Source of the DNA: Sinomonas sp. P10A9
GTDB lineage: Bacteria > Actinomycetota > Actinomycetes > Actinomycetales > Micrococcaceae
Length of the DNA: 64,000 bases
Assembly: GCF_041022165.1 (NCBI RefSeq)
Contig: NZ_CP163302.1
Coordinates: 3,720,001-3,784,000 of the forward strand
Direction of reading: 5' to 3'
Under the pieces are notes generated by a model. It was not told the origin of the DNA, made no database searches, and saw only the letters and a list, made by a program, of their open reading frames with translations. Positions 1 through 64,000 of the stretch are shown one piece after another; the first letter of the stretch is position 1, and each line of letters begins with the position of its first letter. The position numbers and the translations under genes are program-made.

Positions 1-2698
<2,698 letters not shown>

Positions 2699-3302
2699 AA
2701 CACGCCGACCCGGCACCCCAGGAAAATAAGGCAGCCAGGCCGACAGAAAATGATCCGGCATCAACACCCGGCACCACACCACAGGGGCGGCACAGCACCG
2801 GGCAAAAGACACCAAAAAAACGGCATCAACAAAACTTGGCACACTATTGAGTTCTCAAACAACAGGCCCCCACACGTAACGATCCCAACCCGACTTCGAG
2901 CCGTTCACATCCCCGCGGAGCAACTTCTCAAACCTACCAGAGCTTCTCTTCCCGCACAAATTCCTTTATCGGAATTCGCTTCGGTTTCTAAAGTCCCTGC
3001 CCACCGCTTTCGAAGACGCGTCAGCGCTTCCGTTTCCGGCCGGTTTGATTGGGGTTTGGCCGCCCTTGCCCTCCGCGTTTCCGCGGCGGTCCCGGCGACT
3101 CAGAAGACTTTACCGGGATGGGGTGCGCTGGGCAAATCGGCCGTCCCCCGGGCGTGTCGCCGCCGCCCCGGCACTGGGGCCCGCCCCTCGCCATGTCTGG
3201 CAGCCACTCTCCGCGCACTGCCGCCCGACCCCCTCCCGGGGCTCTCCTCGCCCTGCCGCCCGACCCCCACCGCTCTTCTCACCGAGTGCAGCGATGTCTC
3301 GC
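2699..3302 (-). promoter_or_regulatory. 16S leader and rRNA promoter region
   Basis: This stretch of about 600 bases lacks a credible gene. Reading towards 16S it contains a candidate promoter TTGCCC - 17 bp - TAAAGT (-35 at 3130-3135, -10 at 3107-3112). A weaker candidate, TTGTGC - 17 bp - TAGGTT, falls within about 2932-2962. The boxA-like block is at 2843-2864. Open frames here are GC-driven. The promoters are inferred from spacing and similarity to the sigma-A consensus. Confidence 0.5.
2843..2864 (-). promoter_or_regulatory. boxA-like motif in 16S leader
   Basis: The minus strand reads TTGTTTGAGAACTCAATAG, nearly identical to the spacer copy. Such leader boxA elements load the Nus antitermination complex on rRNA transcripts. 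Confidence 0.6.
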
Positions 3303-3950
3303 CTACGCCGCCATCTCCCGAACGCGACCGTGGCCGGGGCACAGCCACCGCGCGTCAAGACCGCGGAGGATCTCTGCCGATCGGACCGCTTCCGCGCGAT
3401 CATTCGTGAGGGCCTGCGGGAAGAGTCGGAACTGGATGATCTCCGCCCCACCCGGCGACCGAGTGGACTTGGCACGGATGGCGTCGCCGGCGAAGAGGAC
3501 CTCGCCGGCAAGGAAGGCCACATGCCCGTCCGTGTGACCGGGCGTTGGAACAGATGTGACGCCTGGGAACACTTCCTCGGCGCCGGCGATTCCCCGGATG
3601 GGGCCGTTCAGCCGCCGGGCCGGCACCCGTGCCATGAGCTGACGGGGCCACGTTCCTGCTGTCCGCTTGCCCGCAAGCACCTCGGCATCAGCAGCGCCGA
3701 TCCTGACCACAGCGCCCGTCTCATCCTGAAGGCGAGGCGCGGCACCTACGTGGTCAAAATCGTGGTGGGTCAAGAGGATGTGGGTCACGGACCCAAGGAG
3801 GCCAGCCTCCCGCAACTCCTCGACGATGCGCCCGGCGTTCAACGCCAGCCCAGGATCGATCACGGCAGTGCTCGATCCGGCACGCACCACATAGGTGTTC
3901 GAGCCGAAACTGCTCTGGAGTCGGAAGACGCCCGGGTACACACTTTGCAC
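3303..3950 (-). CDS. MBL-fold metallo-hydrolase
   Basis: A 215-residue cytosolic protein of the metallo-beta-lactamase superfamily. The metal motif is THHDFDH at residues 61-67, which has the H-x-D-x-D-H form used by many YflN-like hydrolases in place of H-x-H-x-D-H. Later ligands are visible as PGHTDGH, LFAGDA and PGHGR. It was probably annotated from a GTG start at 3950. A strong GGAGGT lies 15 nt upstream, which is rather far, so the true start may differ by a few codons. The substrate cannot be told. It lies upstream of the rrn promoter and is read in the same direction; no functional link is implied. Confidence 0.85.
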   Translation of the reverse strand: MQSVYPGVFRLQSSFGSNTYVVRAGSSTAVIDPGLALNAGRIVEELREAGLLGSVTHILLTHHDFDHVGAAPRLQDETGAVVRIGAADAEVLAGKRTAGTWPRQLMARVPARRLNGPIRGIAGAEEVFPGVTSVPTPGHTDGHVAFLAGEVLFAGDAIRAKSTRSPGGAEIIQFRLFPQALTNDRAEAVRSAEILRGLDARWLCPGHGRVREMAA

Positions 3951-4032
3951 GGCCCCATCGCATCACCTCCAGCGGAATTGCGCCAGCATCGGGCCGGCGC
4001 ATGCGTGAGACTCTGCTCAACCACCGCAGACG

Positions 4033-4071
4033 CCAAAGGGGCGGCACCCGTGGTGGGTGCCGCCCCTTTGG
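4033..4071 (-). terminator. Strong intrinsic-type terminator after rpsN
   Basis: A perfect 17-bp inverted repeat (arms 4033-4049 and 4055-4071, loop of 5) contains GGGGCGGCACCC and ends in TTTGG. It lies 18 bp beyond the rpsN stop and closes the ribosomal-protein operon. Confidence 0.85.
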
Positions 4072-4089
4072 ACGGTGGTCAGCTGAGGC

Positions 4090-4395
4090 TTACCAGGACG
4101 ACTTGGTGACGCCCGGAAGCTCACCCTTGTGCGCCATGTCGCGGAAGCGGACGCGGGAGATGCCGAACTTCTGGAACGTGCCGCGCGGGCGCCCGTCGAT
4201 CTGGTCGCGGTTGCGAAGGCGGACCGGCGAAGCATTGCGGGGCAGCTTCTGCAGGCCGAGGCGTGCGGCCTCGCGTGCCTCGTCCGTCGCGTTCTCGTCG
4301 ACGAGGGTCTTCTTCAGCTCGGCGCGCTTCGCGGCGTAGTGCTCAACGATGGCCTTGCGCTGCTCGTTGCGGGCAATCTTGGACTTCTTGGCCAT
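4090..4395 (-). CDS. rpsN: 30S ribosomal protein S14, zinc-independent type
   Basis: A 101-residue protein starting [13 protein letters not shown], with the conserved S14 core [20 protein letters not shown] and C-terminal GVTKSSW. It has the long form and lacks the two CxxC pairs of zinc-binding S14. It follows rpmG by 4 bp and ends in a strong terminator. In other actinobacteria C-minus S14 is co-encoded with L28 and L33 paralogues and induced by zinc shortage through Zur. Whether this is the only S14 gene cannot be seen here. Confidence 0.97.
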
Positions 4396-4399
4396 GTGT

Positions 4400-4570
4400 T
4401 TAGCGCTCCTCTCGGAAGTCGACGTGCTTGCGGACGACCGGATCGTACTTCTTCATGACAAGACGATCGGGGTCGTTACGGCGGTTCTTGCGGGTCACGT
4501 AGGTGTAGCCCGTACCAGCCGTGGACTTGAGCTTGATGATCGGACGTACGTCCTTGTCCTTCTTGGCCAT
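4400..4570 (-). CDS. rpmG: 50S ribosomal protein L33
   Basis: A 56-residue protein read from ATG at 4570. It starts [20 protein letters not shown] and continues with [20 protein letters not shown]. It has no CxxC zinc knuckle, so it is the zinc-free L33 type. Its ATG overlaps the rpmB stop (ATGA), which implies translational coupling, and rpsN follows after 4 bp. Confidence 0.96.
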
Positions 4571-4806
4571 CAGAGCTTCACACCCTTCGCAAGCAGCTCG
4601 GCTACCACGGAGTCGATGCCGCGGACGTCAATGGTCTTGATGCCGCGGGCCGAAACGGTCAGGGTGACGTTGCGGCGCAGGGACGGGACCCAGTAGCGCT
4701 TCTTCTGGATGTTCGGATCGAACCGACGCTTGGTGCGGCGGTGCGAGTGGGAAATGCTGTGACCGAACGAGGGCGATGCCCCGGTCACCTGGCAATGTGC
4801 TGCCAT
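4570..4806 (-). CDS. rpmB: 50S ribosomal protein L28
   Basis: A 78-residue protein starting [23 protein letters not shown] 4806 is chosen because GGAGGAG lies 7 nt upstream and the family starts there; a longer in-frame extension has no such support. The usual CxxC near the N terminus is reduced to one Cys, so it is the zinc-free form. It is the first gene of rpmB-rpmG-rpsN. I looked for a Zur box (TGAAAATnATTTTCA type) upstream and saw none. Confidence 0.96.
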
Positions 4807-5038
4807 GTTTCGCTCCTCCAAGGTGTAGTCAAACAGTTGCAGTAAAAATGGCGGTCCGCAGATGCGTCCCGCCACCTCGATGCACCGTTCGTTCTGCAGC
4901 TTTCCGGAGGGTGACCAGGCGGGGTGAGAACCAGCCGAAGTTCCTCGCCGCGGGCAATACGGTGACTTCAGTGCCGAGAGTGGACTCCACTGCATACGAC
5001 AGCCTTAAATACTAGGCGCCGCGCGCAGGAGCCGCAAA

Positions 5039-5527
5039 TCAGCGGGCCTCGCGACCCAGAACCTCGCGACCCAAGACTTCCTTGAGCCGCGGGACAATCC
5101 TACCGCCCCAGCCGCCGCCCATGATCCGGCGTGCCATCTGGTCACCGGAGTGACCCGCGCGGTAGCCGGCCTGGACCACGGTAAGGCGAGTGCCGCCGTC
5201 GTGCGCCTCGAGCCGGAAGGTGACCGTCGTCGCCATGTCGTTTTCCTCCGACTCGTCCGCCCACGAGATGACGAGCAGCTCGGGTTCGCGGAGCTCGAGG
5301 ACCTCGCACGCGATGACCCCGGAGAAGCGCGTCGCGGGAATGGGCTCGGTGCGGAAGTGGAAGCGGTGGCCGACCACGGGCGCGAAGTCGTTGGGCATGA
5401 GCCACTCCGCGAGGAGCTCCGGCGTGGTGAGGGCGCGCCAGACGGCGGCGGGCGGTTCGGCAAGGAAGTCCGCTACGCGTACTTCGGTGGGGTTCTCGGC
5501 GCTTGCGGCGTCAGTCGTGTCAGTCAT
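5039..5527 (-). CDS. SRPBCC / AHSA1-like protein
   Basis: A 162-residue protein of the START-like fold: EVRVADFLAEPPAAVWRALT, the TPELLAEWL helix, and a late hydrophobic helix. Its ATG lies 8 nt before the end of the upstream ArsR gene (they overlap), so the two are translationally coupled. The SRPBCC ribosome-binding site is made by the six AAGGAC repeats at the end of arsR. ArsR-SRPBCC pairs are common in actinobacteria; the ligand is unknown. The C terminus carries a short duplication, VLGREVLGRE. Confidence 0.88.
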   Translation of the reverse strand: MTDTTDAASAENPTEVRVADFLAEPPAAVWRALTTPELLAEWLMPNDFAPVVGHRFHFRTEPIPATRFSGVIACEVLELREPELLVISWADESEENDMATTVTFRLEAHDGGTRLTVVQAGYRAGHSGDQMARRIMGGGWGGRIVPRLKEVLGREVLGREAR

Positions 5528-5885
5528 AGTCCTTGTCCTTGTCCTTGTCCTTGTCCTTGTCCTTCTGCAGGAGAGCTGCAAGGCGCGGGACCCGTCCACG
5601 CCAGAACTGCTCGTAGGGTTCGAGCCACACGCGCAGGAGCCGGAGCGGTTCGGGGGTGAGGGAGTAGTAGCGATGGCGGCCGGCCTGCCGCTCGTCCACG
5701 AGTCCGACGCCGCGCAGCACCTTGAGGTGTTCGGCGACGCTCGGGCGGGCCATCTCGTAGCGGTCCGCGAGCGCTTGCGCGGTCTGCGCACCGTCGAGGA
5801 GCGCGGCGAGGAGATCCCTGCGCACGGGGTGCGCGAGCGCCGCGAACACATGGTCCGTGGGGGTCTCCTTGCTCTGGCGGGGCAT
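5520..5885 (-). CDS. ArsR/SdpR-type transcriptional regulator
   Basis: A 121-residue winged-helix repressor. The recognition region ARPSVAEHLKVLRGVGLVDE is followed by a GRHRYY wing. No Cys metal site is seen, so it is not a metal sensor of the classical kind. The C terminus ends in six Lys-Asp pairs encoded by a hexanucleotide repeat. It heads an operon with the coupled SRPBCC gene and probably represses itself through the dyad at 5899-5914. There is no clear Shine-Dalgarno before its ATG. Confidence 0.9.
   Translation of the reverse strand: MPRQSKETPTDHVFAALAHPVRRDLLAALLDGAQTAQALADRYEMARPSVAEHLKVLRGVGLVDERQAGRHRYYSLTPEPLRLLRVWLEPYEQFWRGRVPRLAALLQKDKDKDKDKDKDYD
5529..5564 (-). repeat. (AAGGAC)6 hexanucleotide array at arsR-SRPBCC junction
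   Basis: Six perfect tandem units on the minus strand encode the (KD)6 tail of ArsR. They also present six AAGGA Shine-Dalgarno cores directly 5' of the SRPBCC ATG at 5527. The penultimate core has an 8-nt spacing to that ATG. A hexamer array preserves the reading frame on expansion or contraction. Confidence 0.95.
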
Positions 5886-5898
5886 GAGTCGACATTAC

Positions 5899-5914
5899 GT
5901 AGGAAAAAACCTAC
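5899..5914. promoter_or_regulatory. Candidate ArsR operator
   Basis: The dyad GTAGG - AAAAAA - CCTAC, flanked by ACGT on both sides, lies 13 bp upstream of the ArsR start. It is probably the autoregulatory site. The assignment rests on position and symmetry only. Confidence 0.5.
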
Positions 5915-6064
5915 ACGTCAAGTTCTTGCGCCCGGCCATCGACGCGGGGAATAGATCGGCTCCCCGCTTAGTTGTAACTTCAAGTAAAGGCCGAGAAGGC
6001 CAGCCCGACGACGAAAGCCCGAGCAGTGAGCTTCCTGTCCCGCCTCTTTGGAAAGAAGAACCAC

Positions 6065-6709
6065 ATGAGCGACATCACTATCATCGGCACCGGCAACATG
6101 GCCCGCGGTCTCGCGTCCCGCGCCGTGGCCGCCGGCAAGAGCGTGCAGCTCCTGGCCCACGAGGACAAGGCCAAGGCAGAGGCGATCGCTTCCGAGCTCG
6201 GCGGCACGTTCACCACCGGCGTGGTCGGCGACCCGATCGACGGCTCCATCGTGATCCCGGCCATCTACTTCGACGCCTCCAAGACCATCGCGACCCAGTA
6301 CGGCGATTCGCTCGCGGGCAAGGTCTACGTGGACATCACGAACCCCGTCGACTTCTCGACCTTCGACGGTCTGGCCGTCCCTGCCGGCACCTCCGCCGCC
6401 GAGGAACTCCAGAAGGTCACCCCGGCCAAGGTCGTCAAGGCGTTCAACACGACGTTCGGCGGCACGCTCGTCTCCGGCGCCGTCTCCGGGCAGCAGCTCG
6501 ACGTCCTCATCGCCGGCGACGACGAGACTGCCGTCAAGGCCGTCTCCGACTTCGCCTCCGCCGCGAGCCTCAACCCGGTCGAGGTCGGCCCGCTGCGTCG
6601 CGCCCAGCAGCTCGAGCAGACCGGTTTCCTGAACATCTTGCTCTCCGCCAACGAGGCGCTCCCCGCCTACCAGTGGAACTCGGCCCTGAAGTTCCTCCCG
6701 GCCGTCTGA
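6065..6709 (+). CDS. NADPH-dependent F420 reductase-like protein (COG2085)
   Basis: A cytosolic Rossmann protein with ITIIGTGNMARGLASRAV at the N terminus. An ITNPVDF segment and the AFNTTFGGTLVSG strand are typical of F420H2:NADP+ oxidoreductase-like proteins. ATG 6065 gives 214 residues starting MSDITIIG and has GAAAGAAG upstream. A start at 6026 would add 13 residues (MSFLSRLFGKKNH). Many members annotated this way may have other roles. It is a single gene ended by a strong terminator. Confidence 0.85.
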   Translation: MSDITIIGTGNMARGLASRAVAAGKSVQLLAHEDKAKAEAIASELGGTFTTGVVGDPIDGSIVIPAIYFDASKTIATQYGDSLAGKVYVDITNPVDFSTFDGLAVPAGTSAAEELQKVTPAKVVKAFNTTFGGTLVSGAVSGQQLDVLIAGDDETAVKAVSDFASAASLNPVEVGPLRRAQQLEQTGFLNILLSANEALPAYQWNSALKFLPAV

Positions 6710-6736
6710 GCCTCCCCGCACCACGCCAGGCCCGGC

Positions 6737-6774
6737 AGGCGGCCGGCCAGATCTGATCTGGCCGGCCGCCTTTC
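6737..6774. terminator. Bidirectional intrinsic-type terminator
   Basis: A near-perfect palindrome: arms 6737-6753 and 6755-6771, with GGCGGCCGGCCAGATC pairing across a minimal loop and followed by TTT on the plus strand. It lies between two convergent genes. Confidence 0.85.
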
Positions 6775-6815
6775 GCGTGTCCTGCCGTCTGCCCCTCCTG
6801 CTGTCTTACTGCTGT

Positions 6816-7307
6816 CTACGCTTCCTGTTCCGCGAGCGCCGCCAGCCGATCCACGGATGCCTGGAGCTTGTCGGCCGTCGTCGCGCGGGCGCGCGGGAGA
6901 CGCTGCGGGTCCTCCAGCCGGGTCCAGTCGTAGGTGTGGCGCACGAGCGTCTGCGCCTCGCCGCGCGGCTCGAGCTCCCATCGCCACAGCTGGCCGATCG
7001 GGGACCTGCCCCCCTCCGCAGGCATCCATGCGATGCGGCGGCCCTCCTCGAATTCGACCACGTGGTTCTCACGGACCGCGTCCTTCGTGAGGGTCATGGT
7101 GAAGACATCGCCCACCGCGGTGACGCGCTGGCCGGTCGGTGCCTCGCGAAGGTTCTCGTTGCCGTCCCAGCGGGGTTGGGCCGCAGGGTCAGCGATGAGC
7201 TCGAAGATGGCAGCAGCGGGCGCGTTGACCACGCGCTCGTAGGCCACGACACGGGATTCAGTGGATTCGGATTCGGATTCGGATTCGGATTCGGGGGAAT
7301 CTGTCAT
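6816..7307 (-). CDS. SRPBCC (polyketide cyclase/dehydrase-like) protein
   Basis: A START-like protein of 163 residues from ATG 7307; an upstream GTG at 7328 would add 7. After an N-terminal Glu-Ser repeat tail come ERVVNAPAAAIFELIADPAA, RWDGNENLREAPTGQRVTAV and a final amphipathic helix. Ligand unknown. It is divergent from the alpha/beta hydrolase at 7426. The Ser-Glu tail is low complexity and probably disordered. Confidence 0.82.
   Translation of the reverse strand: MTDSPESESESESESTESRVVAYERVVNAPAAAIFELIADPAAQPRWDGNENLREAPTGQRVTAVGDVFTMTLTKDAVRENHVVEFEEGRRIAWMPAEGGRSPIGQLWRWELEPRGEAQTLVRHTYDWTRLEDPQRLPRARATTADKLQASVDRLAALAEQEA
7263..7292 (-). repeat. (GAATCC)5 hexanucleotide array
   Basis: Five tandem hexamers just after the start codon of the SRPBCC gene encode (ES)5. 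The array preserves frame and is likely to vary in length. Confidence 0.95.
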
Positions 7308-7425
7308 GGCGCCAGTCAAGCAGTCCACGCGGAATCCGGAAAGCGAGCACAGGCGCGGGACCGGCGTCGTGCGCCGCAGAGTCGGACGCTGGTCGGTGAT
7401 TCGCTGCGGTGGCTATCGTTGGCGC

Positions 7426-8166
7426 ATGACCGCCGCCGCGCCGTTCGTCCTCCTGCACGGCTGGGCGTGCCCGACCGCGACCTGGAGGGCTGTGGCGGAG
7501 CGACTCACCGCGGCGGGGCACGACGTAGTGGTCCCCGAGCTCCTCGGATACGGATCTGACCCGTCGCGTCTTCTGGAGCGAGCCTGGACCCTCGAGGCCG
7601 CCGCGCACGACGTCGCACGCGTTCTCGAGCGTGCCGGCTCACCCGCCGTCTTGGCCGGCCATTCTCTGGGCGGGTCCGTGGCGGCGACCGTTGCCGCGCT
7701 CCGACCCGAGCTCGTGACCGCCGTGGCGTTCGTCGGGATGGTTCCCGTACCCCCGGGCGCCGCGACGGCCGAGCGCCTCTCGAGAATGTTCCTGGGGTCC
7801 GAGGGCCCACCCTCACGCGAGGCGATCGAGGCGTGCCTGGCGGCCTGGTACGGCACAGTCCCGGAGGATCCAGGGCTCGCCGCCGAGCTCAAGACGGCCT
7901 TCGGCGTGCCCGGACCCGTGCTGCGCGGCTCCCTACGGGCTGCGCTCGGCGGGGTGCAGCCCGGGGTGACCGAGACGCTCACCGGGCCAGTCGCCGTCGT
8001 GCTGGGAGCGAATGACTGCACGCGCCCGCCCGAGGACGTCGAACGCCTCCTCGCGGCCCACCCGGACTGGTCGCTGACGACGGTCCCGGACGCCGGCCAC
8101 ATGGTGCAGTGGGAGGCCCCGGACGCGTGCGCGTCTGCGCTCGCGTCGCTCGCCGAGGGACTTTAG
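7426..8166 (+). CDS. Alpha/beta hydrolase (BioH/esterase-like)
   Basis: 246 residues from ATG 7426. The oxyanion strand FVLLHGWACP, nucleophile elbow GHSLGGS and late GHMVQWEAP His motif give a complete Ser-His-acid triad. It resembles BioH/pimeloyl-ACP esterases and other small esterases. No biotin gene is near, so the substrate is left open. The longer open frame upstream is the antisense of the Glu-Ser repeat. No Shine-Dalgarno is present; TATCGT ends 6 nt before the ATG, so a leaderless mRNA is possible. Confidence 0.85.
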   Translation: MTAAAPFVLLHGWACPTATWRAVAERLTAAGHDVVVPELLGYGSDPSRLLERAWTLEAAAHDVARVLERAGSPAVLAGHSLGGSVAATVAALRPELVTAVAFVGMVPVPPGAATAERLSRMFLGSEGPPSREAIEACLAAWYGTVPEDPGLAAELKTAFGVPGPVLRGSLRAALGGVQPGVTETLTGPVAVVLGANDCTRPPEDVERLLAAHPDWSLTTVPDAGHMVQWEAPDACASALASLAEGL

Positions 8167-8257
8167 GCCTACCCGCCAGTAGGTACTCGGAGTACCATGA
8201 AAAAAGAGCTCAAGGGTCACCAGCCCGCGGCGGCCCCGGGACGCGAAGGGAACCGCC

Positions 8258-10306
8258 ATGACCACGGATATCGGCCCGGCCGCCGCCTCGGCCCCGTCTA
8301 CCACCGCTGGACCTCTCACGAACGATCCTTCACCCGCCGGACCTCTCCCCGCCGAGCCAGCCCGCAAACCGTCTGGCCCGGAGGAGTCCCGCGCCGTCAT
8401 GGAGGCCAGCCGCCAGACGGAATGGGAGCGGCCGAGCTTCGCCAAGGCCCTCTACCTCGGGGACTTCCAGTGGGACCTCATCCACCCGGTCCCCGAGTCC
8501 TCGGCGGGGGACGTCGAGCGTGGCGATGCCTTCCTCCGCAGCCTTGAGGAGCTCGCCCGGACGATGGACGGCTCACGCATCGAGGCCGAGGACCGGATTC
8601 CCGACGAGTACCTCCGCTCGCTCGCCGACATCGGCGCGTTCGGGATGAAGATCCCCGTGGAGTACGGCGGGCTCGGGCTCCCGCTCGCGTACTATGGGCG
8701 CGCCCTCATGCTCCTGGGGTCGGTGCACCCGTCCATCGGTGCGCTGCTCTCGGCGCACCAGTCGATCGGCGTGCCGGAGCCGGTGAAGATGTTCGGCTCG
8801 GCCGAGCAGAAGCAGGAATTCCTCCCCCGGTGTGCCGCGGGCGCCGTCACCGCGTTCCTCCTCACGGAGCCAGACGTGGGCTCGGACCCCGCGCGTCTCA
8901 CGACGACCGCGCAGCTGTCCGCGGACGGTCAGAGCTACACCCTCAACGGGTCGAAGCTGTGGACCACGAACGGGGTCATCGCGGAGCTCGTGGTCATCAT
9001 GGCCAAGGTGCTCCCGCATGAGGCCGCCGGCGCGGCACCAGACACCGTTCCTGCCGGCAAGGGCGGCATCACGGCGTTCGTCGTCGAGATGGACTCTCCC
9101 GGAATCACCGTCGAGAACCGCAACTCCTTCATGGGGCTCAAGGGCCTCGAAAACGGCGTCACGAGGTTCGACGGCGTGCGGGTGCCGGCCGCGAACCGCG
9201 TGGGCCGCGAGGGACAGGGGCTCAAGATCGCGCTCACGACCCTCAACACAGGCCGCCTCTCGATCCCCGCGCTGTGCGCAGGCGGCGGGAAGTGGTCCCT
9301 CAAGATCGCCCGCGAGTGGTCCGCCGCGCGCGTCCAATGGGGGCAGCCGATCGGCGAGCACGAGGCCGTTGCCAGCAAGATCGCGTTCATCGCCGCAACC
9401 TCCTTCGCCCTCGAGGCGGTCTTCGAGGTGTACGCCGCGACCGCCGAGGCAGGCATGAAGGACGTGCGCATCGAGGCGGCGCTTGCGAAGCTCTGGACCT
9501 CTGAGATGTCCTACACCATCGCGGACGAGCTCCTGCAGATCCGTGGCGGCCGCGGCTATGAGACGGCCGAGTCGCTGCGTGCCCGCGGCGAGCGCGCGGT
9601 CCCGGCCGAGCAGCTCGTGCGGGACTTGCGCATCAACCGGATCTTCGAGGGGTCCACGGAGATCATGCGGCTGCTCATCGCCCGCGAGGCGGTGGACGCC
9701 CATCTGGCGGCCGCCGGGGACCTCGCGCGCGCGGACGCGACGTTCGCCGAGAAGGCCCGCGCCGCGAAGGACGCCTCGGGCTTCTACGCCAAGTGGCTGC
9801 CCAAGCTCCTCGCCGGCGAGGGCAACGACCCGCGTGCCTATCGGGAGTTCGGCGCGCTCGGGAAGCACTTGCGCTACATCGAGCGTGCCTCGCGCCGGCT
9901 CGCGCGGCACACCTTCGCCGGCATGGGCCGCTGGCAGACCGCCCTCGAGCGCCGGCAGGTTTTCCTGGGGCGCATCGTCGACATCGGCGCAGAGCTCTTC
10001 GCGATGGCGGCCGCGTGCAGCTGGTCCGAGCACCTGCGGATCGTCGGCGCCGATGGTGCCGACACGGCCCGCGACCTCGCGGAGGCGTTCTGCGAGCAGT
10101 CGCGCCGCCGCGTCGAGGCGCTCTTCAACGCGCTGTGGGACAACACGGACGACGCCGACCGGCACCTCGCGCGCCGCGTCCTCGCCGGGGAATTCACTTG
10201 GCTCGAGGCCGGGGTGCTCGATCCTTCCGAGGGGACCGGCCCGTGGATCGCCCCCCGCCCCGAGGGGCACAGCACGAAGGCGGACCTGCGCCGCCGCATC
10301 CGGTGA
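8258..10306 (+). CDS. Long-chain acyl-CoA dehydrogenase family protein
   Basis: A 682-residue FAD enzyme. The ACAD core includes TEPDVGSDPARL and LNGSKLWTTNG, an ARVQWGQPIGEHEAV segment and the RIFEGSTEIMRLL motif that holds the catalytic Glu. At 682 residues it is much longer than the usual 380-400. The extra C-terminal helical domain makes it like VLCAD/ACAD9-type enzymes. The first 50 residues are low complexity. The start at 8258 has AAGGGAA upstream. It stands alone between an alpha/beta hydrolase and a convergent permease. Confidence 0.9.
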   Translation: MTTDIGPAAASAPSTTAGPLTNDPSPAGPLPAEPARKPSGPEESRAVMEASRQTEWERPSFAKALYLGDFQWDLIHPVPESSAGDVERGDAFLRSLEELARTMDGSRIEAEDRIPDEYLRSLADIGAFGMKIPVEYGGLGLPLAYYGRALMLLGSVHPSIGALLSAHQSIGVPEPVKMFGSAEQKQEFLPRCAAGAVTAFLLTEPDVGSDPARLTTTAQLSADGQSYTLNGSKLWTTNGVIAELVVIMAKVLPHEAAGAAPDTVPAGKGGITAFVVEMDSPGITVENRNSFMGLKGLENGVTRFDGVRVPAANRVGREGQGLKIALTTLNTGRLSIPALCAGGGKWSLKIAREWSAARVQWGQPIGEHEAVASKIAFIAATSFALEAVFEVYAATAEAGMKDVRIEAALAKLWTSEMSYTIADELLQIRGGRGYETAESLRARGERAVPAEQLVRDLRINRIFEGSTEIMRLLIAREAVDAHLAAAGDLARADATFAEKARAAKDASGFYAKWLPKLLAGEGNDPRAYREFGALGKHLRYIERASRRLARHTFAGMGRWQTALERRQVFLGRIVDIGAELFAMAAACSWSEHLRIVGADGADTARDLAEAFCEQSRRRVEALFNALWDNTDDADRHLARRVLAGEFTWLEAGVLDPSEGTGPWIAPRPEGHSTKADLRRRIR

Positions 10307-10404
10307 GGCAGCGCGCAATCCGCAAACCCGGCCCCAGCGCCGCCGGGGAGCGGTTCGGCTGCGGATCGCGATCTCGCCAACCGCCCCGCTCCTCGTCAAC
10401 GCGC

Positions 10405-10444
10405 GAAGGGCGGCGGCATCCCGATGGGGGTGCCGCCGCCCTTG
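10405..10444. terminator. Bidirectional terminator between convergent genes
   Basis: An inverted repeat of about 14 bp (AAGGGCGGCGGCA pairing with TGCCGCCGCCCTT) with a short loop. It lies between the acyl-CoA dehydrogenase and permease stops. Confidence 0.75.
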
Positions 10445-10465
10445 GTTCACATGCTCAGCGAAGCG

Positions 10466-11962
10466 TCAGGCGACGTGCTCCACGGAAGGCGACAGCTCGG
10501 CGTCGTCCGCCGAGCTCGCGACGGAGGCGGTCCGATCTGCCCTGCCGCCACGCTCGGCACGACGCCGAACGAACGGGTACACGACGAGGAGCAGGGCGAG
10601 CGCACCGAGGCTGAGCCAGACCTGCGGGGCGGCCTCCGGGTCGAAGGCCATGACAATCACGATGAGCCCCACGGCGGCGAGGACCACGGCGTTGAGCCAG
10701 GGGTGCAGCCACATCTTGAGCTTGAGGCCCGCCCGCTCGTCGGCGCTCATGCGGTTGCGCAGACGCCACTGGGTCACGGCCACGAACGCGTAGACGAAGA
10801 GCGCGACGCAGCCCGCGGAGTTCATGATGAAGTCGAAGACGTCCTTCGGGGCCACGTAATTCGCGCCGATGGCCGCGTAGCCCACGACGGTCGACAGCAG
10901 GATCGCCTTCCACGGCACCCCCGCGCGGTTGCGGTCCTCGACCCATCGCGGCGCGTAGCCGTGCTTCGAGAGCGCGAACAGCATGCGCGAGCCGGAGTAC
11001 AGGCCGGAGTTGAGCACCGAGAGCGCGGCGGTGAGCACGACGGCGTTCATCACCTGCTCGGCGCCGGGGAGCCCGAAGCGGCCGAAGGCGAAGGCGAAGG
11101 GGCTCACCTTGGCCGGGAGCTCGTCCCACGGGACCACCATGAGCAGGATGGCGACCGAGCCGACATAGAAGAGCAGGATGCGCCAGACCACTGTGTTGGT
11201 GGCCTTCGCGACGCCCTTGGCCGGCTGGTCGGACTCGGCCGCGGCCATCGTGACGATCTCCGTGCCGAAGTAGCTGAAGATCACGACGGCGACGCCGTTG
11301 AGCACCGCGGTCCAGCCGAAGGGCATGAACCCGTGGTCCGTGATGTTCGAGAGGGATCCCGTTGAGCCGGGGATGATGCCGAGGACGTAGAGGGTGCCGA
11401 CGCCGAGGAACACGACGATGGTGGTGACCTTGATGGACGCGAGCCAGAACTCAGTCTCGCCGAACGAGCGCAGGGACATGAGGTTCGTGAAGGTGAAGAC
11501 CAGCATGCCCGCGAGCGCGAACGTCCAGTCGGGGACGCTCGGGAACCACTCGTGGAAGATCCGGCCGACGACGACGGCCTCGAAGGCCACGACGCCGACC
11601 CAGAAGTACCAGTAGAGCCAGCCGATCGTGAACCCGGCCCAGTTGCCGAGGCCGTCCCGGGCGTACTCCATGAAGGAGCCCACGACGGGGCGGTTTGTGG
11701 ACATCTCGCCGAGCATCCGCATGACGAGCACCACGAGGGCGCCGCCGATCGCGTACGAGAGGAGCGCGGCGGGGCCCACTGTGCGGATCACCGAGCCTGA
11801 GCCCACGAAGAGGCTCGCTCCGATGATGCCGCCGAGGGCGATCATGGTCAGGTGCCGCGGCCTGAGCCTCGCGCGGGTCTCGGACTCCGCTGTCCGGCTC
11901 GCGAGGGTATCGGCGGCTGAATCATCTCGGTGGGGCGCAGCCAGGTTGTCAGGTGCCTGCAT
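10466..11962 (-). CDS. Amino-acid permease (APC superfamily, GabP/AnsP-like)
   Basis: 498 residues from ATG 11962, preceded by GGAGAT. A hydrophilic N terminus leads to RLRPRHLTMIALGGIIGASL, the APC helix-1 signature. About 12 membrane spans follow, with a SESDQPAKGVAKA loop (amphipathic consensus AE-P after helix 5-6). It imports an amino acid or GABA-like substrate by proton symport. GabP-like specificity is possible given the GABA-type operon at 21-27 kb, but the genes are 10 kb apart. Single gene. Confidence 0.9.
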   Translation of the reverse strand: MQAPDNLAAPHRDDSAADTLASRTAESETRARLRPRHLTMIALGGIIGASLFVGSGSVIRTVGPAALLSYAIGGALVVLVMRMLGEMSTNRPVVGSFMEYARDGLGNWAGFTIGWLYWYFWVGVVAFEAVVVGRIFHEWFPSVPDWTFALAGMLVFTFTNLMSLRSFGETEFWLASIKVTTIVVFLGVGTLYVLGIIPGSTGSLSNITDHGFMPFGWTAVLNGVAVVIFSYFGTEIVTMAAAESDQPAKGVAKATNTVVWRILLFYVGSVAILLMVVPWDELPAKVSPFAFAFGRFGLPGAEQVMNAVVLTAALSVLNSGLYSGSRMLFALSKHGYAPRWVEDRNRAGVPWKAILLSTVVGYAAIGANYVAPKDVFDFIMNSAGCVALFVYAFVAVTQWRLRNRMSADERAGLKLKMWLHPWLNAVVLAAVGLIVIVMAFDPEAAPQVWLSLGALALLLVVYPFVRRRAERGGRADRTASVASSADDAELSPSVEHVA

Positions 11963-12343
11963 GCGGATCTCCGTTCCATACGGGGCGATCGACGTGGTGC
12001 CGATCACAGTGCCCCGTCAGGATGCGCGATCCTGGTCGCATGGCGCGATGGACGAACCGTACCGGCTTGGGATCACTGCCTGTGCGGTTCATCCTCTTGC
12101 CCTGCCCTGCACGCCGATCGATGTGCGGCATGGAATGAAGCAATCCTCTGTGGCTGCCCAATGTAAATCCTGTGTCTTCATATCTAAACCTGGATAGCTA
12201 CGGGTCACGCGAGTCATCTTCGGCCCAGCCACCTATGAGAGCCGCCCGGACAGACCCGGCCGTCGGGAGACGCGACGTCATGGAGTGGCGCAGTCAGTCA
12301 GGGTCTTGCGCTGAGAAATCATCCATGTTTATATTTTTTGCAT
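11963..12343. other. Intergenic region, partly AT-rich
   Basis: No credible gene is visible. It is the 5' region of the permease and includes stretches far richer in A+T than the rest (around 12165-12200 and 12315-12340). I could not assign a confident promoter. Confidence 0.5.
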
Positions 12344-12478
12344 TCGGCGACAGCGTGGCCGCCCGAGGACCCCGACGGCCCTGCCGAAGACCGGCGCGCG
12401 CTGTTCGCGGCGTTCGTCGCCCAGGCCCGTGCGGCTGCCGGTGCCCGCACGCTGGTGAGGGAACCCGCGCACCGCTGA
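12344..12478 (+). pseudogene. Possible 3' remnant of a degraded gene
   Basis: One frame reads SATAWPPEDPDGPAEDRRAL, then FAAFVAQARAAAGARTL and a TGA at 12476. Third codon positions are strongly G/C, as in real genes of this window, and the peptide looks like a natural C terminus. Immediately upstream the sequence turns AT-rich and the coding look ends. No start codon or body is present, so this is read as a truncated leftover. The family is not recognised. Confidence 0.4.
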
Positions 12479-12500
12479 GGCGAGCCGGGCACGTCAGCCA

Positions 12501-12545
12501 GGGGCCGTCGTCGTGCGTGTCAGGACGCGCGACGGCGGCCCCTTT
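12501..12545. terminator. Terminator at the end of glgX
   Basis: A long GC-rich hairpin with arms GGGGCCGTCGTCGTGCG and CGCGCGACGGCGGCCCC (G-U pairs allowed), followed by TTTG on the plus strand. It adjoins the GlgX stop. The left arm contains the recurring 9-mer CGTCGTGCG. Confidence 0.65.
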
Positions 12546-12546
12546 G

Positions 12547-14784
12547 TCAACTGGTCGCCGGCTCCGCTATGGACCGGAGGACCCAGGCGGTGCGTCCGGG
12601 CACGCTGTATGAGCTGCCGGCCAGAATCCGCGTCGGTACCGGGCCGTCCCAGCTTGTCAGGACGACCTCCCACTCTGCCGGGAAGTACTCATTCGGGGCC
12701 CGGTGGAGTACGGACCGGGAGGATGCGTTGAGCACGACGAGGAAGTCGTTCTCGGGTTCGTTCGGGCGGGTCCGCACGGCCTTCCCGCTCAGGTAGCAGG
12801 CCAAGGACTTGCTCCAGGACTCGCCCCACTCGTTCTCTGTCCGCGGCGTTCCGTCCGCGTTGAGCCACAGGATGTCAGGGAGCCGAATGCCCTCTGCCGG
12901 GGCCACGGGCCTTCCGTCGAAGAAGGTTCGCCGCCGGAACACGGGGTAGTCGTGGCGAAGCCGAACGAGCTTCGAGGTGAACGCGATGAGGTCTTCGTCG
13001 GCCGAGGCCCAGTCAATCCAGGAGATCGGGTTGTCCTGGCAGTAGGCATTGTTGTTGCCTTCCTGGGTATGGCCTAGTTCGTCTCCGTGGCGCAGCATGG
13101 GGACTCCCTGGGCCAGGACGCAGCTGATCATCAGGTTGCGCGTCTGGCGTGCGCGGAGCGCGGTGATCTCGGGGTCCTGGGTGGGTCCCTCAATACCGCA
13201 GTTCCAGGAATGGTTATCGGACTCGCCGTCGCTGTCCCCCTGCCCGTTCGCCGCGTTGTGCTTGCTGTTGTAGGAGACGAGGTCCCGCAACGTGAAGCCG
13301 TCGTGGGCCGTCACGAAGTTCACGGACGCGCTGGGTTGCCGGCCGTCGTCCTGGTAGAGGTCTGCGGAGCCTGTCAAGCGCTTGGCGAGCTCGGCCACGA
13401 CCCCCGGCTTGCCCCGCCAGAAGTCTCGGACGACGTCGCGGAACCTGCCGTTCCACTCAACCCATCGGGGAGGAAAGTTGCCGAGCTGGTAGCCGTCGGG
13501 GCCGAGGTCCCATGGTTCGGCGATCAGCTTGATCCCTTCGAGCACCGGGTCGGAGTCCATCAGTTCGAGAAGGGTGGACAGCATATCGACCCGCTCGGAC
13601 GCGCGGGCCAGCGCCGGGGCGAGGTCGAATCGGAAGCCGTCCACGTGCATTTCCTGCACCCAATAGCGGAGCGAGTCCATCACCATGCGCAGGACCGTCG
13701 GAGACCCCACGTTGAGGGTGTTGTGGGTCCCCGTGTAGTCCTCGTAGTTGGCCTCATCGCCCGGGACGAGATGGTAGTAGGCCGCGTTGTCGATCCCGCG
13801 GAAGCACAGATTGGGGCCGTCGGCTCCGCCTTCGCCGGAGTGGTTGTAGACCACGTCGAGGAACACCTCGATGCCGGCCTCGTGGAGGGTCTTGACCATG
13901 TCCTTGAACTCCGCGACCTGTCCGCCACATGGTGCTGCCCGGCGTTCGGGGCCGCGTCCGGTGGCCGGGGAAGGGTCTCTGCCGGCACATGCGGCCGCAT
14001 ACGCGTTGTGGGGCGCGAAGTACGCGATGGGGTTGTAGCCCCAGTAGTTCGACCTGCCGTCGCGAGGCTCGTCGTTGACGAACTGCTGGACGGGCAGGAG
14101 TTCCACAGCCGTCACGCCGATCCGCTTGAGGTGTGCCACGACCGACGGATGGGCAAGCCCGGCATAGGTTCCGCGGTGCTGGACGGGGACGTCCGGATGC
14201 AGCTTCGTCAGGCCCTTGACGTGGGCCTCGTAGATCACCGTCCTGTTGAACGGGGTCCTGGGGCGAGTCTCCTTTCCCCAGTCGTAGGCGGTGTCGACGA
14301 CGACGGACACGAACGTCTTGTCCCGGTTGTCCGCGCGGTCCGGCTTGGACGGGTCGGTGAGGTCGAAGGCATACATCTCGGGCCCCCAGCGGAGCCGGCC
14401 GTCGATAGCCTTGGCGTAAGGGTCCAGCAGGAGCTTGTGGGGATTATGGCGCAGGCCCCTGTTCGGGTCCCAGGGTCCATCGACGCGGTAACCGTACCGC
14501 TGACCCGCGCGGACCCCTGGCACACGCACGGTCCAGAGCCCGCGGTCCGCCGACATCGGGTACCGGGTCTCGGCCCCGGACTCGTCCAACAGGCACAGAT
14601 CGACCGCGTCCGCTGTCGTGGAGAGAAGCGCGAAGTCCGCGCCGCTCTCGGTCAACGTCGCTCCAAGGGCGGCAGCATGGCCGGGAGCCTCCGCCAGCGC
14701 TTCCACGGGGCCACCGTACATGATGAACGTGAACCGTCGGAGTCCGCGCGGATGATGCCCGACACGGTGTGCCGTGGCAGTCAT
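12547..14784 (-). CDS. glgX: Glycogen debranching enzyme GlgX (GH13_11)
   Basis: A 745-residue cytosolic glycoside hydrolase that cleaves alpha-1,6 branches in phosphorylase-trimmed glycogen. An N-terminal CBM48-like domain (about residues 35-170) precedes the (beta/alpha)8 barrel. Catalytic motifs are DVVYNH, DGFRFD (nucleophile Asp387), AEPWD (Glu423) and TAHDG (Asp495). Residues about 266-287 (GRDPSPATGRGPERRAAPCG) are an insertion between APHNAYA and QVAEFKDMV, where the family has only a short loop. The real start may be Met22. No other glycogen gene is adjacent. Confidence 0.93.
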   Translation of the reverse strand: MTATAHRVGHHPRGLRRFTFIMYGGPVEALAEAPGHAAALGATLTESGADFALLSTTADAVDLCLLDESGAETRYPMSADRGLWTVRVPGVRAGQRYGYRVDGPWDPNRGLRHNPHKLLLDPYAKAIDGRLRWGPEMYAFDLTDPSKPDRADNRDKTFVSVVVDTAYDWGKETRPRTPFNRTVIYEAHVKGLTKLHPDVPVQHRGTYAGLAHPSVVAHLKRIGVTAVELLPVQQFVNDEPRDGRSNYWGYNPIAYFAPHNAYAAACAGRDPSPATGRGPERRAAPCGGQVAEFKDMVKTLHEAGIEVFLDVVYNHSGEGGADGPNLCFRGIDNAAYYHLVPGDEANYEDYTGTHNTLNVGSPTVLRMVMDSLRYWVQEMHVDGFRFDLAPALARASERVDMLSTLLELMDSDPVLEGIKLIAEPWDLGPDGYQLGNFPPRWVEWNGRFRDVVRDFWRGKPGVVAELAKRLTGSADLYQDDGRQPSASVNFVTAHDGFTLRDLVSYNSKHNAANGQGDSDGESDNHSWNCGIEGPTQDPEITALRARQTRNLMISCVLAQGVPMLRHGDELGHTQEGNNNAYCQDNPISWIDWASADEDLIAFTSKLVRLRHDYPVFRRRTFFDGRPVAPAEGIRLPDILWLNADGTPRTENEWGESWSKSLACYLSGKAVRTRPNEPENDFLVVLNASSRSVLHRAPNEYFPAEWEVVLTSWDGPVPTRILAGSSYSVPGRTAWVLRSIAEPATS

Positions 14785-14849
14785 CGAGGCGCTGGCCCCA
14801 CCCGAACAGTCGCCGATGCTGGGGACTGCCTTCGACGCCGCGGGATAGC

Positions 14850-14879
14850 TTGACGCTGGTTGAGGCCCCCGCTCAAACT
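14850..14879 (+). promoter_or_regulatory. Candidate promoter of a leaderless gene
   Basis: TTGACG (14850-14855), 18 bp, CAAACT (14874-14879), then GTG 7 nt later at 14886. There is no Shine-Dalgarno, so transcription would start at about the start codon. Confidence 0.4.
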
Positions 14880-14885
14880 GGCGTG

Positions 14886-15122
14886 GTGAGCGAAACTGAG
14901 ACCGATAAGGACGCGATTGTCAGCGCCGTTGCAGGGCGCCTTTCGGCCCGATTTCCGACGGTGCCGCGACCACGTCTCGAAGGCATCGTAGGGGAGGAGT
15001 ACGATGCCCTGGCTGAGGGTCGGATCACGACCTACATTCCCACCCTGATCGAACACGGCGCCAGGACTCGGCTTCGTCAGGAATCCAGCGTGAAAGCATC
15101 CGGTCGCCCGTTCCAGACGTGA
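14886..15122 (+). CDS. Small three-helix-bundle domain protein
   Basis: About 78 residues from GTG 14886 (GTG 14883 is equally possible). The sequence VAGRLSARFPTVPRPRLEGI leads into VGEEYDALAEGRITTYIPTL and IEHGARTRLR. This is the small three-helix bundle dimerization domain common in actinobacteria. Its function is not known. The start is chosen from the family N terminus and from the promoter placement just upstream. Confidence 0.7.
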   Translation: MSETETDKDAIVSAVAGRLSARFPTVPRPRLEGIVGEEYDALAEGRITTYIPTLIEHGARTRLRQESSVKASGRPFQT

Positions 15123-15153
15123 ACCTGGGCTGCCCCCCGCGATGAGCACGGGG

Positions 15154-15858
15154 TCAGCGCGGCGTCAGCACCGTGTATCCAAGCCCTGGGACGTCAAGCG
15201 GGATGAGGACCGAGTCGCTCGGCTCGCTACGCACGCGCTCGCCGACCAGGTAGCGGCCCGAGTTGCCGATCACCACCCTGCCCGAGGCATTCAGGAGCGC
15301 CGCATCGCCGGGAATCGATCGAAGAGCCGGCATGATGGCGGCCTCGAGGTCGCGGATGCGCATGTCGTAGCCGGCCACGGCGGCGAGGCGATCGGCGACG
15401 GCGAACGGTGCCGTGTGCGTGAGGATGTACTCGTCCGAGCCGAGATAGTCCACATACGGCCCCCAGATGGTCTGCTGTCCGGTGGCGAGCGCGGTCGTGA
15501 AGAAGGGCAGCTTCTCGTAGTCGTAGTAGCGCGGGCCACCCGGCGTGAGGTCGAGGATGAGCTTCGTGGGGCGGGCGTCCGGCTGCGCCACCCACCATTC
15601 GAGGACGCGCGCGCCGTCAGACACGATCTCCGGCGAGAAGATCGCCCCGGCGCCGATGGCCAAGGGATGGGCGTCGAGGAACTCGGCGGAGAGTCCTTCG
15701 AGGCCCGCGAGGTCCCCGGGCCGGACGTTCGTGCGGGCGCCCAAGCGGGCAGCGAGATCCGCGGCGACGTCGCGGGCGAGCCGGCCCACGTCCTCGCCAG
15801 TCCGCTGGAACCACTTGGCGATCCTGGCAACACCCTCGTGGCCCACGTCAACAGTCAT
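15154..15858 (-). CDS. Soluble Cache-domain sensor protein
   Basis: 234 residues with one Cache-like ligand-binding domain: the long helix of residues 1-45, then LEWWVAQPDARPTKLILDLT, YYDYEKLPFF, GPYVDYLGSDEYILTHTAPF and AGYDMRIRDLEAAI. There is no signal peptide, membrane helix, kinase, cyclase or chemotaxis output domain, so it is a free-standing cytoplasmic Cache protein. It follows the FadR-type regulator by 15 bp and may serve as ligand sensor or partner for it. Cache ligands are often amino or carboxylic acids; the ligand here is unknown. Confidence 0.75.
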   Translation of the reverse strand: MTVDVGHEGVARIAKWFQRTGEDVGRLARDVAADLAARLGARTNVRPGDLAGLEGLSAEFLDAHPLAIGAGAIFSPEIVSDGARVLEWWVAQPDARPTKLILDLTPGGPRYYDYEKLPFFTTALATGQQTIWGPYVDYLGSDEYILTHTAPFAVADRLAAVAGYDMRIRDLEAAIMPALRSIPGDAALLNASGRVVIGNSGRYLVGERVRSEPSDSVLIPLDVPGLGYTVLTPR

Positions 15859-15873
15859 GCGTTCTTCGGTCCT

Positions 15874-16644
15874 TTACTCGTCAAGGTCGTCGCTGGGCAT
15901 GGCCGCGCTGTACTCGAGCGCAAGCTTGGTGTCGATGAGATGGTGGACGGCGCGCCGGACGTGGAGACGCATGAGCCGCTGCGCGTCGTCGGGCCTGTCT
16001 TCGGAGACGGCACGCACGAGCGCGAGGTGCTCCGCGGCGGCCTGCTCCGAGTCGAATCCATGGGCCAGCGGCGCCCAGAGGAGCTGGACGGACTCGGCCT
16101 GGAGCCGGATCTCCGCCGAGGTCAGCCGCGGCGACTGGGCGGTCACGGCGAGCTCGATATGGAAGCGGCTGTCGGCCTGTGCGCGCCCCTCCGGCGTGTC
16201 GGTGAAGACGAGCGCACGGCCCAGCTCGAGCAGCCGCTCTACCTCGTGCGGCTCGGCGCGCTCGCAGGCCAGGCGTACGGTCTCAGCGGCGACGGCTACG
16301 TGCTCGTCCCCGAAGTCCCTGATGTCGGCGATCGAGACGCTGGCGAGATGCACGCGCATCTCGTCGGGCGACGTCGTGGGCTGCTTGACGATGAAGGTGC
16401 CGCCATTGCGGCCACGCCGGGTCTCGACGATCCCCTGATCGCGCAGCTCGGCGAGCGCATCGCGCAGCGTCGCGGCGGCGACGCCGAACTTCTCGGACAG
16501 ATCGGCCTCGGTGGGCAGACGCTCGCCGACCCTCAGCATGCCGAGCGTGATCGCCTTGGAGATGCGGTCGACGATCGAGTCGGCGCGCTCCATCTCCGGC
16601 AGGGGCCGGTAGATCTGGGACTGGAAGGCGATCGAGGGGGCCAC
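15874..16644 (-). CDS. GntR-family regulator, FadR (FCD) subfamily
   Basis: 256 residues. The N-terminal winged helix IVDRISKAITLGMLRVGERL leads to the recognition helix in KFGVAAATLRDALAELRDQG. An all-alpha FCD domain follows, with the usual His metal ligands (FHIEL, EHLALV, LHVRRAVHHL). It regulates metabolic genes in response to an acid ligand. It lies downstream of the M20 amidohydrolase gene on the same strand and 15 bp before the Cache gene. It may control the MFS/M20 genes upstream. Confidence 0.9.
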   Translation of the reverse strand: MAPSIAFQSQIYRPLPEMERADSIVDRISKAITLGMLRVGERLPTEADLSEKFGVAAATLRDALAELRDQGIVETRRGRNGGTFIVKQPTTSPDEMRVHLASVSIADIRDFGDEHVAVAAETVRLACERAEPHEVERLLELGRALVFTDTPEGRAQADSRFHIELAVTAQSPRLTSAEIRLQAESVQLLWAPLAHGFDSEQAAAEHLALVRAVSEDRPDDAQRLMRLHVRRAVHHLIDTKLALEYSAAMPSDDLDE

Positions 16645-16755
16645 GGTCCTGCTTCTGTCGGGGCGCCCGCACTTTGCGGTGGCGCCAGGGAGATAAATCC
16701 TCTAAACCTAGATTTTTACGCATCTGGGCTCTAGATTCAAGGTACGAGCTACGCG

Positions 16756-16790
16756 CGGCGGGCCCGCACCGGGAAGGTGCGGGCCCGCCG
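16756..16790. terminator. Hairpin terminator after M20 hydrolase
   Basis: A perfect 15-bp stem (CGGCGGGCCCGCACC and its complement) with loop GGGAA. It has no clear U-tract, so it may act as a transcription barrier between the M20 gene and the regulator gene. The next bases on the plus strand contain CGTCGTGCG. Confidence 0.65.
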
Positions 16791-16818
16791 TCGTGCGTGA
16801 GATCTACCTGCCGGCGAG

Positions 16819-18084
16819 TCAGTCCTTCCCGAGCCACGCCGACGCGGCGACCACGAGGGCAGCTGTGCCGGTGGTGAGGGTGGGCTGGATGACGGGCGCG
16901 AACATCGGTGAGTGGTTCGCGGGGATCGAGCTGACAGCGCCTGCGGCATCGGCGGCCGCGTAGGCCTGAGGGTCGATGCCCCCAACACCCCAGTAGGTGT
17001 ACGGCGTGCCGAACGCGGTGGGCACGTCGCTGAAGTCCTCGCTCGCGGTCTGCCGTCCATAGTCCTGCACGGTCTCCGCGGGGAAGTACTCCTCGAACGC
17101 CGCCGTGACCTTCGCGGTGACGTCGGCGTTGTTGTCGGTGAGCGGGTAGCTGTTGTAGATCTCGAAATCCGGCTCTTTGGGCGAGCCCGACGCCGCGGAC
17201 TCGGCCTTCGCGACGCGCTCGATCGCAGCGAGGAGCTGGTCGCGGATGGCCTTGCTGTACGTCCGGATGTTGAGCTCGAGCACGGCGTGGTCGTCGATGA
17301 TGTTGCTCTTGGCGCCGACGGCGATCTTCCCCACCGTGAGCACGGCGAACTCCCCGGGCTGGACCTCGCGGGCCACGACACTCTGGAGCCGCACCACCAC
17401 CATCGAAGCGAGCACCGCCGGATCGATCGAGAGGTGCGGCATCGAGCCGTGGCTGCCGCGCCCGTGGAGCGTGACGCGGACGCTGTCCGCCATCGAGAGG
17501 AACGGGCCTGTGTGGGGCCCGATCGTCCCGGCGGGGTGGACGAGGACGTGCTGGGCGAGCGCGACGTCGGGCTTCGGCACAAGCCCCGTGAGACCGCCCT
17601 CAACCATCGTCTTCGCGCCGTCGCCGAGCTCCTCCGCGGGCTGGAATAGTGTGATCAGGGTCCCGGCCCACGCGTCGCGCTGTTCGGCGAACAGCTTGGC
17701 CGCGCCGAGCAGGCTGCTCATGTGGAAGTCGTGGCCGCACGCATGCATGACGGGCGTCTGGCCGCCGGAAGCATCGATGGCGACGGCGGCGCTCGCGTAG
17801 TCGAGGCCGGTCGCCTCCTTGACTGGCAGGGCATCTATGTCGGCACGGAGCAGCACCGTAGGTCCATCGCCGTTGGCGAGGACTCCCACGACGCCGGTGC
17901 CGCCGACCTTCGTGTGGACCTCGAGCCCGAAGCCCGTGAGCTGGTCCGCGATGATGCCTGCGGTGCGCTCCTCGTGGTGGCTCAGCTCAGGATTTCTGTG
18001 GAAGTCCTTGTACAGGTCTTCCTGCCAGCCGGTGATCGCGCCCTGGCCTGCGAGGATCTGGCCTGCGGATTCGGTGGATGCCAT
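16819..18084 (-). CDS. M20 family amidohydrolase
   Basis: 421 residues, M20D (IAA-amino-acid hydrolase/hippurate hydrolase-like). It hydrolyses an N-acyl amino acid or related amide using two metals. Motifs include FHRNPELSHHEERTA, the RADIDALPV strand, the MHACGHDFH metal site, the FQPAEELGDGAK Glu pair and GSHGSMPHLSIDP in the lid domain. It lies 57 bp after the MFS transporter gene on the same strand, so uptake and hydrolysis of one substrate are likely coupled. The true substrate is unknown. Confidence 0.9.
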   Translation of the reverse strand: MASTESAGQILAGQGAITGWQEDLYKDFHRNPELSHHEERTAGIIADQLTGFGLEVHTKVGGTGVVGVLANGDGPTVLLRADIDALPVKEATGLDYASAAVAIDASGGQTPVMHACGHDFHMSSLLGAAKLFAEQRDAWAGTLITLFQPAEELGDGAKTMVEGGLTGLVPKPDVALAQHVLVHPAGTIGPHTGPFLSMADSVRVTLHGRGSHGSMPHLSIDPAVLASMVVVRLQSVVAREVQPGEFAVLTVGKIAVGAKSNIIDDHAVLELNIRTYSKAIRDQLLAAIERVAKAESAASGSPKEPDFEIYNSYPLTDNNADVTAKVTAAFEEYFPAETVQDYGRQTASEDFSDVPTAFGTPYTYWGVGGIDPQAYAAADAAGAVSSIPANHSPMFAPVIQPTLTTGTAALVVAASAWLGKD

Positions 18085-18141
18085 GGTGTTCCTCTTCCTG
18101 CCGTCTGCTCCTGCTGATCCCTGTGGTTCTTCCCGCGAAGC

Positions 18142-19659
18142 CTACTTCGCTGCCTCCACCGACTCCTTGCCCTTCGGCACGGCGACCACGATCGAGACAA
18201 TCGCGATGATGACCATCACGAGATTGAACGCGAGCGCGACGACGGCGGCCTGCCGGATCGCCGTGTTGTCGGTGCGGCCCTGGTTGATAAGCACGTCGCC
18301 GACGAACTGGGCCCCGGAGCTGCTGAAGGCCGTGAAGAGTGCCAGGGAGATCGCGGCACCGATCGCGCTGCCGAGCGAGGAGGCCATCTTGTAGATGCCC
18401 GCTCCCGCGCCTGCCTGATCCGCGGGGAGATTGGCGAGGGCGGCGTCCGTGGACGGCGTCGCGTAGAAGGCGAGGCCGAGGCCGAAGAGCGCGTAGGCTG
18501 CGACGGCGAGCCAGCGGTACTCCGTCAGCAGGAGGTTGGTGGGCATCAGGAGGAGCGTCGCGACGCCCACGATGGCGGAGCCCCAGATCATCGGCTGCCG
18601 GGGCCCGAACCGCTGGAGGAGCTTCTCACCCAGCCGGATGAACGCGATGATCGCGACGGCGTAGCCGATCGTCAGGAGGCCCGCGTCCGAGGCCTTCATC
18701 CCGCCGCCGATCTGGAGGAGCTGCTGGGTCACGATGAGAAGGCCGATCGTGCCGTTGAGCAGGAAGTTGGAGATCGTGGCACCGGTGAAGGTGCGGTTCC
18801 GGAACAGTGCGAAGTCGATGAACGGCTTGTTGGCCCGGCGCTCTATCCGCACGAGGGTATAGAGGCCCACGACGGCGACGATGACCAGCACGATGGTGAT
18901 CGGCGACCCCCACCCGATCTTCGAGCCGAAGATCAGCACGATCATGAGCGCGAGCATCGAGACCATGAAGACGCCGATGCCAGGGACGTCCAGTGTGAAC
19001 CGGCCCGTCTGGGCGACCTTGCTCTCGGGGGTCCCCCACATCAGCAGGATCGAGATGACCGAGATGACGATGGAGGCGACGAAGATCCACCGCCAGTTCA
19101 CCAGCGTTGACATGTAGCCGCCGAAGATCGCGGCCAGCCCCGAACCGCCCCACGAGCCGATCGACCACATCGACACGGCGCGTTGCCGTCCCGGCCCGTC
19201 CCAGTACGTCTTCACGAGGGCCATGGTCGCCGGCATGATGCACGCCGCCGAGAGGCCCTGGATGGCGCGGCCTCCGAGCATGAGCGGCAGCGCCACCGGG
19301 CCGGTCGCGAAGACGATGAGGAGCGAGCCGAGGATTCCGAGCGCGTTCCCGGTCAGTGCGATCTTGACGCGGCCGATCCTGTCGGCCAGACCTCCCGCGA
19401 CCACGATGAACATGCCGGAGAACAGCGCGGTGATCGACACGGCGAGGTTCATGGCATCGACGGCGACCAACGGGTTGGCCCACGTCTTCTTGACGGGATC
19501 CGCGTACGCTCCGTTGATGTCCAGAAGGATGTTCGGGGCGACGGTTCCCATCGTGCCCGCGAACAGCCAGAACGTGATGACGCCGAGCACGATCCCCAGC
19601 AGCAGCTTGTCGTTGCCCTGGAACCTGGTCTGGGCGGGTAGGGGGGCGATGCTTGCCAT
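18142..19659 (-). CDS. MFS transporter, DHA2 family (14 TMS)
   Basis: 505 residues from ATG 19659, preceded by GAGGAG. About 14 membrane spans. The motif GGLADRIGRVKIALTG between spans 2 and 3 matches MFS motif A, and GSWGGSGLAAIFGGYM resembles the exporter motif C region. DHA2 members are usually proton-driven exporters. Here the partner is a metabolic M20 hydrolase, so uptake is also possible. It is the first gene of the MFS-M20 unit. Confidence 0.88.
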   Translation of the reverse strand: MASIAPLPAQTRFQGNDKLLLGIVLGVITFWLFAGTMGTVAPNILLDINGAYADPVKKTWANPLVAVDAMNLAVSITALFSGMFIVVAGGLADRIGRVKIALTGNALGILGSLLIVFATGPVALPLMLGGRAIQGLSAACIMPATMALVKTYWDGPGRQRAVSMWSIGSWGGSGLAAIFGGYMSTLVNWRWIFVASIVISVISILLMWGTPESKVAQTGRFTLDVPGIGVFMVSMLALMIVLIFGSKIGWGSPITIVLVIVAVVGLYTLVRIERRANKPFIDFALFRNRTFTGATISNFLLNGTIGLLIVTQQLLQIGGGMKASDAGLLTIGYAVAIIAFIRLGEKLLQRFGPRQPMIWGSAIVGVATLLLMPTNLLLTEYRWLAVAAYALFGLGLAFYATPSTDAALANLPADQAGAGAGIYKMASSLGSAIGAAISLALFTAFSSSGAQFVGDVLINQGRTDNTAIRQAAVVALAFNLVMVIIAIVSIVVAVPKGKESVEAAK

Positions 19660-19809
19660 GACAACTCCTCGCTGTGAGCAGCTACAGATCAATAGTTGAT
19701 TCTTCAACTATGCTCTTCGGAAGCGGCGTCCACGACGGTGTTGCCGTCCCATGCCAAGTCTGGTCCGTCACACAGGTGTCCACAACGGGCCGTTCGACCC
19801 CCGCCGCCA

Positions 19810-21231
19810 TCACACCCGGAGCGCGAGCCAGAGGTGCGCGGCGACGTCGGGATCGTCGAGGTCGACGCCGAGCAGCTCCGCAGCGCGGGCGATCCGGTGC
19901 CGCACGGAGTTGCGGTGCACGCCCAGGTCGCGGGCCGTCGCCTCCCATTGGCCGCGGTTCGCTAGATACGCGCGGACCGTCGCCAGAAGTTCGCCGCCCG
20001 CGTCAGCGAGCACCTTGGCCCACTCGTCAGCCGGAAGCTCGAGTCCGTGCCCCACCCGGACCACGCGACCCGCTGGAGCCTGCCCGGCGGCGTCGGCCAC
20101 TTGGCCGACCATCTCACGGACACGGCGAAGCGGCACTGGGCCGCCCCAGGCGCCGCGCGAACCGGGCGCGAGGCGCGGCCGGGCAGCGTCGGTGGGCAGC
20201 AGCACGTAGAGGAGGCCACCCAGCTCGAAGGCGAGCGCGTCCGCCTCGATGGCCGACTCGCCGCGCTTCGGACCGGCATCCAGGACCGCGAGGTACACGG
20301 ATTCCGGGAGGACGCAGTCCATCTGCCGGGCGAGGAGGCGGGCCGCGTCGTCGTGCCCGGCAAGCACCAGCGCAACCAGCATCCCGTCACTGCGGGCACG
20401 CTCCTCCTCGGCACGACGCAGCCCGGCGGCGCGATGGGCGAGCAGGGTCGAGGCCGTGAGGAACAGGTGCCGCTCTGCCGGTGCGAGCTGACCGCCGCGG
20501 CCCAGGGCCAAGTAGGCGGTGGCCCTCCCGCCGTCCGTGACCGGATAGAGGGCCGCGGGGCCACAGGAGAGCTGCAGGGTCGCCGTGGCGCCGCGGCCAG
20601 CCCCGCGAAGGGCCGTTGCCTCGCGGCGCAGCTCGTCGAGGAGACCCGCCGGCGCGTCCTCGGGCCCCCCGCGCCCCGAGCACGACGCCGGGGCGTCACC
20701 GTCGGGGAGGTAGGCCACCCAGGTGCCAAGCGCGTGGGCGAGCTCGCGCACGATGGCGGGCTCGGCGTCGCCCTTCGAAGCGGCACGGGTGAGCGCGACC
20801 TGGAGGCCGAGCAGCGCCGTGAGCTCGGCCTCTCCCCCGCGCCGCACGATCTCCCAGTACGCACGGGACACCGCGAGGAACGGCGACTCGCGAGGCACGG
20901 TCAGGAGCGGCAGCCCGGCCTCGATGCACGCGGCCCGGAGCTCGTCCGGGACCATGGCGTGGCCCGATCCGAGGCCGAGGCCGAGCGCCGCGACGCGTCC
21001 CTTGACGAGCCTCGCGACGTAGGCACGCGCGGCCTCTTCGCGTTCTGGGCCGTCTCCTCCCGAGAGCTGCATCCCGACCGTCAGGAGGAGCTCCCCGCCG
21101 TCCAGGAACACGGTGGGATCCTCGAGCTCGGAGACGTGGACACCCGTGAGCTCGACCCGTGGCAGCGGCACGGGCCAGTACGGGACAAGGTCGCCGCGCG
21201 CGGCGTCGGCGAGCTGGGCGAGGGTGATCAT
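19810..21231 (-). CDS. PucR-family transcriptional regulator
   Basis: 473 residues. The N-terminal PucR ligand domain begins MITLAQLADAARGDLVP. The C-terminal helix-turn-helix reads LLATVRAYLANRGQWEATAR then DLGVHRNSVRHRIARAAELL. PucR/CdaR proteins usually activate adjacent catabolic genes. It is divergent from the gabT-led operon, with 144 bp between starts. The start has no Shine-Dalgarno; TTGCAG - 16 bp - TACGAT ends 6 nt before the ATG, so the mRNA is probably leaderless. Confidence 0.92.
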   Translation of the reverse strand: MITLAQLADAARGDLVPYWPVPLPRVELTGVHVSELEDPTVFLDGGELLLTVGMQLSGGDGPEREEAARAYVARLVKGRVAALGLGLGSGHAMVPDELRAACIEAGLPLLTVPRESPFLAVSRAYWEIVRRGGEAELTALLGLQVALTRAASKGDAEPAIVRELAHALGTWVAYLPDGDAPASCSGRGGPEDAPAGLLDELRREATALRGAGRGATATLQLSCGPAALYPVTDGGRATAYLALGRGGQLAPAERHLFLTASTLLAHRAAGLRRAEEERARSDGMLVALVLAGHDDAARLLARQMDCVLPESVYLAVLDAGPKRGESAIEADALAFELGGLLYVLLPTDAARPRLAPGSRGAWGGPVPLRRVREMVGQVADAAGQAPAGRVVRVGHGLELPADEWAKVLADAGGELLATVRAYLANRGQWEATARDLGVHRNSVRHRIARAAELLGVDLDDPDVAAHLWLALRV

Positions 21232-21237
21232 TCACAG

Positions 21238-21265
21238 ATCGTAGTGGATGGAATGCCTCCTGCAA
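21238..21265 (-). promoter_or_regulatory. pucR promoter (leaderless)
   Basis: On the minus strand: TTGCAG (21260-21265), 16-bp spacer, TACGAT (21238-21243), then 6 nt to ATG 21231. This is the clearest of several leaderless-type starts in the window. Confidence 0.5.
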
Positions 21266-21375
21266 GGCTCACAAAGGATGAATCATCCAACGACTCGGGC
21301 TGCGGCTGTCCCTACTGTGGTCTCAACCACACGCTCAGCCTCGACCACACCGTTTTCAACCACGGGGGAGAACCC

Positions 21376-22839
21376 ATGACCGCCACGACCGATACCGCCG
21401 TCGTCGCACCTGCCGACGTCCCGCAGCGCGCGCGCCGCCTCGCGACCGCCCTGCCCGGACCCCGATCCCGCGAGCTTGAGGCCGAGCGCCGCCGCCACGT
21501 CACCGAGGGCTTCGGCGTGACGCTGCCGGTGTTCATCGACCGCGCCGAGGGCTCGCTGCTCGTCGACGTCGACGGGAATCGCATCATCGACTTCGCCTCC
21601 GGCATCGCTGTGACAAGCGTGGGCGCCGCGAACCCACGGGTGGCGGAGCGCGCCGCCGCGCAGCTGTCCCGGTTCACGCACACGTGCTTCATGGTCACCG
21701 AGTACTCCTCGTTCACCGAGGTCTGCGCATGGCTCAACGAGCACACGCCGGGCAGCTTCGAGAAGCGCACCGCCCTCTTCTCGACGGGCGCGGAGGCCGT
21801 CGAGAACGCGATCAAGATCGCCCGCTCGGCGACCCGGCGGCCCAACGTCCTCGTCTTCGACGAGGCCTACCACGGCCGTACCCAGCTCACGATGGCCATG
21901 ACGGCCAAGGAGAACCCGTACAGCCTGAACTTCGGCCCGCTCCCGGGCTCGGTCTTCCGAGGCCCGACGGCGCCCGCGCATCTCGTGCCTTCGGGTGATT
22001 CAGGGGCGTTCGTCGCCGAGGCCCTCGCCGGCGTCGAGTCCGTCCTGGCAGGGGCGGGCGCCGAGACATTCGCGGCGATGGTCATCGAGCCGATCCAGGG
22101 CGAGGGCGGCTTCATCGTCCCCGCGGCCGGCTTCCTCGCCGGGCTCCGAGAGATTGCGACGCAGCACGGGATCGTCCTCGTGATCGACGAGATCCAGGCC
22201 GGGATGGGCCGGACGGGAGCCCTCTTCGCGTCCGAGCACGAAGGCATCGCCGGGGACATCACCCTCTCCGCGAAGGCCCTCGGGGCCGGGCTTCCGCTCT
22301 CAGCCGTGACGGGCCGCGCTGAGCTCATGAACGCCGTCCACCCTGGCGGCCTCGGCGGCACCTACGCGGGCAATCCCGTTGCGTGCGAGGCCGCGCTCGC
22401 CGTCTTCGAACTCCTCGAGGACGGCTCGCTCCTCGCCGGCGCGCGGTGCATCGAGGCGGCCGTGAGGGAACACGTCGAGCCGATGCTGGCCCATGGCGCG
22501 CACGACGGCGCGGGGCTCGCGTCCGGGCAGGCCTCACCTGCTGGGATCGTGGGGGTCTTCGCCGAGAGCCCCGCCTCCACTGGCACCGCCCGCGCCGGCG
22601 TCGTCTCCGTGCGCGGACGGGGCGCCATGATGGCCATCGAGTTCGCGGACGCCTCAGGCCCGCGCGCCGATGTCGCGAAGGCTGCGGCGGCCGCCGCGAA
22701 CGCCGCCGGCGTCCTGACGCTCACCTGCGGCACGCACGGCAACGTCATCCGGCTCCTGCCGCCACTCGGCATCGAAGCCGAGGTACTGGAGGAAGGGCTC
22801 GACGTGCTCGAGGCGGCCATCCGCGGGGCCCTCTCGTGA
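21376..22839 (+). CDS. gabT: GABA / 5-aminovalerate aminotransferase (class III)
   Basis: 487 residues from ATG 21376 with GGGGGAGA upstream. PLP-dependent class III aminotransferase: GVTLPVFIDRAEGSLLVDVD, FSTGAEAVENAIKIAR, FDEAYHGRT, the VIDEIQAGMGRTG strand and the PLP lysine in LSAKALGAGLPLSAV. It transfers the amino group of GABA or 5-aminovalerate to 2-oxoglutarate. The following genes favour 5-aminovalerate (DavT role). An insertion of about 40 residues around GAHDGAGLASGQASPAG precedes the VRGRGAMMAIEF strand, where the family has a short link. First gene of the operon; it overlaps the next by 4 nt. Confidence 0.92.
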   Translation: MTATTDTAVVAPADVPQRARRLATALPGPRSRELEAERRRHVTEGFGVTLPVFIDRAEGSLLVDVDGNRIIDFASGIAVTSVGAANPRVAERAAAQLSRFTHTCFMVTEYSSFTEVCAWLNEHTPGSFEKRTALFSTGAEAVENAIKIARSATRRPNVLVFDEAYHGRTQLTMAMTAKENPYSLNFGPLPGSVFRGPTAPAHLVPSGDSGAFVAEALAGVESVLAGAGAETFAAMVIEPIQGEGGFIVPAAGFLAGLREIATQHGIVLVIDEIQAGMGRTGALFASEHEGIAGDITLSAKALGAGLPLSAVTGRAELMNAVHPGGLGGTYAGNPVACEAALAVFELLEDGSLLAGARCIEAAVREHVEPMLAHGAHDGAGLASGQASPAGIVGVFAESPASTGTARAGVVSVRGRGAMMAIEFADASGPRADVAKAAAAAANAAGVLTLTCGTHGNVIRLLPPLGIEAEVLEEGLDVLEAAIRGALS

Positions 22840-24224
22840 ACGCAGGGCCGGGCAACCCGCCCACGGGCAGCAGCCCGAATCACGCGGCGAACCTGTCGGC
22901 GGAAGGCGACCACGCGCCGTCGTACGCCGCCGGCTCCTCCGACAGCACCCCCGCTCTTGGACAGAACCACCGTCTCCCGCGGGGGGCAATGGCCAAAACG
23001 GAGGGTACTTCCGCGGCCCCCGCGGGGACCTCGCCGCTGGACGCCGGTACTTCCGCGGCCCCCGCGGGGACCTCGCCGCTGGCGGGCATCCTCGTTGCGG
23101 ACTTCTCGCGGGTGCTCGCGGGGCCGCTGGCCACGATGACGCTCGCGGACCTCGGAGCGCGCGTGGTGAAGGTCGAACGGCCAGGGGCCGGCGACGACAC
23201 GCGGCACTGGGGACCTCCGTTCTCGGCGACGGGCGCAACGTACTTCGAGAGTGTGAACCGCAACAAGGAGTCCGTTGAGCTGGACCTCTCGGACCCCCAG
23301 GACCTTGAGCTAGCGCGGGAGCTCGCGCTGCGGGCCGACGTGCTCGTGGAGAACTTCAAGCCCGGGGGCCTCGAGAAGCTCGGACTCGGGTACGAGTCGC
23401 TCGTGGAGGAGAACCCGGGGCTCGTGTACGCGTCCATCTCGGGGTTCGGGTCCGTGGGCGGCCGCGATCTGCCCGGGTACGACTTCATCGTCCAGGCCCT
23501 CGGCGGCCTCATGTCCATCACCGGTGCGCCGGACGGCGAGCCGGGCGCCGGCCCGATGAAGGCGGGCGTCGCGCTCGTCGACGTCCTGACCGCGAAGGAC
23601 GCCACGGTCGGCATCCTCGCGGCCCTGACCGAGCGGGCCCGGACCGGGCGCGGTCGCCGGGTCGAGGTGAACTTGCTGTCCTCGTTGCAGGGGGCGCTGG
23701 CGAACCAGGGGCAGGCGTACCTCGGCGCCGGGGTGGTGCCGGGCCGGATGGGCAACGACCACCCGTCGATCGTCCCGTACCAGCTGCTCGCCACCGGGGA
23801 CGCGCCGCTCGCCGTCGCTGCCGGGAACGATGGGCAGTTCGCGCGACTGTGCGAGGCGATCGGCTTTCCGGAACTCGCCTCGGACCCACGCTTCGCGACG
23901 AACAAGGCGCGGGTCGCACACCGGGCGGAACTCGTGCCGCTGCTCGAGGCCGGGCTCTCCACCGCCTCGGCGGAGGTGTGGCAGGACAAGCTCACCCCCC
24001 TCGGCGTCCCGTGCGGGCGTGTGGCCGGGATCGGGGAGGGACTCGACTATGCCGAATCCCTCGGGCTCGAGCCAACGATCTCCGTGCACGACCGGTCGGG
24101 AACCTTCACGGGACGGCAGATCCGCCATCCGATCACCTGGACGCCCCCGTTGCCGCCTCGCACCCAAGCTTCACCCGCACTGGGAGCCGACACGGCCGAC
24201 GTCGTGCGCTGGCTCCGCGCCTAG
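22836..24224 (+). CDS. CaiB/BaiF family CoA-transferase (glutarate CoA-transferase-like)
   Basis: 462 residues if GTG 22836 is used, which overlaps the gabT stop as GTGA and has GCGGGG upstream; ATG 22989 gives 411. The family III CoA-transferase core starts ILVADFSRVLAGPLATMTLA and contains ESVNRNKESVELDLSDP, LVENFKPGGLEKLGLGYESL and the catalytic Asp in GYDFIVQALGGLMSITG. The low-complexity N terminus is made of a doubled 42-bp unit. Placed between a GABA-type aminotransferase and a GcdH-like enzyme, it most likely activates glutarate with succinyl-CoA (GcdG/SUGCT role). Confidence 0.88.
   Translation: MNAGPGNPPTGSSPNHAANLSAEGDHAPSYAAGSSDSTPALGQNHRLPRGAMAKTEGTSAAPAGTSPLDAGTSAAPAGTSPLAGILVADFSRVLAGPLATMTLADLGARVVKVERPGAGDDTRHWGPPFSATGATYFESVNRNKESVELDLSDPQDLELARELALRADVLVENFKPGGLEKLGLGYESLVEENPGLVYASISGFGSVGGRDLPGYDFIVQALGGLMSITGAPDGEPGAGPMKAGVALVDVLTAKDATVGILAALTERARTGRGRRVEVNLLSSLQGALANQGQAYLGAGVVPGRMGNDHPSIVPYQLLATGDAPLAVAAGNDGQFARLCEAIGFPELASDPRFATNKARVAHRAELVPLLEAGLSTASAEVWQDKLTPLGVPCGRVAGIGEGLDYAESLGLEPTISVHDRSGTFTGRQIRHPITWTPPLPPRTQASPALGADTADVVRWLRA
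23004..23082. repeat. 42-bp direct repeat in CoA-transferase N terminus
   Basis: Two copies with a period of 42 bp (23004 and 23046). They encode GTSAAPAGTSPL twice, in a likely disordered leader. Confidence 0.9.
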
Positions 24225-24255
24225 CCGCACGTTCCGCTTCACCCGCCCCTCCCCC

Positions 24256-24337
24256 GTTGTGGGGTCTCTGGCGGCGCGATGCGGGGTCTCTGGTCTCGGC
24301 CAGAGACCCCACAACCGCCCGCCAGAGACCCCACAAC
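24256..24337. repeat. Nested palindrome built from four GGGGTCTCTGG units
   Basis: Outer arms of 18 nt (24256-24273 and 24320-24337; GTTGTGGGGTCTCTGGCG and its exact complement) enclose inner arms GGGGTCTCTGG (24283-24293) and CCAGAGACCCC (24300-24310). It can fold as one long hairpin with an inner hairpin. It lies 18 bp before the acyl-CoA dehydrogenase start within the operon, so it may act as an attenuator, an mRNA stabiliser or a REP-like element. Confidence 0.9.
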
Positions 24338-24355
24338 CAGAAAGGAAACCCACCT

Positions 24356-25642
24356 ATGACTGCCACCGCTAGCCTTGCGGGCATGGACACCGACGCTGTT
24401 GCCTCCGACTCTGCCTCCGACTTTGCCTCCGAGACTGCCCCATCCTCTGGGCGGCTCCCCGACCCCGCGGACCTCATCTCGTTCGACTCACTCCTCAGCA
24501 CCGAGGAGCTCGCCCTGCGAGACCGTGTCCGGGCGTTCGTGAAAGCCGAGATCAAGCCGAACATCGCCCGCTGGTACGAGGAGGCGACGTTCCCGCTGGA
24601 GATCGTGCCCGAGATGGCCAGGCTCGGCCTGCTCGGCATGCACCTGCACGGCTACGGCTGCGCCGGCCGCTCCGCAGTGGAGTACGGCCTGGCCGGAGCC
24701 GAGCTCGAGGCCGGCGATTCCGGTCTGCGCACGTTCGTCTCCGTCCAGGGCTCCCTCGCCATGTCCGCGATCCACAAGCACGGCTCCGAGGCCCAGAAGC
24801 AGGAATGGCTCCCGCAGATGGCCGCGGGCGAGGCGATCGGCTGCTTCGGCCTCACCGAGCCCACCGCCGGCTCTGACCCCGCCTCGATGACCACCCGCGC
24901 CCGACGCGACGGCGACTCCCCCACCGCGGACTGGATTCTCACCGGCGCAAAGCGCTGGATCGGCCTCGCGAACGTGGCCAAGGTCGCCGTCATCTGGGCC
25001 CAGACGGGAGAGCCCGGCGACGCCCGCGGCATCCGCGGCTTCGTCGTCCCGACCGCCACGCCCGGCTACACGGCCACCCCGATCGAGCCCAAGCTCTCGA
25101 TGCGCGCCTCGATCCAGTGCGAGATCGACCTCGACGAGGTCCGCCTCCCCCACGACGCGATCCTGCCGGGCGCCGTCGGCCTCAAGGGCCCCTTCTCGTG
25201 CCTGAACGAGGCCCGCTACGGCATCATCTGGGGCGCCATGGGCGCCGCGCGCGACGCCTTCGAGGACGCCCTGGAGTACTCTAAGGAGCGCCTCCAGTTC
25301 GGCAAGCCGCTCGCCGGCTACCAGCTCACCCAGGCCAAGCTCGTCGACATGGCCCTGGAGATCAACAAGGGCTTCCTCCTGGCCCTGCACCTGGGCCGCC
25401 TCAAGGACGCCGGCAAGCTCCAGCACCACCAGATCTCCGTGGGCAAGCTCAACAACTGCCGCGAGGCCATCGCCATCGCCCGCGAGGCCCGCACCATCCT
25501 GGGCGGCAACGGCATCACCCTCGACCACTCCCCTCTCCGCCACGCCAGCAACCTCGAGTCCGTGCGCACCTATGAGGGCACCGACGAGGTCCACACCCTC
25601 ATCCTCGGCCAGCAGCTCACCGGAGAGGCGGCGTTCCGGTGA
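24356..25642 (+). CDS. Acyl-CoA dehydrogenase, glutaryl-CoA dehydrogenase type
   Basis: 428 residues from ATG 24356, with AAAGGAAA upstream. FAD enzyme with DSLLSTEELALRDRVRAFVK, FGLTEPTAGSDPASM, EARYGIIWGAMGAARDAFE, RLQFGKPLAGYQLTQ and the catalytic Glu in VRTYEGTDEVH. The FGLTEPTAGSDP and WGAMGAA blocks are those of glutaryl-CoA dehydrogenases, which oxidise and decarboxylate glutaryl-CoA to crotonyl-CoA. The N-terminal 35 residues are Ser/Asp-rich. It overlaps the aldehyde dehydrogenase gene by 4 nt. gcdH is likely but not proven. Confidence 0.88.
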   Translation: MTATASLAGMDTDAVASDSASDFASETAPSSGRLPDPADLISFDSLLSTEELALRDRVRAFVKAEIKPNIARWYEEATFPLEIVPEMARLGLLGMHLHGYGCAGRSAVEYGLAGAELEAGDSGLRTFVSVQGSLAMSAIHKHGSEAQKQEWLPQMAAGEAIGCFGLTEPTAGSDPASMTTRARRDGDSPTADWILTGAKRWIGLANVAKVAVIWAQTGEPGDARGIRGFVVPTATPGYTATPIEPKLSMRASIQCEIDLDEVRLPHDAILPGAVGLKGPFSCLNEARYGIIWGAMGAARDAFEDALEYSKERLQFGKPLAGYQLTQAKLVDMALEINKGFLLALHLGRLKDAGKLQHHQISVGKLNNCREAIAIAREARTILGGNGITLDHSPLRHASNLESVRTYEGTDEVHTLILGQQLTGEAAFR

Positions 25643-27261
25643 GCGCGGGTACCGTCACCGAGCACGACGACGCTCTGGTCGCCCCGCTCGGCGGTGTCAC
25701 CTCGGCCGCTGGCGCTCCCGTCCCGCTGCGTCTCCTCATCGGCGGCGAGTGGCTGATGGGCGACGGCGCGCCGCTCGCCTCGCGCAACCCGGCGCGCCCC
25801 GACGAGGTGGTGGCGGAGGGCACCCAGGCCGTCGTGGCGGACGTCGACCGCGCCATGCGTGCTGCCCGCGCCGCAGCCCGCGAGTGGGCCCGGACCCCGA
25901 TCCACGAGCGGGGCGCCGTCCTGGCCCGCGCGGCCGCGGCCCTCGAGGCGCGCGCGGGGCAGCTCGGCCTGGAACTGGCCCGCGAGGAGGGCAAGACCCT
26001 CGCCGAGGGCACGGGCGAGGTAATGCGCGCGGCGCAGATCCTGCGCTACTACGCCGCCGAGGGCGATCGTTCCGCCGGGGAGCACTTCGCGTCCCCGCGC
26101 CGCGGCGAGCGGATCCTCGTGACGCGCAAGCCGCTCGGCGTCGTCGGCATTGTCACGCCGTTCAACTTCCCCATCGCGATCCCGGCGTGGAAGATCGCGC
26201 CGGCACTCGTGTACGGGAATGCGGTGGTATGGAAGCCGGCCTCGACCGTCCCGCTGCTCGCGATGCGCCTCGCGGAGGCGCTCGCGGACGCATTGGCAGA
26301 GGCCGGGCTGCCCGCCGGAGTGCTCAACCTGATCATCGGACCCGGGGCCCTCGGCACAGAGCTCGTGCGGCATCCGGATCTCGACGGGCTTTCGTTCACC
26401 GGCTCGACCGGCGTGGGCCGGATGCTCGCGGGCGAGGCGGCCTTGCGCGGCGTCCCGTTCCAAGGCGAGATGGGCGGGAAGAACGCCGCGATCGTGCTCG
26501 CCGACGCCGATCTCGACCTCGCCGCCGAGCAGGTCCTCTTCGGGGCCTTCCGCTCGACCGGGCAGAAATGCACCGCGACGTCCCGGCTCATCGTGGTCGA
26601 GGAGATCGCGGACGCGTTCCTCGCGAAGCTCGCCGCGCGGCTCGACGCCTGGCGTGTCGGCAATCCGAGCGACCCGGCCGTGCATATGGGTCCGCTCGTC
26701 ACCGCAGCGGCCGCGGCGGGCGTGCGTGACGCGGTCGCCACGGCCGAGCGCGAGGGCGCACGTGTCGCGTACCGGGGTCGGGCTCCGGAAGCAGCGATGC
26801 ACGCCGGCGGGGCCGCACCTTCCGCGTTCGTCCCGGCGACGATCCTCGAGATCCCGGGCGAGGCAGCGGGAGTCGGCCACGCGGCGTCGTCGGCTGACTC
26901 CGCCGACTCGGCCGGCGCCCCCGATACAGCCGCCGCGCCAGCCAACATCGCCTGGCGCGAGGAGCTGTTCGGCCCAGTGCTCGCGGTGCGGCGCGCCGCG
27001 TCGACCGAGGAGGCATTTGCCCTCGCGGAGGACTCCGAGTTCGGCCTGACGGCAGCACTGTTCACCCGCGACATCGCCACTGCGCTCGACGCTGTGGACA
27101 CGCTCGACGTCGGCATCCTCCACGTCAACTCCGAGTCGGCCGGCGCGGACCCGCACGTCCCGTTCGGCGGCGCGAAGAAGTCGGGCTACGGGCCCAAGGA
27201 GCAGGGCGGGGCAGCGAAGGAGTTCTTCACCCACACGACGACGGTGTACCTGAGAGGCTGA
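25639..27261 (+). CDS. Aldehyde dehydrogenase (glutarate/succinate semialdehyde type)
   Basis: 540 residues from GTG 25639 (GTGA overlap). NAD(P)-dependent ALDH: GVVGIVTPFNFPIAIPAWKI, FTGSTGVGR, EMGGKNA (general-base Glu), the catalytic Cys in STGQKCTATSR, EELFGPVLAV and FGGAKKSGYGPKEQGG. It is closest in look to 2-oxoglutarate-semialdehyde/glutarate-semialdehyde enzymes. In this operon it would oxidise the aminotransferase product (DavD role). An Ala/Ser/Asp-rich insertion of about 30 residues (from GHAASSADSADS) precedes IAWREELFGP and is absent from typical enzymes. Confidence 0.9.
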   Translation: MSAGTVTEHDDALVAPLGGVTSAAGAPVPLRLLIGGEWLMGDGAPLASRNPARPDEVVAEGTQAVVADVDRAMRAARAAAREWARTPIHERGAVLARAAAALEARAGQLGLELAREEGKTLAEGTGEVMRAAQILRYYAAEGDRSAGEHFASPRRGERILVTRKPLGVVGIVTPFNFPIAIPAWKIAPALVYGNAVVWKPASTVPLLAMRLAEALADALAEAGLPAGVLNLIIGPGALGTELVRHPDLDGLSFTGSTGVGRMLAGEAALRGVPFQGEMGGKNAAIVLADADLDLAAEQVLFGAFRSTGQKCTATSRLIVVEEIADAFLAKLAARLDAWRVGNPSDPAVHMGPLVTAAAAAGVRDAVATAEREGARVAYRGRAPEAAMHAGGAAPSAFVPATILEIPGEAAGVGHAASSADSADSAGAPDTAAAPANIAWREELFGPVLAVRRAASTEEAFALAEDSEFGLTAALFTRDIATALDAVDTLDVGILHVNSESAGADPHVPFGGAKKSGYGPKEQGGAAKEFFTHTTTVYLRG

Positions 27262-27265
27262 GCGT

Positions 27266-27330
27266 CGGACGGGAGGCCGGCACGGCACGTCATCCACATC
27301 GGCGCCGTGTGACAGGCCTCCCGTCGCCCT
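27266..27330. terminator. Terminator of the gabT-led operon
   Basis: A long inverted repeat: GACGGGAGGCC pairs with GGCCTCCCGTC, and an inner GCACGGC/GCCGTGT adds to the stem. It lies just after the aldehyde dehydrogenase stop. Confidence 0.65.
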
Positions 27331-27394
27331 GACTGAGAGAACCCGAGCGGGGCCGCTCGGCCCACAGCGAAGGAAGCACTGCATCGGGGGGCCT

Positions 27395-28255
27395 GTGGAA
27401 CAAACACCGAAAGTCCGGACAACAGCTCGTTTTCTGCTCTGGCTCCTCTGGCCGCTCGGAGCCCTCATCGTGCTCTTCGTGGTCGGCCAGACCATCGAGA
27501 ACATCGTCGGGAAGGACACGCGTGAACTCTGGGTCTACCCGATATATCTGGCCATTCTGGCGGCCATGGCAGTCTGCGCGGTCTGGATGGCTGTTCACGT
27601 CGTCCAAGCCCTCGGGATGGTACGCAGGCGCGCCGGGTGGCATACGAGGGCTGAGAGACTGCGCATGGATCACGAGGCTGCGCACCGCGGCGGCTTCGAA
27701 CGAGCTGTGGCACTCAAGGCCTCCCTCGCCGACGGCGGTCAGCCGCTGCGCCTCCAGCCGTGGGACGTAATGCTCGGGGAAGGGGAAGTCCTCCTCATGG
27801 ACGTCCCCCTCCAGTACTCCCGCTGGTATGGGACCCACGGAGGCTTCACCCATTCATCGATGTTCGCCGTGGGCCAGCCTTCGTTCGTGGCCGCCGCTCT
27901 CATCGGGAACGCCGTGGGGAACACGGTTCGCCGAAACAGGGCGGAGGCTGCAGCGCAGGCCATGTGGCGCGAGCAGCAGACGGTGCGGACTCTTGTCACG
28001 GATCGCAGGGTCATGTGCCGAACTGGCGGCCGCTGGCTGAGCTTCCCGTTTGGAGCAGTCAGCGCGAGCTACCCGGATCCATTGGGGGCCACCCTCATCC
28101 TTGAGTTCCACGACACGGCGCCGCTGCTTCTCCACGGGTACGAGGGTGCCTCCGTGTGCGTCTTCGCGACCGCATCGCTCCAGGGCCGCGATGCTCTCCG
28201 GAGCCATCCTGCCCTCGCTGCCCTGCCCGAGCCCCAGGTCATGGGAGAGCAGTAG
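27395..28255 (+). CDS. Membrane protein of unknown function
   Basis: 286 residues from GTG 27395. Two N-terminal membrane spans (about residues 12-33 and 47-71) are followed by a soluble domain of about 210 residues. That domain contains VLLMDVPLQYSRWYG, the hydrophobic patch SFVAAALIGNAVGNTV, and TLVTDRRVMCRTGGRWLSFP, which looks like the strand pattern of a PH-like/bPH domain. No family was recognised with certainty. Single gene after the operon terminator. Confidence 0.7.
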   Translation: MEQTPKVRTTARFLLWLLWPLGALIVLFVVGQTIENIVGKDTRELWVYPIYLAILAAMAVCAVWMAVHVVQALGMVRRRAGWHTRAERLRMDHEAAHRGGFERAVALKASLADGGQPLRLQPWDVMLGEGEVLLMDVPLQYSRWYGTHGGFTHSSMFAVGQPSFVAAALIGNAVGNTVRRNRAEAAAQAMWREQQTVRTLVTDRRVMCRTGGRWLSFPFGAVSASYPDPLGATLILEFHDTAPLLLHGYEGASVCVFATASLQGRDALRSHPALAALPEPQVMGEQ

Positions 28256-28312
28256 GGAACTCGGCGTGGGGGCCGGTGAACGCGGCTGCTCTCGGGAGTT
28301 CGCGCTCAGGAT

Positions 28313-28975
28313 CTAGGCGAGCTTCAGCCCGGCGAGCGCTGCGGGGTCAGCGCCAACCGAGGCGAGCCGCGCCTCGATCGCCTTCAGCGCACGCCCATAG
28401 GGCGCGTTCGAGTCCAGGAGCAGCGAGCGGTTGTTCGCCTCGTTGAACACCGCATCGATCTCGAAGGCGAGCTGCGCGGCGTCGTCCAAACCGGGCAGCT
28501 CGCCAAGATCCATCGCCATCTGGACCGCATGGGCGAGATAGGAGTCCCAGTCTCGGAGGGCATCGGCAAGCGCATCGCGCACCGGCCCTGGCTGCGAGTC
28601 GAACTCGACCCCCGTGGCCTGGAAGAAGCAGCCACCCACGAACACCCGGCTGCGCGAGTAGTCGAGCCAGAGGCGCACGATGGCGCACAGTCGCCGCAGG
28701 CCCTTCGGCTCGTCGCCGGCAGGCATGAGGATGCGCTCCACGAAGATCTCGCGCGCCGCACCGACCGTGGCGACCTGCAACGCCTCCTTCGTGCCGAACA
28801 GGGCGCCGACGCCGCTCTTGCTAGCTCCGACGGCCGTTGCCAGCCGCCCGATCGACAGGCCCTCGAGGCCCTCAACCGAGGCCAGGTTGATCGCTTCCGC
28901 GAGCACAGCCCGACGCGATTGCTCGCCGCGGGCCCGGCGGCCATCCACGTGGACCGTGCCTTCAACCGTCGTCAT
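28313..28975 (-). CDS. TetR-family regulator
   Basis: 220 residues from ATG 28975, preceded by GGGAGG; a longer in-frame extension has no support. N-terminal HTH: AVLAEAINLASVEGLEGLSI then GRLATAVGASKSGVGALFGT. The C-terminal ligand domain is of the TetR_C type (CFFQATGVEFDSQPGPVRDA). It is divergent from the alpha/beta hydrolase at 29097, its likely target, with a shared 121-bp control region holding the dyad at 29030-29045. Confidence 0.9.
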   Translation of the reverse strand: MTTVEGTVHVDGRRARGEQSRRAVLAEAINLASVEGLEGLSIGRLATAVGASKSGVGALFGTKEALQVATVGAAREIFVERILMPAGDEPKGLRRLCAIVRLWLDYSRSRVFVGGCFFQATGVEFDSQPGPVRDALADALRDWDSYLAHAVQMAMDLGELPGLDDAAQLAFEIDAVFNEANNRSLLLDSNAPYGRALKAIEARLASVGADPAALAGLKLA

Positions 28976-29029
28976 GGTCGGCCTCCCTGCATTCGCCGCA
29001 TTCTGCTCTTGAACATCCGCACTTAAAGA

Positions 29030-29076
29030 GTACGATCGACCGTACAGAAATAACTTAGCACGACCGTCCGTATAGT
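29030..29076. promoter_or_regulatory. Candidate TetR operator and hydrolase promoter
   Basis: The dyad GTACGATCGACCGTAC lies at 29030-29045. A second related half-site string, CACGACCGTCCGTATAG, lies at about 29060-29076 and overlaps a TATAGT -10 sequence (29071-29076) for the plus-strand gene. Two CGACCGT blocks in the divergent region fit TetR repression. Confidence 0.5.
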
Positions 29077-29096
29077 TATCAACTCGGGAGGGTGTC

Positions 29097-30014
29097 ATGT
29101 CCGCTCAAGCCGCCACAGGAACAGCAGCAGGCCCTGCCACCGTCCGCCGACCCGCTACCATCCGGGAAGCCGCGCTCAGGTCGGCCTTGGACGCGATCCG
29201 CCAGCTCCCACCGAGGTCCGCGGCCGCAGCGGCCCTGCCGTTCTTCATGAGCGTCGGCCCCCGTCGCACAGTCCAAACCGAGGAGGAGCACACCCATCTC
29301 ATCTCCGAACGGTCCCGGATACCGGTGCCGGGGCTGCACGGCAAAGGCGGGGAGGCCGTCGCGTACGCGTGGGGCTCGGGCGATCGGCCCGTCCTCCTCG
29401 TCCACGGTTGGGGCGGCCGCGCTTCGCAGTTCGCGGCGCTCGTGCAGGAGCTGCGCTACGCCGGGGTGGCGGCAGTCGCCTTTGACGCACCGGCGCACGG
29501 CGACGCCCCCGGCCGCGGCACGTACATCCTCGACTTCATCGGAGCCATGGCGGAACTCGAACGGAGGCACGGCCCGTTCCGCGCCGTCGTCGCCCACTCC
29601 TTCGGTTCCCTCGCCGCCCTCGTAGCCATCTCGGAGGGGTTGGTGGCCGATCGCGTCGTCACGGTCTCCGGGATGGCCGACGCCGACCACCTGGTCGCGT
29701 CCTTCGCCGCTGCCGCTGGCTTGGGGCCGGCGGCGGCCGCCGCCCTCCGCGAGCGCTTCGCCCGGCGCATTTTCCCGCTCGAGCCCGACGTCTACGGGCG
29801 GTTCTCCGCGGTGCAGCGTCCCCTCCCCGAGTCCGTTCCGCTGCTCGTCGTGCACGACGCCGCCGACCGCCGCGTGCCCTTGACCGAGGCCGATCGACTG
29901 GTCGCCGCCAACGCCGGCCACGCCTCGCAGTTCTCGACCCGCGGCCTCGGCCACCAGCGGATACTGGCCGACGAGCGCGTGCTCACGGAGATCACACGGT
30001 TCATCTCGGGCTGA
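29097..30014 (+). CDS. Alpha/beta hydrolase
   Basis: 305 residues from ATG 29097 (GGGAGG upstream). Oxyanion strand VLLVHGWGGR, nucleophile elbow VAHSFGSLAA, acid Asp in VVHDAADRRVP and late His in LGHQRIL form a full triad. An N-terminal extension of about 60 residues precedes the core. It is probably an esterase or lipase-like enzyme induced by the ligand of the divergent TetR. Convergent with the operon ending at 30030. Confidence 0.85.
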   Translation: MSAQAATGTAAGPATVRRPATIREAALRSALDAIRQLPPRSAAAAALPFFMSVGPRRTVQTEEEHTHLISERSRIPVPGLHGKGGEAVAYAWGSGDRPVLLVHGWGGRASQFAALVQELRYAGVAAVAFDAPAHGDAPGRGTYILDFIGAMAELERRHGPFRAVVAHSFGSLAALVAISEGLVADRVVTVSGMADADHLVASFAAAAGLGPAAAAALRERFARRIFPLEPDVYGRFSAVQRPLPESVPLLVVHDAADRRVPLTEADRLVAANAGHASQFSTRGLGHQRILADERVLTEITRFISG

Positions 30015-30029
30015 TCCCAGCAAGTCCAG

Positions 30030-31112
30030 CTAGTCCCCGCCGAACGCCGCGCGGACCTCGGCCGGATCGACATCCTCGATCCGCGCCGGGGACCAGTGCG
30101 GCGCTCCGTCCTTGTCGACGAGGAGGGCGCGGATGCCCTCGCGCATATCGTGACGCCCGATGAGCGACGCGCCGAGCCGCAGGTCCTGCGCAAGCACATC
30201 GATCAGATCCAGGACGGCTGCGCGGCGCAGGGACTCGAGCGTGAGCACAACGGAGAACGGGCAGGCGGCGCGTATCGCCTCCTCGGCCGCCCGCGCCCCC
30301 TCCTGCCCGTCGGACGCGAGCTCGTCGAGCCGGTCGAGGATCGTCTGTGGGTCGCCGCCCGCGTAGGCTTCGTCGATCCACTCGCGCTCGGCCGCCAGCG
30401 GGGCAGCCATCCGCGGATCCGCGGGATCCAACGCGAGGCCCCGCACGACGTCGTGCGTCACCGAGAAGGCGGACGGGCCAGCGGCGTCGGACTCGGCGAG
30501 GCGCGCGGCGAGCGCCGTGATGAGTTCCTCTCCGCGCTCGCCGAGGCGTTCGGACGGCACGAAATGGTCGGCCCAACCCAAGTACAGGGCATCGGCGCCG
30601 GTCGCCGTCGACGACGTGAGCGCGAGGTGGATCCCGACCTCCCCCGGCGCGGCCGCGAGCAGCTTCGCCATGCCGACGTCCGGCGTGAAGCCGATGCGGA
30701 CCTCCGGCATCGCGACCCTCGTCCGCTCAGTCACGACCCGCACCGAGCCGTGCGCCGAGATCCCGAGGCCGCCGCCCATCGTGATCCCGTCCATGAGAGC
30801 CACATATGGCTTCGGGTATTCCGCGATGAGCGCGTTGAGCCGGTACTCGTCACCCCAGAACGCGACGGCGTCCTCGTCGTGCCCCGTCCGGAGGGTCCGC
30901 ACATCGCCACCCGCACAGAGTCCACGTCCCTCACCGCGCACGACGACGCCACGGACCTCGGGCGCATCGGCCCACTCCTCGAGGGCGTGCCCCATGTTCA
31001 GAACCATGGTGTGGTCGAGGGAGTTGAGGGCGCTCGGCCGGTCGAGGGTGAGGATGCCCAGCGGGCCCCGGACCTCGGTTCGGATGCGCTGGACCAGGCT
31101 CCGCGGGCTCAT
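30030..31112 (-). CDS. Enoyl-CoA hydratase/isomerase family; 3-hydroxyisobutyryl-CoA hydrolase type
   Basis: 360 residues from ATG 31112, which overlaps the previous stop (ATGA) and has GGGAGG upstream. Crotonase fold with GLCAGGDVRTL, MDGITMGGGLGISAHG and PEVRIGFTPDVG. A long C-terminal part (from about 190) has the SAFSVTHDVVRGL and CPFSVVLTLESLRRA blocks of HIBCH enzymes of valine breakdown. No other valine gene is adjacent. Last gene of a three-gene operon. Confidence 0.88.
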   Translation of the reverse strand: MSPRSLVQRIRTEVRGPLGILTLDRPSALNSLDHTMVLNMGHALEEWADAPEVRGVVVRGEGRGLCAGGDVRTLRTGHDEDAVAFWGDEYRLNALIAEYPKPYVALMDGITMGGGLGISAHGSVRVVTERTRVAMPEVRIGFTPDVGMAKLLAAAPGEVGIHLALTSSTATGADALYLGWADHFVPSERLGERGEELITALAARLAESDAAGPSAFSVTHDVVRGLALDPADPRMAAPLAAEREWIDEAYAGGDPQTILDRLDELASDGQEGARAAEEAIRAACPFSVVLTLESLRRAAVLDLIDVLAQDLRLGASLIGRHDMREGIRALLVDKDGAPHWSPARIEDVDPAEVRAAFGGD

Positions 31113-31891
31113 CGCACCGCCTCCCGATCCCGCACCGAGCGCTCCCGGCACGCGCTGGCGAACGCGCCCATGATCGCGGCGAGCTGAGCGGGTTCGGCCG
31201 CCCCTTCATCAGCCGCAGTCTGGGCGTCCTCGGGGTGCCACTGGACGGCGAGCAGCCACGAGTCCCGATCCGCGGACTCGAGCGCCTCGATCACCCCGTC
31301 AGGCGCCGTGGCCGCCACGCGTAGCCCGGCACCGACGCGAGCGGCCGCCTGATGGTGGCCGGACACGACGGTCGCCGTGTGCCCGAGCATCCCCCACAGC
31401 CTCGTGCCCGGTTCGATCGCCACGTCGTGGAGCACCATCGGCCCCTGGGGGTTGGCGTGGTTGCGGTGCGGTCCCCCCGCGCCGAGATCTTCGTGCAGCG
31501 TCCCGCCGAGGGCCACGTTGATGAGTTGGAGCCCCCGACAGATCCCTAAGACCGGGCGGCGCGCGGCGAGGGCGTCGCGCACGAGGCGAGCCTCGGCGTC
31601 GTCCGCCGCGCGGTCCACGCCATCAATCGTGGGGTGCGCGGCATCGCCCCCGTACAGCGCGGGGTCGACGTCGCCGCCGCCCATAACCAGCACGCCGTCG
31701 AACGACTCCGCGTCCGGCAGGCCGCCCGCCGCCGCATCGAGGATGACGGCGTCGCCGCCCGCCGCTTCAAGGCCCGCCACGGCATTGGCGGTCAAGGTGG
31801 CGAGTTCCTCGTGGAACCACGGCTCGTGCGACGCCGCGGTGTCCGCCCACGTGACCGCGATTCGCGGAGCGCGCTGGCTGTCCGCGGTCAT
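31109..31891 (-). CDS. Class I glutamine amidotransferase-like hydrolase (PuuD/C26 type)
   Basis: 260 residues. It hydrolyses gamma-glutamyl amides such as gamma-glutamyl-GABA in related proteins. The nucleophile is Cys118 in LGICRGLQLINVALGG; the His-Glu pair is in VQWHPEDA. An MGGGDVDPALYG strand matches the family. It overlaps both neighbours by 4 nt (GST upstream, HIBCH downstream). The PuuD assignment is by family; no puuABC genes are in the window. Confidence 0.87.
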   Translation of the reverse strand: MTADSQRAPRIAVTWADTAASHEPWFHEELATLTANAVAGLEAAGGDAVILDAAAGGLPDAESFDGVLVMGGGDVDPALYGGDAAHPTIDGVDRAADDAEARLVRDALAARRPVLGICRGLQLINVALGGTLHEDLGAGGPHRNHANPQGPMVLHDVAIEPGTRLWGMLGHTATVVSGHHQAAARVGAGLRVAATAPDGVIEALESADRDSWLLAVQWHPEDAQTAADEGAAEPAQLAAIMGAFASACRERSVRDREAVR

Positions 31892-32988
31892 GCCCGGTCG
31901 CCCGGATACAACGGGTTGTGGCCTGCGGCGATGCGCTCTCCCGCGGGCGGCGGCCCTGGCGGAGAGCCGTCGCCGAAGGGGCGGCCACCCAGAGCCTCAC
32001 GGCCGTGCGGGGTGAGCCAGTTCGCCAGATCCGGGCCGGCGGGAACGATCTTCGTCGGGTTGATGTCCTCATGGACGATGTAGTAGTGCTGCTTGATCTG
32101 TACGAAGTCGATCGTGTCGCCGAAGCCCGGCGTCTGGAACAGGTCGCGGGCATAGGCCCACAGGGCTGGCATCTCGGTCAGCCTGTTGCGGTTGCACTTG
32201 AAGTGGCCGTGGTAGACCGGGTCGAAGCGCGCAAGCGTCGTGAAGAGGCGCACGTCCGCCTCGGTGATCGTGTCCCCGACGAGGTAGCGCTGACCCATGA
32301 GTCGGTCCTCGAGCCAGTCCATCGCGTCCCAGAGTCGGGCGTAGGCGCGGTCATAGGAGGCCTGGGACCCCGCGAAGCCACAGCGGTAGACGCCGTTGTT
32401 GACCTCCGTGAAGACGCGCGCGTTGACCTCGTCGATCTCGTCGCGGAGAGCGTCCGGGTAGAGGTCCGGCGCACCGTCCCGGTGGAACGCGGACCACTCG
32501 CTCGAGAAGTCGAGGGTGATCTGCGGGTAGTTGTTGGTCACGACGGCGCCGCTGGCCTCCTCGACGATGGCGGGCACGGTGATGCCGCGCGGGTAGTCGG
32601 GGAAACGGCGGAAGTAGGCCTCCTGGAGGCGCTCGATGCCGAGCACGGGGTCGCGGCCGTCCGGGTCGAGGTCGAAGGTCCAGGAGCGGACGTCGTGGGT
32701 GGGCCCGGGCAGGCCCAGCGAGATGGCGTCCTCGAGACCCAGGAGCCTTCGGACGATGACGGTCCGGTTGGCCCACGGGCAGGCACGCGCCGCGACGAGG
32801 CGGTAGCGGCCGGCTTCGACGGGCCAGGCCAATGCGCCGTCGGGCGCGGGGCTGCCCGGAGGAAAGGTCCCGTCGCGGGTGATCCGGTCCTCGATGTAGT
32901 TCGTGTCCCGCGTGAACTCCTCGCCCGAATGCACGTAGGCACCCTTGGTGCTGAACTCGCTGCGGGTCTGGGGCTGCTCCGTCGCCAT
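31888..32988 (-). CDS. Glutathionyl-hydroquinone reductase-like protein (Xi-class GST fold)
   Basis: 366 residues. The ACPWANR motif (Cys70) is the active site of glutathionyl-hydroquinone reductases. Further conserved blocks are RRFPDYPRGITVPAIVEE, FSSEWSAFHRD and VNNGVYRCGFAGSQASYDRAY. The C-terminal helical domain ends IDFVQIKQHYYIVHEDINPT. Actinobacteria usually make mycothiol and not glutathione, so the natural thiol may be mycothiol (inference). First gene of the overlapping operon. Confidence 0.9.
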   Translation of the reverse strand: MATEQPQTRSEFSTKGAYVHSGEEFTRDTNYIEDRITRDGTFPPGSPAPDGALAWPVEAGRYRLVAARACPWANRTVIVRRLLGLEDAISLGLPGPTHDVRSWTFDLDPDGRDPVLGIERLQEAYFRRFPDYPRGITVPAIVEEASGAVVTNNYPQITLDFSSEWSAFHRDGAPDLYPDALRDEIDEVNARVFTEVNNGVYRCGFAGSQASYDRAYARLWDAMDWLEDRLMGQRYLVGDTITEADVRLFTTLARFDPVYHGHFKCNRNRLTEMPALWAYARDLFQTPGFGDTIDFVQIKQHYYIVHEDINPTKIVPAGPDLANWLTPHGREALGGRPFGDGSPPGPPPAGERIAAGHNPLYPGDRA

Positions 32989-33044
32989 GCGGTCAGCCTA
33001 ACGCCATGGGCTGACAGTCTTCGCGACCGCGGGAAGCGGTCGGC

Positions 33045-33701
33045 TCAGAGGAGGGCCGCAATGAGAGCTTTCGCAACCCAGGCGCGATAGCGGTCGAGGT
33101 CCCAACCGCGCTTGACAACGAGCAGCTCAAACAGCTCCGGCGAGTTATAGGCCCAGAGGACGTCGCGGGCCTCCTCGGCGATGACCCCGTCGCCGAGGCA
33201 GCCCGCCTCGGCCAGATGCTGCGAGAGCCGCCGCATTCCGGCGAGGCGCTCGGATTGGAGCCTGTTCCACAGGTCCCGCACGGCGGGATCGGCCTCGGCG
33301 GCCGATTTCACCATGAGGTGGAGGCGGCCCGATCTCCCGAGCGTCTCGGCGAGGCCCCGCGTGTACAGATCGATCTTGGCCGCCGGGTCCGGCTCCGCGA
33401 AGATCCGCTGCGCACGCTCGCGCTGGGGCACCGGCGTCTCGTCGAAGTCTCCGGCCATGGCGACGTCGATCACGGTCTTCACCAGGGCTGCCTTGTCACC
33501 GAACGCCTTGTAGACCGTATGCGGGGACACCCCCGCGGCCTCCGCCACGCCCGCCACGGACGTCCCCGTGTAGCCGTTGGCGAACAGTTCCTCGCGGGCA
33601 GCATTGATGATGTCGCGACGCGTCTGCTCGGCCTGCTCGCGGCGCCGGCTGCTGTTGTAGTCTCGTCGCCCCTTGACTTCGGCCATATTCGATCCAATCA
33701 T
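33045..33701 (-). CDS. TetR-family regulator
   Basis: 218 residues from ATG 33701, or 213 from ATG 33686. HTH: DIINAAREELFANGYTGTSV then AGVAEAAGVSPHTVYKAFGD. A C-terminal TetR ligand domain follows. It is divergent from the glycosyltransferase gene with only 39 bp between starts. That AT-rich gap must hold both promoters and the operator, so it probably represses the transferase. Confidence 0.88.
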   Translation of the reverse strand: MIGSNMAEVKGRRDYNSSRRREQAEQTRRDIINAAREELFANGYTGTSVAGVAEAAGVSPHTVYKAFGDKAALVKTVIDVAMAGDFDETPVPQRERAQRIFAEPDPAAKIDLYTRGLAETLGRSGRLHLMVKSAAEADPAVRDLWNRLQSERLAGMRRLSQHLAEAGCLGDGVIAEEARDVLWAYNSPELFELLVVKRGWDLDRYRAWVAKALIAALL

Positions 33702-33740
33702 TTATATTAAATAGAGAGATATGGAACGAGGATAGTCGCG
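33702..33740. promoter_or_regulatory. Divergent TetR / glycosyltransferase promoter region
   Basis: A short AT-rich gap with TATATTAAAT (-10-like on both strands) and an outer CCATAT...ATATGG inverted pair across 33683-33724. The exact operator cannot be fixed from this alone. Confidence 0.35.
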
Positions 33741-35057
33741 ATGACACGGTTCCTGGTAGCAGTCACCCCCGTGACGGGCCACATGCTTCCCACATCGGTG
33801 CTGGTCGCCGAGCTCGTCCGCCGCGGGCACGACGTCGCGTGGTACACGGGGGCGGCCTTCCGCACCTTGGTCGAGGGCTCCGGCGCCCAGTGGTTCCCCC
33901 TTCGGAGCGGCCCGGACTGGAGCGTGACCAAGCCGTACGACGTCGTGCCTGAACTGCGCACCACGCGCGGCGTCGCCCAGGCCCGCACGGCGTTCTCGAA
34001 GCTCTTCATCGACGGCGCTCCGCCGGCCCTCGCCGACCTAGGGGAGATCCACGCGGGCTTCCGCGCCGAGGTGGTCCTCGGCAATGCGCTCTCGTTCGCG
34101 GCGCGCTGGTTCAGCGAGCTGCACGGCGTGCCCCACGCGAACATCGGCACAACGGTGTTGGGCATCTACAGCAGGGACACCGCGCCAATGGGCCTGGGGC
34201 TCCCGCCATGGCCAGGCCCGATCGGCCGGGCCCGCAACGCCGTGCTCACCGCCGCGCACCGCCGGATCATCTTCGGTCCCGTGAGCCGGCACCTCGACGA
34301 CGTCCGGTCGTCGGTGGGGCTGCCGCGACAGGGACGCGACATGGTGGACACCTTCGCCACCCCCTACCTGTACCTCCAGGACACGGCTGAGTCGTTCGAG
34401 TATCCCCGCTCAGACCTGCCTCCACAGGTCCATTTCATCGGCCCCCTCCTGACCGCGGATCGGACGCTGCCCAAACGGCCGCAATGGTGGGACGAGGCAA
34501 CGTCGGGCAGGCCGGTGGTGCTCGTGACCCAAGGAACCGTGACTAATGTCGATGACCATCTCATCGGTGCCACGCTCGAGGCCCTCGCAGGGAAGGACCC
34601 GCTCGTGATCGTTGCAGGAGCGGACGCTTCGCTCCCGCTGCCCGACCCGCTCCCCTCGAATGTGCGTATCGAAGGCTACGTCCCGATGGCGGCACTGATG
34701 CCCCACGTGACCGCTTATGTCACCAACGGCGGCTATGGCGGCGTGCAGCGGGCGCTGGCCCAAGGCGTGCCGATCGTGGTCGCCGCCGGCTCCGAGGACA
34801 AGCCTGAAGTGGCCGCGCGCGTTGCGTGGTCCGGGGCTGGCATCCGTCTTCCCCAGCGTCCTTCCGCCGCAGAAATGCGCCGGGCCCTCGAGGCCCTTGA
34901 CACCGATCCCCACTACCGAGCCAACGGCCGGCGCATCGCTGACGACATGGCCTCCCATCGTCCCGCTGAGGAGGGTGCGGACCTCCTCGAGCAGCTCGGC
35001 CGGACGCACAGCCCGGTCATCCGGGGCGCCTGGGATGGCTCAAGCCGGCCGAACTGA
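33741..35057 (+). CDS. Glycosyltransferase, GT1 family (UGT/MGT-like)
   Basis: 438 residues. GT-B fold: N-terminal MTRFLVAVTPVTGHMLPTSV, linker PQVHFIGPLL, and a C-terminal nucleotide-sugar domain with VLVTQGTVTN, the VPMAALMPHVTAYVTNGGYG donor-site block and GVPIVVAAGSEDKPEVAARV. This looks like macrolide/flavonoid glycosyltransferases that inactivate small molecules. Control by the divergent TetR suggests induction by its substrate. Confidence 0.9.
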   Translation: MTRFLVAVTPVTGHMLPTSVLVAELVRRGHDVAWYTGAAFRTLVEGSGAQWFPLRSGPDWSVTKPYDVVPELRTTRGVAQARTAFSKLFIDGAPPALADLGEIHAGFRAEVVLGNALSFAARWFSELHGVPHANIGTTVLGIYSRDTAPMGLGLPPWPGPIGRARNAVLTAAHRRIIFGPVSRHLDDVRSSVGLPRQGRDMVDTFATPYLYLQDTAESFEYPRSDLPPQVHFIGPLLTADRTLPKRPQWWDEATSGRPVVLVTQGTVTNVDDHLIGATLEALAGKDPLVIVAGADASLPLPDPLPSNVRIEGYVPMAALMPHVTAYVTNGGYGGVQRALAQGVPIVVAAGSEDKPEVAARVAWSGAGIRLPQRPSAAEMRRALEALDTDPHYRANGRRIADDMASHRPAEEGADLLEQLGRTHSPVIRGAWDGSSRPN

Positions 35058-35138
35058 TCTGCGGTATGACGCGTCTGAACACGCGATGGGGATGTCGCAC
35101 CGTGGGAAGCGGTCAGATGGCGCACGACGTGAGGCAGA

Positions 35139-37088
35139 TCAGAAGGGCGGCGGTTTGGGCTCACCGGGGGTGGTGACGTGGGTGCGGCCCAGGGGAGAGG
35201 TCCACGTGATCGTGGCGCCGTGCGAACCCTGTTCCGCGTTCCACACGCCGATCGTCTTGAGTCGATGGTGTTCGGGGCACAAGAGTGCGAGATTGGTCAG
35301 CTCTGTGCTGCCGCCCCGTGCCCATTCGAGGGTGTGGTCCACTTCGGTATGCGCGGAGGGACGATCACACGCCGGGAAACGGCAGTTCGCATCCCGAAGC
35401 ACGATTTGTCTTCGGAGCACGGGCGGCGGGGTATATCGGCTTCGCCCGAGGGCCAGAGGCTCGCCCGTGTCCGGGTCGGTGGGCATGCGCAGCCACCTGC
35501 TGGCTTGGGCGGCGAGGCGTCGAGCCGCCGCCGCGGAGATGAGCCCATAACCGAGGATCTCGCCGGGCTCGCGGCCGAACGCGACCTCCCACGCCTCCTC
35601 AGCACGGGCCGCGCGTGATGCTCCCTCAACGCCCGCCGCGAGCGGCGCTACCTCAGCGCCAGCCTCGCGTGACGCTCCGTCAGGATCGGCCTCGCGTGAT
35701 GCTCCCTCAACGCCCGCCGCGAGCGGCGCTACCTCAGCGCCAGCCTCGCGTGACGCTCCGTCAGGATCGGCCTCGCGTGATGCCCCTTCAACACCGGCCT
35801 CGCGTGGTCCCTCCTCAACACCGGCCTCGGGCGGCTGACGCCGGCGGACCACCGGCACAACGGTGGCCAATGGAACGGTGACCACGAGCTCGGTGCGCAC
35901 TCCTCCTCGCGGGGACGGCGCACCTCCACCCGCATCGGGACCGGTGAGGGCGAGGAGAAGGGCGGTGAAGGCGTCGAGACGGGCCTGCGTGACCGTGCGG
36001 GGGTCGTCGGCGGGCTGGTTGCGCGCAATCGCCTGAAGACGGGTGTCGATCGCCGCCCCATCTTCCAGCGGAAGCCAGGCGGAGAGATGGCACATGCCGT
36101 CGTCAGCGGGCTCGATGTCGACCCGACGATGATCACGCGCAATGCGTGCCCGTTCCTCGAACGTCTCGGACGAGTACTTCTGAGCCAGCCGGCGTACGGC
36201 ACACTGAAGGGCAGGCAGTGAAGGGAGCGGCCCGTCCTCGCCGCCAGCCACCGCAAGTGCCACCGCGCGCGTCATGAATTCCAAGGTTGCGGACACCGGA
36301 ACAGCCACGGCCGCCCGCAGGATGGTCTGAGCGCGAGGACGATCCAGCTCGCCATCGTCCATCGCGACGAGGAGCGGCGCGGCGTAGGTCTCGGTCAGGG
36401 CCAGACACTCGGCTACGAGAGCTCTCGCGGCACGCGGAGGCAGGGACAGCTCGGCGGCGACCTCCGCCGCGGCCAGTGACGGAGCTTGGACCCGCTCGTG
36501 CGGATCCTCGGACTCTGCGCCCAGCAGGATGGCGATCCGACGGACGTCCCGGGCCCGATCAGCGTGAATCTGGGCCTCGGTGGCCTGATGCCGGGACAGC
36601 CCGCCCACGAGCATCTCGACCCGCCGGACGCGCAGTTCGGCCCGGAGCGCGGCCGGAGGGAGCTCCTCGGCCAGCGCGGGATCGACCGTCGCCGGGTCGA
36701 GGCTCTCGGGGCCGAACCCGGTCACGTCGCGTCCGTTGGCATCAACAACCGTGTAGAGCGCCCCGGCCTCCTCGAGATCCGCCACATCGAAGCCCTCGGA
36801 GTCGCACTCCTCGAGCCCGGCGGCCGTCCGCACCGCGGGACTCCGCGCCTCAGACGTCTGCGCCTCCGCGGCCCACTCGTCGAAGTCCGCGCGCCCCGGA
36901 TCTGCCGCCGGATCGTCGAGGTATGCAGGCCACGGGTACGCGCTCGCCCATGAATCCGCGGGAACGGGCCCGAGCGCGGGTGCGCCGACATTGCGCGGCG
37001 ACCACCCGCCGTCGTGCGCCGAACCCGTGAATCTGTCCATGAATCGATCCCACCACCGGGGTCCGACATTTCTCAGCGGCCCGCCCAT
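35139..37088 (-). CDS. DUF222 / HNH endonuclease domain protein (13E12-repeat family type)
   Basis: 649 residues. The middle holds the DUF222 helical domain (LRVRRVEMLVGGLSRHQATE through LSAWLPLEDGAAIDTRLQAI). The C terminus is an HNH nuclease: RQIVLRDANCRFPACDRP, HTEVDHTLEWARGG, LTNLALLCPEHHRLK. Such proteins are multicopy in actinobacteria and of unknown biological role. An Ala/Glu-rich segment between the domains contains two exact-period 81-bp units. The start may be internal (for example Met17), as the first 100 residues are poorly conserved. Confidence 0.85.
   Translation of the reverse strand: MGGPLRNVGPRWWDRFMDRFTGSAHDGGWSPRNVGAPALGPVPADSWASAYPWPAYLDDPAADPGRADFDEWAAEAQTSEARSPAVRTAAGLEECDSEGFDVADLEEAGALYTVVDANGRDVTGFGPESLDPATVDPALAEELPPAALRAELRVRRVEMLVGGLSRHQATEAQIHADRARDVRRIAILLGAESEDPHERVQAPSLAAAEVAAELSLPPRAARALVAECLALTETYAAPLLVAMDDGELDRPRAQTILRAAVAVPVSATLEFMTRAVALAVAGGEDGPLPSLPALQCAVRRLAQKYSSETFEERARIARDHRRVDIEPADDGMCHLSAWLPLEDGAAIDTRLQAIARNQPADDPRTVTQARLDAFTALLLALTGPDAGGGAPSPRGGVRTELVVTVPLATVVPVVRRRQPPEAGVEEGPREAGVEGASREADPDGASREAGAEVAPLAAGVEGASREADPDGASREAGAEVAPLAAGVEGASRAARAEEAWEVAFGREPGEILGYGLISAAAARRLAAQASRWLRMPTDPDTGEPLALGRSRYTPPPVLRRQIVLRDANCRFPACDRPSAHTEVDHTLEWARGGSTELTNLALLCPEHHRLKTIGVWNAEQGSHGATITWTSPLGRTHVTTPGEPKPPPF
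35611..35772. repeat. 81-bp tandem repeat (two copies) in the HNH gene
   Basis: The period is 81 bp (copies start at 35611 and 35692). Each encodes 27 residues of the type GASREADPDGASREAGAEV plus APLAAGV. A smaller GASREA/GVEGASREA sub-repeat continues on both sides. Confidence 0.9.
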
Positions 37089-37251
37089 CCCTGAACGAAC
37101 CCGATCCGGGCGCTCCCACCCAGCGGAAGCCGTACACAGTGCGTCGATCAGAGCGCCGTGATCAGAGAACGGTGAGACTCAGTTTCACGGACACGGCGCC
37201 GCCCGCTAGCGTGGGACGTGGACCACAGGAATCAACGGCGAGGACCTGACC

Positions 37252-38079
37252 ATGAATGCCAGCACCCCTGACCTGGGCACGTACGAAACCCTCGAACTCG
37301 ATCTCACGGACCATGTCCTGACGCTCACGGTGAACCGCCCGAAGGCACTCAACGCGCTGTCCCAGCAGGTCGTGGTGGACCTCTGGAAGGCGCTCACGGC
37401 GATTCAGGATTCCTGCACGCACGACGCCGGGTGGCCGGTTCGCGGCGTGATCGTCACCGGCGCTGGGGGCAAGGCCTTCGTCGCAGGGGCGGACATCCGT
37501 GAAATGTCAGCGATGGATCCTGACACCGCCTCCGAATACGGCCGGTCGATGCACGCCGTCACCCTCCTCCTAGAGAAGGTCCCGGTCCCTGTCATCGCTG
37601 CGGTTGACGGCTTCGCGCTTGGCGGCGGCTGCGAGCTGGCTCTCGCGTGCGACTTCATCTACGCTTCCGAAGCCGCCCGGTTCGGCCAGCCCGAGGTCAA
37701 TCTGGGCCTCGTGCCGGGCTTCGGCGGATCGGTCCGTCTCCCCCAGCGCGTGGGACTCGGTCCCGCCCGGGAGCTCATCTACACGGGACGCCAGATCGAC
37801 GCCGCCGAGGCGCTGCGCCTCGGGCTCGTGAACCGCGTCCTTCCCACGCGGGACGAGCTCTTCGAGGCGGCGCGCGCCACGCTCGCCGAGGTCATCGGAA
37901 AGGCCCCGCTCGCCGTCGGACTCTCGAAGCAGTCGATCGCCGGGGCCGTGGGCCGCCGCACCAGCAAGGGACTCGAGGTCGAAGCCGAGGCGTTCCGCGA
38001 GGCCTTCACGACCGCCGACATGCAGGAGGGCACCGCGGCGTTCCTCGAGAAGCGGAAGGCCGTCTTCATCGGAAGGTAG
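37252..38079 (+). CDS. Enoyl-CoA hydratase
   Basis: 275 residues, ATG 37252 with GAGGACC upstream. Crotonase with both catalytic glutamates: FALGGGCELALACD and GQPEVNLGLVPGFGGSVRLP. The oxyanion strand is KAFVAGADIREM. It hydrates enoyl-CoA in beta-oxidation; it could act on crotonyl-CoA from the glutarate operon but lies 10 kb away. Single gene. Confidence 0.92.
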   Translation: MNASTPDLGTYETLELDLTDHVLTLTVNRPKALNALSQQVVVDLWKALTAIQDSCTHDAGWPVRGVIVTGAGGKAFVAGADIREMSAMDPDTASEYGRSMHAVTLLLEKVPVPVIAAVDGFALGGGCELALACDFIYASEAARFGQPEVNLGLVPGFGGSVRLPQRVGLGPARELIYTGRQIDAAEALRLGLVNRVLPTRDELFEAARATLAEVIGKAPLAVGLSKQSIAGAVGRRTSKGLEVEAEAFREAFTTADMQEGTAAFLEKRKAVFIGR

Positions 38080-38287
38080 GCGCCCCGGAGGTGGAGGGCG
38101 CGGGGGGGCTCTGGCTCAGGCCGCGGCTAGCCGTCGCAGACGCGCCGGATGGCCGTGGACCCGCCGGATGCAACCCCTCACACCCGACCGCAAGCCCTGC
38201 GGACAGCGGTTGACGATTCAAGCACCCATTGCCGACAACAAGCCCCCCCACAGCAAATCGAAAGGGTGCGGCAGCAGAGTTGTAGGC

Positions 38288-39742
38288 ATGACGGCGACAC
38301 TCCCCACCCCCCAGCCACCCACCCAGGCGCTTCCCCTAGCGACCGGACGCGCGGCTCTGGGCCGTGAGCTCAGGGCGCGGGGCCGGCGTCGTCTGCTCGG
38401 TGCCGATCTGCTCTCGGTCGCGGCGTGGGGCTCGGCGGCAGCTGCCGTCGCGCTCTACCTTGCGGACGGCGCGGCCGGGCAGTTCGGCACCGTGCCCCAG
38501 GCACTCACGGCGATCGGAATCATCGCCGGACTCATCGGCACCGACCTGGTGCTCGTGATGATGCTCCTCGCGGCGCGCCTCCCGTGGATCGACCGGGCCA
38601 TCGGGCACGACCACGCGATGTCGGTCCACGGAAAGCTCGGCAAGCCCTCCCTGTACCTCATCCTGGCCCACATGGTGTTCCTGCTCCTCGGCTACGGCGC
38701 GTCCGAGGGCCTCAACCCGATCGCCGAGGCCGTGTCCCTGTGGAACCTCGTTCCGGACATGTGGCTCGCGTTCGTCTCCATAGCACTGTTCATCGCGGTG
38801 GTCGTGACCTCGCTCGTCGCTGTGCGGCGCAAGATGCCGTACGAGTTCTGGCACGCCATCCACCTCCTCACCTACGCCGCGGTCCTGACCGGCCTCCCCC
38901 ACCAGTTCAGCGTGGGCGGGCTGTTCGCCGAGGGCCATTGGCAACGGCTCTACTGGGAGCTCTTTTACTGGACCGTGGTCGTGGCAATCGTCGGGTTCCG
39001 CGTCGTGGCACCGCTGGTCCGCACGTGGAGGCACCAGCTCACGGTGACCCGCGTGATCGAGGAGGCGCCCGGCGTCGTGAGCATCGAGATGACGGGCCTG
39101 CGCCTGGCCGAGCTCACGGGCGAGGGCGGAAGGTTCTTCATCTGGCGCTTCCTCGCCCCGGGCGTGTGGTGGCACGCGCACCCGTTCAGCCTCTCCGCGG
39201 AACCGAGCGGCCGCGGCGCCCCCTACGGCATCCGGATCACGGTCCGCGACCTCGGCCGCGGCACGGCGGCACTCCTGCGGATCCGGCCGGGAACCAAGGT
39301 CGCCCTCGCGGGCCCCTACGGCAACTTCGCCCACTCGTCCCGCACCCGGCCTGGCCTCGTGATGGTCGGCTCGGGCATCGGCATCACCCCGATCCGCGCG
39401 CTCCTCGAGCGGGCCGAGTTCGCCCCCGGTGACGCGACCGTGATCCTGCGCGGCGGCGACCCGAGCCGGCTCTACCTCCGCGACGAGATCGCCGCCCTCT
39501 GCCGGGCGCGCGGGGCCGTGCTCTACGAGCTCGTGGGGCACCGCGCCCGCGGCAAGTCATGGCTCCCCCGCCACCAGTCGGGCCTGCACCTGACTGACTA
39601 CCTCCCCGAAGGCGCACCCCCACTCACTGATTCCGACATCTACGTCTGCGGGCCCCGCGACTGGTCCGACGCCGTCCTCGCGGACGCGAAGGCCTCCGGC
39701 GCCGCAGATGCCCAGCTCCATCGCGAAAGGTTCGACTGGTGA
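38288..39742 (+). CDS. Ferric-reductase-like membrane flavocytochrome / NAD(P)H oxidoreductase
   Basis: 484 residues from ATG 38288. Six membrane spans of the ferric-reductase-like domain with candidate heme-ligand His in MSVHGKLGK, ILAHMVF, EFWHAIHL and GLPHQF. A C-terminal FAD domain (WWHAHPFSLSAEPSG) and an NAD domain (MVGSGIGITPIRALL, YVCGPRDW) follow. It passes electrons from NAD(P)H across the membrane. Its stop overlaps the FMN-binding protein start (GTGA), and ApbE follows, so it probably feeds a flavinylated extracytoplasmic acceptor. Confidence 0.9.
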   Translation: MTATLPTPQPPTQALPLATGRAALGRELRARGRRRLLGADLLSVAAWGSAAAAVALYLADGAAGQFGTVPQALTAIGIIAGLIGTDLVLVMMLLAARLPWIDRAIGHDHAMSVHGKLGKPSLYLILAHMVFLLLGYGASEGLNPIAEAVSLWNLVPDMWLAFVSIALFIAVVVTSLVAVRRKMPYEFWHAIHLLTYAAVLTGLPHQFSVGGLFAEGHWQRLYWELFYWTVVVAIVGFRVVAPLVRTWRHQLTVTRVIEEAPGVVSIEMTGLRLAELTGEGGRFFIWRFLAPGVWWHAHPFSLSAEPSGRGAPYGIRITVRDLGRGTAALLRIRPGTKVALAGPYGNFAHSSRTRPGLVMVGSGIGITPIRALLERAEFAPGDATVILRGGDPSRLYLRDEIAALCRARGAVLYELVGHRARGKSWLPRHQSGLHLTDYLPEGAPPLTDSDIYVCGPRDWSDAVLADAKASGAADAQLHRERFDW

Positions 39743-40269
39743 GAACACGAGCAGCAATCTCAGCCTCCCTCGCCTCCCTCGGCATCCTCGCCGTCGGCTG
39801 GCAGGCCGGAGCCCAGGCCCTCGAAGCGCAGGCAACCGCCGGCGGGAGCGCAGGGACGACAGGCACGACGGGAACCACCGGAAGCACGACGGCGTCCGGC
39901 ACCTCGGGCGCGTCCGGCACCTCGGGCTCCGCCTCTTCGGGGACCTCGTCCGGCACGAGCGCGAGCCAGACGACCGGCTCTCAGGCCAAGGCCCAGACGA
40001 CGTATGCCGGGAAGGCCGTCTCGACCAGGTTCGGAAATGTCCAGGTGCAGATCACCGTCCAGAGCGGCAAGATCACCGAGGTCACGGCCCTCCACCTCAC
40101 CGACGCGGAGATGAGGTCGCAGATGATCAGCGCCACGGCCGCCCCGATCCTGCGCTCCGAGGTGCTGCAGGCACAGTCGGCAAACGTCCAGACCGTCAGC
40201 GGGGCAACCATCACCTCCGATGCCTACCTGACCTCCCTCCAGGCGGCCCTCGATGCAGCCCATCTCTGA
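39739..40269 (+). CDS. Exported FMN-binding domain protein
   Basis: 176 residues from GTG 39739. An N-terminal hydrophobic segment (about 5-25) serves as signal or anchor. A Thr/Ser/Gly-rich linker (residues 32-85) leads to an FMN-binding domain with VQTVSGATITSDAYLTSL. Thr157 in SGAT is the site to which ApbE attaches FMN through a phosphoester. It receives electrons from the upstream membrane flavocytochrome. It overlaps both neighbours. Confidence 0.88.
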   Translation: MRTRAAISASLASLGILAVGWQAGAQALEAQATAGGSAGTTGTTGTTGSTTASGTSGASGTSGSASSGTSSGTSASQTTGSQAKAQTTYAGKAVSTRFGNVQVQITVQSGKITEVTALHLTDAEMRSQMISATAAPILRSEVLQAQSANVQTVSGATITSDAYLTSLQAALDAAHL

Positions 40270-41338
40270 TCCCACGCCCGTGCAGGCTCACGGCGAGCCG
40301 TCCCTGCCGGGTTCCGGCGAGCCCGCCCTGCAGGCCAGGACGTTCGTGTGCATGGGGACGGTCGTGAGCCTCACGATCCCCGTGCAGGCCGGTGCAGCGG
40401 ACGCAGGCTCGGCTGTTCGTCCTGTGCTGTCAGGCCACACCGACGCGGGTTCTACCGCCGCGCACGACGCGCAGGCCGTCGTCGACCGGCTCGAAGCGGC
40501 CACAGCCGTCGTCGAGGACCAGTTCGCCGGCCTCGACGCGCAGTTCAGCCTCTACAAGCCCACCTCAGAGGCGAGCCGGATCGCGCGCGGTGAGCTCTCG
40601 CTCATGGAAGCGAGTCCGCTCATGCGGGACCTGTATGCGGACGCCATCCGCTGGCGGCGGCGCACCGACGGTGCGTTCACGCCCGAGCGGCCGGACGGGC
40701 TCCTGGACCTCAGCGGACTCGTCAAGGGCTATGCGATCGCCGAGGCGGGGCGGTCCCTCGCGGCCCTCGGCCTCACGGACTGGTGCCTCAACGCGGGTGG
40801 AGACGTGCTCGTGTCCGGCTCACCGGCACCTCGACCGCCGATCTCCCGGGACGGCGGGCCACGCGGGGGCGCTGGGGCCTCCGCGTGGCTCGCGGGAATC
40901 GTGGACCCAGCGGATCGGCGCACACTCCTGGGCGCCTATCCGCTGGGTGGAACGGGGACGGCCCCGGACTCGGTCATGGACGCGGTCATGGGCGCGGCCC
41001 CAGGCATGGGAACCAGCCCCGCGGTGTCCGGCCGCGCGCTGTCCGGCCGCGCGCCGCGGCTGGCCCTCGCGACATCTGGCTCGGCCGAGCGCGGCGACCA
41101 CATCTGGACGGTCGGCATCCGCCGCGCTGGAGGCGGCGCCCAGCGCCCGGACTTCGTCCAGGTAAGCGTCGCGGCGTCGGACGTCGTCACGGCCGATGTC
41201 CTGGCCACCGCCATCGTGGCCGGCGGCCGCGCGACCCTCGATACCGTCACCGCCCGCTGGGACGTGGACGTGCTCGTCGTCACGCACGACGGCGCGCTGC
41301 TCGCCACGCCTGGATTCCGCGCCCCGAGCGCGGCGTAG
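40253..41338 (+). CDS. apbE: FAD:protein FMN transferase ApbE-like
   Basis: 361 residues. ApbE fold with CMGTVVSLTIPV, the FSLYKPTSEASRIARG strand, GLLDLSGLVKGYAIAEAG, LNAGGDVLVSG and LATSGSAERGDHIWT. It covalently attaches FMN to Thr in SGAT motifs, here the product of the gene it overlaps by 17 nt. A poorly conserved insertion with a repeated SGRALSGRAP sits at about residues 260-270. No lipoprotein signal peptide is evident at this start, which is unusual for an extracytoplasmic enzyme; it may act in the cytosol or start differently. Confidence 0.88.
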   Translation: MQPISDPTPVQAHGEPSLPGSGEPALQARTFVCMGTVVSLTIPVQAGAADAGSAVRPVLSGHTDAGSTAAHDAQAVVDRLEAATAVVEDQFAGLDAQFSLYKPTSEASRIARGELSLMEASPLMRDLYADAIRWRRRTDGAFTPERPDGLLDLSGLVKGYAIAEAGRSLAALGLTDWCLNAGGDVLVSGSPAPRPPISRDGGPRGGAGASAWLAGIVDPADRRTLLGAYPLGGTGTAPDSVMDAVMGAAPGMGTSPAVSGRALSGRAPRLALATSGSAERGDHIWTVGIRRAGGGAQRPDFVQVSVAASDVVTADVLATAIVAGGRATLDTVTARWDVDVLVVTHDGALLATPGFRAPSAA

Positions 41339-41416
41339 GGCGTGTCGGTGCAACGCGCCGGCTGAGGCGCCAGCCTGGCGCCCACCGCGACCAGAAAGGC
41401 CCACGGTTCGGGCGGC

Positions 41417-41860
41417 TCAGTGCCAGTCGCTGATCTGCTGATCGTCCGGGTCGGGCGAACCCACACCGGACTCGAGCAGCTGTTTGAGGCTGAGCAGATA
41501 GGTGGCCCACTTGGTACTGCAGTGGTGCATGAACTCGACCGGCTCTGCCCAGCCCTCGTGGGCGAACAGCACGATCGTGTAGTCGCCGGCCTGGCTGAGG
41601 TCCCAGCTCACATGGGTGCCGATCCATTCCGCCGGGCCGTCCACGACCTCCCAGAGGACCTTCTTCCCGGGCACCGACTCGATGACCTTCATGTCGAAGC
41701 CACCGGGGACGAAGCGGAAGGCGATCACGCCGCCCACGTCCGTGTTTCCCGTTGTGTTACGGGCCCACCAGCCGGAGAGCCCCTCGATCGTTGTGAGCGC
41801 CGCGTAGACATCGTCCGGCGACGACTTCGCGACTCCGATGCGATGCAGGATGTCGACCAT
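41417..41860 (-). CDS. SRPBCC / AHSA1-like protein
   Basis: 147 residues, ATG 41860 with GAAGGA upstream. START-like fold: LHRIGVAKSSPDDVYAALTT, the GLSGWWARNT turn, VIAFRFVPGGFDMKVIE and a C-terminal helix HHCSTKWATYLLSLKQLLE. Last gene of the ArsR-led operon. Ligand unknown. Confidence 0.85.
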   Translation of the reverse strand: MVDILHRIGVAKSSPDDVYAALTTIEGLSGWWARNTTGNTDVGGVIAFRFVPGGFDMKVIESVPGKKVLWEVVDGPAEWIGTHVSWDLSQAGDYTIVLFAHEGWAEPVEFMHHCSTKWATYLLSLKQLLESGVGSPDPDDQQISDWH

Positions 41861-41917
41861 TTCCGTGTCCTTCTTCTCTGCGTGGGGCCCTCTCTTGGTC
41901 GTGGGTCCCCTTGGTGG

Positions 41918-42403
41918 CTATCCCCGCGCCTCGAGGATGTCCTTGATCCGCGCGAGGTCTTTGACATTGGCGCGCCGCATCATCGCCTCCATGAGCGGAG
42001 CCGTGAGGGCAGCGAAGCCGCGCGGCGCGCCGTCGTTGCGGAGCGTCATGACCGTGCTTCCGGAGTGGTGGCTGTCGCCTCCGGACTGGTCAACGGCCCA
42101 CGTGTAGGTGGTGCGCATCGGGAACGGCCCCTGCGCGGTCGCCATGACGAGGCGTTCACCGGGCACGAACTCCTCGACGCGGTACGTGTACGCGAGGTCG
42201 CGGCCCATGAACCGGGCGCGGAAGTCGATCTCGCTTCCGACCGCCAGTGGCTTCGGTGTACGCCATACTGCGGAGCGGATGTTCGCGTACCACTCGGGCG
42301 CATTGTCCGGATCCGCGGCGTAGGCGGCGACGACGGCGCACGGCCGCGCGATCGTCGTCGCGACCTCGACATCGACCCGGCGGCCAGCGAGACGTTCAGC
42401 CAC
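41918..42403 (-). CDS. SRPBCC family protein
   Basis: 161 residues from GTG 42403, whose start overlaps the previous stop by 8 nt. Sequence: VDVEVATTIARPCAVVAAYA, then PDNAPEWYANIRSAVWRT, and an aromatic RTTYTWAVDQ strand. A longer reading from 42490 lies inside the upstream gene and is less likely. Third gene of the ArsR operon. Confidence 0.82.
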   Translation of the reverse strand: MAERLAGRRVDVEVATTIARPCAVVAAYAADPDNAPEWYANIRSAVWRTPKPLAVGSEIDFRARFMGRDLAYTYRVEEFVPGERLVMATAQGPFPMRTTYTWAVDQSGGDSHHSGSTVMTLRNDGAPRGFAALTAPLMEAMMRRANVKDLARIKDILEARG

Positions 42404-43388
42404 GGGAGGCCACCCGCCCGGTGAAGGCAACGAGGCGGTCGAGTGCGTGAGCGGACTCGTCGACGAGCTTGGCCCCGGCAAACGAGCCACTCGCCCGGAC
42501 CTGGTCCGTGATGGTCTCCTCGGCGAGCCCGAGGATGTATTGGGACAGCTCGGCGGAGACCTCGAGGTCTCGCCCGAGCGCCGACGCGTAGTCCCACGCG
42601 TGCACGAGCAGCTCGATGTTGAGGATGTTGGCCACGCTCGTCGCGGGCATCACGGCGAAGCCCATGTCCACCGTGCCCTCAAGGCCGCGGTGCGCGAGTG
42701 CCTCGAGCGTCGGCTGGATCACGACGGCGAGGCGCGCCTCGGCGTCGAACGTCACCGACGAGGAGGGGAATTCAGCAGGGAACTGGGCGCCTATAGCCGT
42801 ACCGATGCTCACGATGCTCCCGTGCAGGTGGTCGGTGAGGGCAGCGACGTCGAAGTCCTCGCACGGCGTGGGGCGCGCGGCGGCGTCGGGCGTCACGGCG
42901 GCGAGTACCCGGTCGAGGACGGCAAACGATGCGTCCGCGCCCGCGATCTGGTCGAAGTGCTCGGGCTGGACCCACACGTCGAGGCCTGCATCGCCCGTCC
43001 CTGCAAGCGCCGCAAGACGGCCGAGGTAATGCGTCCACCCCTGGGCGTGATCCTCCTCCTGTGCTGGGCTCAGACCGGCGTGTACGAGGGTGAGGTTCGT
43101 GCCGCCCTCGGCAGGCTCAAGCGTGATGGTGAGGTCCGAGGACCCGGGCGGCACCTCTCCGTGGCCCTCCCAGCCGAAGGCGAAGGCGATCCGGCGCCCG
43201 GGCTCGACCTCGGTGACGGTGCCTGCGGCGTAGGCGCCGGGGACAACGGTCCAGCGGAAGTCCCCGCCTGCGCGCAGGTCGATGCGGGAGGTGATGGTCA
43301 TCCAGCGGCGCAGGCGCTCGGGCTGGGTAACGAGGCCGAACGCCTCGTCCGGAGTGACGGGCAGGAACACGGTCTGTGCGAATGTCAT
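42396..43388 (-). CDS. SRPBCC-TIGR03086 (mycothiol-dependent DinB-like) fusion protein
   Basis: 330 residues in two domains. Residues 1-130 are AHSA1-like (TVFLPVTPDEAFGLVTQPER, then a SRIDLRAGGDFRW strand). Residues about 145-330 are a helical DinB-like/TIGR03086 domain (LDRVLAAVTPDAAARPTPCE, DFDVAALTDHLHGS, LNIELLVHAWDYASALG), whose His residues resemble the metal site of mycothiol-dependent enzymes. Its ATG overlaps the arsR stop (ATGA), and its Shine-Dalgarno lies in the repeated arsR tail. Confidence 0.85.
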   Translation of the reverse strand: MTFAQTVFLPVTPDEAFGLVTQPERLRRWMTITSRIDLRAGGDFRWTVVPGAYAAGTVTEVEPGRRIAFAFGWEGHGEVPPGSSDLTITLEPAEGGTNLTLVHAGLSPAQEEDHAQGWTHYLGRLAALAGTGDAGLDVWVQPEHFDQIAGADASFAVLDRVLAAVTPDAAARPTPCEDFDVAALTDHLHGSIVSIGTAIGAQFPAEFPSSSVTFDAEARLAVVIQPTLEALAHRGLEGTVDMGFAVMPATSVANILNIELLVHAWDYASALGRDLEVSAELSQYILGLAEETITDQVRASGSFAGAKLVDESAHALDRLVAFTGRVASRG

Positions 43389-43789
43389 GACGGTCCTTCG
43401 GATGGGGTCTGGCCTTCGGATAGGTTCTGGCCTTCGGATGGGGTCGGGCCTTCTGACGGGATCTGGCCTGTAGGCCCTGGAGCCGGACCGGACGCCGCGA
43501 GGGCGTGCGCGTCTGCGACCAGGAGGTTGAGCTCGTTCGTCCAGAACACGGCTACCTGCTCGTGCAGGCGGGCCATGCCCTTGGCCGATAGCCGATAGAG
43601 CCGGTTGCGGCCCTCCTTGCGGACCTCGACGAGGCCCACCTCCGCGAGGAGGAGGAGGTGCTGGGAGATGGCGGATCGCGTCGCCGCAAAGCGATCAGAC
43701 AGCGGCGTGACCGCGGACTCCCCTGCCGCGAGCAGTTGGAGGATGCGGCGGCGCGTAGGCTCCGCAGCGACTTCCAGGAGATCGGGCAT
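43385..43789 (-). CDS. ArsR/SdpR-type transcriptional regulator
   Basis: 134 residues. Winged helix with AEPTRRRILQLLAAGESAVT, the recognition helix in ATRSAISQHLLLLAEVGLVE and a GRNRLYRLS wing. The C terminus holds four PSEG-type hexapeptide repeats coded by an 18-bp unit. Heads a four-gene operon with three SRPBCC genes. A 24-bp palindrome lies 4 bp before its start codon and is the likely autorepression site. Confidence 0.9.
   Translation of the reverse strand: MPDLLEVAAEPTRRRILQLLAAGESAVTPLSDRFAATRSAISQHLLLLAEVGLVEVRKEGRNRLYRLSAKGMARLHEQVAVFWTNELNLLVADAHALAASGPAPGPTGQIPSEGPTPSEGQNLSEGQTPSEGPS
43392..43463 (-). repeat. 18-bp tandem array at arsR-SRPBCC junction
   Basis: Four units of 18 bp encode PSEGPT-like hexapeptides. 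Each unit contains CGAAGG, a Shine-Dalgarno-like core on the minus strand. The last GAAGG is 6 nt from the SRPBCC ATG. The frame is preserved on copy-number change. Confidence 0.9.
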
Positions 43790-43793
43790 GAAT

Positions 43794-43817
43794 ATACGTT
43801 AGTCATCACTAACGTAT
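43794..43817. promoter_or_regulatory. Palindromic ArsR operator
   Basis: Arms ATACGTTAGT and ACTAACGTAT (10 bp, perfect) are separated by CATC. It lies 4 bp upstream of the ArsR start and would overlap the transcription start. Confidence 0.75.
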
Positions 43818-43867
43818 TAAGTCAACGGTTCGGAGGGGCATGCCTTCGGTGGTGTCTGGAATGAGCT

Positions 43868-44635
43868 CTACAGGCGGGTGAGGATGGGGTACTTCGGGCT
43901 CAGGCCGTCGCCCGAGGAGCGGCCCGTGAGCCGGCGCATGACCCAGGGCCCCGCGAACTCGCGGACCCACACGGCATTGGCCCTCAGCTGCTCAACACGG
44001 CTGAGGACGGGCAGCTCCGGCATCTCCGGGACGTCGGCGAGGCCCTCGTGCTCGAGGACGCTGAGTACCCGGTTGGCCATCGTCGCGTGGCCGAGGGAGG
44101 ACATGTGCATGCGGTCGGTGTCCCACATGCGCCAGTCCTGGAATTCATGGAACCGCCAGTAGTCAACCAGCGCTGCGCCGTGGCGCTCGGCGATCCAGCG
44201 TACCTGCTCGTTGTAGATCGCGGTCCGTCCGCGCATGGCTCCGAAGACCTTCGAGGAGCCTGCGTCGAACCCAGTGAAGAGGAGCACACGGACCCCCGCC
44301 CCGACGAGCCGGGCGACCGCCGCGTCGTAGTCCTCGAGCAGCGCGTCGATGTCTACCTTGGGCCGCAGGATGTCGTTCCCGCCCGCATAGAGCGTCACGA
44401 GCGTGGGCCGCAGCGCGAGCGCCGGCTCGATCTGCTCGGCCAGGATCGCGCGGATCTTGCGTCCGCGGATCGCCAGGTTCGCGTAGCCGGTTGCAGGGTC
44501 CGCAGCCTGGAGCTGCTCCGCAACCCGGTCGGCCCAGCCCCGCACGCCGTTCGGGCGGGACGCGTCCGGATCGCCCACGCCCTCGGTGAACGAGTCGCCC
44601 AGTGCCACGAAGCGAGTGGTGAAGTCGGCGCTCAC
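43868..44635 (-). CDS. SGNH/GDSL hydrolase
   Basis: 255 residues from GTG 44635, which overlaps the marR stop (GTGA). Block I RFVALGDSFTEGVGD (nucleophile Ser), block III VTLYAGGNDIL and block V WDTDRMHMSSLGH (Asp-His). A cytosolic esterase or acyl-hydrolase; no signal peptide. It is a paralogue of the protein at 57726-58565. The long upstream in-frame extension runs through marR in another frame and is not coding. Confidence 0.87.
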   Translation of the reverse strand: MSADFTTRFVALGDSFTEGVGDPDASRPNGVRGWADRVAEQLQAADPATGYANLAIRGRKIRAILAEQIEPALALRPTLVTLYAGGNDILRPKVDIDALLEDYDAAVARLVGAGVRVLLFTGFDAGSSKVFGAMRGRTAIYNEQVRWIAERHGAALVDYWRFHEFQDWRMWDTDRMHMSSLGHATMANRVLSVLEHEGLADVPEMPELPVLSRVEQLRANAVWVREFAGPWVMRRLTGRSSGDGLSPKYPILTRL

Positions 44636-45279
44636 GGTGTCGCCTCGCCGTCGTGCGTCTCGGCTTCGGCAGCGGGCGCTGTCGTCCCGGCGGGCGCTGT
44701 CGTCCCAGATGTCAGCTCGGCGGCCCCAGCCGGCGCCGCCCTCCCGGCTGGCTCTGTCGCCCCAGCCTGCGCAGCCTTGGGACGCTCGCCCTCGATCCGG
44801 GCCTGGTCGCGGAAGATCCAGTGGTCCGCCTGCAGCTTGCCAACAATCTTCTCCGCGATCTCGGCCAACCGGGCCACGTCCTGCGGGTCGAGGGGGTCGA
44901 GGACGATCTGCCGCACCCGCTCCACGTGGTCGGGGGCGAGGTCCACGATGGTTTCCCACCCGGCGTCGGTCAGATGGGCGGTGGTGACGCGGGCGTCGTC
45001 GGGCGAGGGGCGGCGGTCGATCCAGCCGCGTGCCTGGAGCTTGGTCACAACGTGCGAAAGCCGCGACAGCGACGACGAGGTACGCGATGCCAGCTCCTTC
45101 ATCGGGAGCAGACGCCCTTCGGCCTCGGAGAGCATCGCGAGGACGTTGTAGTCGAACAGGGAGAGCTTGTTCAGCTGGGTCAGGTGGGCGTCCAGTGCAG
45201 CAGGCAGGAGGGTGCTCACGCTCAACAGGGCCAGCCAGGCCCGGCGTTCTTCGGCGGTCAGCCAACGGGGTTCCGTCAC
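44632..45279 (-). CDS. MarR-family regulator
   Basis: 215 residues from GTG 45279 (a TTG at 45288 would add three). HTH: LSLFDYNVLAMLSEAEGRLL, PMKELASRTSSSLSRLSHVV, TKLQARGWIDRRPSPDDARV. The last 60 residues are an Ala/Gly/Thr-rich tail (AGTTAPAAEAE). TATGCT lies 8 nt upstream of GTG 45279, so the mRNA may be nearly leaderless. Translationally coupled to the SGNH hydrolase. Confidence 0.85.
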   Translation of the reverse strand: MTEPRWLTAEERRAWLALLSVSTLLPAALDAHLTQLNKLSLFDYNVLAMLSEAEGRLLPMKELASRTSSSLSRLSHVVTKLQARGWIDRRPSPDDARVTTAHLTDAGWETIVDLAPDHVERVRQIVLDPLDPQDVARLAEIAEKIVGKLQADHWIFRDQARIEGERPKAAQAGATEPAGRAAPAGAAELTSGTTAPAGTTAPAAEAETHDGEATP

Positions 45280-45398
45280 GGATACCAAGCATAGGCTGTG
45301 AACATCCTGAACCGGCTGCGCGGACCGTTCCGCGCGGGCTGCCGCGGGCCCTAGCCTGACGTCGCAGGCTCCACCGACCCCAGCGCCAAGGAACAGCC

Positions 45399-46722
45399 AT
45401 GGCTCCAGGACTCGCCGGCATCGACCACATCGTGGTCCTCATGCTCGAGAACAGATCGTTCGACCACATGCTCGGCTACCTCTACCACGGCTCGGGAAAC
45501 GTCTCGCCGAGCGGGGCGCCTTTCGAGGGGCTCACGGGCACCGAGAGCTGCCCTGGCACGGATGGCAAGCCCGTGCCCGTCTACCCCATCGCCCCGACCA
45601 CCCCGGACGCGTACTTCATGCCCGGCGCGGACCCGGGCGAAGGGTTCGCGAAGGCGAACAGCCAGCTCTTCGGGACCACGCAGCCGGCCCCCGGTGCCGC
45701 CCCCACGATGACCGGATTCGTCACCGACTACGCCCAGGCCATCAAGGACAACCAGGCGAAGAAGTGGTACGTGGTCCCGGGAACGGCGCCGAGCTGGATC
45801 ATGGGCTGCTACGCGCCGGAAACGCTGCCGGTGCTGAGCGGGCTCGCGCGCGGATTCGCCGTGTGCGACCACTGGTTCAGCTCCGTGCCTACCGAAACCA
45901 TGCCGAACCGCGCCTTCACGTGTGCCGGGACGAGCCAGGGCCACATGGACGACGTCACCAAGTCCTACACCGTCCCCAGCATCTTCGGGCTCCTCGGCCA
46001 GCACGGCATCCCGTGGAAGATCTACGGATACAGCAAGCCGCCGCTCACGCGCCTCAACTTCCCCGACACCCAGAAGGCCCCGGCAGCGAACATCGGCCTG
46101 TTCAAGGACTTCCAGGCCGACGCTGCGGCGGGGACGCTCCCGGGTTTCGCCTTCGTGGAACCCAGCTGGAGCTCGACCGGCAACAGCCAGCACCCCAACT
46201 ACAGCATGGCCGCAGGCGAGCAGCTCATCCTCGACACCTACCATGCGCTCCGCTCGGGGCCCGGCTGGGCCAAGACGCTCCTCATCGTCACCTACGACGA
46301 GCACGGCGGCTGCTACGACCACGTCCCGCCGCCCTCGGGTGCCACGCCACCGGACAGCTCCCCCGGCGAGTTCGGCTTCGACTTCACCCGTTTCGGCCCC
46401 CGTGTGCCCACCGTCCTCGTGAGCCCTCTCATCCCCGCCGGCACGGTGTTCCGCGTGGCACCGGGGACCATGCCCCTCGATCACACGAGCATCCTCGCCA
46501 CGGTCGAGCACCGGTTCGGCCTCCCGCCGCTCACCCGCCGGGACGCGGCGGCGCCCGACGTCGGCGCTGCCCTCACGCTGTCTGCCCCCCCGCACGGACG
46601 ACCCCCTCGCCGGCGTCTCCGCACCCACGCAGCCGGCCCTCCCCGCCGCGCTCGTCGCGACGCCGTCCCACCTCGCCGATGTCCGCGACGAGCTCATGGC
46701 GAAGTTCACGCCCGCCGGCTGA
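45399..46722 (+). pseudogene. Phosphoesterase (phospholipase C/acid phosphatase family) with a +1 frameshift in a C7 tract
   Basis: From ATG 45399 the protein has the family motifs IVVLMLENRSFDHMLGYL, SSVPTETMPNRAFTCAGTSQ, FVEPSWSSTGNSQHPNY, VTYDEHGGCYDHVPPP and PLDHTSILATVEHRFG. After LTLSAP the frame is lost in a run of seven C (46585-46591). With six C the next frame gives RTDDPLAGVSAPTQPALPAA and ends VRDELMAKFTPAG at 46722, a natural C terminus (440 residues). As written, the frame instead runs on to 47102 as Arg/Ser-rich nonsense through the next gene. It is a sequencing error, a slippage (phase-variable) tract or a recent mutation. Confidence 0.8.
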
Positions 46723-46762
46723 GAAGGCGCCTCCGGGGGGTCACTGACAGGCGAGGCGCGGA

Positions 46763-46794
46763 GCGGACGACGGCGGGCACGCGCCGTCGTCCGC
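46763..46794. terminator. Hairpin terminator after the phosphoesterase
   Basis: A perfect 13-bp stem, GCGGACGACGGCG and its complement, with a 6-nt loop, then GGGCCCCCCTTCC. It lies 40 bp beyond the in-frame stop at 46722. This position supports 46722 as the real gene end. Confidence 0.7.
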
Positions 46795-46951
46795 GGGCCC
46801 CCCTTCCGCTACGGCGCGGCGTAGAATCGAATCGGCCGACGGTTCTGCGCAACCGGCCGCCGATAGGCGCGGAAGCCAGCTGGGGGGCCAGCTCCGCATC
46901 AGCCTTTGCTGGGGAGGCGCTCCCAGACCCTGCGTCCCAAGAAGCTCCACC

Positions 46952-47455
46952 ATGCGTATCCGCAGATTCCTGTCCATCCTCGCCGTCACCCTCCTCGCCG
47001 TTTTCGCGATCGGCGCGCCCGCTCAGGCCGCTTCTGGCGGCGGCGGCAATCCGCACTTCATCTACGTCAACGCCCAGCTCGTCGGCAGTGACCTCCAGGT
47101 GAACTTCAAAGAAGCCGGCGTCGGAGCCGGGGCCACCGTGGACGTCACGACCACGGCGACGTTCTCGTTCGTCCTCGGCTGCATCAACGGCGGCTCCAAC
47201 CATCCGAAGGCCTCCAACAAGACCGCTTTCTCGAACACGGTGTCCAAGTCCGAGCCCTTCACCGCCTCCGCGGGCGGCAACGTGATCGCGAGCGAAACGC
47301 TCAACGCGCCGTCGATGGGTACCATCCTTTCGAATCTGATCTGCCCGCCCGGACAGACCACAACGCTCCTGAGCGCCGCCTGGACCAACCTCAGCGTGAC
47401 GGACACGACGAATGGCATCACAGTCAACGTTCCCGGCACGTGGACCGTGTTCTAG
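46952..47455 (+). CDS. Secreted protein of unknown function
   Basis: 167 residues with a signal peptide: MRIRRFLSILAVTLLAVFAI then GAPAQAA (cleavage near residue 27). The mature part (HFIYVNAQLVGSDLQVNFKE) is beta-rich, with two Cys that may pair and no recognised domain. Single gene between two hairpins. The 5' region contains structured inverted repeats, but no known riboswitch could be matched. Confidence 0.75.
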   Translation: MRIRRFLSILAVTLLAVFAIGAPAQAASGGGGNPHFIYVNAQLVGSDLQVNFKEAGVGAGATVDVTTTATFSFVLGCINGGSNHPKASNKTAFSNTVSKSEPFTASAGGNVIASETLNAPSMGTILSNLICPPGQTTTLLSAAWTNLSVTDTTNGITVNVPGTWTVF

Positions 47456-47492
47456 GAACCTCTTCTAGGACCGTCCCACACCACCGCGATGC

Positions 47493-47526
47493 GGAGGGCC
47501 GTCCCTGTTTCAGGGATGGCCCTCCC
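47493..47526. terminator. Intrinsic terminator after the secreted protein gene
   Basis: A hairpin of GGAGGGCC and TCCCTG pairing with CAGGGA and GGCCCTCC (single G-T mismatch position) around a TTT loop, about 40 bp after the stop. Confidence 0.7.
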
Positions 47527-47595
47527 GTCGATCCCGGCACCATCCAGGCACGGAGGGACGCAGAATCCGATGCCGCGGGAATACGATCTTGATGG

Positions 47596-47607
47596 TTGAA
47601 TGTTCAA
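47596..47607. promoter_or_regulatory. Candidate operator TTGAATGTTCAA
   Basis: A 5-bp-arm palindrome just 5' of ATG 47614, downstream of a TACGAT hexamer (47582-47587). It could be a repressor site or overlap a non-ATG start; evidence is weak. Confidence 0.3.
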
Positions 47608-47613
47608 GTGACT

Positions 47614-48663
47614 ATGGACTTCGGCATCTTCACGTTCGGCGAGCTCACTCGCGGAGCCTCAGGCACCTCCCGCTCGGCCGCCCAGCGCATCGACGAGACC
47701 ATCCGGCTCGCCAAAGCCGCGGACCAGGCGGGGCTCGACATCATTGGCCTCGGCGAGCACCACCGCCACGACTTCGCGTTCTCCGCGCCGGAGATCGTTT
47801 TAGCCGCAATAGCACGCGAGACCGAGCGGATCCGGCTCACCACAGCGGTCACCGTCCTCTCGACCCAGGACCCGGCCCGCGTCTTCGAGCAGTTCGCAAC
47901 CCTGGACATCATCTCCGGCGGCCGCGCCGAGATCATCGCCGGGCGCGGCGTCTTCCCCGAGTCCTTCCCGCTCTTCGGCTACGACCCCGCGAACTACGAC
48001 GCCCTGTTCGAGGACAAGTTCGAGCTCCTCCTGCAGATGCGGGAGCAGGCCGACGTCACGTGGCCGACACCCGGATCCGCGAATGGCAGGCAGCGCGGCC
48101 ATCACGCCCTGCAGGACGCCGCGATCGCGCCGCGGCCCGTCCAGGACCGGCTCCCGATCTGGCGCGGCGTGGGCGGCACGCCGTCGAGCTTCGTCCGCGC
48201 TGGGCAGGCCGGGGTCCCGCTCTTCCTCGCGCTCCTGTCGGGACCCCAGCACTTCGCGCGGCACGTCGAGCTCTATCGGGCAGCCGCCGCCCAGGCCGGC
48301 CACGCGGCGTCGTCCCTCAGAGTCGGAACCGGCAGCCACCTGTATGTGGCGCGGACGTCGCAGGAGGCCCGCGATACGTTCTACCCGCACTACGCGGCGT
48401 ACATCGAGCAGAACATGCCGCGCCCCGCGGATGGATTCCCGCGCGAGCAGTTCGATGCGTGGGCGGGTCCGGGCGGCGGACTCCTCGTGGGCAGCCCCGC
48501 ACAGATCACCGAGCGCATCCTCGCGACGCACGAGATGCTCGGCACCGACCGCTTCATGGCCCAGGTGGGCCTCGGGACGCTGCCCTTCGCCGAGACCTCA
48601 GCGTCGGTCGAACTGTTCGCCACGGAGGTAGTTCCGGCGGTCAGGAAGGCGCTGGGCCAGTAG
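47614..48663 (+). CDS. LLM-class (luciferase-like) flavin-dependent oxidoreductase
   Basis: 349 residues from ATG 47614 (a TTG at 47596 would add six). TIM-barrel flavin enzyme: MDFGIFTFGELTRG, AKAADQAGLDIIGLGEHHRH, LTTAVTVLSTQDPARVFEQF, GRAEIIAGRGVFPESFPLFG and LGTDRFMAQVGLGTLPFAET. Substrate unknown. No clear Shine-Dalgarno precedes any start, so the start is uncertain. The GluQ gene follows after 26 bp. Confidence 0.87.
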   Translation: MDFGIFTFGELTRGASGTSRSAAQRIDETIRLAKAADQAGLDIIGLGEHHRHDFAFSAPEIVLAAIARETERIRLTTAVTVLSTQDPARVFEQFATLDIISGGRAEIIAGRGVFPESFPLFGYDPANYDALFEDKFELLLQMREQADVTWPTPGSANGRQRGHHALQDAAIAPRPVQDRLPIWRGVGGTPSSFVRAGQAGVPLFLALLSGPQHFARHVELYRAAAAQAGHAASSLRVGTGSHLYVARTSQEARDTFYPHYAAYIEQNMPRPADGFPREQFDAWAGPGGGLLVGSPAQITERILATHEMLGTDRFMAQVGLGTLPFAETSASVELFATEVVPAVRKALGQ

Positions 48664-48689
48664 CGGCTCGGACCAGTAGCCTTGTGCCC

Positions 48690-49610
48690 ATGAATCACGG
48701 CGCCGGCCGCTTCGCCCCCAGCCCTTCCGGCGAACTGCACGTCGGCAACCTGCGCACGGCGCTGCTCGCGTGGCTCTTCGCGAGGTCCACGGGCCGTCGC
48801 TTCATCCTGCGCGTCGAGGACCTGGACCGGGCCCGCGCTGGAGCCGAGGCCGTCCAGCTGCGGGACCTCGCCGCCGTCGGCCTCGATTGGGACGGCGAGG
48901 TGGTCCGCCAGACCGAACGCGGCGCGCTGTACGACGACGCGATCGCGCGCCTCACCGCGGCGGGCCTCACCTACGAGTGCTACTGCACGCGCCGTGAGAT
49001 CCAGGAGGCGCCCAGCGCCCCGCACGCGCCGCAGGGGGCATACCCCGGGACATGCCGCGACCTCACCGAGGCGCAGCGCGCACGACGCCGCGCGGAACGT
49101 CCCGCCGCGATCCGCCTCAGCGCCGGGGTCACCGAATGGGCCGTCACCGACGGCCTGCACGGGCGGTACACGGGCGTTGTCGACGACTTCGTGCTGCGGC
49201 GCAACGACGGGGTCGTGGCGTACAACCTCGCGGTGGTCGTGGATGACGCCGCGCAGGGCGTGGACCAGGTGGTCCGCGGCGACGACCTCCTGCCCTCCAC
49301 CCCGCGGCAGGCGTACCTCGCGGGGCTGCTCGGCGTGCGCGTGCCCTCGTACGCGCATGTGCCGCTCGTGCTCAACCCAGCTGGCCGACGGCTCGCGAAG
49401 CGCGACGGCGCGGTGACCCTTGGGGCCCTCGCGCTCCTGGGGGTGCCGGCCGAGCAGGTGACAGCGCTCCTCCTCGAGTCGCTTGGCCTGCCTGGCGCGC
49501 TCGGGGACGCACTCCGGGACTTCCGCCCCGAGGCGCTCCCCCGCGATCCGTGGGTCCTCCACCCGGCCGCTCTCACCGCCCGGGCGCGACCCCGCGAACT
49601 GTCGGGTTGA
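48690..49610 (+). CDS. gluQ: Glutamyl-Q tRNA(Asp) synthetase (truncated GluRS-like)
   Basis: 306 residues. It resembles the catalytic half of GluRS without the anticodon domain. HIGH-type signature APSPSGELHVGNLRTALLAW; KMSKS-type LAKRDGAVTLG; class I body VVDDFVLRRNDGVVAYNLAV. It attaches Glu to queuosine-34 of tRNA-Asp. The CYC segment (LTYECYCTRREI) resembles the zinc site. ATG 48690 follows TAGCCT by 7 nt with no Shine-Dalgarno, so it is likely leaderless. Confidence 0.93.
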   Translation: MNHGAGRFAPSPSGELHVGNLRTALLAWLFARSTGRRFILRVEDLDRARAGAEAVQLRDLAAVGLDWDGEVVRQTERGALYDDAIARLTAAGLTYECYCTRREIQEAPSAPHAPQGAYPGTCRDLTEAQRARRRAERPAAIRLSAGVTEWAVTDGLHGRYTGVVDDFVLRRNDGVVAYNLAVVVDDAAQGVDQVVRGDDLLPSTPRQAYLAGLLGVRVPSYAHVPLVLNPAGRRLAKRDGAVTLGALALLGVPAEQVTALLLESLGLPGALGDALRDFRPEALPRDPWVLHPAALTARARPRELSG

Positions 49611-49676
49611 TGCGGGTGCGGGGCCACTCAGACCGGCACTAATCCGACAAATGCGCCCGGCCCTCACGCTGCGTGA

Positions 49677-50843
49677 TCAGCTCTGCATCGTGAAGCGCGC
49701 CGCCGTGCGGCCGCCAAGCCAAGGGACGCCGTAGAGCCTGCGGAACGCTGCGTTGCGCGCGGCCATGAGCGGCGGCGGGAGGGCCCTTCCCAGGGTCATG
49801 TTGACCCTCGCCTGCCGCGCGGCCGCACGCGCCGCACGCAGCCGTTCGCGCTCGGTCGCGACCCAGAGTTGCGACCAGCCGGAGCCGGAACCACCGCTGG
49901 AACCACCGCGATCGAGTCCGGCGGCGATGAGCGGGGCGAAGGCCTCGGCGTCGAGCCATCCCAGAGTCATGCCCTGGCCGCCGATGGGGCTCACCTCATG
50001 GGCAGCGTCCCCGGCGAGCACCACGCGCCCGACCACCATCCGTGCCGCAAGCCGCTCCATGACCGTGAAGGCACTCAGCATCGTGCACGCGGAAGTGTCG
50101 AGGGCCGCGCCGGTCCGCTCCGCGATGATCTGCGCGAGGTCCCTGGCAGAGGGGTCGACGGCCGGCTCGTCCAGATGCGCCACCCATCGACGTACCCCGC
50201 CCGGCAGCGGGAACGATTCGACGATTCCTGCCGCCTCGAGGTGCAGCACGGCGAGCGCGCCGTCGCCCGTCGCGTCCGCGAAGTCCCCCATGAGGTACGC
50301 GTCGCGGAGCGGGTGCCCGTACGTGGGGACGCCGAGGCACGAGCGCAGCGGCGAGCGCGCGCCGTCGGCCGCGACGACCCAGCGCCCCGCGTACGTGCCG
50401 TCCTCGCAGCGCACGACGGCGCCGCCCGCCGTCTGCTCGGTCCGCACCGCGCGCACGCCGCGGCGGAGGGCACCGGGGGCGATCGCGGCGAGCCGGGACT
50501 CGAGCGCCTCCTCCGTGGCCCACTGCGGCACGGCGAGCACGGGAGGATCGAAATGCAGCCGTGCTATCTCCTCCGTCCGGCCCGAGGCCCGCGAGCGCGC
50601 GACGCCCTCCCCGATCTGCACCCCCTGCGCCACGAGGGCCCCCGCCACGCCGGCCCGCTCCAGGACGCGCAGCCCGGGCGGATGGATGCCGATGGCGCGG
50701 GTGTGGCCGAGCCGCTCGGGCCTCGCCTCGAGGACTACGACGTCCGCCCCGTGGAGCGCCAGGAGGATTCCGAAGCACATCCCCACCGGCCCCCCGCCGA
50801 CGACGACGGCGTCGTGCACCTCGCGCCGGCCGTGTGCCTCCAC
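49677..50843 (-). CDS. FAD-dependent monooxygenase (PHBH/UbiH-like)
   Basis: 388 residues from GTG 50843. FAD motifs: AVVVGGGPVGMCFGILLALH, the ADGARSPLR strand and GRVVLAGDAAHEVSPIGGQG (GD motif). It hydroxylates an aromatic ring. It lies 15 bp after the type III PKS gene and would oxidise the PKS product, as SrsC-type enzymes do. A Gly/Ser stretch (GGSSGGSGSG) sits near residue 315. Confidence 0.88.
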   Translation of the reverse strand: MEAHGRREVHDAVVVGGGPVGMCFGILLALHGADVVVLEARPERLGHTRAIGIHPPGLRVLERAGVAGALVAQGVQIGEGVARSRASGRTEEIARLHFDPPVLAVPQWATEEALESRLAAIAPGALRRGVRAVRTEQTAGGAVVRCEDGTYAGRWVVAADGARSPLRSCLGVPTYGHPLRDAYLMGDFADATGDGALAVLHLEAAGIVESFPLPGGVRRWVAHLDEPAVDPSARDLAQIIAERTGAALDTSACTMLSAFTVMERLAARMVVGRVVLAGDAAHEVSPIGGQGMTLGWLDAEAFAPLIAAGLDRGGSSGGSGSGWSQLWVATERERLRAARAAARQARVNMTLGRALPPPLMAARNAAFRRLYGVPWLGGRTAARFTMQS

Positions 50844-50858
50844 CCTCCTGCCCCGCCG

Positions 50859-52064
50859 CTACGGCAGGAGTCGGGTCATGAGTGCCGTCTCGACGGTGAG
50901 GCCGGGGCCGAACGCCATCGCGCACACGCGCTCGGCGCCGGCGGCGCGCGAACCCGGCCCGGCGGCGTCGTGCGCGCCAGCGCCGGCCTGCGCGCCGTCG
51001 TGCGCGCCAGCGCCGGTCGCCGCGGGCAGCGCGAGGATCTTCTCGAGGACGAACATGATCGTGGCGCTGGACATGTTGCCGAACTCGCGGAGGGTGTCGT
51101 AGGCGGGCGCGGCCTGGGCCTCGGACAGCCCAAGGCGCGCGGCAACCTTGTCCACGATGCTGCGGCCGCCGGGGTGTACGGCCCAGTGGTCGATTTCCGC
51201 GTGCGGGCGGCCGGCAAGCTCCGGGTCCCGCGCGAGCAGCGGCTCGAGGGCACCGGTGATGTGGTCGTCGATGATGTGCGGGACGTAGGTCCCGAGGACC
51301 ATCTCGAAGCCCTCGTCGCCGATGTTCCAGGCCATCGTCTCCTCGCCCACGGGCGTCAGGGTCGTCTCGAACGCGTCAAGCGAGAGGGCCGGCCGCGTGA
51401 GCGGGAGGTCGCGCGCGGTCACGACGGCCGCCGCGGCGCCGTCGGCGAACAGGGACGCCCCGAGGATGGTGTCCGGGTTGTTCGAGCTGCGGACGTGGAG
51501 CGTACAGAGTTCGACGATCGCCACCAGCACGACGGCGTTCGGGTCCGCGTCGCAGAACGCCTTGGCCATGCGCAGCGCCGGGAAGGCGGCGTAGCAGCCC
51601 ATGAAGCCGAGGTGGAAGCGCTGCACGGAGGGGCTCAGGCCCAGATCGCGCACGATCCGGTAGTCCGGTCCGGGGTTGAAGAAGCCCGTGCACGAGACCG
51701 TGACCACGTGGGTGACATCCTCGGGCGCGATGCCATCCGCGTTCTCGAGGGCGCGGCGGGCCGTCTCCGTGAAGAGCGGGGTGGCCTCGCGGACGAAGAG
51801 GTCGTTGCGCGTCTTGGTGCTCGGAGTCAGGAGGGTCCCGGTGCTGGGGTCGAAGAAGTCCGGGTCATGGTCGGGGCGGTCCCACGAGAACTCTGCGATG
51901 GCCGAGTAGCGGGTATCGATCGCGGCCGCGTCGAAGCATGCCGTGACGAGCCGCTGGCCGAGGCGTGTCAGCCCCTCCTGCGCGGCGAAGACGTCTCGGG
52001 CCTCGGGCTGTTTGAGGAGGGTGGACGGGACGGCGGTCTCAAGGGACCTCACGAGGACGGTCAT
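50859..52064 (-). CDS. Type III polyketide synthase (chalcone/stilbene synthase-like)
   Basis: 401 residues from ATG 52064. Catalytic triad Cys157 (HLGFMGCYAAFP), His297 (DHWAVHPGG) and Asn330 (EFGNMSSAT). It condenses malonyl-CoA onto an acyl starter; the product is not predictable. Residues about 350-377 (GAGAHDGAQAGAGAHDAAG) are an insertion before the conserved CAMAFGPGLTVE end. The insertion is coded by a repeated unit. Transcribed with the FAD monooxygenase; no methyltransferase lies between, unlike srs-type operons. Confidence 0.92.
   Translation of the reverse strand: MTVLVRSLETAVPSTLLKQPEARDVFAAQEGLTRLGQRLVTACFDAAAIDTRYSAIAEFSWDRPDHDPDFFDPSTGTLLTPSTKTRNDLFVREATPLFTETARRALENADGIAPEDVTHVVTVSCTGFFNPGPDYRIVRDLGLSPSVQRFHLGFMGCYAAFPALRMAKAFCDADPNAVVLVAIVELCTLHVRSSNNPDTILGASLFADGAAAAVVTARDLPLTRPALSLDAFETTLTPVGEETMAWNIGDEGFEMVLGTYVPHIIDDHITGALEPLLARDPELAGRPHAEIDHWAVHPGGRSIVDKVAARLGLSEAQAAPAYDTLREFGNMSSATIMFVLEKILALPAATGAGAHDGAQAGAGAHDAAGPGSRAAGAERVCAMAFGPGLTVETALMTRLLP
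50966..51016. repeat. 30-bp-period direct repeat in the PKS insertion
   Basis: Two identical 21-nt segments (50966-50986 and 50996-51016), each starting CGTCGTGCGCGCCAG, encode the doubled GAHD peptide. Confidence 0.9.
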
Positions 52065-52159
52065 GGGCCATTCTTCCCCCGGGAGGGGGTGGAGAAACAA
52101 GGGGTCGGGGGATCCGATCGAAAACTGTCGGTGGGGCGACCCCAGACGGGAGGCGGCGC

Positions 52160-53293
52160 CTACACCACTCCGGCGGCCTCGAGCTGCGCGGCGAGCCCCG
52201 CACCGTCGGGCGCCGACGCCCACACGACGTCCTGACGGGAGGCGACCGAATCGCCGTCATGCGTCGTGCCCCCGGAGAAGACCGCCTGCCCCGGGGAGAG
52301 CTGCCGGATGGCGACTGCCCCGACGGAGGCGGGGTGCTCCGCGGCGAACTCGGCGTAGATCGATTCGTCGTGCTGGCCGTTGTCCCCGACGAGGAGCCAG
52401 CGGATGTCCGGGAACTCGGCGGCGAGCCGCTCGAGGTTCTCGCGCTTGTGCTCGCGGCCGGAGCGGAACCAGCGGTCCGGCGTCATGCCCCAGTCTGTGA
52501 GCAGGAGGGGACCGGCCGGGTACAGGTTGCGACCCAGGAACCGCTGGAGCGTGGGCGCGGAGTTCCACGGCCCGGTCGAGAGGTACACGACCGGCGCTTC
52601 TGGGTGCTCGGCGGCGAGCCGGTCCAGCAGGACCGCCATGCCCGGCGTGGGCGTGCGGGCGCGCTCGCTCAGCACGAACGTGTTCCACAGCGCGAGGAAC
52701 GGGCGCGGCAGCGCGGTGACCATCACGGTGTCGTCGATGTCCGAGACGATCCCGAACCGTGCCCCTGGCTCGACGATCATCACCTGGGCCACAGACGGCT
52801 CGGCGCCCTCGGCGCTCATCCGCACCTCATGCCATCCCGGCTCGAGCTCGACGTCGACGAGCACATCCACCACGCCGCCGCCGTCAGCACGCACGACGGC
52901 CCGCGCACCCTCGATCTCGACCGTCACCTCCGCGTGCTGGATCGGCACAGAGGTGAAGGAGACCCACCCTCGGAAGTTGTTGAAGGCGTCCGAATTCCCA
53001 TGCAGCCCCGGCCGCGAGTACAGGACGCGCCCGAGCACACGCACCCGGCGGGTGCTGCCGTAGCCCCGGTACGCCACGACTTGGGCCACATAGTCGCCAT
53101 GCCGGGCCTGACGGGTGCGGAGGTCGTTCCACCCCTGCGCGAACCGCCGCGCCACGTGGAAGAGTGGCTTGAGCCGCGGCGTCACGGGGGTGCAGCGGGA
53201 GGACGGGCCGTCCGGTGCCGTCCCGCCGGTCATTGGCCCCGAGTCTTCAGTGCCGCGGGGCGCGTCGACGGCTTGGACCTCCTGCGCTGTCAT
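52160..53293 (-). CDS. DUF2183/App1-family phosphatase domain protein
   Basis: 377 residues. An N-terminal beta-rich domain (about 65-175) is followed by the App1-like catalytic domain: GIVSDIDDTVMVTALPRPFL (Asp185, Asp187 and Asp188 of the HAD DxD site), VVYLSTGPWNSAPTLQRFL and IRWLLVGDNGQHDESIYAEF. Related to actin-patch App1 phosphatidate phosphatases. A phosphatidate phosphatase role is possible but unproven. Single gene. Confidence 0.88.
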   Translation of the reverse strand: MTAQEVQAVDAPRGTEDSGPMTGGTAPDGPSSRCTPVTPRLKPLFHVARRFAQGWNDLRTRQARHGDYVAQVVAYRGYGSTRRVRVLGRVLYSRPGLHGNSDAFNNFRGWVSFTSVPIQHAEVTVEIEGARAVVRADGGGVVDVLVDVELEPGWHEVRMSAEGAEPSVAQVMIVEPGARFGIVSDIDDTVMVTALPRPFLALWNTFVLSERARTPTPGMAVLLDRLAAEHPEAPVVYLSTGPWNSAPTLQRFLGRNLYPAGPLLLTDWGMTPDRWFRSGREHKRENLERLAAEFPDIRWLLVGDNGQHDESIYAEFAAEHPASVGAVAIRQLSPGQAVFSGGTTHDGDSVASRQDVVWASAPDGAGLAAQLEAAGVV

Positions 53294-53412
53294 AGGAACA
53301 CTCTCCCACGAGGGAGGGGCTCAGTTCACATCGGCGCCACAGCGGGCTCACAGCTTTCCGCGGCCGCGCGCTCCGGCGGGCGCCAGGGCAGCCCGCCTGA
53401 GGTGGGCCTCCG

Positions 53413-54891
53413 TCACGCGCGGGCGAGCTCCTCGATGTCCTCGAGGAAGGCAGCCGCGACCTCCTCGCTCACGGTCGTCTTGGTCTCGGCGATCGCCTCC
53501 AGGTAGTCCTCCGTGGTAGGCCCCCACCGCCCGTTCGCGGCCCCGGCCCCGGCGTCGGCTGCCAGCTCGCCGTCGCGCTGGGAGCCGTGCGCGACGCCCT
53601 CTAGGTCCGAGGCGTCGCGGTGGAGCGCACCTCCAGCGGCCGCGGACCCCGCGGTGCCGAGCACCGGGACGCGCCCGGCTGGGGCCCCGGCAGTGGCCCC
53701 AGCGGGGGCCCCAGCGGGGGCCCCAGCGGGAGACTCGGCGCGGTAGACCGCCTTCTCGAGCGCGCGCTGCGACGCGGAACGGGCCGCGAACTCGATGTCC
53801 GCCGGCGAGAAGCCCTCGGTGCGCGCCACGAGCTGCGCGACGTCGACCTCCGGCAGGACCGCCTCGGGGATGAAGCGTTCCCACATGCTGTGGCGGGCCT
53901 CGGCGTCCGGGAGGCCGATCGGGATGACATAGTCGAAGCGGCCGTGGCGCAGGAAGGCCGAGTCGAGGGCGCGGATGAAGTTCGTCGCGCACACCAGCAG
54001 GCGGCCGGGCTGCTCGCGGAAGGCCGGGATGATCTTGAGCAGCTCGTTCGTGACGCCCTGGTTGGGGCTCGGTGGATCGCCCGCACGATGCGACGCGATC
54101 TCCTCCACCTCGTCGAGGAACACGACGGCGTGCTCAAGCTCGGAGATCTCAAGGAACGTCTTGCGCAGCGCTCCCGCGAGGCCCTCCGGTTCGCCGGCCA
54201 GCCGCGAGGGGAACACCTCGACGAACGGCCACTCGAGGCGCGACGCGATCGCCTTCGCGAACGTCGTCTTGCCGGTCCCGGGCGGGCCGAAGAGCACGAC
54301 GGCGCGCGGCGGCACCACACCGAACTCGTCCGCGAGCTCGGCCTGGGCCAGGGGAAGGACGAGCCTGCGCTCGAGGAGCTGCTTCTCGTTCTTCATGCCC
54401 GCGACCTTGTCCCACAGGTCCCGCGGCAGGACGCGGCCGCCGAGCTGCGCGAGCGGCTCGAGCTCAGTCCGCGCCACGGGGATCTGGCGCTCAAAGAAGC
54501 GCAGGTTCTGCACGTCCTTGAAGCCCCGGCTGAGGAACGCCTCGAGGCGGGTCTCGGTGTCCGGCATGAGGGCCGAGAGCTTCGTCAGGCCAAGCGGGGC
54601 CATGCGGTTCTCAAGCGCCGCGAGCAGCGCCGTCCCGATCCCGCGAGAGCGCCATTCGGGGAGCGTGGCGAGGAAGACGATCCAGCCCTGCTCATGGGCC
54701 GCGCGGCCCACCGCGGCGCCCACGAGGTCGTCCCCCTGGAGCGCGACGACTGCCACGTCCTTCTGGCAGCTCGCGAGCACCTCGGAGAGCGAGTACACGG
54801 GCTCGATTCCAGAGGCCGTCATGGCACTCCAGAGGTGGAGAATGCCGTCGAGGTCCGAGGGGTGGAAGTCCCTGATCCGCCACGTGGTCAT
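53413..54891 (-). CDS. GNAT acetyltransferase - AAA+ ATPase fusion
   Basis: 492 residues from ATG 54891, with AAAGGAGC upstream. Residues 4-135 form a GNAT domain with the acetyl-CoA loop PEWRSRGIGTALLAAL. Residues 160-385 form an AAA+ domain of the FtsH/SpoVK type: Walker A GPPGTGKTT (202-210), Walker B AVVFLDEVEE (255-264), sensor LLVCATN, arginine finger RHGRFD (315-320). The tail carries a GAPAG repeat and then a conserved EDYLEAIAETKTTVSEEVAA helix. The fusion suggests ATP-driven remodelling of an acetylated partner; the target is unknown. Confidence 0.88.
   Translation of the reverse strand: MTTWRIRDFHPSDLDGILHLWSAMTASGIEPVYSLSEVLASCQKDVAVVALQGDDLVGAAVGRAAHEQGWIVFLATLPEWRSRGIGTALLAALENRMAPLGLTKLSALMPDTETRLEAFLSRGFKDVQNLRFFERQIPVARTELEPLAQLGGRVLPRDLWDKVAGMKNEKQLLERRLVLPLAQAELADEFGVVPPRAVVLFGPPGTGKTTFAKAIASRLEWPFVEVFPSRLAGEPEGLAGALRKTFLEISELEHAVVFLDEVEEIASHRAGDPPSPNQGVTNELLKIIPAFREQPGRLLVCATNFIRALDSAFLRHGRFDYVIPIGLPDAEARHSMWERFIPEAVLPEVDVAQLVARTEGFSPADIEFAARSASQRALEKAVYRAESPAGAPAGAPAGATAGAPAGRVPVLGTAGSAAAGGALHRDASDLEGVAHGSQRDGELAADAGAGAANGRWGPTTEDYLEAIAETKTTVSEEVAAAFLEDIEELARA
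53680..53730. repeat. 12-bp tandem repeat in the GNAT-AAA gene
   Basis: About four units of GGGGCCCCAGCG (plus strand) encode PAGAPAGAPAGATAGAPAG after the AAA+ domain. Confidence 0.9.
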
Positions 54892-55007
54892 GAGTGCTCC
54901 TTTGCGCGTCATGGATGCTGAGGCGAGTCTAACGACGGCACGTAGCGCCGAGGCTGCGCGGTGACGTTGCGGGCGCCGAGGTTACTGCGGCCGGGACGCA
55001 GCGTGCG

Positions 55008-55793
55008 CTAGCGGAGCAAGATGCTCCCGGCCGCGCTCCCGAACAGCGTGACGGCGGCCGCGCCGGCCCACACGAGGCGCCGCCCCTGCGCCCTCATGAC
55101 CGCGGTGTGCAGAGCGCCGAAGGACATCCTCGTGGCCGACGGGTCCTCACTCGGCGCCTGCTGGTGACCCCACGTGGACGGTTCCGCGGCGACGGCGGCG
55201 AGCCGGGCGGCGTCGCCCGCGTTCAGGAGCTTCGCCTGCTTGGTGAGCCAGCGGCGCAGTTGGGAGTCGGTCACGACCGCGGCGCCCTCGGCGAAGCGTC
55301 GGATGGTCACCCGCCGCGGGGCCACGAGCACGACGGCGGCGCGCACCGGCACCTCGCGGCCCACCGCGCGTGTGAGGAGGGCAGCTGCGCGCTTGGCCTC
55401 ATGCGCGGAATTGCGCAGGTACTTCTCGTGCTGCCCATTGACCATGAGCACGCTGCCAGCGACCCACACGTCCTTGCCCGCGTGGTTCTTCGTATTGAGG
55501 GTGAAGACGCCGCCCGGGCCGACCACGAGGTGGTCGATGTCCGAGCCGCGGGTGCCCACCGGAATGGAATGGAGGACGTGCCACTCGGGGCCGAGCTTGG
55601 CCAGGGCCCGCGCCACGCGCATCTCGCCCACGGCGCCGGCGTACCAGCTGCGGGCCTCCGGCGCGAGCGGATTGGCCCCGAAGAGCCGGGCGAGCCCGCG
55701 GCGGCGCGGCGTTCCCGCCTGGAGCCGGAGGGTCTCGGCCATGACGGCCTGTCCTGCGACGCGTGCCCTCAGCGGGCCGGTCATGAAGTCCAC
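55008..55793 (-). CDS. NERD-domain protein with C-terminal membrane anchor
   Basis: 261 residues from GTG 55793, chosen for the AAGGGGA sequence 5 nt upstream; ATG 55877 would add 28 residues. NERD (nuclease-related) domain with SWYAGAVGEMRVARAL, GSDIDHLVVGPGGVFTLNTK and NHAGKDVWVAGSVLMVNGQH. A C-terminal hydrophobic helix (LVWAGAAAVTLFGSAAGSIL) anchors it. Role unknown. Confidence 0.83.
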   Translation of the reverse strand: MDFMTGPLRARVAGQAVMAETLRLQAGTPRRRGLARLFGANPLAPEARSWYAGAVGEMRVARALAKLGPEWHVLHSIPVGTRGSDIDHLVVGPGGVFTLNTKNHAGKDVWVAGSVLMVNGQHEKYLRNSAHEAKRAAALLTRAVGREVPVRAAVVLVAPRRVTIRRFAEGAAVVTDSQLRRWLTKQAKLLNAGDAARLAAVAAEPSTWGHQQAPSEDPSATRMSFGALHTAVMRAQGRRLVWAGAAAVTLFGSAAGSILLR

Positions 55794-55916
55794 GGTGGTC
55801 CCCTTCGCCGTGCTGACGGCGCCCCCATGACGCGTCAGGGACAAGCGTAGCGGGCGTGCGAGCAGCGGGGCCGTCATGTTCAGGCGCCAGTCAGCGTCGC
55901 CTGCGAGGATCGGGGC

Positions 55917-56297
55917 ATGAGCATTGTGAAGATCAACGCCATCACCGTCCCCGCAGACTCCGGCGACGAGCTCGCGCGCCGCTTCGCCGGCCGGGCTGGC
56001 GCCGTGGACGGTCAGCCCGGCTTCGAGGGCTTCGAACTGCTGCAGCCCACCGACGGTCGCAACGTCTGGCTGGTTGTGACCCGGTGGGCCGACGAGGAGA
56101 GCTACGAGGCGTGGAAGAACTCGGCATCGTTCGGCCACGGGCACGGGCGGCCCGGTGCCGGGGACGCCAGCGAAGGTGCAAGCGCCGGGGCCGAGGGGGC
56201 GGTGGCCGACGGCGCCCCCTCGCCTGAGCAGCGTCAGCGTCCCGTGGGCGTCTCCGCAGAGCTGTGGAGCTTCGAGCCCGCCGACCTCGGCAGGTAG
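55917..56297 (+). CDS. MhuD-like heme-degrading monooxygenase (ABM fold)
   Basis: 126 residues. N-terminal MSIVKINAITVPADSGDELA, then RRFAGRAGAVDGQPGFEGFE, closely parallel to mycobacterial MhuD. Asn7 and Trp66, which hold heme in MhuD, are kept. MhuD His75 would correspond to His74 or His76 (FGHGHGR). A Gly/Ala-rich insertion of about 30 residues follows at 80-112 before the last strand SAELWSFEP. It is predicted to open heme and release iron. Divergent from the NERD gene. Confidence 0.83.
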   Translation: MSIVKINAITVPADSGDELARRFAGRAGAVDGQPGFEGFELLQPTDGRNVWLVVTRWADEESYEAWKNSASFGHGHGRPGAGDASEGASAGAEGAVADGAPSPEQRQRPVGVSAELWSFEPADLGR

Positions 56298-56345
56298 TCC
56301 GGCCCGCACCTGCCCTGCGGCTCAGCGACCTCAGCCAGCCGGTCC

Positions 56346-57539
56346 TCAGCCGTGGCGGCGCCGCAGGACCAGCGCGAGGAGCGCGGCGGCAGCGGCCGCC
56401 GTCGTCATGATGATCGCCATGGGGACGGCGGTGTGCTCCCCCGCGAGTCCGGAGAGCGGCGAGACGATCGCACCGAACACGAACTGGGCCGCACCGAGCA
56501 GGGCGGACCCGCTGCCGGAGACGTGCCGCACGGCATCGAGGGCGAGGGCAGAGGAATTGCCCATGATGAACCCGACCCCTGTCACGGCGAACCAGATCGG
56601 AATCGCGAGGAGCCAGCGGGGCACAGGCGCAAGCGCCAGCACGAGCAGGACCACGCACACCACTAGGAGCGCGGCCGCTGCCACCGTCACGATGCGCTGC
56701 GCGGGCACGCGGCGCACTAGCCGCGACGACGTGTAGCCGGCCCCGATGAGCCCGACGGCGTTCGCCCCGAACAGCGCGCCGTACGCGATCGGCGGCAGCC
56801 CCATGACGGTCTGGTACACGAACGGCGAGGCCGGGATATACGTCATCATGACGGCGAAGGTCGTGGCGAAGAGTCCTGCGTAGCCGAGGAACCTTGGAAC
56901 CTTGAACAGTTCGGCGAACCCCCCCACCACGCCGTGGTGCCCGCGCGCCTCGGGCGGCAGCGTCTCACGGAAAACCGTCACGACGCTGACGGACATGACC
57001 ACGAACAGCGCCGCGAGGACCCACATGATGCCGCGCCAACCGATCGGATCCTCGAGGAGGGCACCCAACGAAGGGGCGACCGCGGGGGCCACGCCGCCCA
57101 CGGTCATCATCAGGCTCATGGTCCGGGCGGTCTCGGCACCGCGCGTCAGGTCGACGAGGATGGCACGCGCGATCACGATCCCCGCCGCACCGCACAGCCC
57201 CTGGCCGAGCCGAGCGGCGATGAGGACCTCGAGGTTGGGAGCCAGGGCTGCCACGACGGAGGAGAGGATCGCCCCAGCCGTCCCGACGAGGAGCGGCCGC
57301 ATCCGCCCGAACTTGTCCGAGAGCGAGCCGAAGGCGAGCTGCCCCACGGCCATACCGATCAGGAAGCCCGTCAAGGTCAGCTGGACCCCCGACGCGGACG
57401 CGGCGAACTCCTGCTGGACGCGCGGGAAGCTCGGCAGGTAGACGTCAGTCGACAGCGGGGCTGTGGTCCCGAGGAACGCGAGGATCAGGAGCCACGGCGC
57501 GGTCAGGCTGCCGTCCGACCTCAGGGCGCGAAGGGACAC
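56346..57539 (-). CDS. MFS exporter, Bcr/CflA family (12 TMS)
   Basis: 397 residues, GTG start at 57539. Twelve membrane spans; LSTDVYLPSFPRVQQEFAAS and the GSLSDKFGRMRPLLVG motif A are typical of Bcr/CflA drug exporters, as are ALGPS-type motif C residues (GGVAPAVAPSLGALL). It exports drugs or metabolites by proton antiport. No dedicated regulator is adjacent. Confidence 0.88.
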   Translation of the reverse strand: MSLRALRSDGSLTAPWLLILAFLGTTAPLSTDVYLPSFPRVQQEFAASASGVQLTLTGFLIGMAVGQLAFGSLSDKFGRMRPLLVGTAGAILSSVVAALAPNLEVLIAARLGQGLCGAAGIVIARAILVDLTRGAETARTMSLMMTVGGVAPAVAPSLGALLEDPIGWRGIMWVLAALFVVMSVSVVTVFRETLPPEARGHHGVVGGFAELFKVPRFLGYAGLFATTFAVMMTYIPASPFVYQTVMGLPPIAYGALFGANAVGLIGAGYTSSRLVRRVPAQRIVTVAAAALLVVCVVLLVLALAPVPRWLLAIPIWFAVTGVGFIMGNSSALALDAVRHVSGSGSALLGAAQFVFGAIVSPLSGLAGEHTAVPMAIIMTTAAAAAALLALVLRRRHG

Positions 57540-57725
57540 GGGACAAGGATGGTTGAAACGTCAGGCACCCGCCAAGCCTACGGGGTCGCAGCGCACGACG
57601 ACGCGTGGCGGGTGCCGCTCGCCCGCACGCGGGCGGTCATGCTGAGGGCGGCGCACCACTGCGGATGGGCGGGAGCGCGACGACGACGTGTGCAGCGGCG
57701 CGTGCCTCCCCGCATGCTGGGCGCG

Positions 57726-58565
57726 CTACTGCACCCAGTCCGGGGTGTTGTCGAGGGCCTCGGGGTGCTCCTCGACGTAGCGGCGCAGGCCGCCCTTGCG
57801 CGGGACCTTGACGGGCTCGGGCCAGCGGGGCATGAGGTGATCGCCGAGGGTGACGCCGCGGATCTTGCGTCCGATCAGGGGGACCACCCAATCGTTGAGC
57901 CACGCGCGCTGCGCGGCGATCCACTCGCGCGCCCCGCGCCGGGCGGGCGGCTCCCACTCGCGGGACTTGAAGCTCTGCGGATACCCGAGGTGGTGGAGCA
58001 CCATCCGAGCGAGGAACTTGTGCCCCGCCTTGGACATGTGGAGGCGATCGCTGTCCCACATGCGCCGATCCGCGTACTCGTCGAAGCACCAGTAGTCCAC
58101 GAGGACGGCGTCGAACTCCGAGGCCAGGCTCCGCACGCGTTCGTTGTATTGCCAGTTGCGGTGCTTGAGCGGCTCCAGGAGGGGGTTGACCTTGACGTCG
58201 TATCCGGTGAACAGCACGAGGGTGGCACCGGTCGCGGCGAGCTGGCGCACGAGGTCCTCGTACTGCGCCAGGAGCTGGTCCATGTCGGTGCCCACATCGA
58301 GGATGTCGTTGCCGCCGGCGTAGAGCGTCACGATGTCGGGCTCCATCGCGAGGGCTGGCCCGAGCTGATCCGCGACGATGTGGCGCAGCCGCTTCGACCG
58401 CACCGCGAGGTTCGCGTACTCCCAGCCCTTCTCGGTCTTCGCGAGCCTCTCGGCGACCCGGTCCGCCCATCCGCGGACTCCATTGGGCAGCACCGGACTC
58501 CAGTCCCCGACGCCTTCCGTGAAGGAGTCGCCCAGGGCCACGAACCGCCTGCGAGCGCTAGCCAC
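57726..58565 (-). CDS. SGNH/GDSL hydrolase
   Basis: 279 residues from GTG 58565. Blocks FVALGDSFTEGVGDWSPVLP (Ser), IVTLYAGGNDIL and WDSDRLHMSKAGH (Asp-His). It is close to the hydrolase at 43868-44635 in all blocks and in the WADRVAE segment; these are paralogues. TTGACC - 19 bp - TACGCT ends 6 nt before the GTG, and there is no Shine-Dalgarno, so it is probably leaderless. Confidence 0.87.
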   Translation of the reverse strand: MASARRRFVALGDSFTEGVGDWSPVLPNGVRGWADRVAERLAKTEKGWEYANLAVRSKRLRHIVADQLGPALAMEPDIVTLYAGGNDILDVGTDMDQLLAQYEDLVRQLAATGATLVLFTGYDVKVNPLLEPLKHRNWQYNERVRSLASEFDAVLVDYWCFDEYADRRMWDSDRLHMSKAGHKFLARMVLHHLGYPQSFKSREWEPPARRGAREWIAAQRAWLNDWVVPLIGRKIRGVTLGDHLMPRWPEPVKVPRKGGLRRYVEEHPEALDNTPDWVQ

Positions 58566-58691
58566 GCCGCCAGCGTAGGGACGGCAGGTCACACGCGGTC
58601 AACGCGGGGGTTAACGCCGGGCGACGCGCATGGCGGCCACTCAACGGCCCCTGCCCGTCGGGTGGCCACGTCTCGCAGGTCATGTGGCCCA

Positions 58692-60050
58692 TCACTTGAC
58701 GCAGGGGATGCCGCCGCCGATGAGCGCGTCGGACCAGTCTCCCGCGTTGTACGTCGAGGTCGGCGACGGGGAGGGCCCGGGGGCCGCTGCCGAGGCCGCG
58801 GACTTGGCCTGGCCCTGGGCCGTTGCCTGCGTCGCAGCGGGGGCTTGGGCGCCAGAGTCGGAGGCGACTGCGGGCTGCGACTGCCCAGACGCGGCCTGGG
58901 CGGGGGCCTGGGTCGGCGTGGGCTGGGGGTTGAGGAGGTCCGCGACCTGCTGCTGGATCGCGCCCGCGTCCACGATGTTCACGGACTCGCCCGTGTCCGA
59001 CCAGCCGAACTCCACAATCGGCAGCGTCACGAACTTCGTCTTGTTCTCTGTGAGCTGTTTGGCCTTCATGCCGAAGTCGATGAGGTTCAAGCCCTCGTCT
59101 AGGGCCATCTTGCCCTTGAGAGCGTCGACGATGCCCGTCACCTTCCCGACGTCGGTGATCGTGCCCTTCTGCTTGAGCTGGGTCCCGAGGGAGGAGATGA
59201 ACGCCTGCTGGCGGCGCGCACGGTCGAGGTCAGTGAGCTCTACCCCCGACCGGGTGGTGTCGCGGCGCTGCCGCACGAACGCGACGGCCTGCTGCGCGGT
59301 GAGCTGCTGCTGGCCGGCCTTGAAGTCCGCGCCGGAGTACGTGTCCTTGGTGGCCTCCTGGAGGCACACAGTGATGGGGGCTACGGCCTTCGCCACGGAG
59401 AGGAACGCGGCCATCGTGACCTCGACGAAGTGGTCGATCTTGATCTTGAGGAAGTTCTCGACCGTGGCGATCTCCGCCTTGCGGCCCTCGTCCCGGGCCG
59501 CCTGGTAGGTCTCGTCCTGGCTCTTGCCCTTGGGGTCCGCGGACAGCTCGCGCATGGCCTCGTCCATGCGGTACCCGTACGCCTGCTTGACCTTTCCCTG
59601 CTTGACGCCATCGGGCGCCCCGGCGAGGTCCACGTAGTCGTCGCGCGGGATCGAGATGACCGTGGCCTGACTGCCGTCCTTCGGCACGTGCAGGACCATG
59701 AGCACGTTGCTGTTGTAGCCGCCGTCGTCCGCCGATCCGGAGTGCAGTGCGTCGTACTCCTCCTGGCTCAATGGCTTCCCGTTCTCGTCGAGGCGCGAAT
59801 CGAGGCCCATGAGGAGGATGTTGACGTCCTGGTCGAGACCCGCCCCGCCGCTGATCGCCTGCGACCGGCGGATCCCGTTCTCGAATCCGAAGTACAGGGA
59901 GACCGCCCAGATCCCCGCGCCAACCACGAGGACCACGGCTAGGACCCCCGCCAGGACGGCCACGCGGCGTCGGCGGTAGACCCAGCGCCGGTCGTAGGCA
60001 AGCGACTTCTGATACAGATTGCTGTAGGGCGCGTCGTCAGACTTGCGCAT
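58692..60050 (-). CDS. LytR-CpsA-Psr (LCP) family protein
   Basis: 452 residues from ATG 60050 (TTGGAGGT upstream). A short cytoplasmic N terminus and one membrane span (about 33-53, VAVLAGVLAVVLVVGAGIWA) precede an extracellular LCP domain: DVNILLMGLDSRLDENG, MVLHVPKDGSQATVISIPRD, KIDHFVEVTMAAFLSVAKAV and FVRQRRDTTRSGVELTDLDR. Catalytic-site Arg and Asp are present. LCP enzymes attach secondary polymers (teichoic or arabinogalactan-type) to peptidoglycan. The tail is Pro/Gln/Ala-rich and disordered. Confidence 0.92.
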   Translation of the reverse strand: MRKSDDAPYSNLYQKSLAYDRRWVYRRRRVAVLAGVLAVVLVVGAGIWAVSLYFGFENGIRRSQAISGGAGLDQDVNILLMGLDSRLDENGKPLSQEEYDALHSGSADDGGYNSNVLMVLHVPKDGSQATVISIPRDDYVDLAGAPDGVKQGKVKQAYGYRMDEAMRELSADPKGKSQDETYQAARDEGRKAEIATVENFLKIKIDHFVEVTMAAFLSVAKAVAPITVCLQEATKDTYSGADFKAGQQQLTAQQAVAFVRQRRDTTRSGVELTDLDRARRQQAFISSLGTQLKQKGTITDVGKVTGIVDALKGKMALDEGLNLIDFGMKAKQLTENKTKFVTLPIVEFGWSDTGESVNIVDAGAIQQQVADLLNPQPTPTQAPAQAASGQSQPAVASDSGAQAPAATQATAQGQAKSAASAAAPGPSPSPTSTYNAGDWSDALIGGGIPCVK

Positions 60051-60247
60051 GCGGCGTACCTCCAAGTGGATCGGGCGCCCACCGGAGGCGCGGGCCCACC
60101 GTAGCGAGCCAGTCTCCGAGCTTGCTGGACGTTGCCCCGACGGGCCCTTGGTGAGGGGTCTCCGGGCCCGGGGCGCGCGCGGGGCCCGGCCGGCCCCGCC
60201 GGGGGTCCCGCCGGGCAGCCCGCCGGGCGGCCCGTCAGCGCGGCCCG
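60051..60247. other. Extremely GC-rich gap between mksB and LCP gene
   Basis: No gene is visible. It holds runs of CCCGCCGGG-type units with multiple overlapping hairpins and a 13-bp direct repeat around the mksB stop (GGCCCGTCAGCGC twice). It probably ends mksB transcription. Not more can be said. Confidence 0.5.
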
Positions 60248-63200
60248 TCAGCGCAGCACGATGTCAACGGGGTTCGCCTGCGACGCCGGATCCCCCGGAC
60301 TGGAGGCTGTCCCGGCGGGCGGCCCCTCGATGAGGCCCGAACGGTTGGTCCGCTTGTCCCGCAGGATCTCGGTCACCGACCCGAGGTACCGCGAAAGGTC
60401 GATGACGTTCTCCGGGGCCGCGAGCAGGAGCTGGAAGCCGAACTCGTGCAGCGCCGCGATGCCCTGGCCGGCGAACTCCTCGGACGCGAGGACGAATGCC
60501 TCGTCCATCATGACCGTCCCGTAGCCCGTGAACCCGTGTTCCGCGATCCCGAGCTGGTAGCTCAGCGCGGCGGCCATGATGAAGGCCGTGAACCGCTGCC
60601 GCTCGCCGCCGGACATCGAGCCAGTGTCCGCGTGCACGAATACCTCGTCCCGCGGGCCCTCGGGGGTGCCGTTCCCGGCGTCTCGCGACACTCGGTGCTC
60701 CTTGCACGAGATGAACACGTGCGTGCGCGTGTCCAGGACGTCGGACCGCCAGCGCCGGTCCTCGGGCGTCTGGGACGAGAGCCGCTTCACGAGCGCCTCG
60801 AGCGTCTTGTAGCGGACGGTGAGCTGGTCCGCGTCCTGCGAACTCTCGCCGGCAGCGCGAGGCGAGCCCGCGACGTCGTGCGCGGTACTGGCCGCGCCCC
60901 CAGAGGCGCCCGCAGAGGCACCTGCGGACGACGGCGCGTGGCGCGCTTTGAGCGCGGAGACGATCGCGTCCTTGAACTGCTTCGCGGACGCGGGGACGGT
61001 CTGCCTGATGTCGAGCTCGAGGAACGAGCCGTCGTGGAAGTCCACGCCCGCGAGGATCGAGTTGAGCGGCAGGATGCGGGCCGCGATGCCGCGGCGCTCC
61101 TCGTCGAGCAGGTGCAGGAGGGTCGAGAACGACTCGTGCGTGCGCTGGGCGAAGAATTCGCGGAACTGGGCCTCCTGCGCGGGCAGACCCTCGGAGACGA
61201 TCTGGCGGTAGCGTGCCTCGAACGCGCTCGCCGCGCCGATCGACGTCCCGTGGTCCGCCGAGACAGCCGAGCCCCAGTCCCGCTGGAACTGCTCGAAGAT
61301 GCGCGTGAGCCGCTCCGCGGCGGCCTGGGCGCGGCTCTCGGCCGCATGGACGCGGGCGCCGAGCCGCGCGTGCACCTCGGCCGCGATCCGCTCCAAGTCG
61401 TGCTGGTCCTCGGGCTCGCCGAACTCAGCGAACAGCGGGCTCAGCGTCCCGGCCGCGGCGGCCGACGGAGGCGCATCGGCGAGGCGGGTCCGGGCGGCCT
61501 CGAGGAGGCGATCGGCGGTCGAGAGCTGGGCGTCGAGCTGGCGGTACTCGCTCTGGAGCACCGCGGCGCCCTCGGTGGAGGCCTGATGCTCGGCGCGCAC
61601 CTCTTCGACCTTGGCGCGCAACGGCTCGAGGTCGCTCTGGGCCGCGAGCGCGTCCTCGAGTCGGGCCCCAATGCGGCGCAGCTCATCCTCAGCCGCGCTC
61701 GAGGAGACCTCGTCCCAGCCGCGCTCGTCCCGGGCCACGCGGCCCAAGGCCTCGAGCCGGCGCGACAGGCCCTGGTGCGAGTCCTCGCTCGCCTGCGCTG
61801 CCTCGGCCGCGGCAGTGAGCGAGGCCTCGAGGTCGAGGATGCGCGCGGCGAGGAACTCGACCTTGGAGGCGTTGTCGAACCCGAGGACGTAGTCGCCGCG
61901 GGCAGCGAAGCGGTCGTCCTTCTCGACCGTGCCTTGGCCGCGCTTGACCACGCCGCCGAGGCTCAGGCCGCGTTCGAGGCCCGCAAGCTCTTCCGGGTCC
62001 TCGACGCACACGTAGGCGAAGTCCACCGCGATGCGCTCGCGGACGTAGCGGCCGGAGTCTGCATGCTCGCCGGAATCGAGGATGTCGAGCTTGGCCAAGA
62101 GGTCCCGCTCCCCCACTGCTTTGAGCGCGGGCCTGGCGCCCGGGACACGGGAGGAGAGGTCGACGGCGCGCACGGCGCCCCGCACCGGGTTCGCATCCAG
62201 CCAGCGGGTCACTGCCGCGAAGTGTTCGCCGGGCACAAGCAGGGTCGTGGCCAGAGAGCGCAGCGCCCGCTCTGCGGCCGGCCGCCAGCACTCCGCTTCC
62301 TCGGCCAGGTCGATGAGCTCACCGCCGAACGGCATCTCGTCCTCGGCGACGCCGAGCGCCTCGGCGATGGCTGCGCGGTTCTCAACAGCGTTCTGGGGCA
62401 GGAGGCTCTTGCTCTGTGACATCGCGACGAGCTCCTCGCGGGCACGGGCGAGCTCGCGCTTCGCGGTCGCATGTGCCTCGAAGGCATCGAAGCGGGCCTC
62501 CCGCAGCGCGTCCGCATCGCCCTCGAGCCGTGCGAGGGCCTCGGCGGCCTGCAGGTGGGCAGCCGCCCACCCTTCGGCCGAGAACGGGACGTCGAGGCCG
62601 GCGTCGTGCATCCCCGCCTTCGCCGCCGCTTCGATCTCGCGGCGCAGGTGCAGGCCCATCGTCGCGTTGTCGCGGGCCTGCTCGAGGGTGGAGATCTGGT
62701 TGCCGCCGGCGCTGTTGTACTCGGCCTCGAGGGAACGCAGTTCGGTCGCGAGCGCGTCGCGGCGGTGGCGCTCCGCTGAGAGCTCCTTGGCCTTGGCCTC
62801 CGCGCGCTGGCGGATGCCGGTGATGAGGCGTTCCTGGACGGCGACGGCGTGGGACTGCCGGACGGCGTCGAACGGCTCGTCGGCGAGTTCCCGGAGCCGT
62901 GCGGCCTCCGAAAGGGCGGCCTCGTACTCCTGGTTGAGCTGCGGGACCGGGGCGAGCTGGTCGCGCTGGAGCCGCACGTCCTCGAGCCGCTGCCGGATCG
63001 AGACGAGGTTTCCGAACTCCTCGACCACCTCGTCTGCGGCCGCGAGCGTGGCCGGCGGGTCGAGGACCTGGTCGCGGAAGAAGCTGTTGACGCTGCCGCC
63101 CAGGCCCTTGCCGGCCTGGATGACACGCAGGAGCGGGAGGGCCTGGTCGCTCGAGATGCCCAGAAGCCGGCGGAAGCGCTCGGCGAAGTTCTTGTGGACA

Positions 63201-63775
63201 TCGAAGACCTGGGCGTCGGGGAAGAGGTCCTCGAGCGCGGACCGTGTGAAGCTCCTGCTGTGTCCAGTGCCGGTGATGCCCTCGACCGCCGCGATGTCGA
63301 GCGGGACCGAGTCGATGAGGTAGAACCGGCCCAGACTCGACTCCGTGCCGTTCTTGGGCAGGTCGAAGAGGGCCGTGAGCGTGTACGAGGTACCCGCGGC
63401 GTTGCTATAGGTGAGGGCGATGGCGCTCCAGGTTGCCCCAGGCCGCTGGAAGGCGCTCGCTTGGCCCTCGCCGACGGCAACGTCGCCGACCTTGCCGCGC
63501 ATGTACGTGTACGTGGTGCGACGGTCCTCGCTGTGGCCTGTGCGCGCCGCGGCCGCCTCGTTCGAGCGGGGGCGGGCATCGAAGACCCGGGCGATCGCGT
63601 CGAACAGCGTCGACTTGCCCACGCCCGAGTTTCCCGTGAGCATCGTCCCCGCGCGGTCCACGTGCATCGTGTGGGCACCGTGGAACGTGCCCCAGTTGAC
63701 CACCTGCACGAGGGCAAGGCGGTACTGGCCCGGGTTGATGTCCGTGCCGAGCGGGAGCATGGCGGCGACGCTCAC
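60248..63775 (-). CDS. mksB: Condensin-like SMC ATPase MksB/JetC
   Basis: 1175 residues from GTG 63775, which overlaps the mksE stop (GTGA) and has AGGAGG 7 nt upstream. N-terminal ATPase half with Walker A GNSGVGKST (48-56). Long coiled-coil arms run through most of the body. The C-terminal signature is MSGGERQRF (1054-1062), with Walker B GTVMMDEAF (about 1086-1094). This SbcC/MksB-type layout belongs to the Mks/Wadjet complex that condenses and cleaves circular plasmid DNA. No nuclease (MksG/JetD) gene follows, so the order fits the corynebacterial mksGFEB type with mksB last. A low-complexity insert (SSAGASAGASGG, TAHDVAG) lies before the last domain. Confidence 0.9.
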   Translation of the reverse strand: MSVAAMLPLGTDINPGQYRLALVQVVNWGTFHGAHTMHVDRAGTMLTGNSGVGKSTLFDAIARVFDARPRSNEAAAARTGHSEDRRTTYTYMRGKVGDVAVGEGQASAFQRPGATWSAIALTYSNAAGTSYTLTALFDLPKNGTESSLGRFYLIDSVPLDIAAVEGITGTGHSRSFTRSALEDLFPDAQVFDVHKNFAERFRRLLGISSDQALPLLRVIQAGKGLGGSVNSFFRDQVLDPPATLAAADEVVEEFGNLVSIRQRLEDVRLQRDQLAPVPQLNQEYEAALSEAARLRELADEPFDAVRQSHAVAVQERLITGIRQRAEAKAKELSAERHRRDALATELRSLEAEYNSAGGNQISTLEQARDNATMGLHLRREIEAAAKAGMHDAGLDVPFSAEGWAAAHLQAAEALARLEGDADALREARFDAFEAHATAKRELARAREELVAMSQSKSLLPQNAVENRAAIAEALGVAEDEMPFGGELIDLAEEAECWRPAAERALRSLATTLLVPGEHFAAVTRWLDANPVRGAVRAVDLSSRVPGARPALKAVGERDLLAKLDILDSGEHADSGRYVRERIAVDFAYVCVEDPEELAGLERGLSLGGVVKRGQGTVEKDDRFAARGDYVLGFDNASKVEFLAARILDLEASLTAAAEAAQASEDSHQGLSRRLEALGRVARDERGWDEVSSSAAEDELRRIGARLEDALAAQSDLEPLRAKVEEVRAEHQASTEGAAVLQSEYRQLDAQLSTADRLLEAARTRLADAPPSAAAAGTLSPLFAEFGEPEDQHDLERIAAEVHARLGARVHAAESRAQAAAERLTRIFEQFQRDWGSAVSADHGTSIGAASAFEARYRQIVSEGLPAQEAQFREFFAQRTHESFSTLLHLLDEERRGIAARILPLNSILAGVDFHDGSFLELDIRQTVPASAKQFKDAIVSALKARHAPSSAGASAGASGGAASTAHDVAGSPRAAGESSQDADQLTVRYKTLEALVKRLSSQTPEDRRWRSDVLDTRTHVFISCKEHRVSRDAGNGTPEGPRDEVFVHADTGSMSGGERQRFTAFIMAAALSYQLGIAEHGFTGYGTVMMDEAFVLASEEFAGQGIAALHEFGFQLLLAAPENVIDLSRYLGSVTEILRDKRTNRSGLIEGPPAGTASSPGDPASQANPVDIVLR

Positions 63776-64000
63776 AGGGAGGCCTCCTGCTCCTCGTCGC
63801 CGAGGTCACCCCCAGTGAGCCCGACGTCACCCCCAGTGCCGCCGACGTCACCCCCAGCGACGCCGAGGTCACCCCCAGTGAGCCCGACGTCACCCCCAAT
63901 GAGCCCGAGGTCACCCCCTGTGCCCTCGAGATCGGGGGCTTCGAGGTCGTCCGACCCGTCCACGTCCTCGGCGGCGTCGACCTCCAAGGCGAGCTGGCCG
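63772..64000 (-). CDS. MksE/JetB-like subunit, 3' end only (runs off the right edge)
   Basis: Only about 75 C-terminal residues are in the window: an acidic segment EVDAAEDVDGSDDLEAPDLE, then six GGD(V/L)Gxx heptads and DEEQEASL. None of it is conserved domain. The identity rests on position: its stop overlaps the start of mksB, where MksE (DUF4194-type) is normally found. Confidence 0.55.
   Translation of the reverse strand, partial: GQLALEVDAAEDVDGSDDLEAPDLEGTGGDLGLIGGDVGLTGGDLGVAGGDVGGTGGDVGLTGGDLGDEEQEASL
63801..63925 (-). repeat. 21-bp tandem repeat, six units, in the mksE tail
   Basis: Six heptapeptide units (GGDLGLI, GGDVGLT, GGDLGVA, GGDVGGT, GGDVGLT, GGDLGDE) are encoded by a 21-bp unit containing GGGGGTGAC. 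Units differ mostly at the last two codons. Confidence 0.92.

Follow-up and report, generated by a model that had tools for sequence, protein, structure and literature searches.

The six perfect AAGGAC units at the junction of an ArsR-family repressor gene and its AHSA1/SRPBCC partner in Sinomonas sp. P10A9 constitute a polymorphic microsatellite (VNTR), as is apparent from a run of perfect units that lies beyond chance and from a difference in copy number between two strains. The array is probably a coding microsatellite that was seeded by a Shine–Dalgarno (SD) core within the overlapping end of the ArsR gene, and whose copy number is near-neutral. All positions refer to the window, i.e. the whole 64,000-nt stretch of contig NZ_CP163302.1 that was analysed, unless another locus is named; the principal features are collected in Table 1.

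Table 1. Location of the repeat array, the two genes that meet at it and associated sequence elements (window coordinates)
Feature	Position	Strand	Remarks
(AAGGAC)6 perfect hexamer array	5529-5564	-	Six GTCCTT units on the + strand; encodes (KD)6, ArsR C-terminus
ArsR/SmtB-family repressor gene, 121 aa	5520-5885	-	HTH_20, HTH_5; NF033788 above cut-off
AHSA1/SRPBCC gene, 162 aa	5039-5527	-	PF08327, E 2.7e-21
AAGGA core of penultimate copy	5536-5540	-	8 nt before SRPBCC ATG; likely working Shine–Dalgarno
GTAGG-N6-CCTAC, candidate ArsR operator	5899-5914	-	Just downstream of TTGACG (5921-5916)

The SRPBCC gene begins with the ATG at 5527-5525 (-), such that its start and the ArsR stop overlap by 8 nt (ATGACTGA). 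The last ArsR codons read CAG-(AAG GAC)x6-TAT-GAC-TGA, giving a protein with the C-terminal end QKDKDKDKDKDKDYD. Lys-Asp can be encoded in four ways; nonetheless, all six units of the array are the same DNA. An earlier note on this stretch had described the array, its coordinates and its coding of (KD)6 within ArsR, all of which is borne out by the sequence. Its placement of the array directly before the SRPBCC ATG holds as to order, but not as to contact, with a single T (5528) lying between the two. With regard to the repressor itself, the match to NF033788 (71.1 against a curated cut-off of 55) is an ArsR/SmtB HTH match, and that to PF12840 reaches 43.1 (cut-off 27); membership of the SdpR autorepressor subfamily is not indicated, the score for NF033789 (58.4) being below the curated cut-off of 100.

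The gaps between the six AAGGA cores and the ATG are 2, 8, 14, 20, 26 and 32 nt. The array had been credited with six AAGGA sites for the SRPBCC start, and six cores are indeed present, but good placement is confined to one of them, the second counted from the 3′ end. The 16S 3′-end pattern GGATCACCTCCTTTCT is found at four places in the P10A9 genome, and AAGGA is therefore able to pair with UCCUU, in keeping with its earlier description as an anti-SD match. One of the four matches lies in the window itself, as a 16S rRNA 3′-end sequence at 1170-1185 (-).

At 36 bp, the array is not a chance event: Markov-1 simulation of 3.2 Mb produced no hexamer array longer than 18 bp, and twenty sampled stretches of the same genome, 400 kb in total, contain three three-copy hexamer arrays but none with four copies or more. 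Amongst 15 Sinomonas genomes, three consecutive AAGGAC units occur at the ArsR junction of P10A9, in Sinomonas sp. ASV486, a genome of the same species, and at one place in G014. Despite the rarity of such arrays in the 400 kb sample, two long perfect hexamer arrays lie only 1.7 kb apart in the window. The second, (GAATCC)5.3 at 7263-7294, is the window's only other hexamer array of at least four copies; it lies close to the 5′ end of another SRPBCC gene and encodes Glu-Ser repeats. Its coding strand is without an AGGA core, yet the array is strain-variable, with one unit fewer in Sinomonas sp. ASV486. The CCGAAT hexamer of this second array recurs, in 3.7 copies, at L093:6151-6172, close to the C-terminus of the product of a sodium:dicarboxylate symporter ORF.

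Sinomonas sp. ASV486 (G011), which belongs to the same species as P10A9 (G000), carries four copies of AAGGAC in place of six, with identical flanking residues. These two strains, to which the comparison of copy number is confined as the only carriers of the array, show 98.2 % identity across those parts of the window that align, counting substitutions only. The repeat number, which the earlier note had proposed to compare in related strains, is thus not constant in relatives, and its suggestion that slippage by whole hexamers would keep the ArsR frame agrees with a difference of whole units that leaves the frame intact. To place this variation in context, 77 repeat rows of the window were merged by hand into 66 stretches, nine of which contain an indel of at least 3 bp between the two strains; together, these hold nine of the 24 such indels, a count that leaves out indels at alignment breaks (e.g. 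at the 81-bp repeat near 35.7 kb). The array is hence slippery, though not the sole varying stretch. Elsewhere in the window, a 15-bp repeat at 41016-41054 differs in length by 45 bp (three units) between the strains, and the alignment to the same-species genome breaks at an 81-bp/27-bp repeat at 35597-35829, where a difference in copy number is probably responsible.

Orthologous loci numbered 13, comprising 12 from 15 genus genomes together with that of S. cellulolyticus; G005, G006 and G009, which yielded weaker ArsR matches only, were not counted. In eight of the 13, both array strains included, an AAGGA core stands 8 nt (seven loci) or 9 nt (one locus) before the start. AAGGA is missing at that place in the other five, which have AAAGAGGAACC (G002, G003 and G004) or other, weaker sequences (G014 and G001). 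Because the core is kept 8–9 nt before the start in eight of 13 loci, the penultimate array copy is likely to be the SRPBCC ribosome-binding site, and the putative role of one copy as the in-gene SD of the overlapping downstream gene is well supported by this positional conservation. No array was found in any of the 11 orthologous loci outside the P10A9/ASV486 species, and relatives with AAGGA at the junction possess one core each. The S. cellulolyticus junction, GAGAAGGAACAGGACC-ATG, aligns gap-free to CAGAAGGACAAGGACT-ATG, i.e. to an array of n=2, at which the ArsR tail would equal in length those of four relatives (G010, S. cellulolyticus, G007 and G001). One SD within the gene would thus suffice as the source of the array. 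Following the ALL/SLL/TLL motif, ArsR tails range from 5 to 27 residues amongst the loci, with some being short (5-6) and others long (18-27), and due to these differences the tail appears tolerant of length change. The tail in G014 (L010) harbours an independent 15-bp repeat of four DES(A/V)Q units. A paralogous ArsR–SRPBCC-like pair with the ArsR tail KDKD is also present elsewhere in both array-carrying genomes (L023 in G011 and L025 in G000), and there the next start is preceded at 9 nt by AAGGA in G011, and by AGGGA in G000.

Conservation extends to the region upstream of the repressor gene, where every one of the 13 orthologous loci has GTAGG-N6-CCTAC before ArsR, immediately following a TTGAC motif. 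This element occurs once in the window and is absent from the 400 kb genome sample, and is a good candidate for an operator through which ArsR may repress its own gene. A consensus promoter scan returned no promoter-like site in 4900-6100.

The course of events that we favour would begin with a Sinomonas ancestor in which the last ArsR codons (K-E or K-D, AAG GAx) contained one AAGGA some 8 nt before the AHSA1 start, a state that we infer, since five of the 13 orthologous loci are without AAGGA at that place. A few point changes in the P10A9/ASV486 lineage may then have created two neighbouring AAGGAC units, from which slippage, as the presumed mutational route, would have generated an array of four units in one strain and six in the other. 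Gain or loss of whole hexamers would leave unchanged both the ArsR frame and the working SD in the penultimate copy. As the ArsR tail tolerates changes in length, copy number would be near-neutral, and no large effect on translation is to be expected.

Searches beyond the genus indicate how restricted such arrays are. The motif AAGGAN-AAGGAN-AAGGA, with an ATG 1-10 nt behind it, was found in one of 197 family genomes, namely P10A9 itself (ASV486 lies outside this set). A looser pattern, requiring four AGGA units with a period of 6 within 3-12 nt of an ATG, was no commoner than its reversed control across 396 genomes of the phylum, the two giving 11 matches each; the forward matches stem from 10 genomes and represent 10 sites (two matches overlap), and those of the control from 11 genomes. 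Besides the ArsR–SRPBCC locus, two of the sites are true boundaries between genes, at which the array encodes the C-terminal end of the upstream protein: at L120 an Fe-S protein ending in (EK)nEQ stands one base before a cytochrome b561 gene, and at L121 a TOBE-domain protein ending in eight Glu plus Thr is followed, via an ATGA overlap, by a solute-binding protein. At L114 the array precedes a glycosyltransferase ORF, and at L118 a DUF924 ORF of uncertain start, and L115, L116, L117, L119 and L122 do not appear to be gene starts. As independent, SD-like arrays that closely parallel the one in ArsR, L120 and L121 suggest that SD-bearing gene ends may now and then seed repeats, but the two do not show selection for such arrays. 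No SD-core array of this type is described in the open-licence literature searched, which included passages of PMC1501019 and PMC4679880.

The earlier note had proposed that copy number could set the level or coupling of SRPBCC translation through the SD sites on offer, and as a device this would entail an array kept by selection as a contingency locus, with the number of SD cores tuning SRPBCC translation or coupling. Such a role would be in keeping with the copy-number difference between strains, the frame-neutral unit and the real SD core inside it. However, the last four copies are common to both strains and provide the same SD cores at 2, 8, 14 and 20 nt; the near-start cores are identical for any n≥3, and the SD-to-start distance is 8 nt for every n≥2, such that the variable copies lie far upstream, beyond useful spacing. 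A spacing model with assumed parameters and an assumed aligned-spacing optimum of 5 is already saturated, with relative sums of 0.004, 1.004, 1.244 and 1.257 at n=1, 2, 3 and 4 and no change up to n=10; a steeper weighting yields 1.000 for n=2 and 1.006 for every n≥3. Relatives also manage with one core at the same distance. The computations do not support an effect through the number of SD sites, and support for tuning by copy number is weak. The lack of an array in the orthologous loci outside the species, the single positive family genome and the parity of the looser pattern with its reversed control stand against it as well, and selection for SD number appears highly improbable. The simpler notion that more copies make a stronger SD was also rejected, as the extra copies are out of range and a single core of the array (CAAGGACA) has a duplex energy of -4.9 kcal/mol, no better than those of the three relatives' words tested (GAAGGAAC -6.0, AAAGGACT -5.3 and AAGAGGAAC -6.3 kcal/mol).

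Copy number could also act through mRNA structure, with the array serving as an unstructured spacer or standby landing pad, further copies of which would keep GC-rich structure at a greater distance from the start and enhance translation of SRPBCC, irrespective of their SD content. In folding predictions, which represent mRNA without the passage of ArsR-translating ribosomes, opening -35..+19 in the native P10A9 flank costs 17.4 kcal/mol at n=2, 12.4 at n=4 and 11.8 at n=6, and this energy drops with n in both strains' flanks, albeit unevenly, from 21.6 (n=1) to 9.6 (n=10) in that of P10A9 and from 19.0 to 9.2 in that of ASV486. With each strain in its own flank, the values are 14.9 (ASV486, n=4) versus 11.8 (P10A9, n=6), and the predicted unpaired value of the SD core in a 160-nt context climbs from 0.35 (n=4) to 0.79 (n=6). 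Against this, the same value does not rise in a 100-nt context (0.91 at n=4, 0.86 at n=6), and the opening energy of the narrower -20..+15 is flat for n≥2 in the P10A9 flank (5.3-6.8 kcal/mol), though less so in the ASV486 flank (5.4-8.5). Substitutions in the flank weigh about as much as copies (12.4 versus 14.9 at n=4), and ribosomes translating ArsR would presumably open the region anyway. Amongst the four control units that lack an SD, three (AGACAG, AAGCAC and GAAGAC) cut the opening energy about as much as AAGGAC or more, and an AAGGAC-specific folding effect was accordingly rejected; any effect of folding would therefore arise from an open spacer and not from SD number. A smaller drop was seen for GCCGAC (no SD, GC-rich) and for GAGGAC, which itself holds an AGGA core. 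On these predictions, a structural effect of copy number that is not SD-specific is possible, but as an account of the array the spacer is unlikely. Quite unlikely, too, is the broader proposal of a frame-neutral contingency repeat built of a ribosome-binding site, which would tune its partner gene via a reservoir of SD cores or an unstructured landing zone and recur where AAG-GAx codons encode an SD at gene overlaps. Selection might alternatively bear on the protein, with the alternating Lys-Asp tail serving ArsR stability or dimerisation; charged tails such as EKE and EKD do recur in relatives, but tail length and sequence vary amongst orthologues and the units are identical in DNA, as recent expansion would give, making this the least probable reading of all.

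If the array is indeed a coding microsatellite of near-neutral copy number, it illustrates cleanly how a microsatellite can grow out of a ribosome-binding site located within the end of a gene, with slippage that may go unnoticed by both genes. Were copy number instead found to alter SRPBCC output, the array would represent a tuning element of an unusual sort, with the repeat itself as ribosome-binding site. Coding microsatellites and VNTRs vary in steps of whole codons within the flexible termini of proteins, and the ArsR array resembles them in its perfect short units, its copy-number difference between strains and its maintained frame, but differs in that its unit also carries the SD core of the downstream gene. 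Gene pairs that overlap, with the SD of the second gene located in the coding sequence of the first, are likewise a known class, to which the 8-nt overlap and the SD in the last ArsR codons correspond, whilst the multiplication of the SD core into an array sets this junction apart. Simple repeats in ribosome-binding-site spacers tune translation in synthetic designs by changing the distance from SD to start; the ArsR array similarly lies beside a start codon, but retains its 8 nt for every n≥2. As regards natural repeats upstream of starts, PMC4679880 describes TAACTGA repeats in Beggiatoaceae, and, in two cyanobacterial strains, mostly 7-nt-step indels around such repeats. As portrayed there, the Beggiatoaceae repeats share with the ArsR array the arrangement of short tandem units over an expected ribosome-binding site, but are mainly intergenic, abundant and of little SD character.
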